33,682 bases of DNA. It comes from a virus. Of the stretch, positions 1-33,682 are shown in pieces. A program made the translations under genes and the position numbers. The first letter of the stretch is position 1. Each line of letters begins with the position of its first letter. The stretch covers positions 1 through 33,682 of the IMG/VR virus record IMGVR_UViG_3300001533_000912. One strand, 5' to 3'. The notes under the pieces are model-generated. The model worked only from the letters and a program-made list of their open reading frames with translations, ran no database searches and was not told the origin of the DNA.

Positions 1-152
1 GCATCATCTGGGCAACTGCGCTCGTATATCAGCGCATCGACCACTTTTAAATTGTCAGCCTTCATAATGTCGGCTATTCGTGACGATGTAATCCGTCCTA
101 TTCGCAATTTGTGCCACTCTGGCGTGCCTTGCTCTACTTTGTGCTCTATCAT
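1..152 (-). CDS. YqaJ-type viral recombinase/nuclease, N-terminal part (cut by window edge)
   Basis: The reading frame starts at an ATG (150-152) and runs off the left edge, giving about 50 residues. Near the N-terminus it reads EQGTPEWHKLRIGRITSS. This is the typical opening of YqaJ / lambda-exonuclease-like proteins, where a Q-G-T/S-x-E-W segment precedes R-x-G-x-I-T-x-S. Members of this family are PD-(D/E)XK exonucleases that degrade double-stranded DNA for single-strand-annealing recombination. The catalytic D-ExK residues lie beyond the window, so activity cannot be judged. The ATG overlaps the stop of the upstream gene by four bases (ATGA), so translation is probably coupled to it. It is the last visible gene of a leftward operon that starts near 946. 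Confidence 0.8.
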   Translation of the reverse strand, partial: MIEHKVEQGTPEWHKLRIGRITSSRIADIMKADNLKVVDALIYERSCPDD

Positions 153-649
153 TTCGTTAATTCGTTTTTACGTAAATCCTTTGCCGTTAAACATACTGCC
201 TTACCACCTGCATCCAGTGCGTTCCATAATGCGCTGAGTTCATTCAGGTCTTTTGCCTCCGATATTGCTTTTATTTCGGATTCGTAGGTTGGTTGTGGCA
301 GTTCATTTACAACTCGGTTGCGAACTCGTAATGCATCGCATACATCTCCGAATGCCTTAACATTTGTATCAACCCCAATTACTATTTGCCTGTCTTTCCA
401 CTGCTCAATGAACGGTGTTTTAAGCACCTTTTGAATCGTGCGCTGATTGATATTGTTTAGGATAATTGGATTGGTTTCGTAAGTTACAAGTACGTTTTTC
501 TGCGACTTGCGACCGCCATCACCTACGATTTCCTTAATTGTAACCGATTTAATCTTTACGGTAATTTCTCGGTACGTGCCGTCGGGATTGATTAGGTCGT
601 GTGAACCGAAATAATCGGGATTGGTTAATTTTTTCCAGTGTGTTGTCAT
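149..649 (-). CDS. conserved phage protein next to YqaJ nuclease, possible ssDNA-binding/recombination accessory
   Basis: A 166-residue protein opening with KKLTNPDYFGSHDL, followed by a segment rich in beta-strands and the motif KAFGDVCDALRVR around residues 98-110. This arrangement (x-NPxYxGxxDL early, KxxGxxxxALRIR late) is one I recognise from many phage genomes, where the gene sits beside a recombinase or nuclease. Its function is not established to my knowledge. A compact beta-rich fold and the neighbourhood make a nucleic-acid-binding role plausible, but that is inference. The C-terminal third is helical (residues ~120-160). The gene lies one base after the 43-residue ORF upstream and overlaps the nuclease start by four bases. 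Confidence 0.7.
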   Translation of the reverse strand: MTTHWKKLTNPDYFGSHDLINPDGTYREITVKIKSVTIKEIVGDGGRKSQKNVLVTYETNPIILNNINQRTIQKVLKTPFIEQWKDRQIVIGVDTNVKAFGDVCDALRVRNRVVNELPQPTYESEIKAISEAKDLNELSALWNALDAGGKAVCLTAKDLRKNELTK

Positions 650-650
650 T

Positions 651-782
651 TTATGATTGTTTAAAGATTAATATGCCGTTTTGATTGACCTCAAATGTGC
701 CTGCATAATGACTGCATAGAATCATTTCTGCATAGGATGCGATGAGGTAGGTGTCTTTGGATATTTCGATTGGGAATGTCAT
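651..782 (-). CDS. small hypothetical protein (43 aa)
   Basis: A short ORF starting MTFPIEISKDTY and ending GILIFKQS. It fits exactly between its neighbours: two bases separate its ATG from the upstream stop, and one base separates its own stop from the next ATG. That close packing in a leftward operon is the main reason to call it a gene. No known domain, signal peptide or membrane segment is apparent. It contains two cysteines or fewer and has mixed polar/hydrophobic composition. Confidence 0.55.
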   Translation of the reverse strand: MTFPIEISKDTYLIASYAEMILCSHYAGTFEVNQNGILIFKQS

Positions 783-784
783 GG

Positions 785-946
785 TTATTTTAAAAATGAA
801 TTGCCTGACTCAAGCCCCTTCGCATAAACCTGCTTAGTAGGTTTTGCTTCCTGCCAACCACAAGCCCGAAGGCGTTTGATTTCTGCCTTGTCGCTGGTGG
901 TTATCTTTGTACCCGAACCGCTGATGAATGTTTTTGAAGTTGCCAT
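785..946 (-). CDS. small hypothetical protein (53 aa), first gene of leftward operon
   Basis: The start is placed at the ATG giving MATSKTFISGSGTKI, because a Bacteroidota-type promoter (971-1005) sits just upstream. A longer reading would begin inside that promoter. The protein is basic, with a CGWQEAKPTKQ segment in the middle, and has no recognised domain. Two bases separate it from the next ORF. It would be the first gene transcribed in the short operon that ends with the YqaJ-type nuclease. Confidence 0.6.
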   Translation of the reverse strand: MATSKTFISGSGTKITTSDKAEIKRLRACGWQEAKPTKQVYAKGLESGNSFLK

Positions 947-970
947 AATGTGATTGTTTAATTGAATACT

Positions 971-1005
971 CAAAGGTATATCTTTTCTCAATACGCCCGA
1001 CAAAA
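971..1005 (-). promoter_or_regulatory. Bacteroidota-type promoter for the small-protein/YqaJ operon
   Basis: Read on the minus strand, TTTTG (1005-1001) is followed after 22 bases by TACCTTTG (978-971), an exact match to the TAnnTTTG -7 box of Bacteroidota sigma-A promoters. The spacer is at the long end of the known range. Transcription would begin about 20 bases before the ATG at 946. The site lies in the gap after the helicase gene, so the operon can be transcribed independently of the upstream replication genes. Confidence 0.6.
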
Positions 1006-1065
1006 GAATCTAATCTTTTTTGTAACTCATTGATATTGAGGGAGAAAAATTTTCACAAAAAATAC

Positions 1066-2550
1066 TCAAAACGGTATTTCATTGTCTTTTTCGGGTTCAA
1101 TTATATCCGCATAGTCCTTAAATCGCTCGCTTGGTGCGAATTTAGGGCGGGTTTCGTTTATATCTGGATGATTCGATTCATCCACGAACTTGTAACAAGT
1201 AGGCACATAGTTCACCCGAACATCATCCAATCCACCGTGTCTGTGCTTTGCCATAAGCAAATATGCTTTATCTCGTGTCGATTCGCCTCGCTCATCTTCA
1301 AATTCATTGTAAAACTCAGGGCGGTGAACAAATATTACAACCGATGCATCTTGCTCAAGTTGCCCAGATTGTCTAAGGTCAGATAAACTCGGTCGTTTGT
1401 TCGCACGTTGCTCATTGGCTCGGCTCAACTGCGATACTGCAAACACAGGTATCTTTAAATCTTTTGCCAGCGTTGTTAACCCTCTGCTTATCTCATCAAT
1501 TACCTGCGTTGGTTGCATACGCCCATCATTGAGAGGCGGTGATATTATTTGCAAGTAATCGACAAACACAGCATCTAATCCATTTTCGTGCATTATTTTT
1601 CGGGTCTTGGTTCGGATTTCACTTATAGTCAAATTACTGCTGTCATCAATTATCAGGTTTGATTTTGATATTTTGCCTACGAGTTCGTGAATCTGACTAA
1701 ATTGAACCCTGTCAATCATGCCTTGCTCAACCAAGGTCGCAGGGATGCCCGTTATTTCAGATATCATTCTGCCCATCAATCGCTCACGAGTCATTTCAAG
1801 ACTAAATACCAGCACCCGTTTATTTTCACTCATTGCCATGTGCCGTGCGATGTTCATCATGAGAATAGTCTTACCCATCGCAGGTCTGCCAGCGATTAGA
1901 ATTAGATCCGCTGGTCTGAATCCTTTGGTAATAAAATCCAAAGTTGGAAAGCCTGATGTCAGACCGATAATTGATTTCGGTTGTGCCATCTTTTGCTCAA
2001 GACTTTTTAGAAAATCCGCACTTTGGTTGGCAATCGGTACGATGTCCTGCTTTGCATTTTGCCTTGCAACTTTAAATACCAAATCCTCGGTTTGCGATAA
2101 CAGCGTAAACGGGTCTGTGCTGTCCTCGGTCGATTTCTTTACCAGCCAGCCACCCAACTGCATCATTGACCGCAGTATGTACTTCTCGGCTACAAATCGA
2201 CAATGGAATGATATATTCGCACCACTTGAAACGCCCGAAGTCAAATGCATCAAATAAGATACAATTTCACTCGATGTCATATTTGCGATTCCTGCGCTTC
2301 TCACGACACTATTTACAGAAACGAGGTCAACGGGTTCATTTCGTGCGTAAAGTTCCACCATCGCCTTAAAAACCGCCATATTGCGCCCGTCATAGAACAT
2401 TTGCGGAGTAAGAATGTCAACTGCCTGAATTAATGCCTCTGTTTCGAGTAGGCAAGCACCAAGTACGGCTGATTCCGCTTCGAGGTCTTTCGGTATGTTG
2501 AATTGCAAGGCGGGCACTTGTTCGCCTCGCTTGCCGTTAAGTAGTTCCAT
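1066..2550 (-). CDS. dnaB: replicative DNA helicase, DnaB family
   Basis: A 494-residue protein of normal DnaB length. Residues ~20-130 resemble the DnaB N-terminal helical domain (LEAESAVLGACLLE). The RecA-like motor follows with Walker A GRPAMGKT (221-228), an LEMTRERLMGRM segment (251-262), Walker B VFVDYLQII (328-336, Asp331), and SQLSRANEQR...RPSLSDLRQSGQLEQDA near 373-402, where the family has its polymerase-site and arginine-finger motifs. It is expected to unwind DNA 5'-3' as a hexamer at the phage fork. I chose the ATG at 2550 over an upstream start because it follows the organizer stop by seven bases and begins the conserved region promptly. The partner gene upstream is the replisome organizer. 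Confidence 0.95.
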   Translation of the reverse strand: MELLNGKRGEQVPALQFNIPKDLEAESAVLGACLLETEALIQAVDILTPQMFYDGRNMAVFKAMVELYARNEPVDLVSVNSVVRSAGIANMTSSEIVSYLMHLTSGVSSGANISFHCRFVAEKYILRSMMQLGGWLVKKSTEDSTDPFTLLSQTEDLVFKVARQNAKQDIVPIANQSADFLKSLEQKMAQPKSIIGLTSGFPTLDFITKGFRPADLILIAGRPAMGKTILMMNIARHMAMSENKRVLVFSLEMTRERLMGRMISEITGIPATLVEQGMIDRVQFSQIHELVGKISKSNLIIDDSSNLTISEIRTKTRKIMHENGLDAVFVDYLQIISPPLNDGRMQPTQVIDEISRGLTTLAKDLKIPVFAVSQLSRANEQRANKRPSLSDLRQSGQLEQDASVVIFVHRPEFYNEFEDERGESTRDKAYLLMAKHRHGGLDDVRVNYVPTCYKFVDESNHPDINETRPKFAPSERFKDYADIIEPEKDNEIPF

Positions 2551-2557
2551 TTTGTTC

Positions 2558-3367
2558 TTAGTTAAATAATGGGGCTTGCAATTTTGCCTTTGCGTTTTCT
2601 CGTTCTCGCATCTCTCTACCCCAATACTCACGCCAATTCAATCCCTCTTTCTGCATCTCAAGTTTGACTTTGTCGAATACCCATGAACACATAACAGCAT
2701 AGTCCTTGGTATAATGCTGAGCACCATCAGGCTTTAACTCCTTGTATGCAGAAAGGCTTTCAGTCGCACGCTTTAATACAAATGTTCCAACCTTTTCAAT
2801 TGCATCCTCTACATTTTTCTCACTAAGAAAAACATTGCCAAATTCACCGTAACATTTAAAGCCCTTCGAAATCATCATCCTGCCGTATTCATCATCGGTC
2901 ATTTTAGGCTTTATTCGCTTTGATTTTTTTTCAATTTTTTCGCCTATACTACTACTATTACTATTACTTATACTCTGACTATTACTATTACTATTACTAT
3001 TACTAAGACTATTACTATGACTATGAGCCTTTGGCAAGGCTTTGGCAAGGCTTTCCAAAGGCTTTGGTAAGGCTTTACCTGGTTCGTATGTTTCAGTATC
3101 AATGCCCTCATTTTCAAGTAGTTTAATAATAGAAGACTGAAACCGACCATCATGAGCCAATCCATTAGGACACTGAGTTCGAATTACACGCTTTATCAAA
3201 AACCTGCCATTTCCAAGTGCGGTAAATTCAGATTGAATTTCAAAAAATGCCTTCTCAAGGTCAATCTGCAAGTCATACTCAATCCTGCGTTTTATAAGGT
3301 CGGAGTTCATAAACTTTAGTTGTATGAAATTCTTCATTGCCTCAAGTTCAAGTTCCTCTTTACTCAT
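2558..3367 (-). CDS. phage replisome organizer / helicase-loader-like replication protein
   Basis: A 269-residue protein with three parts. Residues ~1-95 form a helical/winged-helix-sized N-terminal domain. Residues ~97-145 are a low-complexity linker (KALPKPLESLAKALPK, then alternating Ser-Asn). Residues ~150-269 form a C-terminal domain. The C-terminal KCYGEFGNVFLSEKN...YAVMCSW resembles the GEFxNVxLTxEE...YxxIxxW module seen in phage replisome organizers and DnaC-like proteins. It lies directly upstream of DnaB, as such proteins usually do, and would load the helicase at the origin. The DNA under the linker holds 11-bp iterons and an AT-rich repeat, reminiscent of the origin inside lambda gene O. 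The start is the ATG at 3367; a TTG two codons upstream is possible but unneeded. Confidence 0.75.
   Translation of the reverse strand: MSKEELELEAMKNFIQLKFMNSDLIKRRIEYDLQIDLEKAFFEIQSEFTALGNGRFLIKRVIRTQCPNGLAHDGRFQSSIIKLLENEGIDTETYEPGKALPKPLESLAKALPKAHSHSNSLSNSNSNSNSQSISNSNSSSIGEKIEKKSKRIKPKMTDDEYGRMMISKGFKCYGEFGNVFLSEKNVEDAIEKVGTFVLKRATESLSAYKELKPDGAQHYTKDYAVMCSWVFDKVKLEMQKEGLNWREYWGREMRERENAKAKLQAPLFN
2943..3025. repeat. AT-rich tandem hexanucleotide tract (TATTAC-type), possible DNA-unwinding region
   Basis: About 80 bases built mainly of TATTAC-like 6-mers with a few variants (TATACT, TGACTA). In the gene it encodes the Ser-Asn linker. A T-rich stretch (2921-2940) borders it on one side and the 11-bp iterons on the other. 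Confidence 0.7.
3029..3083. repeat. 11-bp iterons, candidate replication origin
   Basis: Four contiguous 11-bp units with no gaps: CTTTGGCAAGG (3029-3039), CTTTGGCAAGG (3040-3050), CTTTCCAAAGG (3051-3061) and CTTTGGTAAGG (3062-3072), then a degenerate fifth (3073-3083). Eleven is not a multiple of three, so the period is a property of the DNA and not of the encoded peptide. It is close to one helical turn, which would place binding sites on one face of the helix. Confidence 0.6.
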
Positions 3368-3383
3368 AAGCAATCCATAGTTA

Positions 3384-3467
3384 TCCCCAGAACAGGCAGT
3401 CAGAGTTGCCTATCCAAAGGGGTTCGGTTTCCTGTTAAGGAAATTCTTTTATATCCGCTCTGACCCA
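3384..3467 (-). promoter_or_regulatory. duplicated structured leader element, copy B (upstream of replisome organizer)
   Basis: Read on the minus strand, GGGTCAGAGCG (3466-3456) opens the element and GCAACTCTGACTGCCTGT (3409-3392) closes it. GTCAGAG and CTCTGAC can pair over seven bases. The 3' copy of that strand also lies in the 8-base loop of a second possible stem, AGGCA/TGCCT, so a pseudoknot or a switch between two folds is possible. A small internal hairpin (TTTCC/GGAAA) lies between them. The element ends about 17 bases before the organizer ATG. Copy A at 3913-3993 shares both conserved ends. Confidence 0.6.
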
Positions 3468-3511
3468 GATATCCAGCGTTGCTGGTGATGCAAAGATAAC
3501 AATATTATCCA

Positions 3512-3892
3512 TTACAAATTATCAATACTTGGGAACGGAACAAGAGAATCAAAATGAGATGTTTGAAATTCACACTGCTTTGGGATTGGAAGATTTTCAT
3601 AATCTCCGGTATCAAACGCATTCCCTTTGTGCTCAACAGATGGTGGGTGTATAAAGCATTCCTTCTTCTTACAGAATAAAATATCAACCTGCCTCTCAAT
3701 TTCGCCTTCAGTAAAATTATACCCTTCACAAATATATGTGCTTTCCTTTGTTAAGTGAACGCAATCATGGCAAGCCCTATGGTTTTCAGGATTTTTCTTA
3801 CATGATTTTTCGTGCTTTACGCAAAAGTGTTTTTGACGATACCATTTCTTGCAATGGTCGCAACTATAAATTTCTTGTGTAACGGTTTTCAT
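3512..3892 (-). CDS. phage zinc-finger protein (126 aa)
   Basis: The N-terminal half is rich in metal-binding residues: C11-x2-C14, H22, C24, H27, C31, then C41-x2-C44 and H46, with the linking sequence KSCKKNPENHRACHDC. I know this pattern (paired Cys with an intervening H-x-C-x2-H and 'NPENHR-C') from small phage proteins annotated only as zinc-finger or hypothetical. A structural zinc site is likely; DNA or protein binding is inferred. Two further cysteines occur at ~55 and ~74, and the C-terminal half is low in recognisable features. It lies between the resolvase and organizer genes, with a copy of the same leader element before it and after it. The ATG at 3892 follows AGAGGT at a short distance. 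Confidence 0.75.
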   Translation of the reverse strand: MKTVTQEIYSCDHCKKWYRQKHFCVKHEKSCKKNPENHRACHDCVHLTKESTYICEGYNFTEGEIERQVDILFCKKKECFIHPPSVEHKGNAFDTGDYENLPIPKQCEFQTSHFDSLVPFPSIDNL

Positions 3893-3912
3893 AACATACC
3901 TCTAAATAAAAA

Positions 3913-3993
3913 ACCCCAATACAGGCAGTCAGAGTTGCTTATACCGAGGTTTATGCCTTTGGGAAGTTAAATCGTGAATGCGCTCTGACCCGC
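3913..3993 (-). promoter_or_regulatory. duplicated structured leader element, copy A (upstream of zinc-finger gene)
   Basis: It has the same two ends as copy B. On the minus strand GGGTCAGAGCG (3991-3981) and GCAACTCTGACTGCCTGT (3938-3921) are identical to those of copy B, while the 42-base middle of B is replaced by an unrelated ~42-base middle here. GTCAGAG/CTCTGAC pairing is kept. CCCAA in the middle can pair with TTGGG near the 3' end, again overlapping the first stem. The 3' end runs into a T-rich stretch (GGGGTTTTTTATTT) about 15 bases before the ATG, so a terminator/antiterminator reading is possible. Confidence 0.6.
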
Positions 3994-3995
3994 AT

Positions 3996-4015
3996 TTTGA
4001 ACTACAAAGTTCAAA
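3996..4015 (-). terminator. short hairpin after the resolvase stop codon
   Basis: TTTGAAC (3996-4002) and GTTCAAA (4009-4015) form a 7-bp stem with a 6-base loop, five bases beyond the resolvase stop. There is no T-run on its 3' side in the minus direction, so termination is uncertain. It may instead be part of the leader of the next gene or protect the mRNA end. Confidence 0.3.
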
Positions 4016-4019
4016 AAAA

Positions 4020-4391
4020 TTATTCAGTTCCCAAAATTATTTTGCCTTCATCGCCCCAAACTTTTGACATCCGAATCCAATGCACGCCCGAATCGTCCGT
4101 TCCAAAACAATCCATAAAACCTTTCACAAGGTTGTCTAAATCAGGCTTTTGTGTGTGCGGTTTGCCTCGTAACAAGTCCTTTTTTCGGTCGGTATAAGAC
4201 ACAGGAAACGGCAAAACGAACTTGATAAAGAATGCAGAAGGGCACTTATGAATCCCGACCTGCTTCAAGAGTAGTCGCAGTTCTGTCTTGTAATCCCGAT
4301 AGCGATGATATCGCTTGTCTGCGAACTTACCAGCCTGAGTAGTACGAACCGCACCCATCGGATTGATGATGATTTTATACTGATTTTTCAT
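4020..4391 (-). CDS. rusA: RusA-like Holliday-junction resolvase
   Basis: A 123-residue protein, the usual RusA length. It begins MKNQYKIIINPMGAVRTTQ, like other RusA proteins that open with a beta-strand and a P-x-x-x-R segment. It has the diagnostic KPDLDNLVK (82-90) with two acidic residues (D84, D86) and K90, then D99/D100 and a KVWGDEGKI segment where the family has Kx(W)..I. These match the acidic catalytic triad and lysine of RusA, which cuts four-way junctions symmetrically with Mg2+. The ATG at 4391 was preferred to a longer frame that would run into the terminase gene. It is the first gene of the leftward replication block and divergent from the small terminase. Confidence 0.9.
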   Translation of the reverse strand: MKNQYKIIINPMGAVRTTQAGKFADKRYHRYRDYKTELRLLLKQVGIHKCPSAFFIKFVLPFPVSYTDRKKDLLRGKPHTQKPDLDNLVKGFMDCFGTDDSGVHWIRMSKVWGDEGKIILGTE

Positions 4392-4419
4392 GATGCGATA
4401 AAGGTATAGTTTTTTTTCG

Positions 4420-4427
4420 TAAATTTG
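4420..4427 (+). promoter_or_regulatory. -7 box TAAATTTG directly before small terminase
   Basis: TAAATTTG fits TAnnTTTG and is preceded by TTTCG, as at 7748 and 24137. Only four bases separate it from the ATG at 4432, so the transcript would begin at or next to the start codon (leaderless). No convincing -33 TTTG is present. On the opposite strand TACCTTTA (4406-4399), seven bases from the resolvase ATG, may serve the leftward operon. Confidence 0.45.
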
Positions 4428-4431
4428 AGGC

Positions 4432-4923
4432 ATGGCAAAACGATTGAAGCGACCCATGGATTACAACCCCGAATTAGGGGATAGGATATGTGAATTAATC
4501 GCTGAATCAGAAATTGGAATTAAAAAAATCATTGCTGAAAACGACTGGATGCCAAGTGTTGCAACACTGTTTATGTGGATTCGCATTTACGATGATTTTG
4601 AAAAACAGTACGCGCGCGCGAAAGAAATGCAAGCCGAAACACTGGCAGAGCAAATACTTGAAATATCTGACGACTCCAGCGGTGATAACCTAATAACAGA
4701 AGGTGGCGTAATTGAAAACAGGGAATTTGTAAACCGATCGAGGCTTCGTGTTGATTCCCGTAAATGGCTTGCCTCAAAATTACTTCCCAAAAAATACGGC
4801 GACCGCACAGCAATTGAGCATAGTGGTGAACTTCGCACCCCTGAACCGCCTCCAATTATATTTAATATCAGCCCCGAAGTTGCCAAAGAGGTAATGGAGG
4901 CACGGGATGCAGAGCCAAAGTAA
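4432..4923 (+). CDS. terS: terminase small subunit
   Basis: A 163-residue protein. The N-terminal half reads like a helix-turn-helix recruiting domain (ELIAESEIGIKKIIAEN...PSVATLFMWI), followed by a helical segment (FEKQYARAKEMQAETLAEQI). The SRLRVDSRKWLASKLLPKKYGDR stretch, at residues ~101-123, is the common signature of phage small terminases. It should bind the packaging site and stimulate the large subunit. Its 3' end overlaps the large-subunit ORF by 17 bases, which fits coupled translation. It opens the rightward virion block. Confidence 0.9.
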   Translation: MAKRLKRPMDYNPELGDRICELIAESEIGIKKIIAENDWMPSVATLFMWIRIYDDFEKQYARAKEMQAETLAEQILEISDDSSGDNLITEGGVIENREFVNRSRLRVDSRKWLASKLLPKKYGDRTAIEHSGELRTPEPPPIIFNISPEVAKEVMEARDAEPK

Positions 4924-6232
4924 CACAACCTATTTCTATTCTCAACAGCGTGTATTAGCTGAACTTCAATTAGCCAAACGCAAAGAGGTGTTTTACGTAG
5001 CCGGAAAAGGTTGTGGTAAATCACATATCGGTGCTGATATATTAATCAGCCATGCCTGCGTAAAAGGTTCTGTAACCTTCATGGGCGCAAGTTCCGAAAC
5101 CATTATGGGCATATCTACTATGCCTGCGCTGATTCGGCAATGCAAAGCAAAGGGATTAATTGAGGGCGTTCATTTTGTTATTGGCAAAATGCCTCAATGG
5201 AAGGACATTCAACCGTTTTCCGGCAACGTATCGACCCGTAGCATTATAACCTGGCGATGGGGTTCATATACTATATTTAAGACACTCAGCGACCCCGAAG
5301 CCGTAGAGGGTGCGCAGTTCGATTTTGCCTGGATTGACGAATACGGATTAATGGATATCCCCGAAGTTCGCCGGATGCTCAGGGATAGGATGCGGGGGGA
5401 GTTGTATTCCCGATTGGGCGTTAAGTGTCAAATGCTATTTACCGGGACGCCGCCGAATCACCCGACCTCATTATCTGAATTGCGCAAAATCCGTGACGAG
5501 ATAATGCCCAAAGATCGGGAAATCGCAATGGTTTTCGGCAAAACAACTGAAAACCATACGCTACCTCCTGATTTTATCGACTACAACAAAGACCCGGTCA
5601 ATTTCCGCCGGGATTATGAAGGCAGTTTGGAAATGCCACCGGGTAACCTGTGGCTATATAATTGGGATAATTCAAGGCATATCCGTCCGTTTGAATTGGG
5701 CAACGGACTCATTTATGTATATCATGATTTCAACAAATCCCCCGGTACGGCTCTGATTTGCAAACTCACGAACGAGCGCAAGTTTGCCGGGATCTATGAC
5801 GAGGTATTTCTTGAAAATGGCGATCTCCCGATGGTATGTCGGATGGTAAAAAGTCGCTATCCCGATACGCACAGATACGTATTGGGTGGTGACGCCATGG
5901 GACACGCTGGAACGCATCTCGAGATGGGTAAGACGTCGTATAGGGTAATGCTATCGGAATATGGCGTAGGCGAAAATCAATTGATTATACGGCGTAAGAA
6001 CCCGTTGCACCGGGATTCGAATCTACTCTGTAATTCAATACTGGCTTCGGATAAGACCAAATTAGATTTTGTCGTTCACCCCCAATGTAAAGAGTTAATA
6101 AAAGACAATCAATTATGCGGACGTGACGACAAAGACGGAATAGTTATACCCGATAAGATGCGAGGGCACTTATTCGATTGCGAGCGATACTTCCTATGGG
6201 ATAGCCTAAAGGACTTTGTTAAGTGGAAGTGA
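4907..6232 (+). CDS. terL: terminase large subunit
   Basis: A 441-residue motor-nuclease. The ATPase part has Walker A GKGCGKS (33-39), Walker B FAWIDE (140-145) and the coupling motif LFTGTP (177-182). The RNase-H-like nuclease part has three acidic clusters: YHDFNKSPGTA (Asp274), VLGGDAMG (Asp329) and HLFDCERY (Asp424). Together these are the complete set expected for a working headful or cos terminase; which of the two cannot be told here. The start codon follows GGAGG by six bases inside the end of terS. The gene ends at 6232, facing the inserted minus-strand cassette. Confidence 0.95.
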   Translation: MQSQSNTTYFYSQQRVLAELQLAKRKEVFYVAGKGCGKSHIGADILISHACVKGSVTFMGASSETIMGISTMPALIRQCKAKGLIEGVHFVIGKMPQWKDIQPFSGNVSTRSIITWRWGSYTIFKTLSDPEAVEGAQFDFAWIDEYGLMDIPEVRRMLRDRMRGELYSRLGVKCQMLFTGTPPNHPTSLSELRKIRDEIMPKDREIAMVFGKTTENHTLPPDFIDYNKDPVNFRRDYEGSLEMPPGNLWLYNWDNSRHIRPFELGNGLIYVYHDFNKSPGTALICKLTNERKFAGIYDEVFLENGDLPMVCRMVKSRYPDTHRYVLGGDAMGHAGTHLEMGKTSYRVMLSEYGVGENQLIIRRKNPLHRDSNLLCNSILASDKTKLDFVVHPQCKELIKDNQLCGRDDKDGIVIPDKMRGHLFDCERYFLWDSLKDFVKWK

Positions 6233-6293
6233 GTTTGATTACATCAGCCCATAAATTAAAGGCATTGCTTATATAATCGGCGTGCGTTTTCGC

Positions 6294-6437
6294 CTAATTC
6301 ATGTTCGCCTCATTTACATCCTTATCATCAGACGGCACATACGGTACAATAGCAATTTTGTATTTACCGCCTAATTTCGTGCCGACAATATTCCACGCCA
6401 GCTTCGATGTTGAGTGTACTACTTTTGTGCGTATCAT
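6294..6437 (-). CDS. small hypothetical phage protein (47 aa), last gene of inserted cassette
   Basis: The ORF begins MIRTKVVHSTSKLAWNIVG and continues with KLGGKYKIAIVPYV, ending in an acidic tail. The VVHSTSKxAWNxVGTxxGGKYKIAxVPY arrangement is one I recall from other short phage ORFs of unknown function. It overlaps the stop of the lipoprotein gene by four bases (ATGA), so it belongs to the same leftward transcript. No membrane segment is visible. Confidence 0.65.
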   Translation of the reverse strand: MIRTKVVHSTSKLAWNIVGTKLGGKYKIAIVPYVPSDDKDVNEANMN

Positions 6438-6661
6438 TCGCAATACGTATTACAAACGGGCTGACTACCCGTTATTCCACCATAACCACCCTTGGTCGGG
6501 TTGTTTTTGATTTCCAAATATTCATCCCCGCACATACGGGTTTTCGTTTCGGAAACTAATCCGTTGTTATTTATACAACGTGTTGTGCATTCACCGCAAC
6601 GCTGTTGTTTGCAAGCGGACAGGGTGAGCGTGATTAGTAATGTTGTGAGTAGTGTTTTCAT
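6434..6661 (-). CDS. small phage-encoded lipoprotein (75 aa)
   Basis: The N-terminus is a lipoprotein signal peptide: basic start MK, hydrophobic LLTTLLITLTL, then the lipobox LSAC with Cys17 as the lipid-bearing residue. The mature part is short (about 59 residues) and rich in cysteine (CKQQRCGECTTRC, then C43, C70 and C74), suggesting a disulphide-bonded outer-membrane or periplasmic domain. Phage lipoproteins known from other systems act in superinfection exclusion or as outer spanins; either role is inference. It starts one base inside the stop of the membrane-protein gene (TAATG) and is followed by an ATGA-coupled small ORF. Confidence 0.75.
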   Translation of the reverse strand: MKTLLTTLLITLTLSACKQQRCGECTTRCINNNGLVSETKTRMCGDEYLEIKNNPTKGGYGGITGSQPVCNTYCE

Positions 6662-6924
6662 TACTGTTTAAATAAACCTTTTAATCTTTCAGCAAACGGG
6701 GTCTTAGCCTCTTCAATCGAATCTTTATCATCGAGATTAACCTTAACTTCATCGAGCATTGAAAGGAATAATACGACCCACGCAATTGCAAAGAATGCGA
6801 TGTTAACGCCCCACAATATAGGGTGCGCATCAAAATAGTGAAGCATAAATCCGTAAAATACGGTCTGCATAATTGGTAGACGTGTTGGCAGATTGGTAAT
6901 TACCGTGCGTTTTTTGTTTTTCAT
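6661..6924 (-). CDS. small inner-membrane protein (87 aa), first gene of inserted cassette
   Basis: A basic N-terminus (MKNKKRTVITNLPTRLP) is followed by a weaker hydrophobic stretch (~19-33) and a clear membrane helix (~39-58, GVNIAFFAIAWVVLFLSML), then an acidic and later basic C-terminal tail (KVNLDDKDSIEEAK). Size and topology would suit a holin, an antiholin or an exclusion protein; no family is recognised. It has its own strong promoter (6944-6977) and heads a three-gene cassette transcribed against the surrounding virion genes. Confidence 0.7.
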   Translation of the reverse strand: MKNKKRTVITNLPTRLPIMQTVFYGFMLHYFDAHPILWGVNIAFFAIAWVVLFLSMLDEVKVNLDDKDSIEEAKTPFAERLKGLFKQ

Positions 6925-6943
6925 TTTATTTCCTAATGAATTA

Positions 6944-6977
6944 CAAATATAACTAAATTTGCCTCATGCTACCAAAA
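6944..6977 (-). promoter_or_regulatory. Bacteroidota-type promoter of the minus-strand cassette
   Basis: On the minus strand TTTTG (6977-6973) and TATATTTG (6951-6944) are separated by 21 bases, an excellent match to the TTTG-N19-21-TAnnTTTG consensus. The -33 part lies inside the first codons of the rightward chaperone gene. Confidence 0.65.
6954..6961 (+). promoter_or_regulatory. -7 box TAAATTTG directly before tail chaperone gene
   Basis: TAAATTTG is followed by four bases and the ATG at 6966, the same geometry as before the small terminase. It is two bases from the opposing -7 box at 6944-6951, so both promoters cannot be occupied at once. No clear -33 element is visible. Confidence 0.4.
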
Positions 6978-7565
6978 CTCCGCCGACAACTTGCAAACCT
7001 TATCTACCCCGAACGCCTTCATCCCGAGGGTGAAGATAATTATACCGTTCGATTCGTGACGGATCCAGACGGAGTAGAATGGAAAGTATTCGGCGACGGC
7101 AAATCACCTGCGTTATTGCCACGCAATCGCATGATACCAGCTGAACTCGCAATCATTCAATCCAGCCGTGCAATTGATAACGATGAACTCGCACAGCGCA
7201 CAGATGAATGCATTGAACTATTTAACAAAGGGCAAATCGGTGCAATCGCATCCGTTCTACACGAAACCAAAGCCCGCCTAACGATGTGCGCACCGCTCAA
7301 GTGTTGGCTTGAATTGGCTTGTGTTTACGTTATGTTTCCCGACGAGAAGCCAAACGAATACCAACCATCAATTCAACAGCGCAAAATTGAATACTGGCAA
7401 TCGCACTCATCATCAGGGTTTTTTTTTGCGAATTTAGTCAGGCACTGCATTCCAAGCATATCGAATATATCCGATACCGATTTCCAGACCTATTTAAAGA
7501 TGCAGGAAATAGCAAAACGGGTGACGAGCGAATACGTTACCGCAAGCCTATCTTCGGGCAAATAA
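6966..7565 (+). CDS. tail assembly chaperone, unshifted product (gpG-like)
   Basis: A 199-residue frame starting MLPKLRRQLANLIYPERLHP. It stands immediately before the tape-measure gene, the classical place of the gpG/gpGT tail chaperone pair of siphoviruses. Those proteins hold the tape measure soluble and guide tail-tube assembly. No sequence family is recognised; the call rests on position, size and the slippery run described separately. After the T-run (codons 152-154, Gly-Phe-Phe-Phe) the zero frame continues for 46 codons, which is longer than in many phages. The shifted frame is the better-looking protein downstream. Confidence 0.65.
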   Translation: MLPKLRRQLANLIYPERLHPEGEDNYTVRFVTDPDGVEWKVFGDGKSPALLPRNRMIPAELAIIQSSRAIDNDELAQRTDECIELFNKGQIGAIASVLHETKARLTMCAPLKCWLELACVYVMFPDEKPNEYQPSIQQRKIEYWQSHSSSGFFFANLVRHCIPSISNISDTDFQTYLKMQEIAKRVTSEYVTASLSSGK

Positions 7566-7738
7566 GGCAGTATTTTGACGACTTAAACAAACTCGAATAC
7601 TCGATGTGTGAAGGCGACACCTTGCAAATTGAAGCATTACAAAGATTGAGTTCTGAAACCTACTACGCGCGCCGGCAAGAATACACGGAGTTGTGCGAAC
7701 GCAAACGCCAAGAATTTGAGCGACTAAAAAGGCGTTAA
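6966..7738 (+). CDS. tail assembly chaperone, -1 frameshift product (gpGT-like)
   Basis: If ribosomes slip back one base in the T9 run near 7419-7427, translation leaves the zero frame and continues for 103 codons to the TAA at 7736-7738, giving about 257 residues. The shifted part reads CEFSQALHSKHIEYIRYR and later YRKPIFGQIRQYFDDLNKLE and RRQEYTELCERKRQEFERL: a soluble, charged, helical protein without interruption. It fills the whole space up to the tape-measure gene, which the zero frame leaves as a 197-base gap. Known gpGT proteins bind the tape measure through the T part. A genuine programmed shift and a single-base indel in the sequence are both possible; the position strongly favours the former. 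Confidence 0.6.
7416..7428 (+). other. candidate -1 slippery site GGGTTTTTTTTTG
   Basis: In the zero frame the codons are GGG TTT TTT TTT GCG. Either TTT TTT pair can re-pair with TTT TTT after a -1 slip, so it meets the X XXY YYZ rule. It lies 154 codons into the gene preceding the tape measure. Confidence 0.6.
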
Positions 7739-7747
7739 TATATTTCG

Positions 7748-7755
7748 TAACTTTA
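7748..7755 (+). promoter_or_regulatory. weak -7-like box before tape-measure gene
   Basis: TTTCG followed by TAACTTTA, one mismatch from TAnnTTTG, lies seven bases before the ATG at 7763. It shares the TTCG prefix with the sites at 4420, 22319 and 24137. Function is unproven, and transcription may simply continue from upstream. Confidence 0.3.
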
Positions 7756-7762
7756 CATCATT

Positions 7763-10234
7763 ATGCAAGTCGCCTTTGAACTCACAGCAAACCCCGTCCC
7801 ATTAGAGGATGCCTACCGCCGTGCCGGACTGGCAGGAGAGAAGGCTTCGAAGTCAAATGATGAAGCCACGAGAAAGCAAAATGAGCGCATAGGTATGCTA
7901 AATGCATCACTTGCAAGATTAAAAACCTCATACGAAAAAACATCTGACCCGAAATCACAACAGGGAATAATCATTGCAATGCAACGATTGCAAAAGGAAA
8001 TTGACAAAGTAAAATCCGGTGCAGACAAGGCAGGTCATAGTGTAAACAAAGCGTTAAAATCCAATACATCCGAGGCTGGCAAGTTCCAAAACTCCCTTAA
8101 AGGTGTTGGTAGTATGGTAGCCGGGGCATTCGCGATTGGGTCTGTTATTCAATTCGGGCGTGAAGTAATAAAGGTTCAGGCTCAATTCGATTCCTACCAA
8201 CGACAATTAAAAGCGATTACAGGTAGCGAAACTGAGGCAGGGCGTTCAATGCAATTCATAACAAACATTGCAGAACAATTAGGATTGGAAATCAATTCAA
8301 CAACACAGGCCTATACTCAATTCATTGGTGCGTATGTAAAGTCAGGCGGTAAAATACTTGAAGGACAGGAAACATTTAAAGCCGTTAGTCAGGCTGTTAC
8401 CGTAATGGGATTAAGTGCCGACCAAACCAGCGGGGCATTTTTGGCACTCCAGCAAATGGTGTCAAAAGGCACTGTCCAGGCAGAGGAATTAAGAGGTCAA
8501 TTAGGGGAAAGAATCCCAGGGGCGTTCTCAATTGCAAGCAAAGCGATGGGTGTAACCGAACAGCAGTTAGGCAAGATGCTTGAGCAAGGCGAAGTATTAG
8601 CCAAAGACTTTCTGCCACGATTTTCAAAAGAGTTGACAAAAACATTTGCAAAAGATAGTGTAGATGCGAGCAAGTCACTCAATGCCGAAATAAACAGATT
8701 GTCAAATTCATGGACGGGACTCATGCGAACCGTTGGAGATACCGGTATTGCCGAGGCGTCAATTAAGATGCTTACCGGACTTGTAAATGTACTTGATGCC
8801 AGTATTGCAATGGCTACTGGTCAGTGGGGAGAATATCAAACCCGTGTGATTCAAGCCCAACGTGCTGTATTGCTTGACGAAGCCGGGCAAAGAATTAATG
8901 ACCAAATACAAAATAGGGTTAAACTACTTAAAGAATCGGGTTTAACATCAGAGGAGGTAAGCGAGGAATTAAGGCGTTCATATGGATTATACGCAGATGC
9001 AGTTGAACAGGGCGATGAACGAATAAAGAGGAGTCAAGCCAGTATGTTTGGCGACAAAGGCATAACGGAACAATTTGTACTTGAACTCGAAACAAAACGC
9101 AAGACAAGAGATTTAACACTATTGGCAATAAACGACATTGAGCGAGAGGTTAGCATAAAGGGCAAGTCGGTAGAGCTGAGCAATGAGGAATTAAAAGCAA
9201 TTGAATCCATTGCAAGGGCAAGAGAAAAATCCCAAAAAGAACTGCGCAAATGGATGCTTGCACCTGAGCGCATACCTGAGCGTATTGCAGGCGTAGAAGA
9301 GCCGGAATTTGCCAAGGGATTAGGTAAGGGCGCAGATGAAAGAATGGAGGACACCGCCAGACTTGCATTAGAGGAGTTGCAATTAATGAACATTGTTGAG
9401 CAGGGCTATGCCGAAATGGAGGATGAGAAGGCAAGATTAAATAAAGAGGCGAACGACAAAATCAGGGCGCAAAACGAAGAGTCAATGGCAGTCCAACTCC
9501 AGCAATACGAGATGATTGGACGCACTGCAATTACGTTGTCTCAACTACAATTTAATTCACTCGAAAAGCAGGGAATAGACCTCGAGGAAAGCCGGCGTAA
9601 TGGAATACTAACTGAGGAAGAGTATCAAGTCCAATACAAAGCACTCAAGCGGAAGGAATTTGAAACCAATAGACTTGCTACATTGGGAGAGATAGCGATT
9701 CAAACCGCTTTGGCACTGGCCAATGCAAAGAACTTGACAACATTTGGCGCGTTGTCACCTTTCATTATAGGCAACGGACTTGCACAGGCGGTTGTTGTTG
9801 CAACGCGTCCGAACCCTTACGCAGAGGGAACAAAGCGTGTTAAGGGCGGCCAATTAGGCAAAGATAGCGTACCTTACATTGATGGTGACGGAAGCCGTGC
9901 GCTTCTTATGCCCGGTGAAATGATTATGCCGACAAAGAAGGTAAATGAGCACGCACCATACCTCGACAATGTATTTGACGGACGCATTACCGCAACTCAA
10001 TCCCGATGGGCTTCTGACCTGTTCGTGTCGAAGCGTATTGATACCGGATTACTAAATTTCATGAGTACTCTATCAGTTCCGGGTGCATCAAATTCGGGCA
10101 ATAGAGATATTGTAAACGCTATCCGCAGAAAAGAAGTACCAACATTTAAGCGTGAAGCCGACCGGATTGTGAACGCAATTTACAACACGAGTAGAACCGA
10201 TAATGACGGAGGGTACAGGAGATGGAAAAGGTAG
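7763..10234 (+). CDS. tail tape-measure protein
   Basis: An 823-residue, largely helical protein. Residues ~1-110 are polar coiled coil (long KQNERIGMLNASLARLK-type heptads). Residues ~113-133 are hydrophobic (GSMVAGAFAIGSVIQFG). Residues ~135-320 match the conserved N-terminal domain of phage tape measures, with FDSYQRQLKAITGSETEA, AYTQFIGAYVKSGG, VSKGTVQAEELRGQLGERIPGAF and LPRFSKEL. A second hydrophobic stretch lies at ~640-690, before a Gly-rich C-terminal region. Tape measures set tail length; with roughly 0.15 nm per residue, 823 residues would suggest a tail near 120 nm. The ORF follows the chaperone gene and overlaps the next ORF by 13 bases. Confidence 0.9.
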   Translation: MQVAFELTANPVPLEDAYRRAGLAGEKASKSNDEATRKQNERIGMLNASLARLKTSYEKTSDPKSQQGIIIAMQRLQKEIDKVKSGADKAGHSVNKALKSNTSEAGKFQNSLKGVGSMVAGAFAIGSVIQFGREVIKVQAQFDSYQRQLKAITGSETEAGRSMQFITNIAEQLGLEINSTTQAYTQFIGAYVKSGGKILEGQETFKAVSQAVTVMGLSADQTSGAFLALQQMVSKGTVQAEELRGQLGERIPGAFSIASKAMGVTEQQLGKMLEQGEVLAKDFLPRFSKELTKTFAKDSVDASKSLNAEINRLSNSWTGLMRTVGDTGIAEASIKMLTGLVNVLDASIAMATGQWGEYQTRVIQAQRAVLLDEAGQRINDQIQNRVKLLKESGLTSEEVSEELRRSYGLYADAVEQGDERIKRSQASMFGDKGITEQFVLELETKRKTRDLTLLAINDIEREVSIKGKSVELSNEELKAIESIARAREKSQKELRKWMLAPERIPERIAGVEEPEFAKGLGKGADERMEDTARLALEELQLMNIVEQGYAEMEDEKARLNKEANDKIRAQNEESMAVQLQQYEMIGRTAITLSQLQFNSLEKQGIDLEESRRNGILTEEEYQVQYKALKRKEFETNRLATLGEIAIQTALALANAKNLTTFGALSPFIIGNGLAQAVVVATRPNPYAEGTKRVKGGQLGKDSVPYIDGDGSRALLMPGEMIMPTKKVNEHAPYLDNVFDGRITATQSRWASDLFVSKRIDTGLLNFMSTLSVPGASNSGNRDIVNAIRRKEVPTFKREADRIVNAIYNTSRTDNDGGYRRWKR

Positions 10235-10464
10235 ATACGGAAAAGTTGGTATTGGAATTAAAGCTCATGGCACAAGCACTTCGTGAAGCCCACGGGTTAG
10301 ACACGGTTGAAATATATGTAACGATTACCCGTGAAGATGACCAATGCGGTATATTTCGTGGAGGTGTTGGAAACATCCTACTTCGTAAATCCGCCGTTAA
10401 GGAAATGCAGATATGGGATGAAGTCGAAGATAGTGATAATTGCGAACCCCTAAAGCCATATTGA
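10222..10464 (+). CDS. small hypothetical tail-region protein (80 aa)
   Basis: Starts inside the end of the tape-measure gene, after GGAGGGTACAGGAG, and ends eight bases before the next ORF. The sequence (MEKVDTEKLVLELKLMAQAL, later EIYVTITREDDQCGIF) suggests a helix followed by beta-strands. It has no recognised family. The tight spacing on both sides argues that it is a real gene and part of the tail operon. Confidence 0.65.
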   Translation: MEKVDTEKLVLELKLMAQALREAHGLDTVEIYVTITREDDQCGIFRGGVGNILLRKSAVKEMQIWDEVEDSDNCEPLKPY

Positions 10465-10471
10465 TACTGAA

Positions 10472-12340
10472 ATGAAACGAGTATATCTTAATGGTTCGCC
10501 CGTTGTTGGCAGGATTGATGGATTAAATGAAACCACAATAAAGAATAAACTTGGTGATGAAAATCTTGCGCAGGAATCCGAGTTCAGTACGGAATTGATA
10601 TTTTATGGAGCGGGCTGGCAGATAATAAAAAGTATCTTAATCGAACCCGTGAACTCATTTCAGAACAGCATACAGGTTCGCATTTGGGATGATTGCTGTA
10701 ATAGTTTTCTGCCAATGACGTATAAAATTACGTCAAACGACATCCGGTTTTGCGATGGTGAATGCTTCGTAACGGTTCGCCTCGTAGCGAATGATACCGA
10801 TGCCGAAATACTGCGAGATGTACGGGCTAAGAAGATAAATGAACCCGCATTTTTTTCAGACCCAAATCAGATACCAAAGTTTAATTATTGCGTAGAGAAC
10901 CGGAGTAATTTTATTACGCATTTCATTATTGCTGCGGCGTGTTTATTGTTGATTTTATTAAATGGCATAGTGATACCATTACTTGCATTTATAGCGAGCA
11001 TAACGATATTTCTACTTGCCGTTTGTGTTGTAATTGTTGCAATACTTGCAATCGTTACGGCATTGATTTGGATTATTACTGCAATTGTAAACGTACTGAA
11101 TTTCTTTTTTCAGATTTGGAACTCACTACCCCTGCTACCGAATATTCCGCTTATTAATATGCCGAATATAAACTACCCTAATCTTATACCGCCTAATTGC
11201 CAAAACCTATTTAACAACCCCCTAATTGTATTTCAAGAGGTTTACGACCTATTAAAACTAATTGCACAATTCATAATTTCCTGTGATGAAAAGCACCCAT
11301 CCCCACTCGTAAGATATTATTTGCAAATAGCAGGAAATATAGTAGGTGCGCAAATCGTATCGTCTATTTTTCAAAATCCTAATTCAAGTAGATATGATTC
11401 ATGCATTCTCAATGCGCCTGAAAACAACGGCATGTCAAATCCACCTACAATCATAGGTGAAAACTTACCGCCTTGGACGGTTGCGGAATTGCTTGATAAA
11501 TTAGCCGTTACAATTAATGGCAGTTGGTTTGTTAGCGGTGGCGTAATATATTTAGAAGATAAGTATTTCCTCGAATCCCAACGTGTTTTTTTTGACGCCC
11601 GTAATGAGTTTCAAGACATACTTGTTCAAGCATGCTATGACCCCAGCCCTGAACAACCATACGCATCAACTCTTATTAAATTCGCAGAGGATGGCAGGGA
11701 GGAAGTCGGGAATGACATATTGAAGCAATACCGTATTGAAGTCGATTACCAGCAATTCGGTAACAACCCGGCATTTGAGGGCAGGAACGAAATAAGTATT
11801 CCGTTTGCACCGGTCAGGGTTCGTAATGATGATATGAGACCGCAGATTAAATACGATGCACTTAGTTGGTGGCAAGCCCTTATATTCCCTGACGTTATAT
11901 TGTTAGGTAGATTGTCGGCAACTCAGGACTACATGTTGATGGAGAAAGGTACTACAAGTGTTCCTAAATTAATAATATGGAACAGGCAATCAGGAATTAA
12001 TAACGCCAAGGTATTGAATTACGGCCAAGGCGACCACAACAGACCATGGAAATTGTCATGGTTGCAAGGCAGTCTTAGAAGGGATAGCCCCGACTATATT
12101 AATAGCATCGCACAACCCAATGGCTCACTTTATGACCAATTCATTGTCAATGACCCACGAACAAGGCAGTACGCACGCCACAGGTTTACAATTAGGGTTA
12201 AATTTACATGCCAGAGATTCAGGGATGCAGTTCCACGCCGGAGGTTGGTTTTACCTGATGGCAGAGTAGGCAGAATCGAATCATACGTAATTAGTTTAAA
12301 TTCACGCCAGCCCTATATTGAATGTACGGGCACGGTATAA
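10472..12340 (+). CDS. tail-tip/baseplate hub-like protein with long hydrophobic segment
   Basis: A 622-residue protein located just after the tape measure, where distal tail and hub proteins lie. Residues ~1-135 and ~320-622 look soluble and beta-rich. The WTVAELLDKLAVTINGSWFV stretch (about 349-368), followed by YLEDKYF, recalls hub-type proteins. Between them lies an exceptional hydrophobic stretch, residues ~148-222, long enough for three or four membrane helices (FIIAAACLLLILLNGIVIPL and onwards), followed by a Pro/Asn-rich loop (LPNIPLINMPNINYPN). A virion protein with such a segment could insert into the host membrane when DNA is ejected; that role is inferred. No lysozyme or peptidase motif is evident. 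Confidence 0.65.
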   Translation: MKRVYLNGSPVVGRIDGLNETTIKNKLGDENLAQESEFSTELIFYGAGWQIIKSILIEPVNSFQNSIQVRIWDDCCNSFLPMTYKITSNDIRFCDGECFVTVRLVANDTDAEILRDVRAKKINEPAFFSDPNQIPKFNYCVENRSNFITHFIIAAACLLLILLNGIVIPLLAFIASITIFLLAVCVVIVAILAIVTALIWIITAIVNVLNFFFQIWNSLPLLPNIPLINMPNINYPNLIPPNCQNLFNNPLIVFQEVYDLLKLIAQFIISCDEKHPSPLVRYYLQIAGNIVGAQIVSSIFQNPNSSRYDSCILNAPENNGMSNPPTIIGENLPPWTVAELLDKLAVTINGSWFVSGGVIYLEDKYFLESQRVFFDARNEFQDILVQACYDPSPEQPYASTLIKFAEDGREEVGNDILKQYRIEVDYQQFGNNPAFEGRNEISIPFAPVRVRNDDMRPQIKYDALSWWQALIFPDVILLGRLSATQDYMLMEKGTTSVPKLIIWNRQSGINNAKVLNYGQGDHNRPWKLSWLQGSLRRDSPDYINSIAQPNGSLYDQFIVNDPRTRQYARHRFTIRVKFTCQRFRDAVPRRRLVLPDGRVGRIESYVISLNSRQPYIECTGTV

Positions 12341-12357
12341 AAAACAAATAATTTATT

Positions 12358-15300
12358 ATGAGTTGCATAATTCAAACAGATTTACACGAAATCAGGATAT
12401 TGCCCGGGCAGTCACAATCCCGAGAAATCGAGGTATCAATACCTAATACCACGGGTTGCAATTGCGCCACGAATATTACGGCTATAAACGTATTGAGCAC
12501 AACGGGATTACAGGTAACTATTACGACCGCCCCGAGTACGCCGATTTCAGGATATTGCACCACGCCTTTTATTATTGAATTTGATGTAACTGCACTACCG
12601 AATTTCCCCGTGAATAGCGCAGGTTATATCGGATTTGAATTTATACGCAGTGGCGGAGGTAGTACTCTTAATGCCAATATTGGCGTAATGGCAGTTCCCA
12701 TATTACAGAACCCCAGCATATCATTAGGGGATTTGTGCAAAGATGGATACGCATCACTAAAAATATGCAACGAGTCAAATGTATCCGAAACATTCACTAT
12801 ATCGGCATGCAGTTGTGAGGACTTAGTAGAGCCCGAAATTGGCGCATGGACTGCTGTAATTGATTCCTGCCACTGCCATGAATTTCCAATTATTTACGCA
12901 CCCAATGAAACCCAAGAGGGTGAACGGAATTGTACAATTAAAATTAACGCAAACGGATATACGCAGATAATTAATCTGTACTGGAATGAGGTCTATTGTG
13001 AAATGGAAACGCTATCATGGCAGATAGGCGACATAAACGATGTAATTGTATTTGATAACAACAGTTTCGATACGAGCTGTGATACCATAACTGCCGGAGC
13101 GATAGGTGAAAGGAAAGTACTGGTAATTGTTCAGCAATTGAATGACCCCGTTGTTAAAGACGAGGTAATATACTTTTCACCGTGGATGTTTACCAATAGT
13201 CCCGTGTGGCGTTATAACTTCCCGGGAGTACCTACAAATGGGTTCAGATATTCCGTATGTGATAGCATAGCACCCGACGGCGTTTATGCAATGGACTGGT
13301 ACGGGTTTCAGGAATCGCAACGCAATGGAAACGTAACGCTGACTATTTCGAATAATGGATTGACATTAGAATTTAGTTATGAGTTCGTATTAATGGCAGA
13401 CGCCTTAGACGAACCCAATAATTTACCTAATGAAAACCCGAAATGGTTGCTTCGGAATTCAATGGGTAATCCAGTTGATTTGAATCAGGACTTCGATAAT
13501 AGCGTCTATGTAAATAGTCGGTATGCATCTTTCGTAATGACAATTGAAAGAATTACGGGTACATTTATTCGGGATTTTTTCAATATAAAATGCAGGTTTG
13601 AGTTCTATGGCGAAAACGATATAGACCCAAATGTTGAAATAGAATTTGCACCAGTTGTTATCATTGACGGCAATACAGATACGACCGACTACCTCAGCGA
13701 AATAGTAAACAGAAGTGCTACTATTACATTTAATTATAGCGGATATGACGGCGCAGGTGTTGCACCGCAAGGCGTTGGATTAGTTGTAATACGGACTGAT
13801 ACCAGTAACAATGGCATAGACCCGTGGGAGAATTACGACATCATATTTATTGACCTTATAAATTCAACGAGTACAAATGCCTTGATTTCGGTATCTACAC
13901 CTGTGACAAATGTTGGTGGTGGGCAATTCGAGGCGGTTATATTTATAAATCCAAACGGCGATGAAAACGCCTTGTATCGATTCATATTGATTTGCCAATG
14001 CTCAACTACAAATCCGCAAGTAAGGAGTTCAATTAGCCGTCAAATAGAAGTAGTAAATTATGACGACCAACACCTACCGATGCTGGCTGTATCTGATATT
14101 ACTACAAATGTATTCAATGGTAAACTGGCAAATAGGAATATCAGGATGCCTGTAAACACACAATTGGAAGCCGAGTTATTTGTCGATATGGCGAGTATAG
14201 ATGCCATTATTGATACGAAGTCGGGCGGTCAGATTAGTTCGGCATATGAGGCACTGCAATCCGTTGAATTACGGGTATCTGAAATAACAGATGAAGGCAA
14301 CGAAATAAGATATTTCAATCCCCGAATTTCAAGGCGATTCAGCAAATGGGTGAACGATTCGGAATTACGTGGTATTCCATCATTTGTAAACCGAAGCAGT
14401 GATGAATTTCTAAATCTCGTATTCCCATTTACGATACCCGACAACATCTTGCGACAAACCACAAGTGAGAATTGGTTTAACATTGATGGTCAAAACATAC
14501 TCAATCCTGAAATTGTTTCAGAGTGTCAGGCAGGCGTAATTGCGGTAGCGGAAAGCATACCCGTTAGTGGTAGTCCTAATCTGAATGGGGCAATATTTAT
14601 TCCCGAATTGAATCAGATGTGGACTTGTGATAGGACAAATGATTTAATTGTGAGATTGGATTTGAATACATTTGAATTACTGCCAAATATAGCGCTTACA
14701 GCAGGGGATTCGCCAGCAGGGATTATTTACCTCAACGGCTTAAATAAGGTTTACGTGGCGTGTAGTGTGAGCAATCAAGTACGTATAATCAATATTTATA
14801 CCCTCAATATAACCGCTGTTTCAGGCATTACGGGTACGGGTATTCAACGCTTCGCACGAAACAATAACAACGTTTATTACACGGCTTTCGGGTCAAATAC
14901 GGTTCACGAAATTAACATCACATCAGATGCTGAAACGGGCTCAATAGCGGTGGGTACACAGCCAATTGATATAATATTTGCCCCCGAAACGCAGGAAATA
15001 TACATTACTAATTTCGGCAGTTCAAATGTAACCGTATTAGATACGGCACTAAATGTTGTCGCTACCGTCGCACTTGCTGGCCAACCATTCCGATTATTGT
15101 TTACGCCTACATCTAAAGTGCTTGCGACATACACTAATACCATTGCAGAAATTGATACAGGCGGATTCAGTGTTACAACGTATTCGATGCCGTCAGGCGC
15201 ATTAGGTAGTTTGGCGTTGTCCCCCCTCGACGGAATGATTTACTTGCTATGCAATGGTGCAGATTTGCTATGCGTCCTCGACCCCGTGAACATATCGAAA

Positions 15301-15924
15301 TTGGCTGAATATCCAATAGGTGATGCCCCTCGTGACATGGTATTTGCAGGTAATGTTCTACTCATTACAAATGCCAATAGTCAGGACATTACTCCCGTGC
15401 TATTTGAATCCTGCGAAACGCCACAGCCCCCGTCGTTCTCAATGGTGCTGAAAAATATTCAGACCACATGGAAGCTGACGTTTGGCATATTGGGAAATAC
15501 AGAAATTTATACCTACTCCAATGTTATAAACAGGGTTAAACCCAAAGAGGATATATTACCCGACTTCGACGACTACGACCTCGAAGAGTTAGATAATGAC
15601 GGCATTACTTGGAATCCCATCGAGTACCCATGTCCTGAAACCGGCATGATGCGTATAACCGCAGATTTTAACGCCACGGTAGAATTTGCCGGAATAGCAA
15701 TAGAAGCCCAGCCCGAGCGGAATAATCGCATGACCGAAGCCGGAATAGCCAATCCGTTTATGTTGCCCGTGACCTCCGACTACATATCGAATATTGCAAC
15801 TACTTCAACACAAATCCAATTCGAATTTGACTTTCCCAGTTGGCTGGCTAACGGTGCGGAGCGTTCACCCGGCGAATTGTATCAGGATTATAAATTCAAT
15901 CTGCACATACTTTATAAGTTATGA
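12358..15924 (+). CDS. very large tail protein with C-terminal YVTN-type beta-propeller, receptor-binding candidate
   Basis: A 1188-residue protein. Residues ~1-215 are cysteine-rich and Ig/beta-sandwich-like (pairs such as CNC, CSC, CHC). The middle (215-720) consists of further beta-rich segments. Residues ~727-1020 form repeated blades of about 40 residues with patterns such as PELNQMWTCDRTNDLIVRLD, LNKVYVACSVSNQVRIINIY, ETQEIYITNFGSSNVTVLDT and LDGMIYLLCNGADLLCVLDP, typical of YVTN/NHL-like propellers. The last ~160 residues are a separate domain. Propellers bind proteins or sugars, so adsorption to the host is the likely job; the specific ligand is unknown. The stop overlaps the next start by four bases (ATGA). 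Confidence 0.75.
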   Translation: MSCIIQTDLHEIRILPGQSQSREIEVSIPNTTGCNCATNITAINVLSTTGLQVTITTAPSTPISGYCTTPFIIEFDVTALPNFPVNSAGYIGFEFIRSGGGSTLNANIGVMAVPILQNPSISLGDLCKDGYASLKICNESNVSETFTISACSCEDLVEPEIGAWTAVIDSCHCHEFPIIYAPNETQEGERNCTIKINANGYTQIINLYWNEVYCEMETLSWQIGDINDVIVFDNNSFDTSCDTITAGAIGERKVLVIVQQLNDPVVKDEVIYFSPWMFTNSPVWRYNFPGVPTNGFRYSVCDSIAPDGVYAMDWYGFQESQRNGNVTLTISNNGLTLEFSYEFVLMADALDEPNNLPNENPKWLLRNSMGNPVDLNQDFDNSVYVNSRYASFVMTIERITGTFIRDFFNIKCRFEFYGENDIDPNVEIEFAPVVIIDGNTDTTDYLSEIVNRSATITFNYSGYDGAGVAPQGVGLVVIRTDTSNNGIDPWENYDIIFIDLINSTSTNALISVSTPVTNVGGGQFEAVIFINPNGDENALYRFILICQCSTTNPQVRSSISRQIEVVNYDDQHLPMLAVSDITTNVFNGKLANRNIRMPVNTQLEAELFVDMASIDAIIDTKSGGQISSAYEALQSVELRVSEITDEGNEIRYFNPRISRRFSKWVNDSELRGIPSFVNRSSDEFLNLVFPFTIPDNILRQTTSENWFNIDGQNILNPEIVSECQAGVIAVAESIPVSGSPNLNGAIFIPELNQMWTCDRTNDLIVRLDLNTFELLPNIALTAGDSPAGIIYLNGLNKVYVACSVSNQVRIINIYTLNITAVSGITGTGIQRFARNNNNVYYTAFGSNTVHEINITSDAETGSIAVGTQPIDIIFAPETQEIYITNFGSSNVTVLDTALNVVATVALAGQPFRLLFTPTSKVLATYTNTIAEIDTGGFSVTTYSMPSGALGSLALSPLDGMIYLLCNGADLLCVLDPVNISKLAEYPIGDAPRDMVFAGNVLLITNANSQDITPVLFESCETPQPPSFSMVLKNIQTTWKLTFGILGNTEIYTYSNVINRVKPKEDILPDFDDYDLEELDNDGITWNPIEYPCPETGMMRITADFNATVEFAGIAIEAQPERNNRMTEAGIANPFMLPVTSDYISNIATTSTQIQFEFDFPSWLANGAERSPGELYQDYKFNLHILYKL

Positions 15925-17708
15925 GAATCGTAAAAGAAATAGACTTCGGAGGTGGCACACCCGTAGGCACTCCGGTAGATATAGACGTAATTGACGGCGT
16001 TGTTCCTATTGACGTCGTACACGACTGCGACGACTGCGAGGCCGTTAGTTACCTGCCAAATATCCTATGTGATGGTGAGGTAGATTGGTGTTGCGATATT
16101 CCAACCGAAGCGAATACAGGCGGTGATTCCTGTGGCAATTTGAAATATTGCCAGCCCGTTCAAGAATCGCAGTGCATGTATTTTCAGTTCATGATTCAGA
16201 ATACACGAAATGCACCAAATGCGATTTCGTGGCAACAGTTCATTAGTGGCCAGCAAGGCATTACACATACATGGTATCACAGCACGCTGAACCCAACAAA
16301 TTGGACTATAAGAATGCGGATATTTGGGGCTAACGGCATACCTGTAAATGATGCCATAAGTGAAGCGCTAATTACAAACGGATCGGTTTATCTCAAGCGA
16401 GATGAAATAGGATCTACGGGATTCCCTTTTCAGGCGTGGTATAAATGGCATCAACAAATTGAATTTTGTATGCCGGCACGTGGCGCAGGTGTACCGGATG
16501 AATTCTATATCGAGTTCGAGGTTCGCCAATTTGGGTGGACTACAGGAGACGGCATAAAATACAGGAGTGAGCGGTATTGCTATGCGGAATGTCTTAATTG
16601 TGCCGGTATAGTTTGTGTCGATGGTCAATATCCAGACATTGATTGTGTAGGATTGAATTACGTAACGATACAATCGAATGTAAACTTCTCGAAATACAAG
16701 GGCACTGAAACCCCGCCTCAAATCCTGTGGGCTAAGTCAATCTATGCAAAGCGGACTTCACGCTACAAGAATTTGGTATGCCTGATTGCGAGATTCAGGC
16801 TAAGCGATGCCGTAATTGAACGGGAGATACCCGATTTGGAATGCACACCCGTTCGGGTTACTTCATGGCGTACCTATAGTCTATATGGCAATACACCCGT
16901 ACCGCCCTATGTCGCAGAGATGCTGCTGTCTGCATTTAGCGCGCCACTGACAATCATTGACGGCATACAGGTGAATACATCCGGCGTTAGGCGAAATTCA
17001 TCGGTAGGCGATATGTTTGCAATTGACGAATCAAGATTCAGGTTGTTTTTAATATATTTTGCTTATATTTGTATCGGAAAACAAACAAGGCGATCCACCG
17101 CCACCGTGGTACTATTTTATTATTTGTTTGTTATGGCAGATTTATGCAATTGCATCCCTGTATTTCCGGCTTTTGCCCCCAATTGTATTCGTGAACAGAA
17201 AGCCGCCGGTATTGATTTAATCGTACTGAAATTGTGCTCCTATATCTTTACAGATGTAACCGACATCGCAGAATGGACGGCTGCGAAACTATCCGGTAAC
17301 GTAATCTTGATTCCACATATGAAGGCAGTACGTAACGCACCAACTGAAACCACTGACACCAATGCGAGAGGTGGTGAATACACCACAGGTGAAACATACA
17401 GCATTACGGTTACAGATGCCGATATTCCGTATGACCCAACGGTAATATCCCCGAACGTATCATCCCTAAAGCATCCCTTATACGATGCCCTGAAATGGAA
17501 TCCCAACGCTGTTCATTTGGGATGGTTGCAAACAGATGCACCCAATTCCTTCTATGGATTTTACAACATCGACGGTTCAAACATTACTGAGCAATCAGGT
17601 GAAACCGCACTCGAATCTCGTAAATTCATGGGTGACATCAGGTTCAATACAGGAGGTCAATTCCAGCCCGCACCTGTGGCATTATTGAATTTACGCCAAT
17701 TGTATTAA
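15921..17708 (+). CDS. cysteine-rich tail protein, in-frame with a downstream structural protein (possible fusion)
   Basis: The open frame is 595 codons long. Residues 1-~372 are a soluble, Cys-rich beta protein (DCDDCEAVSYLPNILCDGE, YCYAECLNCAGIVC) that fits a tail-tip or fibre component and is start-coupled (ATGA) to the propeller protein. Residues ~373-404 change character abruptly: a hydrophobic stretch followed by QTRRSTATVVLFYYLFV. The underlying DNA (17041-17132) holds a promoter-like site and a hairpin that look intergenic. Residues 405-595 begin with a natural-looking start (MADLCNCIPVF) and are annotated separately. One T fewer in the T5 run at 17046-17050 would create a TAA right after DESRFRLF. 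Either this is a real fusion or the frame is joined by an indel. Confidence 0.7.
   Translation: MRIVKEIDFGGGTPVGTPVDIDVIDGVVPIDVVHDCDDCEAVSYLPNILCDGEVDWCCDIPTEANTGGDSCGNLKYCQPVQESQCMYFQFMIQNTRNAPNAISWQQFISGQQGITHTWYHSTLNPTNWTIRMRIFGANGIPVNDAISEALITNGSVYLKRDEIGSTGFPFQAWYKWHQQIEFCMPARGAGVPDEFYIEFEVRQFGWTTGDGIKYRSERYCYAECLNCAGIVCVDGQYPDIDCVGLNYVTIQSNVNFSKYKGTETPPQILWAKSIYAKRTSRYKNLVCLIARFRLSDAVIEREIPDLECTPVRVTSWRTYSLYGNTPVPPYVAEMLLSAFSAPLTIIDGIQVNTSGVRRNSSVGDMFAIDESRFRLFLIYFAYICIGKQTRRSTATVVLFYYLFVMADLCNCIPVFPAFAPNCIREQKAAGIDLIVLKLCSYIFTDVTDIAEWTAAKLSGNVILIPHMKAVRNAPTETTDTNARGGEYTTGETYSITVTDADIPYDPTVISPNVSSLKHPLYDALKWNPNAVHLGWLQTDAPNSFYGFYNIDGSNITEQSGETALESRKFMGDIRFNTGGQFQPAPVALLNLRQLY
17043..17071 (+). 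promoter_or_regulatory. promoter-like site inside the long ORF, before internal gene at 17133
   Basis: TTG (17043-17045), an 18-base spacer and TATATTTG (17064-17071) match the Bacteroidota consensus. It is the same -7 sequence as before the capsid and the exported-protein genes. Confidence 0.5.
17080..17132 (+). promoter_or_regulatory. stem-loop leader abutting the internal start codon
   Basis: AACAAACAA (17080-17088) is the exact reverse complement of TTGTTTGTT (17124-17132), which touches the ATG at 17133. A small CCAC/GTGG hairpin (17095-17109) lies in between. Folding would hide the ribosome-binding region, or the stem may stabilise the transcript. Confidence 0.45.
17133..17708 (+). CDS. 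putative virion protein, candidate major tail protein (192 aa reading from internal ATG)
   Basis: Starting at the internal ATG gives MADLCNCIPVFPAFAPNC and 191 codons to the shared stop. The promoter and hairpin leader just upstream, which resemble those of the capsid gene, suggest a separately and strongly expressed protein. Among siphovirus structural proteins the tube subunit fits this size and expression. The sequence is beta-rich (LSGNVILIPHMKAV, GEYTTGETYSITVTDADI) and ends with an LESRKFMGDIRF segment, but no family is recognised with certainty. The portal gene begins 12 bases after the stop. Alternatively this is simply the C-terminal domain of the longer ORF. Confidence 0.5.
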   Translation: MADLCNCIPVFPAFAPNCIREQKAAGIDLIVLKLCSYIFTDVTDIAEWTAAKLSGNVILIPHMKAVRNAPTETTDTNARGGEYTTGETYSITVTDADIPYDPTVISPNVSSLKHPLYDALKWNPNAVHLGWLQTDAPNSFYGFYNIDGSNITEQSGETALESRKFMGDIRFNTGGQFQPAPVALLNLRQLY

Positions 17709-17719
17709 TTTCGGGCATT

Positions 17720-19528
17720 ATGCCATTTAATCCCGCTGAATTTTTATCGACAAACCGCCCTGCCGAATTTGACAGGTATTGTGAAAAATTCTATGGGGTT
17801 GCGACACATACCCGAGGGTTCAATGTAGGGCGTTTTTTCAAATTGCGAAGACCCAACGAACCCGATGAGTTCTATAATCATAGAATACTCAATTATCAAG
17901 CCCACTTAAAGGGCGCATGGCTCAGGGCGGAGGATAAACTAAGCCGGATTCTGTCGGTAAGATTCAAGTATGAAAGCAGTGATTACTTGTTCGACTACCT
18001 CAATGCACCGAGGTTCAATAACAAGAATCTATTCAGTTGGTTCAGGGAGTTCGCATACCGCAGACTACTAGAGGACGCCAATGGATTCATTACGTGGTTG
18101 CCATACGGCGAAGGGTTGATTAATCCCAGCGTAAAGGTAGATATAAAGCCGTACATGATTTACAGCATTTATATCTGCGATTTGCCGAAGCATACCAAGG
18201 GTGAATACATTACGTTCTGCATGCCGGAGGTTCGTTATACCTATGGCAAAAAGAATGAATACACCGAAATGGAGTATTGGGCTATCGACCGTGAATGGTA
18301 TTACAAATTATATCGGACTGGCGATCGTGGCGACTGGGTTAGTGAGCCATATTACAGACATGGCTTAGGCGTATTACCGTTAATCGAAATGCCAGGTCTG
18401 CAAACCAATGCGAACACGCCATATAACAACCTCACGGCACAAGCTAAATTCGGGGTAAACTATGACCCATATATTTATAATAAAAAAGGTACGTCATATA
18501 CACTGAATAGTCAATTCCCCTTTTATGTAGATTACAAGGAGTCTTTCTTCATTGGCTTCATTCCGAGTGCAAATACAGCATTGACGCACTTCGCAGATGC
18601 CGAGGCTGCGTTGCTATCCTGTGGCTATCCCATACGGGTTGAGGAGTTTACGCCTTGCAATGAGCGAGCATGTGGCACTAATCCCGCATATCCGGGGATG
18701 ATACTTGGTGACGACGGTAATTACCACACCTGCCATACCTGTGGCGGACACGGATTAATATTACCTAATCCATTAGGGCGATATGTCCGCAGGCGTGTAC
18801 CCGCCGGAATGAACGAAAAGGACTTTGTGACAGAGCCTATTAGTATCATCCGTGGCGTACCCGATGAAGTAAAGATACTTTATGACAACGCATTCGATTT
18901 TGCCAAACGTGCCGAGAATGATGTATGGCTGAAAGATACCGACAAGGTAATGAGTGCGGAACAAGTCGTTGCAGGTAATGACGGCAGTAAATCAATGGTA
19001 AAGAAGATAGGTGATTCCGTTCTGAATACCATTCAGGAAATGATGTATTTCGCCGAATTACTAACACATGGAAGTTCACCTATAATAGTTCCAAGTGTTG
19101 AACCCCCATTAGATTATAACGTACTCGATGAAAACGAAATGATTCACAACATAACAGTTTTGAATAATTCATTCGTTTCAAAATCGGTAAAGATTAAGTA
19201 TGAGAAAGACCTTGCACGGGTTCAAGCCAACGGGAAAGATGAACCCGTCCGCATCATCGAAATCAAAGAAATGTGGGATGTTTTTTACGGACAAGGGGAA
19301 GTCGAATCAGGGCAAGCCGTAATGGTGGGCGGAATGAAGCCGGAGTTAATGCAAAAACACATTGCATGTGATGCGATAATTGCACGCATAATTGCACGTA
19401 ATGGTATTGATTGGATATACAACGCCGATGAAAAGATATTTGCAGATATGGATGCCGAATTTCTTGCAATGAATTTGAGCGCACTTATTACGACACCCAT
19501 AATTGACCCATTCGATATTAACGAGTAA
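17720..19528 (+). CDS. portal protein
   Basis: A 602-residue protein located before the MuF-like head protein, where portals lie. N-terminal helices (AHLKGAWLRAEDKLSRIL), a central beta-rich wing, and a long C-terminal helical part (NAFDFAKRAENDVWLKDTDK, SVLNTIQEMMYFAELL) fit portal architecture, including an SAEQVVAGND segment near the crown/stem helices. Four cysteines in the middle (Cys313, Cys318, Cys338, Cys341; CNERAC and CHTCGG) look like a zinc-binding insert, unusual for a portal. The portal forms the 12-mer ring for packaging and tail attachment. Its stop overlaps the next start by one base (TAATG). Confidence 0.75.
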   Translation: MPFNPAEFLSTNRPAEFDRYCEKFYGVATHTRGFNVGRFFKLRRPNEPDEFYNHRILNYQAHLKGAWLRAEDKLSRILSVRFKYESSDYLFDYLNAPRFNNKNLFSWFREFAYRRLLEDANGFITWLPYGEGLINPSVKVDIKPYMIYSIYICDLPKHTKGEYITFCMPEVRYTYGKKNEYTEMEYWAIDREWYYKLYRTGDRGDWVSEPYYRHGLGVLPLIEMPGLQTNANTPYNNLTAQAKFGVNYDPYIYNKKGTSYTLNSQFPFYVDYKESFFIGFIPSANTALTHFADAEAALLSCGYPIRVEEFTPCNERACGTNPAYPGMILGDDGNYHTCHTCGGHGLILPNPLGRYVRRRVPAGMNEKDFVTEPISIIRGVPDEVKILYDNAFDFAKRAENDVWLKDTDKVMSAEQVVAGNDGSKSMVKKIGDSVLNTIQEMMYFAELLTHGSSPIIVPSVEPPLDYNVLDENEMIHNITVLNNSFVSKSVKIKYEKDLARVQANGKDEPVRIIEIKEMWDVFYGQGEVESGQAVMVGGMKPELMQKHIACDAIIARIIARNGIDWIYNADEKIFADMDAEFLAMNLSALITTPIIDPFDINE

Positions 19529-20418
19529 TGGATAAATTCCTCGATGACATATTAGACGAAATAACCGCAGTCAGTGATGAAGCCACAATGGCTATTATTG
19601 CGAGGCTTCGTAAATTCATTGCCAATAACGCAAGCGCATTTAATATACCCAAGCCCGTACCGGCTACACCTGAGGCTTTACGTGAGTACAATCGCAGGCA
19701 GACCACGGCAATGGCTACGGTTTGGGCGGAACTCGAAGTTGAAATAAATACCGCAATGGGTGGAAGTAATTACCCCAATGCGATATTAGGACTTATTCGA
19801 AAATCATCAGAAATCGAATCCATTGCGAGTAAAACCTTGATTCAATATAAATGGCCGTCAAAGGTTGCAAATGGGTTAGACGTATTAGGTATAGGTGCAG
19901 AACGTGAGGCATTTCGTGAAACCCTTGTGCAATCATTAAGGGCTTCGTTCAGTGATGAAGTCATGCAACCCATCAGGCAAGCCGTGGCATACAATATACG
20001 TGCTGGTGCGAGCACGAAGCAAACCATTCAATTTCTTGATGGACTGCTGAAAAAGAAACCCGGTCAGGAATACGCCAAAATGGCACGGTACACCACGCAG
20101 ATAGTTACTGACGCCGTACTGGGCTATGAGGGTGCAATATATCAAAGGTTCGCAGATGAATACGGCGTAACGGAATGGGGATATGTTGGTAGCCTAATAG
20201 GTGATTCACGCCCGTTTTGTGTACATGTAGTAAACAACTTGAAGGGCAGAATTCCTGCTAATGATTTGGACAAATTGCTGACAAAATATTTGTCCGATAA
20301 AAACCTGAGAAGAGGCATGAGACCCGGCACGAATTCAAAGAATTTCTCACAAAATCGAGGCGGGTACAGATGTAGGCATCGTACATTCCCGATTTACAGA
20401 CCCGCAAAAGATGAATAA
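19528..20418 (+). CDS. MuF-like minor head / head-morphogenesis protein
   Basis: A 296-residue protein immediately downstream of the portal. The helical N-terminal ~170 residues precede an ARYTTQIVTDAVLGYEGAIY helix. The C-terminus (~200-296) has GDSRPFCVHVVNNLKGRI and FSQNRGGYRCRHRTFPI, the conserved C-terminal arrangement of phage Mu gpF-type head proteins (a D-x-R-x-x-C followed by GG-x-x-C-R-H). Such proteins enter the prohead in few copies near the portal. The Cys/His residues may bind metal. No toxin domain is fused at the C-terminus, in contrast to some MuF proteins. Confidence 0.8.
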   Translation: MDKFLDDILDEITAVSDEATMAIIARLRKFIANNASAFNIPKPVPATPEALREYNRRQTTAMATVWAELEVEINTAMGGSNYPNAILGLIRKSSEIESIASKTLIQYKWPSKVANGLDVLGIGAEREAFRETLVQSLRASFSDEVMQPIRQAVAYNIRAGASTKQTIQFLDGLLKKKPGQEYAKMARYTTQIVTDAVLGYEGAIYQRFADEYGVTEWGYVGSLIGDSRPFCVHVVNNLKGRIPANDLDKLLTKYLSDKNLRRGMRPGTNSKNFSQNRGGYRCRHRTFPIYRPAKDE

Positions 20419-20448
20419 AAAATTTCCACTTATAATAATTCAAACCAG

Positions 20449-21348
20449 ATGTTACGACTTCATAATTTTTCTAAACTGAGACAATCCCTAATTTGGGCAT
20501 TGTTTGGCATCATGGGTTACGCAAATGTAAGCGCACAAACCTATCAGGGCACTGTGACCATCTCACAAGTGGCCTCTAATATCCAAATTGCCGAGGGTTT
20601 AAATATTCGTGTCATTCCGGCTTCTGATATCTACGCACAGAAATACGGCAACCAGTTGTATGGCGATAAAATCGCAATCAATAACGGTGCAATTGAGGTC
20701 ATAAAATGGAAATTCAGCGACTACTTATTCATTGTAAGTGGTGATACCATACCCACAATTGATAGCCTGCAAACGAGGATAAATGCACACAATTCGGGCA
20801 CTATCCCGACAATGAAACTATACCATGTGTATAGGATTGTAACAGCTGCACCCGTGCCACCTGATGCCAATACGACCTATTTAATTGGCGACCAAGACAC
20901 AATTTTAATTGCAGACCTCGACGGTGACAGGGATAAATTCTACTGCCTAAAATTTCTACTTGTAAACCCGGGCGCAAATGACCTCATGACAATGCAATTT
21001 AATAACGTAGCAACAGCCTCTTATGACTACCGATATGCCTACGCAGGCAGTACAAGTACTCAGGTTGCAAACAATGCAAGTCAAATAGGCGTTGGTAGCG
21101 TACAAAATGGAAATACGCTTACCACACTGGACTTGGACATCTACGCACAAACGGGAGTAAATCGTATGATACAATGGCAACAAGGAATTACACAAGCCTC
21201 ACAAGCCACGGTGGGATTGCCATTAATTGGCAACGGAGTATGGAAAAACAACACAACTAATATGACCTCTATTAGATTCGGTTCGGCTACGGCTGGGGTA
21301 ATTGATTACGGCGTAGGCAGTGTTGTTTATGTGTACAGATTAAATTAA
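20449..21348 (+). CDS. exported protein of unknown function in the head gene block (299 aa)
   Basis: The N-terminus looks like a Sec signal peptide: basic RLHNFSKLRQ, hydrophobic SLIWALFGIMG, then NVSAQ with a probable cleavage site near residue 29-30. The mature part is beta-rich and rich in Thr, Asn and Ala (VTISQVASNIQIAEG, GSVQNGNTLTTLDLDIYAQ), as in secreted adhesive or fibre-like proteins. No family is recognised. It lies between head-morphogenesis and lysis-type genes. A virion protein would not normally carry a signal peptide, so a role at the cell surface, in lysis, or in helping release is possible. Confidence 0.65.
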   Translation: MLRLHNFSKLRQSLIWALFGIMGYANVSAQTYQGTVTISQVASNIQIAEGLNIRVIPASDIYAQKYGNQLYGDKIAINNGAIEVIKWKFSDYLFIVSGDTIPTIDSLQTRINAHNSGTIPTMKLYHVYRIVTAAPVPPDANTTYLIGDQDTILIADLDGDRDKFYCLKFLLVNPGANDLMTMQFNNVATASYDYRYAYAGSTSTQVANNASQIGVGSVQNGNTLTTLDLDIYAQTGVNRMIQWQQGITQASQATVGLPLIGNGVWKNNTTNMTSIRFGSATAGVIDYGVGSVVYVYRLN

Positions 21349-21360
21349 ATTGCATTCGTT

Positions 21361-21582
21361 ATGATAGAAATAAGCAAATATTACAGAGTAGCCACACGTG
21401 CAGGAATGCGTACCGTTAAGGCTCAACAACAAGTTGCCGTGGGTGTATTTCATGGAATATATTCTATATCGGATTGCATTGAGGCAGGCGACAATGAAGA
21501 CATTGAAATACCACAGGATGCAACAGAGGCAACACAGGAACAGGCGCAAACTTGGGAGGAATGGTATAATGGAAATGATTAG
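21361..21582 (+). CDS. small hypothetical protein (73 aa)
   Basis: Begins MIEISKYYRVATRAGMRTVK and ends with an acidic, Gln-rich tail (ATQEQAQTWEEWYNGND). It starts 12 bases after the preceding stop and overlaps the holin-like ORF by 14 bases. This fits the operon better than the alternative longer frame in the same stretch. No domain is recognised. Confidence 0.6.
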   Translation: MIEISKYYRVATRAGMRTVKAQQQVAVGVFHGIYSISDCIEAGDNEDIEIPQDATEATQEQAQTWEEWYNGND

Positions 21583-21841
21583 GCTTGATGATTCAATGAA
21601 AACCGCACTTGCAATGATGCTGGGAGCAATAACAAGTACAGCGACTTATTTCAGTGGTGCAATTAATAAATTCAGCGTAACTATGGCTTCCGTACCTGTC
21701 CTGAGTATAGAGTTTCTGTACATTGTTTTCACCGCATTTGTAACCGGAATGGCCGGCGCATTTGGTGGTTGGTTTATTCGTAAAATGATTAAACTATTTT
21801 CGAGGCTTATATTTACAGGCAAAAAAGATGAAAGGGAATAA
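21569..21841 (+). CDS. holin-like small membrane protein (90 aa)
   Basis: The start is placed at the ATG at 21569, which follows GGAGG by nine bases; a longer frame upstream would overlap the 73-residue gene completely. Two hydrophobic segments are visible: ~12-30 (MMLGAITSTATYFSGAI, moderate) and ~45-65 (FLYIVFTAFVTGMAGAFGGWF, strong). They are followed by a strongly basic tail (KMIKLFSRLIFTGKKDERE). Two membrane passes, small size and a charged C-terminus are typical of class II holins. It overlaps the DUF5675-like gene by 14 bases, which supports a lysis pair. Sequence alone does not prove holin activity. Confidence 0.5.
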   Translation: MEMIRLDDSMKTALAMMLGAITSTATYFSGAINKFSVTMASVPVLSIEFLYIVFTAFVTGMAGAFGGWFIRKMIKLFSRLIFTGKKDERE

Positions 21842-22313
21842 AATTCAATCCATGATACCCGCCCCGCAGGATTTGGAACTATACCTAATCCCTCATAAAT
21901 TCACCCGGGCATCAAGTATAAGTACGTTGCATATCGGTACACAAAATGCCGTAAGGGAATGCTATATCCTTGAAAGACCATACACGGGTAGCAATGCCCG
22001 TGACGACAAATCAACGCCTGATATTAATGAATCAGAGGCAATTCTACCCGGTAGATACCCGCTTATATTGAGTTGGTCACCAGGGTTTAAGCAAATCATG
22101 TTAGAGGTGCTTAACGTGCCAGGGCGTTCAGGTATTAGGATTCACGTAGCGAATAAACCTAGTCAATTATTGGGTTGCCTTGCACCGGGATTAAGCGCAG
22201 GTAATGATTCCGTAATTAATAGTATGCTTGCATTACAGGCATTAGCTAATAAACTATTACCCCAGTTTCTTTCCGGACGACAGGTATTTCTGAATATTAA
22301 TCGTCCACAATAA
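21828..22313 (+). CDS. DUF5675-like protein, possible lysis function
   Basis: A 161-residue protein. The central pattern ILPGRYPLILSWSPGFKQ, then VLNVPGRSGIRIHVAN and LLGCLAPG, matches the layout I know for DUF5675: GxYPL, SP.F, NVPGR..I.IH.GN, and GC(I/L). The His in IHVAN and the Cys in GCL are placed like the HG...GC pair of L,D-transpeptidase-type folds, but that link is speculative. DUF5675 genes are common in phage lysis regions, and here the gene overlaps a holin-like ORF. It is a candidate cell-wall-acting enzyme; no classical lysozyme or amidase motif is seen elsewhere in the window. Confidence 0.65.
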   Translation: MKGNKIQSMIPAPQDLELYLIPHKFTRASSISTLHIGTQNAVRECYILERPYTGSNARDDKSTPDINESEAILPGRYPLILSWSPGFKQIMLEVLNVPGRSGIRIHVANKPSQLLGCLAPGLSAGNDSVINSMLALQALANKLLPQFLSGRQVFLNINRPQ

Positions 22314-22318
22314 ATTCG

Positions 22319-22326
22319 TATATTTG
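22319..22326 (+). promoter_or_regulatory. -7 box TATATTTG before exported-protein gene
   Basis: TATATTTG, preceded by ATTCG, lies 32 bases before the ATG at 22359, leaving a normal short leader. No clear -33 TTTG is visible. It begins six bases after the previous stop. Confidence 0.5.
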
Positions 22327-22358
22327 CATTGTTTTACTTTCACACATTTTCACGTTTT

Positions 22359-22883
22359 ATGAAAAAATTAGTTCAAATCTTATTCTCCGTGCTCCTTATG
22401 GCAGTTGCATTTGTACCCCCCATTGAAGTAGAAGCACAAACCCCCGACACATTACGAGTCGCAGCAGCATCCGATGGACTTAACACGTGGTATGCCCGTA
22501 CTAATCGCAACGGCAGTTACAGAATTGGTGCGCAAGCCCCATTTGGTACACGTAATCCATTGGCAGTACTTGATACCGTTGGAGTCGATACCATTGACTT
22601 CTATTTGGGTGATACCCGTGTCAAGCGTTATGACGTAACGAAGTTTATTCCGCAAGAAGCCGACTGCTCGACATGTAGTACAAATCAGGACATCGTGGAT
22701 TATTGGAATTGGTATAAATTTCGTGAACCCGTATTGAGTATTTTGACACTGCCAGTTACAACCGTTCAGAGGGATAGCCTATTTAATTGGGGGCCACCTC
22801 CCGTTGGTACAAGGATATTCAATACCACTATTGATAGTCCGCAGATCAGGGTTGCTGGAACAATTAACTGGCGAAACCATTAA
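22359..22883 (+). CDS. exported protein of unknown function (174 aa)
   Basis: A clear Sec signal peptide: MKKLVQ, then ILFSVLLMAVAFVPP, then a VEAQ-type cleavage site near residue 26. The start at 22359 was chosen because the signal peptide then begins directly; an in-frame TTG ten codons upstream is less likely. The mature protein (TPDTLRVAAASDGLNTWYAR, later a CSTCSTNQ motif) is of unknown family. It has its own promoter-like site and is the second secreted protein in this block, after the one at 20449. Confidence 0.7.
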   Translation: MKKLVQILFSVLLMAVAFVPPIEVEAQTPDTLRVAAASDGLNTWYARTNRNGSYRIGAQAPFGTRNPLAVLDTVGVDTIDFYLGDTRVKRYDVTKFIPQEADCSTCSTNQDIVDYWNWYKFREPVLSILTLPVTTVQRDSLFNWGPPPVGTRIFNTTIDSPQIRVAGTINWRNH

Positions 22884-22934
22884 TCATATTACCACTCCGA
22901 TTTAAATTTCACTTCGCAACAAAACAAAAACGTT

Positions 22935-23300
22935 ATGCATATTTTATTCATTACTCCAAAAGGCAATTACTCGACTTGCCTAAAGACCCAATATGAAGGC
23001 AGCAAAGCCTATCAGGGATGTAAAAAAGTGTTGGAGGGCACATTTGAACAATGCCGGAAAGAATTAGCAAAGATTCAAAAGGGTGAGCCGGACAATTCAG
23101 AAGCCGAAGCCGAAAAGGCAAGAAAAAAAGCGGAATCAGACGCTAAGAAAACAAGTGAATTTGTACCGCCTACTCAAGATGAAATTGACGAACTCCATGC
23201 GAAAATGTCGGCACAGGGATTCAGGAAAACAACCCTTACCGCTCCTGACAAGGCTATATTGAAATGGTTGGAATCTCAAAAGGAGGCTGAAAATGAATAA
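22935..23300 (+). CDS. hypothetical protein with charged linker (121 aa)
   Basis: An N-terminal domain (MHILFITPKGNYSTCLKTQY, three Cys in the first ~45 residues) is followed by a highly charged Ala/Glu/Lys helix (~53-75) and a short C-terminal helical part (KAILKWLESQKEAENE). It lies just before the scaffold-like gene and ends in AGGAGG, which serves as ribosome-binding site for the next small ORF. A role in capsid assembly is possible from position only. Confidence 0.65.
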   Translation: MHILFITPKGNYSTCLKTQYEGSKAYQGCKKVLEGTFEQCRKELAKIQKGEPDNSEAEAEKARKKAESDAKKTSEFVPPTQDEIDELHAKMSAQGFRKTTLTAPDKAILKWLESQKEAENE

Positions 23301-23385
23301 GCACATAATCTCATTAATCGCAGCAGCCCGTATCCCAAAAGAAACATACGAGTTAGCATTGAAAGGTCGCCTATTGGAAAGATAA
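23293..23385 (+). CDS. 30-aa ORF, possible severed N-terminus of the scaffold-like protein
   Basis: Starts after a strong AGGAGG (7 bases before the ATG), overlapping the previous stop by 8 bases: MNKHIISLIAAARIPKETYE, ending with LALKGRLLER and TAA. The +1 frame carries on from about 23363 with a protein-like stretch (AYWKDKHPEFTPDKLKEL) into the scaffold-like gene without a stop and without its own start codon before 23450. A small separate peptide is possible too. Confidence 0.45.
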   Translation: MNKHIISLIAAARIPKETYELALKGRLLER

Positions 23386-23449
23386 GCACCCCGAGTTCAC
23401 ACCGGATAAATTAAAAGAACTGGAAAAGAAATACAGGGATGAGGGCACA

Positions 23450-24058
23450 ATGAAATCCGCACGCCTACTTGCTGAGGCAATGGGTATCAGCAAAAAAGAC
23501 GTTGAAGGCAAAAGCTTTGACGAAGTAACGGAAATCATTAAGACGGCAAAGGGCAAGCCCGATGCAACGGCTGACGAATGGAAAACCAAAGCTACTACAC
23601 TTGAGGCTGAACTTGCTAAGATAAATTCCGAGGTAATTCCCGGCATTCACAACGAATACAAGGCAAAAGAAATGCAGGAAACACGGGATAAGAAATTATT
23701 TGGATTGTTCGATACCGTGCCCGTACTTGATGAATTAAAGCCTGATTTTACCGACATCGTCAGAAAGCGCATTGCGAGTACCGGCATTGAAGTTAAATTA
23801 GGCGACAATGGCACACTTGAGTATTACGACAAAGACGGAACACGGGCAAAGAATAAGGCAACAGGGAAGGATTTAACCGATGCGGACTTCGTAGATGTTA
23901 TTAAACCCACGTTAAAGGGCTATGTTAAGGAATCCAATGGGGGTAGTGGCAAACCCGAACCAGTTCCGGCGGGTGGTGAGCGTAACGACAAAGTTAATTC
24001 CGCACGTCAGCGCAAATTAGACCAGCAGAGAAAACAAAGAGATGGTATTATAGAATAA
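23450..24058 (+). CDS. capsid scaffold-like protein (202 aa)
   Basis: The gene directly upstream of the putative major capsid protein. The sequence is charged and mostly helical (SFDEVTEIIKTAKGKPDATA, EWKTKATTLEAELAKINSEV, a coiled coil at ~40-75), with a Gly/Pro-rich linker (SGKPEPVPAGGE) and a basic C-terminal helix (NSARQRKLDQQRKQRDGI). That basic C-terminal helix is a usual capsid-contact feature of scaffold proteins (GP20-like). It should be an internal scaffold lost from mature heads. The ATG at 23450 follows GAGGG, but the open frame continues upstream to 23363, so the native protein may be longer (see finding). No protease is recognised. Confidence 0.65.
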   Translation: MKSARLLAEAMGISKKDVEGKSFDEVTEIIKTAKGKPDATADEWKTKATTLEAELAKINSEVIPGIHNEYKAKEMQETRDKKLFGLFDTVPVLDELKPDFTDIVRKRIASTGIEVKLGDNGTLEYYDKDGTRAKNKATGKDLTDADFVDVIKPTLKGYVKESNGGSGKPEPVPAGGERNDKVNSARQRKLDQQRKQRDGIIE

Positions 24059-24089
24059 GTTTGGTTGTTCATTTTTTTCATGATTGGTT

Positions 24090-24134
24090 CACCCGTGCAG
24101 ATTTAATTATTTGTGCGGGTGTTTTATTTTATTT
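24090..24134 (+). terminator. rho-independent terminator after scaffold-like gene
   Basis: CACCCGTGCA (24090-24099) pairs with TGTGCGGGTG (24112-24121) over ten positions including two G-U pairs, followed directly by TTTTATTTTATTT. It separates scaffold transcription from that of the capsid gene. Confidence 0.7.
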
Positions 24135-24144
24135 CGTATATTTG
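24110..24144 (+). promoter_or_regulatory. promoter of putative major capsid gene
   Basis: TTTG (24110-24113) and TATATTTG (24137-24144), preceded by TTTCG, are 23 bases apart, at the long limit for Bacteroidota promoters. It overlaps the T-run of the terminator, so transcription restarts at once for the capsid gene. Confidence 0.5.
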
Positions 24145-24170
24145 TAGCAAATAATTTACAGGGGTAAAAA

Positions 24171-24240
24171 TACGCAATCCTGTTCTGCGTAATTCCGGCT
24201 CTCCACCGGGGTACAAAATGGAATCAAATTTCAATTTTGT
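24171..24240 (+). promoter_or_regulatory. structured 5' leader of capsid mRNA (three stem-loops)
   Basis: Three consecutive hairpins lie in the ~110-base leader: TACGCA/TGCGTA (24171-24176, 24186-24191), CCGG/CCGG (24195-24198, 24206-24209) and ACAAAAT/ATTTTGT (24213-24219, 24234-24240), the last extended by an inner GAA/TTC pair. They end about 22 bases before the ATG, leaving the start free. mRNA stabilisation or translation control is likely. Confidence 0.45.
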
Positions 24241-24262
24241 TTAACCTCTAAATACCACTATA

Positions 24263-25306
24263 ATGGCTTTAGATTTATCAGTTATATGCAACCAAATACA
24301 GGTTGGCATGGACGAAATATTTACATCAGAAAGTAATCCTGAATTGCTTCAAGAGGACAATGGCAGTGTGTATGCCATAACAAGCCTTCGTAATACAGGG
24401 GCGGTAAGCCTTGAGCCCGTTGCGACAGGCACAGGCAAGACACGTAAAATAAAAGGTGTTCAGATTCAGGTCACACAGCGTCAAAATGAAACAGCATTTT
24501 CAGATAGTGTGTCAGACTGCTTCCCAAATAATGCCGATGTGCCTGAACCCATTGAAGCCCAAGAGTACAAATTAGATATGGCTATTCAAGCCCAATTCGA
24601 AATGAACTTAGAAGAGTGGCGTGAAATGTGTGATGGTGGCAATCCTGGCAGGCAGTTGGGTAAATACATGACTCAGTACATGAACGCCGGAGTGGAAAAA
24701 TTGAACGTAGTAGTTGCGAATTCAATCAATACAAATTGGGGTAATTACTTCGGAGGCGTTGTTAATTCCGGCACAAATCCAGTAGCATTAGATCTGATTC
24801 AGGGCACTCCCTCCGGATTAAATGCTGAGGGTATCTTTGACATGGAAAACGGCATGGCTGATATTGGCGCACCTCGATTTATATCTGTTGGGGCAGGCGA
24901 TTATCGCAAGGCATTGCAATTCATCGACATTGGGTGCTGTAATAATCAAGGCGCAGACCTTAGCCAAATTGGTGCTAATGAGTTCTACCTTGACAAAAGA
25001 GCACAGAATATTTGGGGTGGCGAGAATTTCCTTGCATTCAAGCCGGGTGCTATCATTATGCCTAATTACGCAATGAATGTTGGTCAGTTTTCATTAGACA
25101 ATTCATTGCATATGAAAACCGCAATGCAACATCCTCAGTCCGGGTTGTGGTTTGACGTAGATATTAAATTAGATGCGGATTGTATGAAGACAATTGTTTG
25201 GCTTCGCAAGCGATTTACAATTGTATATCCATACACGAATGCATTCCGTGCTGGCGATACCATGTTCAACGTAAACGGCGTCGTTAAATGGAATGCTGCC
25301 ACATAA
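24263..25306 (+). CDS. putative major capsid protein
   Basis: A 347-residue protein without signal peptide or membrane segments, directly after the scaffold-like gene. It has its own promoter, a long structured leader and a strong hairpin after its stop, the profile of the most highly expressed phage gene. The N-terminus (MALDLSVICNQIQVGMDEIF) is an extended arm-like helix. The middle has PRFISVGAGDYRKALQFIDI and AFKPGAIIMPNYAMNVGQFS, consistent with the P-domain and strands of an HK97-type fold, and a C-terminal RKRFTIVYPYTNAF. I recognise the arrangement from Bacteroidota phages rather than from exact motifs. It should assemble into the icosahedral shell. Confidence 0.7.
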   Translation: MALDLSVICNQIQVGMDEIFTSESNPELLQEDNGSVYAITSLRNTGAVSLEPVATGTGKTRKIKGVQIQVTQRQNETAFSDSVSDCFPNNADVPEPIEAQEYKLDMAIQAQFEMNLEEWREMCDGGNPGRQLGKYMTQYMNAGVEKLNVVVANSINTNWGNYFGGVVNSGTNPVALDLIQGTPSGLNAEGIFDMENGMADIGAPRFISVGAGDYRKALQFIDIGCCNNQGADLSQIGANEFYLDKRAQNIWGGENFLAFKPGAIIMPNYAMNVGQFSLDNSLHMKTAMQHPQSGLWFDVDIKLDADCMKTIVWLRKRFTIVYPYTNAFRAGDTMFNVNGVVKWNAAT

Positions 25307-25324
25307 GAGTTGTTTGTTTCCGAA

Positions 25325-25374
25325 GTGAGTTTAAATCGGGGGTGGTGTGAAATACCATCATCCCCGAAACTCAT
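25325..25374 (+). terminator. large stem-loop after capsid gene
   Basis: An outer stem GTGAGTTT/AAACTCAT (25325-25332, 25367-25374) encloses an inner 11-bp stem CGGGGGTGGTG/CATCATCCCCG (25337-25347, 25356-25366, two G-U pairs) with an 8-base loop. There is no T-run after it, so partial termination or protection of the capsid mRNA 3' end is more likely than full termination. Confidence 0.55.
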
Positions 25375-25398
25375 GACAATTAGTAAACCATTGAAATC

Positions 25399-25767
25399 AT
25401 GTATTTAAAAAACATTCCATCAGAATATCATAAACCATTGCTTACAATGGATCATGAGTTACAAAGTCAAGGATTTGAGGTCAGACCTAAATACCAAAAT
25501 GGAGTGCTCACAATTGTAATTTACAAGCGATTTTTAGGCATTCCCATCCGCATTGACATCAGCGCGCAAATCGGTGATGTGTTAATGCGTTTCGGCATGA
25601 AGATTAAGCAAATACTTCGCATCGGTGCGGGCAAGACATTGCCGTGTTATATATTGGACAACGTGGAATTACCGGTATCAAACCATGTTGAGCATGAAAA
25701 CATAGACGATCATGAAAACATAGACGATCCAAAACCAGGCAATACAAAAGGCAAAAAACGCAGATAA
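25399..25767 (+). CDS. hypothetical protein after the capsid gene (122 aa)
   Basis: A soluble domain (MYLKNIPSEYHKPLLTMDHE, then GVLTIVIYKRFLGIPIRIDI) is followed by an acidic tail containing a perfect duplication HENIDD-HENIDD and a basic end (NTKGKKRR). Its position behind the capsid gene suggests a decoration or head-completion protein, but no family is recognised. The stop overlaps the next start by one base (TAATG). Confidence 0.6.
   Translation: MYLKNIPSEYHKPLLTMDHELQSQGFEVRPKYQNGVLTIVIYKRFLGIPIRIDISAQIGDVLMRFGMKIKQILRIGAGKTLPCYILDNVELPVSNHVEHENIDDHENIDDPKPGNTKGKKRR
25693..25728 (+). repeat. perfect 18-bp tandem duplication
   Basis: CATGAAAACATAGACGAT occurs twice without spacing, encoding HENIDD twice. 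A recent slippage or duplication event is the simplest explanation. Confidence 0.85.
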
Positions 25768-26747
25768 TGAATTGCTTAAACGACATAATCGGTGTTCGTG
25801 ATGTGGCTAATTTGCCATCCAAAAAGGGGTTGTATGTAAATACCCTTCCGGCTATGTCATGGAGTTTCATTAATCAGATCGTACCCGAAGATTACGACAA
25901 CGCAGATGAGTTCTTTAATGCGGTTTACAATCAAAGTATTAATGACATCCAAAGTAAAACCGTAAGTCATTTGCAGTCGTATTTTGTGCTATCGGATAGC
26001 ATTGATATATTACCTGCCAATATTAGCCGTCCAGTTGAGGCACAATACAATACCGCATTTTCGGGATGGCGTGGCGTTCGCATTCAATCGGAGCGTTGCA
26101 ACGGTAAAATAATTGACGAGTACGGCAGTATATTCATTTCCGAATTTACTTTTTATCCCGGCAATTATACAGGCAGTGTTGATTTCAGACTAAGAACCCA
26201 ATACGGAAACATTTGGACTGAGACCGTTGCTGTTACTGCATTTCAACCAATTACTATAAATTTGGAAACCATTACGCACGAACCATTTGTTTATTTGGAA
26301 AGTGATAATACCGGAATTCCAACGCAATCCGTAAAGATTGGAGGTTGTGCCCGTGGATGTCACGGAAAATCTGCATTGGGCATGTTAGGTATTGATGGGT
26401 TCAATGGCACAAATACGAATCATGAGGCATATGGCATTGTTGTAAAGGCGCAGATGGTTTGTAGTATTGATAAACTCGCTTGTGCATTTGTCGAAAGTCA
26501 TTCATGGTGTCAGGCACTATTATATCAAGTTGCATATAATCTACTTAATCATTCCCTAATTCCCGTTGGCAGAACTACGCCGGCAACGACACGGCAACTT
26601 GAGGAAAGAAAAGAGATGCTTAACAAATGGGAAAAGCAAATAAATAGAAATTTAAAGCAGTTCAGAGATACCGCCACTGCTGTAATTCAGAAAATGCGGA
26701 ATCAAACAAAGTGTATAATTTGTACAGGAGGTTTTTATGTTGGATAA
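25767..26747 (+). CDS. structural/neck-region protein of Bacteroidota phages (326 aa)
   Basis: Opens MNCLNDIIGVRDVANLPSKK and continues GLYVNTLPAMSWSFINQIVP, a beginning (CLNxIIG..., SGLYVxxLPG) I associate with a conserved structural protein of Bacteroidota phages located after the capsid. A beta-rich middle (GWRGVRIQSERCNG...) is followed by a region with regular Cys (GGCARGCHG, MVCSIDKLAC, WCQ) and a helical end (EERKEMLNKWEKQINRNLKQ). The cysteines could bind metal. It is probably a connector or neck protein; its exact place in the virion is unknown. The tail of the gene carries a strong ribosome site for the next ORF. Confidence 0.6.
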   Translation: MNCLNDIIGVRDVANLPSKKGLYVNTLPAMSWSFINQIVPEDYDNADEFFNAVYNQSINDIQSKTVSHLQSYFVLSDSIDILPANISRPVEAQYNTAFSGWRGVRIQSERCNGKIIDEYGSIFISEFTFYPGNYTGSVDFRLRTQYGNIWTETVAVTAFQPITINLETITHEPFVYLESDNTGIPTQSVKIGGCARGCHGKSALGMLGIDGFNGTNTNHEAYGIVVKAQMVCSIDKLACAFVESHSWCQALLYQVAYNLLNHSLIPVGRTTPATTRQLEERKEMLNKWEKQINRNLKQFRDTATAVIQKMRNQTKCIICTGGFYVG

Positions 26748-26895
26748 CAATTATTTCGAAGCAAGGCGATACGCCTGCGGGGGAGGTAAGAAATGCGGAG
26801 GCGGTAAGAAAAGTTCTGCCGGATTAAAAATTAAAAAAATGGGTAATAATTCCGGACGGAAAGGTGGAATTATTAAAATGCCAAAACGAGGGTAA
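26737..26895 (+). CDS. small Gly/Lys-rich basic protein (52 aa)
   Basis: Starts at an ATG five bases after AGGAGG, overlapping the end of the preceding gene by 11 bases. It has a YACGGGKKCGGGKKSS segment and a basic remainder (LKIKKMGNNSGRKGG, KMPKRG). Net charge is strongly positive with two cysteines seven residues... spaced C-x5-C. It may bind DNA or the capsid interior. It is too short for most automatic gene calls but well supported by ribosome site and spacing. Confidence 0.65.
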   Translation: MLDNNYFEARRYACGGGKKCGGGKKSSAGLKIKKMGNNSGRKGGIIKMPKRG

Positions 26896-26902
26896 TAAGG
26901 AC

Positions 26903-27202
26903 ATGAGAATTAACAAAAAAACCGTAATAGGGTGGGAGGGATTCAAATTAACTACTCCCGCATGGGCTGCGATTGTAAGTAATTATTTAATATTTGCATC
27001 AATTGCACTATTTGTATTATCTGGGCTAATTGAAAGCTGGGATGAATTTATACCACAAGAAACGCAAGATGTTATATACAAGGTGTTTAATGCCGTTGAA
27101 AAATCATTCGTTTCTATTAGTGGATTTCTTAGACTTTTAGGTCAAAAGGATTCACAACCCGTAAATGAGAACATGTACGGCATACCGCACGACAACGGGT
27201 AA
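26903..27202 (+). CDS. small single-pass membrane protein (99 aa)
   Basis: The ATG at 26903 follows the previous stop by seven bases (ggtaataAGGac). An N-terminal basic part (MRINKKTVIGWEGFKL) precedes a hydrophobic helix at ~19-41 (AAIVSNYLIFASIALFVLSG), then an amphipathic domain (QETQDVIYKVFNAVEKSF) and a polar end. The topology would suit a holin or another host-membrane protein; no family is recognised. Confidence 0.6.
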   Translation: MRINKKTVIGWEGFKLTTPAWAAIVSNYLIFASIALFVLSGLIESWDEFIPQETQDVIYKVFNAVEKSFVSISGFLRLLGQKDSQPVNENMYGIPHDNG

Positions 27203-27208
27203 ATTGCA

Positions 27209-27757
27209 ATGATACCCGTTAAGGACTTCCATCGATTAATGAATAGAATGGCAGAAGCCACGAGGGTAAACATGCCTAACATATTATTCAATGCGATGCT
27301 GGTATCTGCCAATAATATGGAGTGGAGGGTCTTTAATCGAGGCACAACAATTAACGGAAGTACATTGAGGTATCGAAGCGCACCGTACAAAAAGCGCAGA
27401 GAAAAAAGAGGCCGTCAAGTCGAATACAAAGACTTCCAAATGACCGACAACATGTTTAATTCATTGAATGTAATTGGTCAAAGTGAAACCAAGGTAACAT
27501 ACGGATTCGCAAGTGATGAAACGTCAGGGGTTGCCCGAAACGTAACCGATCAAATCGGATTACAAGTATCAGATTTATTTGGACTTAGTCAAGACGAAAA
27601 AACAGAAGCACGGGATATAATCGAGGCTGATTTGGGCGAAGTCTATAATAAAATCGTTGCCAATCACAAAGGCACTAAAGTTAAATTCGTTGAGAAGCAA
27701 CAAAAGCCTGAAAAGCCACATGTTAAGGCATACGAGAAAGGAAAGAAAAGGAAATGA
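27209..27757 (+). CDS. putative head-tail connector / tail-completion protein (182 aa)
   Basis: Follows the capsid and neck genes and directly precedes the tail-terminator-like gene, the usual place of an HK97 gp10-like protein. N-terminal helix FHRLMNRMAEATRVNMPNIL, then a basic core (YKKRREKRGRQVEYKDFQMT) and GFASDETSGVARNVTDQIG. A basic core of this kind occurs in proteins of the head-tail joint. The Lys-rich C-terminus (KAYEKGKKRK) is unstructured. Its stop overlaps the next start (ATGA). Confidence 0.5.
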   Translation: MIPVKDFHRLMNRMAEATRVNMPNILFNAMLVSANNMEWRVFNRGTTINGSTLRYRSAPYKKRREKRGRQVEYKDFQMTDNMFNSLNVIGQSETKVTYGFASDETSGVARNVTDQIGLQVSDLFGLSQDEKTEARDIIEADLGEVYNKIVANHKGTKVKFVEKQQKPEKPHVKAYEKGKKRK

Positions 27758-28146
27758 CATCTGAAACCCTGCACGTTATAAAACTATTGGAATCGCATTT
27801 AGTTGCGGATTACGACATCTGGAATAGAAGTCTTGCTCCGGCATTTCTCGACAACGAATCGGGTTCAATTTTGTACCGCCCCGAAGGCGACACAAATAGT
27901 TACGAACACATCGTGCCCGACGATCGTTTCGGCAATTGGTTCTATCTTCGATATAAAGGCGGTGAAGCCATTAATCACAGCAGAGGTGAATATGTATCGC
28001 CAACGATTAGAGAGGACAACGTCGGCATCCCTATGCGGTTTGTTGGCGTATTTTATAACATGGACTATTACGAGGTATTAGATAGGGTCATTAATGAATT
28101 GGCATTATTTGCGGATATGTGCCGTTGCTTTGCGGTCATACATTGA
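27754..28146 (+). CDS. putative tail-terminator-like protein, N-terminal frame (130 aa)
   Basis: Starts by ATGA coupling. A helical start (SETLHVIKLLESHLVADYDI) is followed by beta-rich segments (GGEAINHSRGEYVSPTIRED) and VFYNMDYYEVLDRVINELALFADMC. The frame then stops at 28144-28146, while a continuation that looks like the missing C-terminus lies in the +1 frame (28094-28291). Size, position at the end of the connector genes, and the combined layout suggest a tail terminator or neck protein, but this is by analogy only. Confidence 0.6.
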   Translation: MTSETLHVIKLLESHLVADYDIWNRSLAPAFLDNESGSILYRPEGDTNSYEHIVPDDRFGNWFYLRYKGGEAINHSRGEYVSPTIREDNVGIPMRFVGVFYNMDYYEVLDRVINELALFADMCRCFAVIH

Positions 28147-28291
28147 CCTAATCGGACAATTCCCTGATGAAACCGATAACAGGTTTATTTCATATTCACC
28201 TGACCTATTAACCATCGGAATTGATTTTAATCTTAACTTTACGAGGGACGCCATTAGATGCAGGCAGTTCGTAACAAAGAAAAATAGTTAG
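28094..28291 (+). CDS. +1-frame continuation of the tail-terminator-like protein
   Basis: The +1 frame reads SYIDLIGQFPDETDNRFISY and SPDLLTIGIDFNLNFTRDAI and ends CRQFVTKKNS. It looks like the C-terminal beta-domain that the 27754 frame lacks. Its only start (28094) lies deep inside that gene and lacks a ribosome site, so an independent gene is unlikely. Either a +1 shift occurs between about 28100 and 28140, or one base is inserted in the sequence. Confidence 0.5.
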   Translation: MNWHYLRICAVALRSYIDLIGQFPDETDNRFISYSPDLLTIGIDFNLNFTRDAIRCRQFVTKKNS

Positions 28292-28293
28292 TC

Positions 28294-28500
28294 ATGAATA
28301 AATTAGCAGTAAAAGACCTTGGCGCGATTAAATCCGGCACGGCAATAAATACGGGTATTTTGGCTTCGGCAACAGGGAATTACGTATTCCAATGCTTCCA
28401 ATTCGGTAGGTGGCGAAACGTAACGGTGGCGGGGACATTGGGAAATGAATTAGAATTACCCAACGATTTCAATGCGAGTGGTGGCCATTCAAGCCAGTGA
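28294..28500 (+). CDS. small hypothetical protein (68 aa)
   Basis: Begins MNKLAVKDLGAIKSGTAINT three bases after the previous stop. It has a Gly/Ala/Ser-rich composition and a QFGRWRNVTVAG segment. Its packing with neighbours supports it; no family is recognised. Confidence 0.5.
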   Translation: MNKLAVKDLGAIKSGTAINTGILASATGNYVFQCFQFGRWRNVTVAGTLGNELELPNDFNASGGHSSQ

Positions 28501-28501
28501 C

Positions 28502-28567
28502 ATGAAATTCGTAACCACAGCGGATGGTCAAATATTCTTTCAATTCACTAATGTAATATCGTTATGA
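28502..28567 (+). CDS. possible 21-aa ORF
   Basis: ATG one base after the previous stop, encoding MKFVTTADGQIFFQFTNVIS and ending at TGA, which overlaps the next ATG (ATGA). It is supported only by its exact fit between two genes. It could serve mainly to couple translation of the membrane protein downstream. Confidence 0.35.
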   Translation: MKFVTTADGQIFFQFTNVISL

Positions 28568-28926
28568 TAGATTCAATTTTATTCATTTATACCCTGGCAA
28601 TTATTGCCAGTGCGATATCGTTCATGCTTTTGCAGGAAATGGACGCCAGCGGAGGCGGACTACTATCATGGTTTGCGGTTTGGCGAAACCGGAGGTTTAA
28701 AGACTATGAGAATGGGAATTACCATCCCGTGGCATCCCTATTGGGTAAGTGCGCTCATTGCTTTAATTTTCACATCACGTGGATGGTTTACCTGATTGTT
28801 TGTACGCTGTTTCCCGATTTCATCCCGATGGAGTTGAGTATGGTTCAAGTTATATTATTGGTCATTCCGCTATGGGGATTCTCAAACATCATGATTTCGG
28901 TTTGGGTCAGATGGTTTTTCGAGTAG
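28564..28926 (+). CDS. membrane protein with Cys-x2-Cys motif (120 aa)
   Basis: Three hydrophobic stretches are visible: ~4-24 (SILFIYTLAIIASAISFMLL), ~69-88 (FHITWMVYLIVCTLF) and ~92-112 (MVQVILLVIPLWGFSNIMIS). Between the first and second lies LGKCAHCFNFHITW, a C-x2-C-x3-H motif I have seen in small phage and plasmid membrane proteins of unknown role. Last gene of the rightward block; the terminator follows directly. Confidence 0.65.
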   Translation: MIDSILFIYTLAIIASAISFMLLQEMDASGGGLLSWFAVWRNRRFKDYENGNYHPVASLLGKCAHCFNFHITWMVYLIVCTLFPDFIPMELSMVQVILLVIPLWGFSNIMISVWVRWFFE

Positions 28927-28931
28927 AAATA

Positions 28932-28966
28932 AAAAAAAGGGGGAGTTTGGGTGCTCCCCTCTTTTT
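28932..28966. terminator. bidirectional terminator between convergent blocks
   Basis: GGGGAG (28940-28945) and CTCCCC (28954-28959) form a GC-rich stem with an 8-base loop, flanked by eight A's on the left and TCTTTTT on the right. The run of A on one side and T on the other allow function in both directions, between the virion block and the leftward early operon. Confidence 0.75.
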
Positions 28967-29033
28967 GTAATCACCTATCCATAAAACAATCACGAGTTGG
29001 AAGGCTCGATACAAAGATAGTAAAATAATCGTG

Positions 29034-29204
29034 TCACGCTTCGCAAAAATCCTTCCATGCGGATTTCAAAACTTTGAATCTTATCCGGCCGAACGTCAGC
29101 ACAAATACAATTAAGTCGAATACGGCAAATACAGCAAGTGTGCAGATCAGTACTATTCCTGCAAATATTGCAATGATTACTAATGGGATTGTTTCCTTGT
29201 TCAT
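29034..29204 (-). CDS. small membrane protein (56 aa)
   Basis: The ATG overlaps the stop of the upstream gene by four bases (ATGA). MNKETIP is followed by a long hydrophobic region, ~7-36 (LVIIAIFAGIVLICTLAVFA and on), enough for one long or two short membrane passes, then a basic tail (RIRFKVLKSAWKDF). Last gene of the leftward early operon before the terminator. The function is unknown. Confidence 0.65.
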   Translation of the reverse strand: MNKETIPLVIIAIFAGIVLICTLAVFAVFDLIVFVLTFGRIRFKVLKSAWKDFCEA

Positions 29205-29413
29205 AATAATAATTTGTTAATTTCCTCAATCTCTGCCTTAAACTTCGCAAGCATACCCTGATGCTCCTCTTTCGTCTTACATATCTTAGGCTTGCGGGTG
29301 TACAAATCCAATCCGTGTTCGGCAAAGTATAGCCACCGTTCAAGTTGATGGCGTGTGAATTTGGTGAAGTCAGGCTGATTGCAGTGGGTGTGGTGGTTTA
29401 CGTGGTTGGGCAT
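29201..29413 (-). CDS. small hypothetical protein (70 aa)
   Basis: Opens with a His/Asn-rich start (MPNHVNHHTHCNQPDFTKFT) and continues with two helices (RHQLERWLYFAEHGLDLYTR, MLAKFKAEIEEINKLLL). The start lies five bases after the upstream stop. It could bind metal through its N-terminal His cluster. No family is recognised. Confidence 0.6.
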   Translation of the reverse strand: MPNHVNHHTHCNQPDFTKFTRHQLERWLYFAEHGLDLYTRKPKICKTKEEHQGMLAKFKAEIEEINKLLL

Positions 29414-29417
29414 GGGG

Positions 29418-29627
29418 TTAAAATATAGTTAATTGAGTGCCTAATAATTTGTAATTCTGAATGCCTGTTTTTATGTCGATTAAGTCCACAAATACGGAAT
29501 CGGTACACCAATGCCCGCACGCAAATTTATAGAGATACCTGTCAATTTCAACGAGTATAAATACATTGTCGCTTCGGGTGTATTTGTACTTGCGTCCGAT
29601 TAAATGACTTCTATCAGGGTAATTCAC
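29418..29627 (-). CDS. small hypothetical protein (69 aa), GTG start
   Basis: Uses GTG, placed by its 4-base overlap with the preceding stop (GTGA). The sequence is beta-rich (YKYTRSDNVFILVEIDRYLY, FVDLIDIKTG) with one CGHWC motif. Small SH3- or OB-like folds look like this, but nothing specific is recognised. Confidence 0.55.
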   Translation of the reverse strand: MNYPDRSHLIGRKYKYTRSDNVFILVEIDRYLYKFACGHWCTDSVFVDLIDIKTGIQNYKLLGTQLTIF

Positions 29628-29896
29628 ACCTCCGCTTCGCTGTTATTGGGGATGTACCTGAGCGTATGGGATGAACTGAACTTGATGCCGTCATCATCTA
29701 TCCTAACCCGCATCTCATGTATCTTCGCACCCTTGCGAGGCAAATATGGTATAGGTTCAATCTGATTTCCATGTGTCGCTACCATTCGGTATAATAGGGT
29801 CTTGAGGTGCTTCGCCTCTTCTTGGATTGCCTCGTAATCCATTATGAGCGCATGGAGATCTTTACGGAGTTTGGTGGCGTTATTCTGATTTGCCAT
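29624..29896 (-). CDS. small coiled-coil protein (90 aa)
   Basis: The start at 29896 was chosen because the sequence around it (ACCT-ATG-GCAAATCAGAATAAC) is the same as at the start of the gene at 30188; ATGs at 29941 and 29953 are possible. It begins MANQNNATKLRKDLHALIMD and forms a helical region to ~45, then a charged beta part (EMRVRIDDDGIKFSSSHTLR). Its 5' end is embedded in a leftover of the neighbouring gene family (see finding on the duplicated junction). The function is unknown. Confidence 0.6.
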   Translation of the reverse strand: MANQNNATKLRKDLHALIMDYEAIQEEAKHLKTLLYRMVATHGNQIEPIPYLPRKGAKIHEMRVRIDDDGIKFSSSHTLRYIPNNSEAEV

Positions 29897-29910
29897 AGGT
29901 TTTGTTGTAA
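29873..29910 (-). repeat. duplicated gene-junction sequence, copy 1
   Basis: 38 bases that match 30165-30202 at 36 positions. It includes the end of an ancestral frame (..YNKTYGKSE-stop) and the start MANQNN of the next gene. Confidence 0.75.
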
Positions 29911-29930
29911 CTTTCTTCTGTTTGATCCTG

Positions 29931-30188
29931 TTATTCTCCATGCTTACATCCATTCAAAAAAATATCCACGAACTCCGAGGCTTCACGGTCGTCATGTCCC
30001 AGAATATTGTGGGATTCAGCCGTGTAATCCATCAGCGACTGGACGAGGTTGGTAAGTTGCTCCCGATACATATCACGGGCTTCTCCGATAATTCCGAACC
30101 ACTCTTCATCAGGTATGGTGTCAGGTGGAAATTTCGGTAGTTTGCTGATTAGCCAATCTACTGCGGTGGTGTTATTCTGATTTGCCAT
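29931..30188 (-). CDS. small early protein, paralogue of the fragmented gene upstream (85 aa)
   Basis: Starts MANQNNTTAVDWLISKLPKF and continues with a helical, acidic body (EARDMYREQLTNLVQSLMDY) to NGCKHGE-stop. The TAVDWL start and the REQ...SLMDY helix resemble a family of short proteins common in Bacteroidota phages, whose members usually end in YYNET-like tails. The same frame continues past the stop with QDQTEESYNKTYGKSE and another stop, which is that tail. So a nonsense mutation seems to have shortened the protein. The function of the family is unknown. Confidence 0.6.
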   Translation of the reverse strand: MANQNNTTAVDWLISKLPKFPPDTIPDEEWFGIIGEARDMYREQLTNLVQSLMDYTAESHNILGHDDREASEFVDIFLNGCKHGE

Positions 30189-30202
30189 AGGTTTCGTTGT
30201 AA
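30165..30202 (-). repeat. duplicated gene-junction sequence, copy 2
   Basis: Partner of 29873-29910. Here it spans the end of the fragmentary gene (..YYNETYGKSE-stop) and the start MANQNN of the gene at 30188. A further 21-base identity (30151-30171 and 30331-30351) extends the paralogy into the coding part. Confidence 0.75.
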
Positions 30203-30365
30203 TACATGTCATACAATTCTGCCGTTGTTTTCCTGTAATTTTTATCATAAGTTTGTTTACTCATTGCAGTTCCCATCTCAAAAACTTCGGGCTCATGGGT
30301 TCTGATAAATTAGATTGTACCTTCTCTCGAAGCCAATCTACTGCGGTGGTGGTTGTGTTGCTCAT
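30172..30365 (-). pseudogene. fragmented member of the AVDWL...YYNETYGK family
   Basis: Two abutting ORFs, 30365-30261 (MSNTTTTAVDWLREKVQSNL, 34 aa) and 30264-30172 (MSKQTYDKNYRKTTAELYDM to YYNETYGKSE, 30 aa), look like the N- and C-terminal halves of one ~64-residue protein. The frame of the second half is open upstream (THEPEVFEMGTA) to about 30320, so a -1 shift or one-base indel near 30300-30330 would join them. ATGA coupling of two separate peptides is the alternative. Confidence 0.5.
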
Positions 30366-30367
30366 AT

Positions 30368-31231
30368 TCAATTCGGTTTAACTCTCAAACTCTGCTTCCA
30401 ATCGAGGTCGGGGGGTATTTGGTTTTCTGCCGATTTAAATAAATAAGCATTATGGCTTTTGACAATCCACATACTTCCACAATCCCGATTGTTAAATACA
30501 TGCGCTACAGTTCCCTCCGGTGCTTTCGACCAATCGGGCATGTACGGGTCAGGGACGGCATCTACTATCTCATGGGTTGTCGCCTTGTATTGGATTTTGC
30601 GGATGGGCAGATATTTGCCGACAAATATAATGTAATCCGAAGTGAATCCCACTGGTGCTTCGTTTACGCCTCCGAATAATTCCACCTTGACAAACTTCTC
30701 ATGTTCGCCTTCCTCGCAGAACTCGTAGCCTTCGGGGAGGAGGTGGGGGTAGTCGGGTTCATGTAGCTTCTCCTCAAGTGGGGGCTGAATTAAATCAAGT
30801 TCATATTCATAGTGAATGATTTCGGGTTGCTTCGCCTCGGGTCGCATTTCAAGTGTTTCAGTCCAATCTTTATCTGATGGTGGATGGTTCGGGATTAACT
30901 TGTATGTATCATCAATCTCTCCAAGCATCCACTCTGAATTATCTATAAATGGCTCACTGCTAAACCAATTCCAAATACCGCTTTTATCCATCGCTTTATG
31001 TGTAGCCCATTCGGGGGCATCCTTCCAGTCGGGGATGAAGTCGGGTTTGATGGGGTCGCAACTGTTCGGGATTTCCGAAGAGTTTAAATTAATAGCCATT
31101 GACAAGTAATCAGGATGTGACAATCCTAACTCGCCCTCAATCGTTGTCAATCGTTCATTTGTGTTCCGATTCGCCACTTTCAAGCGGGAGATTTCGGCTT
31201 CAAGTATTGCAATTCGTTCTTTGTTTTTCAT
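30368..31231 (-). CDS. hypothetical protein with coiled coil and duplicated domain (287 aa)
   Basis: The start is set at the ATG giving MKNKERIAILEAEISRLKVA, the beginning of an N-terminal coiled coil to ~45. Two similar segments follow: ~71-138 (IPDWKDAPEWATHKAMDKSG ... KDWTETLEMRP) and ~230-285 (MPDWSKAPEGTVAHVF ... LDWKQSLRVKP). Each starts with PDWxxAPE, has a central Trp, and ends DWxxxLxxxP, which indicates internal duplication. Between them is an acidic Pro/Glu-rich part (PPLEEKLHEPDYPHLLPEGY). No enzyme motif is seen. A protein-binding or adaptor function is possible. It lies in the early operon, four bases after the YopX-like gene. Confidence 0.65.
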   Translation of the reverse strand: MKNKERIAILEAEISRLKVANRNTNERLTTIEGELGLSHPDYLSMAINLNSSEIPNSCDPIKPDFIPDWKDAPEWATHKAMDKSGIWNWFSSEPFIDNSEWMLGEIDDTYKLIPNHPPSDKDWTETLEMRPEAKQPEIIHYEYELDLIQPPLEEKLHEPDYPHLLPEGYEFCEEGEHEKFVKVELFGGVNEAPVGFTSDYIIFVGKYLPIRKIQYKATTHEIVDAVPDPYMPDWSKAPEGTVAHVFNNRDCGSMWIVKSHNAYLFKSAENQIPPDLDWKQSLRVKPN

Positions 31232-31235
31232 GTGA

Positions 31236-31631
31236 TTATGGTTTAAATGTGTTGCCTGTGATTTGTAATTGCCATCCAAGTTCTGATACCCGACTTAATA
31301 AGCCCCATCTTGCCCCATCCAAAAGGTCAGGCAAATGGAATAAACAAAACGATCCGTTATCAAAGCCTACAATATATTCATTCCTTGTCCTGCCTATGCC
31401 ATCAATCAAGCGCACCCGCATCCCCTCAAATACCCTATTCCCATTTTTATCACACAACCCCGTGAACTGCCCAACGCTGTCGGGGTGGACTTCAACGACA
31501 TGAGCGCCTAATCGCTTAATGCCAATCGGAACGACTTTACTTGTGCCGTCATGTGCATCATGCACCAAATCACCCTCAACCCACTTGTTTAGGGCTTCTG
31601 AATAGCCTCTGAATAATATCTCTCGTTTCAT
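31236..31631 (-). CDS. YopX-like protein
   Basis: A 131-residue protein with the layout of the YopX family: an N-terminal MKREILFRGYSEALNKWVEG (R-x-W-x-x-G strand), then SVGQFTGLCDKNGNRVFEG (the diagnostic V/S-x-GQ[FY]TGL-x-DKNG-x-x-[IV][YF]EG) and a beta-rich C-terminal part with VGFDNGSFCL. YopX proteins are very common in phages and of unknown function; the fold is a small beta-barrel. The gene sits tightly in the leftward operon. Confidence 0.85.
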   Translation of the reverse strand: MKREILFRGYSEALNKWVEGDLVHDAHDGTSKVVPIGIKRLGAHVVEVHPDSVGQFTGLCDKNGNRVFEGMRVRLIDGIGRTRNEYIVGFDNGSFCLFHLPDLLDGARWGLLSRVSELGWQLQITGNTFKP

Positions 31632-31634
31632 AAC

Positions 31635-31970
31635 CTAATCAATAAATCTAATGTGAAACATATTGCCTGAACGGGGCTGAATTACCATATCTTTACCCCT
31701 ATGGCTACCGCCTTGGAATATGATGTGTTCACCACTAACATCAACCCTTACGGTTACATATCCATTTTGCCCGTTTACATTGAATTCAATTTGTGAACCG
31801 TTGCCCATTGGGTGCTTATCCATCAATACCCCTAAATAAGTGTTTGTTTCCTCTTCTCCTGATTCCTGCTTGATTCTCTGCTCAAGTGATTGAGTATGGT
31901 TTTTCAATTTATTGATTTCCGATTGTGCCCACTTTGGGAGTTTATCGAATTGTTCCTGGGTGTAGTTCAT
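31635..31970 (-). CDS. conserved phage hypothetical protein (111 aa)
   Basis: An N-terminal helix MNYTQEQFDKLPKWAQSEIN and coiled-coil stretch (KNHTQSLEQRIKQESG), then a beta-rich C-terminal part (YVTVRVDVSGEHIIFQGG, NMFHIRFID). The opening 'LPKWAQxEIxxL' is common among short phage proteins of unknown role. GGAG lies nine bases before the ATG. The protein is probably soluble. Confidence 0.65.
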   Translation of the reverse strand: MNYTQEQFDKLPKWAQSEINKLKNHTQSLEQRIKQESGEEETNTYLGVLMDKHPMGNGSQIEFNVNGQNGYVTVRVDVSGEHIIFQGGSHRGKDMVIQPRSGNMFHIRFID

Positions 31971-32005
31971 ATTAATTATTCTCCTTTTTCGTTAATGATT
32001 TTTGA

Positions 32006-32392
32006 TTAATCATTGTAATCCACAACCCCGAATTGATTGCGCTTTATAATCCTACTTGGGTCTGACGCCCGCATTTTATCAAATGCTGATCTAATCCCGT
32101 GCCTAAAGACAACTGCCACAAAATTTTTAGCTGAGCCAACCTGCGCTCCCGAATATCCCGAATTGGGCTTCGTTGCAACTGATTCAACAATGGATTTAAC
32201 ATAAAATAAAAAATCTTCCTCCGCAACATCTCGTGTATCTTCTGCTATTTTCGCAAGCGATACAAATACTATTTCCTGAATAGTATTTTCATAACCCTCT
32301 CCCATTCCTCCCATAGAAACGGTTTCAACTTCTTTGCCGGATAGAATATCTTCTACCCATGCCTTAATTTCTGCTTTAATTTCTTTTGTCAT
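32006..32392 (-). CDS. hypothetical protein (128 aa)
   Basis: A helical protein (MTKEIKAEIKAWVEDILSGK, IVFVSLAKIAEDTRDVAEED) with a Ser/Gly-rich loop (NSGYSGAQVGSAK) and VFRHGIRSAFDKMRASDPSR. No signal peptide or membrane part. The stop lies within a weak inverted repeat (AATGATT/AATCATT, 31994-32014). No family is recognised. Confidence 0.6.
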   Translation of the reverse strand: MTKEIKAEIKAWVEDILSGKEVETVSMGGMGEGYENTIQEIVFVSLAKIAEDTRDVAEEDFLFYVKSIVESVATKPNSGYSGAQVGSAKNFVAVVFRHGIRSAFDKMRASDPSRIIKRNQFGVVDYND

Positions 32393-32400
32393 TTTGTGTT

Positions 32401-32754
32401 TTATTTAATTTCTGTATTCGCATTCCTAAGCTGCTGATTCTGCCACCTGCGGAAATCATCGCAGTAGTACTTCATTATTCCCATTTGCCCACTTGAGGTC
32501 ATGAGGTCTGCAAGCATATCGTTTTCCCGATTCAGTCTGTTATTTGCCCGAAGCAGTTTTATATTATACGACAAATTCGCTCTGGCCTCCCTGTTCCATT
32601 TCTTCATCTGGTGGAATGTGGCGAAGTTCAATATTATCAGGAATGCCATCACGAATACAGCAACCCGAAATCGCAGGTAATAATACAGGGGTTCATCTCC
32701 TTTATCGGTGAGCATGATGATGTAAGTGCGGAGCTTGGTGAGTACTGCTTTCAT
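32401..32754 (-). CDS. small membrane protein with coiled coil (117 aa)
   Basis: A basic N-terminus (MKAVLTKLRTYIIMLTDKGD) is followed by a hydrophobic helix at ~31-46 (VAVFVMAFLIILNFATF) and then a long polar coiled coil (REARANLSYNIKLLRANNRL). Single-pass topology with a cytoplasmic or periplasmic coiled coil resembles an inner spanin (Rz-like), but it lies in the early operon and no outer-spanin partner is adjacent. The start overlaps the upstream stop (ATGA). Confidence 0.6.
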   Translation of the reverse strand: MKAVLTKLRTYIIMLTDKGDEPLYYYLRFRVAVFVMAFLIILNFATFHQMKKWNREARANLSYNIKLLRANNRLNRENDMLADLMTSSGQMGIMKYYCDDFRRWQNQQLRNANTEIK

Positions 32755-33290
32755 GGCTTCACATCGCTAAGGTTAAACACAATACCCATGTATATCTCAT
32801 TGTCTATACACATCAGGTTGCGATCGGCTGATTCCATTTCGAAGCCGTGCTTACCGAATCGAAAGAATACATCTTGCTTTCTGCAATCATTTGCGAACGA
32901 AGTAAGGTCTGCTGTGCAATACAGCAAATCATCCTTACCGTGCTGTGTGTCATGCGGTATCTCCTTGCGTAGTATGTCTTCATAGGTCAAGATTTCAAAT
33001 TTCACCCACCCCTCACCATCAGGGCGGTTGTCGAGGCAGAAGGCGTCTGTGTATTTCCAGCCAATTACATCGTTTTCAAAGTGAACTTCAACCCGACTAC
33101 CCTGCAACTTGCTGAGGTACTTCATGTACTCGTCGAAATTGTCGAAGTTGAATGCGATAGCCTTGCCATCACTGGTTACATAGAACTCGCAGTAGTCACG
33201 CTCGGATAGACCAGCATTGATTAGTTCTGCGTAGTTCGGGTGACCGGGGTCAAGGAATAGTTCCGTGCGTTTTTTGGTTTTGGTTGTCAT
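32751..33290 (-). CDS. hypothetical protein (179 aa)
   Basis: A soluble mixed alpha/beta protein (MTTKTKKRTELFLDPGHPNY, then DGKAIAFNFDNFDEYMKYLS, and a C-terminal RFGKHGFEMESADRNLMCID). The N-terminus is basic. No domain is recognised. Coupled by ATGA to the repeat-protein gene upstream and to the membrane-protein gene downstream. Confidence 0.6.
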   Translation of the reverse strand: MTTKTKKRTELFLDPGHPNYAELINAGLSERDYCEFYVTSDGKAIAFNFDNFDEYMKYLSKLQGSRVEVHFENDVIGWKYTDAFCLDNRPDGEGWVKFEILTYEDILRKEIPHDTQHGKDDLLYCTADLTSFANDCRKQDVFFRFGKHGFEMESADRNLMCIDNEIYMGIVFNLSDVKP

Positions 33291-33682
33291 GATATTACTT
33301 CTGTTACAGTGAATTTCCCGTCATTAAACTCCCCTTTATATGGAGTATTTGGCTTAATTCCGTTTTCGCCAACGTATTCTATGTGCTTGCGGTAGCGATT
33401 GCCATCCCAGTATTTCCAGCACAATAAAGCCCCATGCCCTCCGGTAATGGTTGCACTATGCCCTCCGGTAACGGTTGCCCCAAACCCTCCGGTAATGGTT
33501 GCACTATGCCCTCCGGTAATGGTTGCATAATCCCCTCCGGTAATGGTTGCCTCATCACCTCCGGTAATGGTTGCATAATCCCCTCCAGTAACGATTGCCA
33601 TATGCCCTCCGGTAATGGTTGCATAATCCCCTCCGGTAATGGTTGCCATATGCCCTCCGGTAATGGTTGCCCTATCCCCTCC
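33287..33682 (-). CDS. octapeptide-repeat protein, beta-solenoid-like, 5'-incomplete
   Basis: The frame is open to the right edge, giving 131 residues. Ten full units of eight residues follow the pattern A-T-I-T-G-G-x-x, where x-x is HM, DY, DE, HS, FG or HG. The C-terminus is a non-repeat domain (ALLCWKYWDGNRYRKHIEYV and GENGIKPNTPYKG), which resembles the end domain of other phage proteins with the same repeats. An internal ATG in the repeats gives a 120-residue reading but is not a likely start. Regular TxTGG repeats suggest a flat beta-helix. The function is unknown. Coupled by ATGA to the next gene. Confidence 0.75.
   Translation of the reverse strand, partial: GGDRATITGGHMATITGGDYATITGGHMAIVTGGDYATITGGDEATITGGDYATITGGHSATITGGFGATVTGGHSATITGGHGALLCWKYWDGNRYRKHIEYVGENGIKPNTPYKGEFNDGKFTVTEVIS
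33431..33682 (-). repeat. 24-bp tandem repeats coding for ATITGGxx
   Basis: 252 bases of 24-base units (GGTTGCxxxxxCCCTCCGGTAAT on the plus strand), ten and a half copies within the window and continuing beyond it. Most variation falls in the two variable codons. A few units differ at the third base (ACGGTT for ATGGTT). Confidence 0.9.

Follow-up and report, generated by a model that had tools for sequence, protein, structure and literature searches.

The window, which is the whole stretch of 33,682 nucleotides analyzed here from the IMG/VR virus record IMGVR_UViG_3300001533_000912, contains two copies of a short leader element among replication genes. On the minus strand, the order is RusA, copy B, the Cys/His-rich gene, copy A, the replisome-organizer-like gene, and DnaB. 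The initial annotation had placed two copies of an inverted-repeat leader here, and both were found on the minus strand, running from 3472 to 3377 before the organizer ORF and from 3997 to 3906 before the Cys/His-rich ORF. The coordinates of the genes, hairpins, and putative promoter boxes are given in Table 1. On the 3' side of copy A, at 3360-3384 (-), the short frame AUG GAU UGC UUA UGA overlaps the start AUG of the organizer gene (AUGA), and translational coupling of the organizer gene to this 4-codon leader frame is possible.

Table 1. Leader copies, their parts, and neighboring genes in window coordinates
Feature	Position	Strand	Sequence or description	Basis or remark
Replisome-organizer-like gene	2558..3373	(-)	behind copy A	PHROG 13246, E=7e-4, weak
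Cys/His-rich (zinc-finger-like) gene	3512..3892	(-)	behind copy B	without Pfam or PHROG match
RusA resolvase gene	4020..4457	(-)	upstream of copy B	L008 has the same neighbor, 85% identical
Copy A (winA)	3377..3472	(-)	leader of the replisome-organizer gene	CM R1 87.8 bits; R1 training included copy A
Copy A HP1	3451..3472	(-)	AUAUCUG [GGUCAGAG] CGGAUAU; loop 3458-3465	MFE
Copy A central small hairpin in linker	3428..3443	(-)	UUUCC..GGAAA	MFE
Copy A HP2	3385..3422	(-)	CCCCUUUGGAUAGGCA [ACUCUGAC] UGCCUGUUCUGGGG; loop 3399-3406; without U-run after it	MFE; terminator score -56
Copy A putative promoter -7 box	3491..3498	(-)	TATCTTTG	consensus TAnnTTTG (PMC7366714)
Copy B (winB)	3906..3997	(-)	leader of the Cys/His-rich ORF	CM R1 107.3 bits; R1 training included copy B
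Copy B HP1	3977..3996	(-)	AAUGCG [GGUCAGAG] CGCAUU; loop 3983-3990	kissing-hairpin scan and fold
Copy B HP2	3911..3952	(-)	AAACCUCGGUAUAAGCA [ACUCUGAC] UGCCUGUAUUGGGGUUU; loop 3928-3935	kissing-hairpin scan and fold
Copy B U6 run after HP2, intrinsic-terminator-like	3908..3913	(-)		sequence; terminator score +9.3 (14-bp stem, U6 tail)
Copy B putative -7 box	4005..4012	(-)	GAACTTTG, one mismatch to TAnnTTTG	counterpart in L003 and L008 is TAACTTTG

Each copy is built from a 5' hairpin, HP1, with the loop G+GUCAGAG, and a 3' hairpin, HP2, with the loop A+CUCUGAC. The two loops are complementary over 7 nt and, therefore, a 7-bp kissing helix is possible with both stems standing. This helix takes seven of the eight nucleotides of each loop and leaves one unpaired. 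The initial annotation had described identical ends around differing middles. The ends, GGGTCAGAGCG and GCAACTCTGACTGCCTGT, are the same in both copies and the middles (46 nt in copy A and 42 nt in copy B) do differ, but the middles are not free to vary since they carry compensatory stem arms. They hold the second arm of HP1, a linker of 24-30 nt with a weak central hairpin (predicted in four of the five members described below), and the first arm of HP2, while the conserved ends correspond mostly to the two loops. The HP1 stems of the two copies differ at 5 of 12 nucleotides, yet they are 100% paired.

GTCAGAG occurs five times in the window, compared to 1.5 expected, and four of these occurrences lie within the two elements. 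When the whole window was scanned for kissing hairpins, exactly the two copies ranked at the top, with scores of 56 and 50.5. A score of 50.5 was reached once each in 2 of 400 dinucleotide shuffles, a test that takes no account of the identity between the copies or of relatives. A chance origin is untenable because of the identical loops in both copies and the existence of relatives.

A lack of further copies in relatives had been named beforehand as a refuting result, and such copies were found in L003, L008, and L065/L032. L003 and L008 were found in IMG/VR using a pattern that contained both loops. L032 was reached through a terminase profile search, and a kissing scan blind to loop sequence revealed the same architecture there with the loops GGUAGCAG and ACUGCUAC. 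The only additions from an HP2 pattern without loop sequence were L059/L065, whose element is that of L032; the L032 and L065 contigs are near-identical. The analysis was thus conducted with five members (winA, winB, L003, L008, and L065), which by divergence form three types: winA, winB/L003/L008, and L065. CM R1 recovered the five training sequences and the L032 duplicate, with no further convincing member among the loci examined, and it did not detect the element in the helicase relatives L034/L035 (63% identical). No additional element came from protein searches in which the organizer, zinc-finger, and RusA proteins served as queries, and BLAST against phages and plasmids gave no true member. 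The remaining matches to the loop pattern in viral and genome collections, judged by eye, had no stems and seem to be fortuitous matches within coding regions. A Fibrella plasmid BLAST match, which partly overlaps an annotated ORF, was not taken as a member.

The genes behind the elements vary. A small ORF and a primosomal-type gene (weak PHROG match) follow the L008 element, a helicase-primase operon follows the L003 element, and a small ORF and the same operon follow the L065 element. A zinc-finger gene directly behind the element was not found in L003, L008, or L065.

Next, the folding of the element was analyzed. HP1 and HP2 were both present in the MFE structure of all five members, and at the level of secondary structure their loops were 95-100% unpaired. 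The loop-loop duplex was calculated at about -9 kcal/mol. The ends had been noted as able to pair with each other; in the folds, they do not close one long stem, and each end sits in the loop of its own hairpin. A long-range GTCAGAG..CTCTGAC stem around the middle was rejected as the main fold, being 6-15 kcal/mol worse. The pseudoknot or two-state switch that had been suggested thus takes a more precise form, a loop-loop (kissing) pseudoknot with both hairpins intact.

When the five sequences were aligned and the pairs of HP1, HP2, and the kissing helix were marked, 98.5% of cells paired, compared to only 30-40% for control structures slid by 1-3 columns. Both partners differ in nine pairs, of which four are among the 6 of HP1, three among the 7 of the kissing helix, and two among the 14 of HP2, and 0 of 500 column shuffles reach this level. 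The kissing-helix changes come from L065, where the loops GUAGCAG/CUGCUAC contain three changes, all compensated. The covariation of this helix, in which three of seven pairs vary, depends on that one divergent type (L065=L032) among the three types formed by the five members. As judged from the alignment, the HP1 stem, the HP2 stem, and the loop complementarity were shown to be kept by compensatory changes, and the two-hairpin structure is well supported. Uncompensated changes in paired bases were the other refuting result named beforehand, and the changes observed are compensated. The relatives and these compensated changes, including the three in the loop-loop helix, also support the proposal in the initial annotation that this is a functional RNA element.

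The strand of this RNA can be read from the stems. HP2 holds U-G/G-U pairs that are formable only in minus-strand RNA, with U61-G80 present in all five members, and stems on the complementary strand are much shorter. In DNA, GTCAGAG/CTCTGAC is an inverted repeat, and the element could act at that level as two palindromes to which a repressor or a replication protein binds, or as an insertion unit. It is module-like: in the window it is found close to replication genes, and in other contigs the genes behind it are different. However, the spacing is unequal between copy A and copy B (62 and 66 bp), the loops change while their complementarity is kept, the wobble pairs maintain the stem on one RNA strand only, and the U-run and promoter follow the same strand. 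We, therefore, regard a DNA-level element as very improbable.

Another possible explanation for the conserved loops is control in trans. Between copies A and B, 0 of 16 loop nucleotides differ, compared to 11 of 40 in the stems and 15 of 27 in the linkers (Fisher p=0.023, uncorrected), although this test is blind to relatedness and is one of ten pairwise comparisons. The pattern is suggestive of a partner common to both copies, possibly each other. A terminated copy B transcript of ~90 nt could kiss the copy A leader, so that one leader would report on or repress the other. L065 indicates that the loops are able to change in a compensatory manner, and recognition in trans would call for identical loops within one genome. 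However, intramolecular pairing should win by proximity, the L008, L003, L032, and L065 contigs have one copy each in their sequenced part, and common ancestry of A and B is a simpler account of the shared loops. Trans control is, thus, doubtful. It is quite unlikely that the elements are a family of leaders switched by kissing alone, without a metabolite pocket. The interchangeable loop pairs would then serve as an address, common within a phage and different between phages, by which leaders would recognize one another, or a shared RNA, in trans and time the replication operons. Complementary hairpin loops that kiss and control replication genes occur in ColE1 RNAI/RNAII and similar plasmid antisense controls. 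These are trans/antisense pairs from opposite strands, whereas the phage element holds both loops in one RNA.

Putative promoters were found upstream of the hairpins. A -7 box of the TAnnTTTG type lies 18 nt before HP1 in copy A and 8 nt before HP1 in copy B, L003, and L008; the box is exact in all of these except copy B, which has one mismatch. TAnnTTTG is the -7 box consensus of the Bacteroidota primary sigma factor (PMC7366714). From the -7 boxes only, we infer a host in the phylum Bacteroidota, the phylum assumed in the initial annotation. The -33 element is weak and the promoters are predictions. L065 has the same promoter box as L003, but tRNA-Met lies between the box and the complete element, giving the order promoter-tRNA-element-ORFs. 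These near-identical phages (L003:120-260 and L065:3990-4260) share the promoter and the first bases CACAATGCGGG, which are followed by the element in the former and by tRNA-Met and a different element in the latter. The switch-over looks like recombination at a GCGGG microhomology.

At the other end of the element, HP2 finishes in GGGG-U6 in copy B, L003, L008, and L065, resembling an intrinsic terminator, and in each of these an open reading frame begins shortly afterwards. With a d'Aubenton-Carafa-type formula taken from general knowledge, the terminator scores were +9, +22, +26, and +24, respectively, and -56 for copy A. Copy B was not listed by a simple terminator scan of the window. In L003, the distance from the U-run to the helicase ATG is about 14 nt and the upstream operon appears to be divergent, judged against the homologous L065 region. 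Therefore, the helicase mRNA appears to have to pass through the element. A stand-alone sRNA gene was disfavored as the sole role since the L003 helicase has no room for a promoter of its own.

These data bear on the possibility that HP2 is an ordinary terminator ending RusA or tRNA transcription, or that HP1/HP2 protect a 5' end, with kissing merely stabilizing the RNA. The L065 element lies directly 3' of a tRNA gene and would supply the tRNA 3' end, and the promoters set HP1 near the 5' end in copy B, L003, and L008. A second, covarying hairpin with a complementary loop would be superfluous in a plain terminator, though, and L003 has no space for another promoter between the U-run and the start codon. 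Also, copy A is not a terminator by its score. We consider this explanation unlikely.

A promoter, a kissing two-hairpin RNA, a terminator, and a start codon in series give the layout of an attenuator. We favor, with moderate confidence, an interpretation in which the leader controls replication operons by transcription attenuation and loop-loop kissing biases the formation of the terminator. Because HP2 has the form of a transcription stop signal in most relatives, the leader is probably an on/off switch for viral replication genes that has not been described before. In the proposed mechanism, HP1 of the ~90-nt 5' leader would fold first, followed by the linker with its weak central hairpin and then by HP2. 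RNA polymerase would halt after HP2 unless the HP1 loop captured the nascent HP2 loop, and kissing would delay or block closing of the lower terminator stem. The level of read-through would be set by a factor or condition that favors or disfavors kissing. Kissing need not oppose termination, because a linker of 24-30 nt geometrically allows a complete HP2; with the opposite sign, kissing could stabilize the terminator. Attenuation cannot be the function of copy A as written because the U-run is missing there, even though both loops are kept. The same kissing structure may instead influence the initiation of translation or the stability of the RNA in copy A; alternatively, this copy may be a relic.

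The closest architecture was found in the guanidine-IV riboswitch, in which a 5' hairpin is joined through a loop-loop pseudoknot to a 3' hairpin that forms the terminator (PMC11611296, PMC7736828, PMC9788692). In that riboswitch, the growing terminator stem shortens the linker, so that its completion and kissing are in competition (PMC11611296, PMC9788692). Guanidine-IV (GGAM-1) and its Gd4v variant resemble the phage element in having two hairpins, kissing loops, a 3' hairpin in terminator form, a length of ~90 nt, and a position in the 5' leader. The terminator character of the 3' hairpin is shared by four of the five members as judged by terminator score, copy A being the exception. By this analogy, kissing could tune read-through in the phage leaders, and attenuation by kissing is moderately supported as a mechanism. 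In contrast to guanidine-IV, the kissing-helix sequence of the phage element can change, a conserved pocket is not visible in the loops of the five members, and the genes behind the elements are phage replication genes or unassigned, whereas guanidine-IV binds guanidine and acts on genes for exporters or guanidine metabolism. We, therefore, did not file the element under guanidine-IV, which it resembles in architecture but not in having a conserved pocket. The env8 cobalamin riboswitch offers another case in which the loop of an expression-platform hairpin kisses an upstream RNA loop (L5-L13; PMC10907184). Unlike the phage element, which has nothing similar, env8 has a large ligand-binding aptamer and acts by translational control.

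The leaders were also compared to the put RNAs of phage HK022, which measure ~70 nt, form two stem-loops, and are present twice in each phage, in early leaders (PMC9378689). Put adopts a V-shaped fold with a triple helix and contacts the zinc-binding domain of the polymerase (beta') (PMC9378689). The window elements are alike in place, size, and copy number, being ~75-90 nt with two hairpins and two copies ahead of replication genes ("early" is inferred from gene content). An element of this kind would bind the transcribing polymerase and cause anti-pausing or antitermination at downstream early-operon terminators, which would also suit copy A without its U-run. However, put as described has neither loop-loop kissing nor a U-run right after the second stem, and the elements have no Rfam match. 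Put-like antitermination is, thus, improbable, and the element was set apart from put on the basis of the published description.

Searching Rfam with the winA, winB, L003, and L065 elements at gathering and permissive thresholds returned only chance matches and the L065 tRNA, although the presence of guanidine-IV in the Rfam set used is not certain. This agrees with the earlier impression that the leader fits no known riboswitch family. A phage leader of the kissing-hairpin type was not found in the part of the literature that was covered. Our verdict is a new RNA family that is a variant on a known regulator type.

In a phage lineage that has received little study, the element would contribute a structured-RNA family backed by compensatory changes. 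It would also be a natural example of an upstream hairpin holding the loop of a terminator hairpin, without an apparent ligand pocket. With three loop/stem types known, a role of kissing in the control of termination lends itself to direct testing, and the small size of the element suits synthetic use.

Other conserved or repeated sequences were observed in these phages. A region of ~110 nt is conserved in the window (944-1066 (-)), L008 (2815-2937), L065 (22-136 and 3856-3968), L003 (1-100), L035 (3799-3915), and L034 (2812-2928). This promoter/operator region contains TGTCGGGCGTATT, followed by a TACCTTTG-type -7 box and AACAATCACATNATG, and a regulator common to these phages probably binds there. 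A conserved TAAATTTG box lies 4 nt short of the small terminase ATG (window 4420-4431; L003 4442-4453; L034 7378-7389; L065 8585-8596), so close that the mRNA may be nearly leaderless. L003 (4330-4370) and L065 (8473-8513) have tandem GTAGTAACTTTGT repeats ahead of their terminase genes, and every repeat includes a TAnnTTTG box. In the window, two 38-nt repeats that are 95% identical (29873-29910 and 30165-30202) lie near two ORF starts (both TTKPMANQNN). At 33381-33668, eight copies of a 24-bp tandem repeat in the contig-end ORF encode octapeptide repeats of the ATITGG type.
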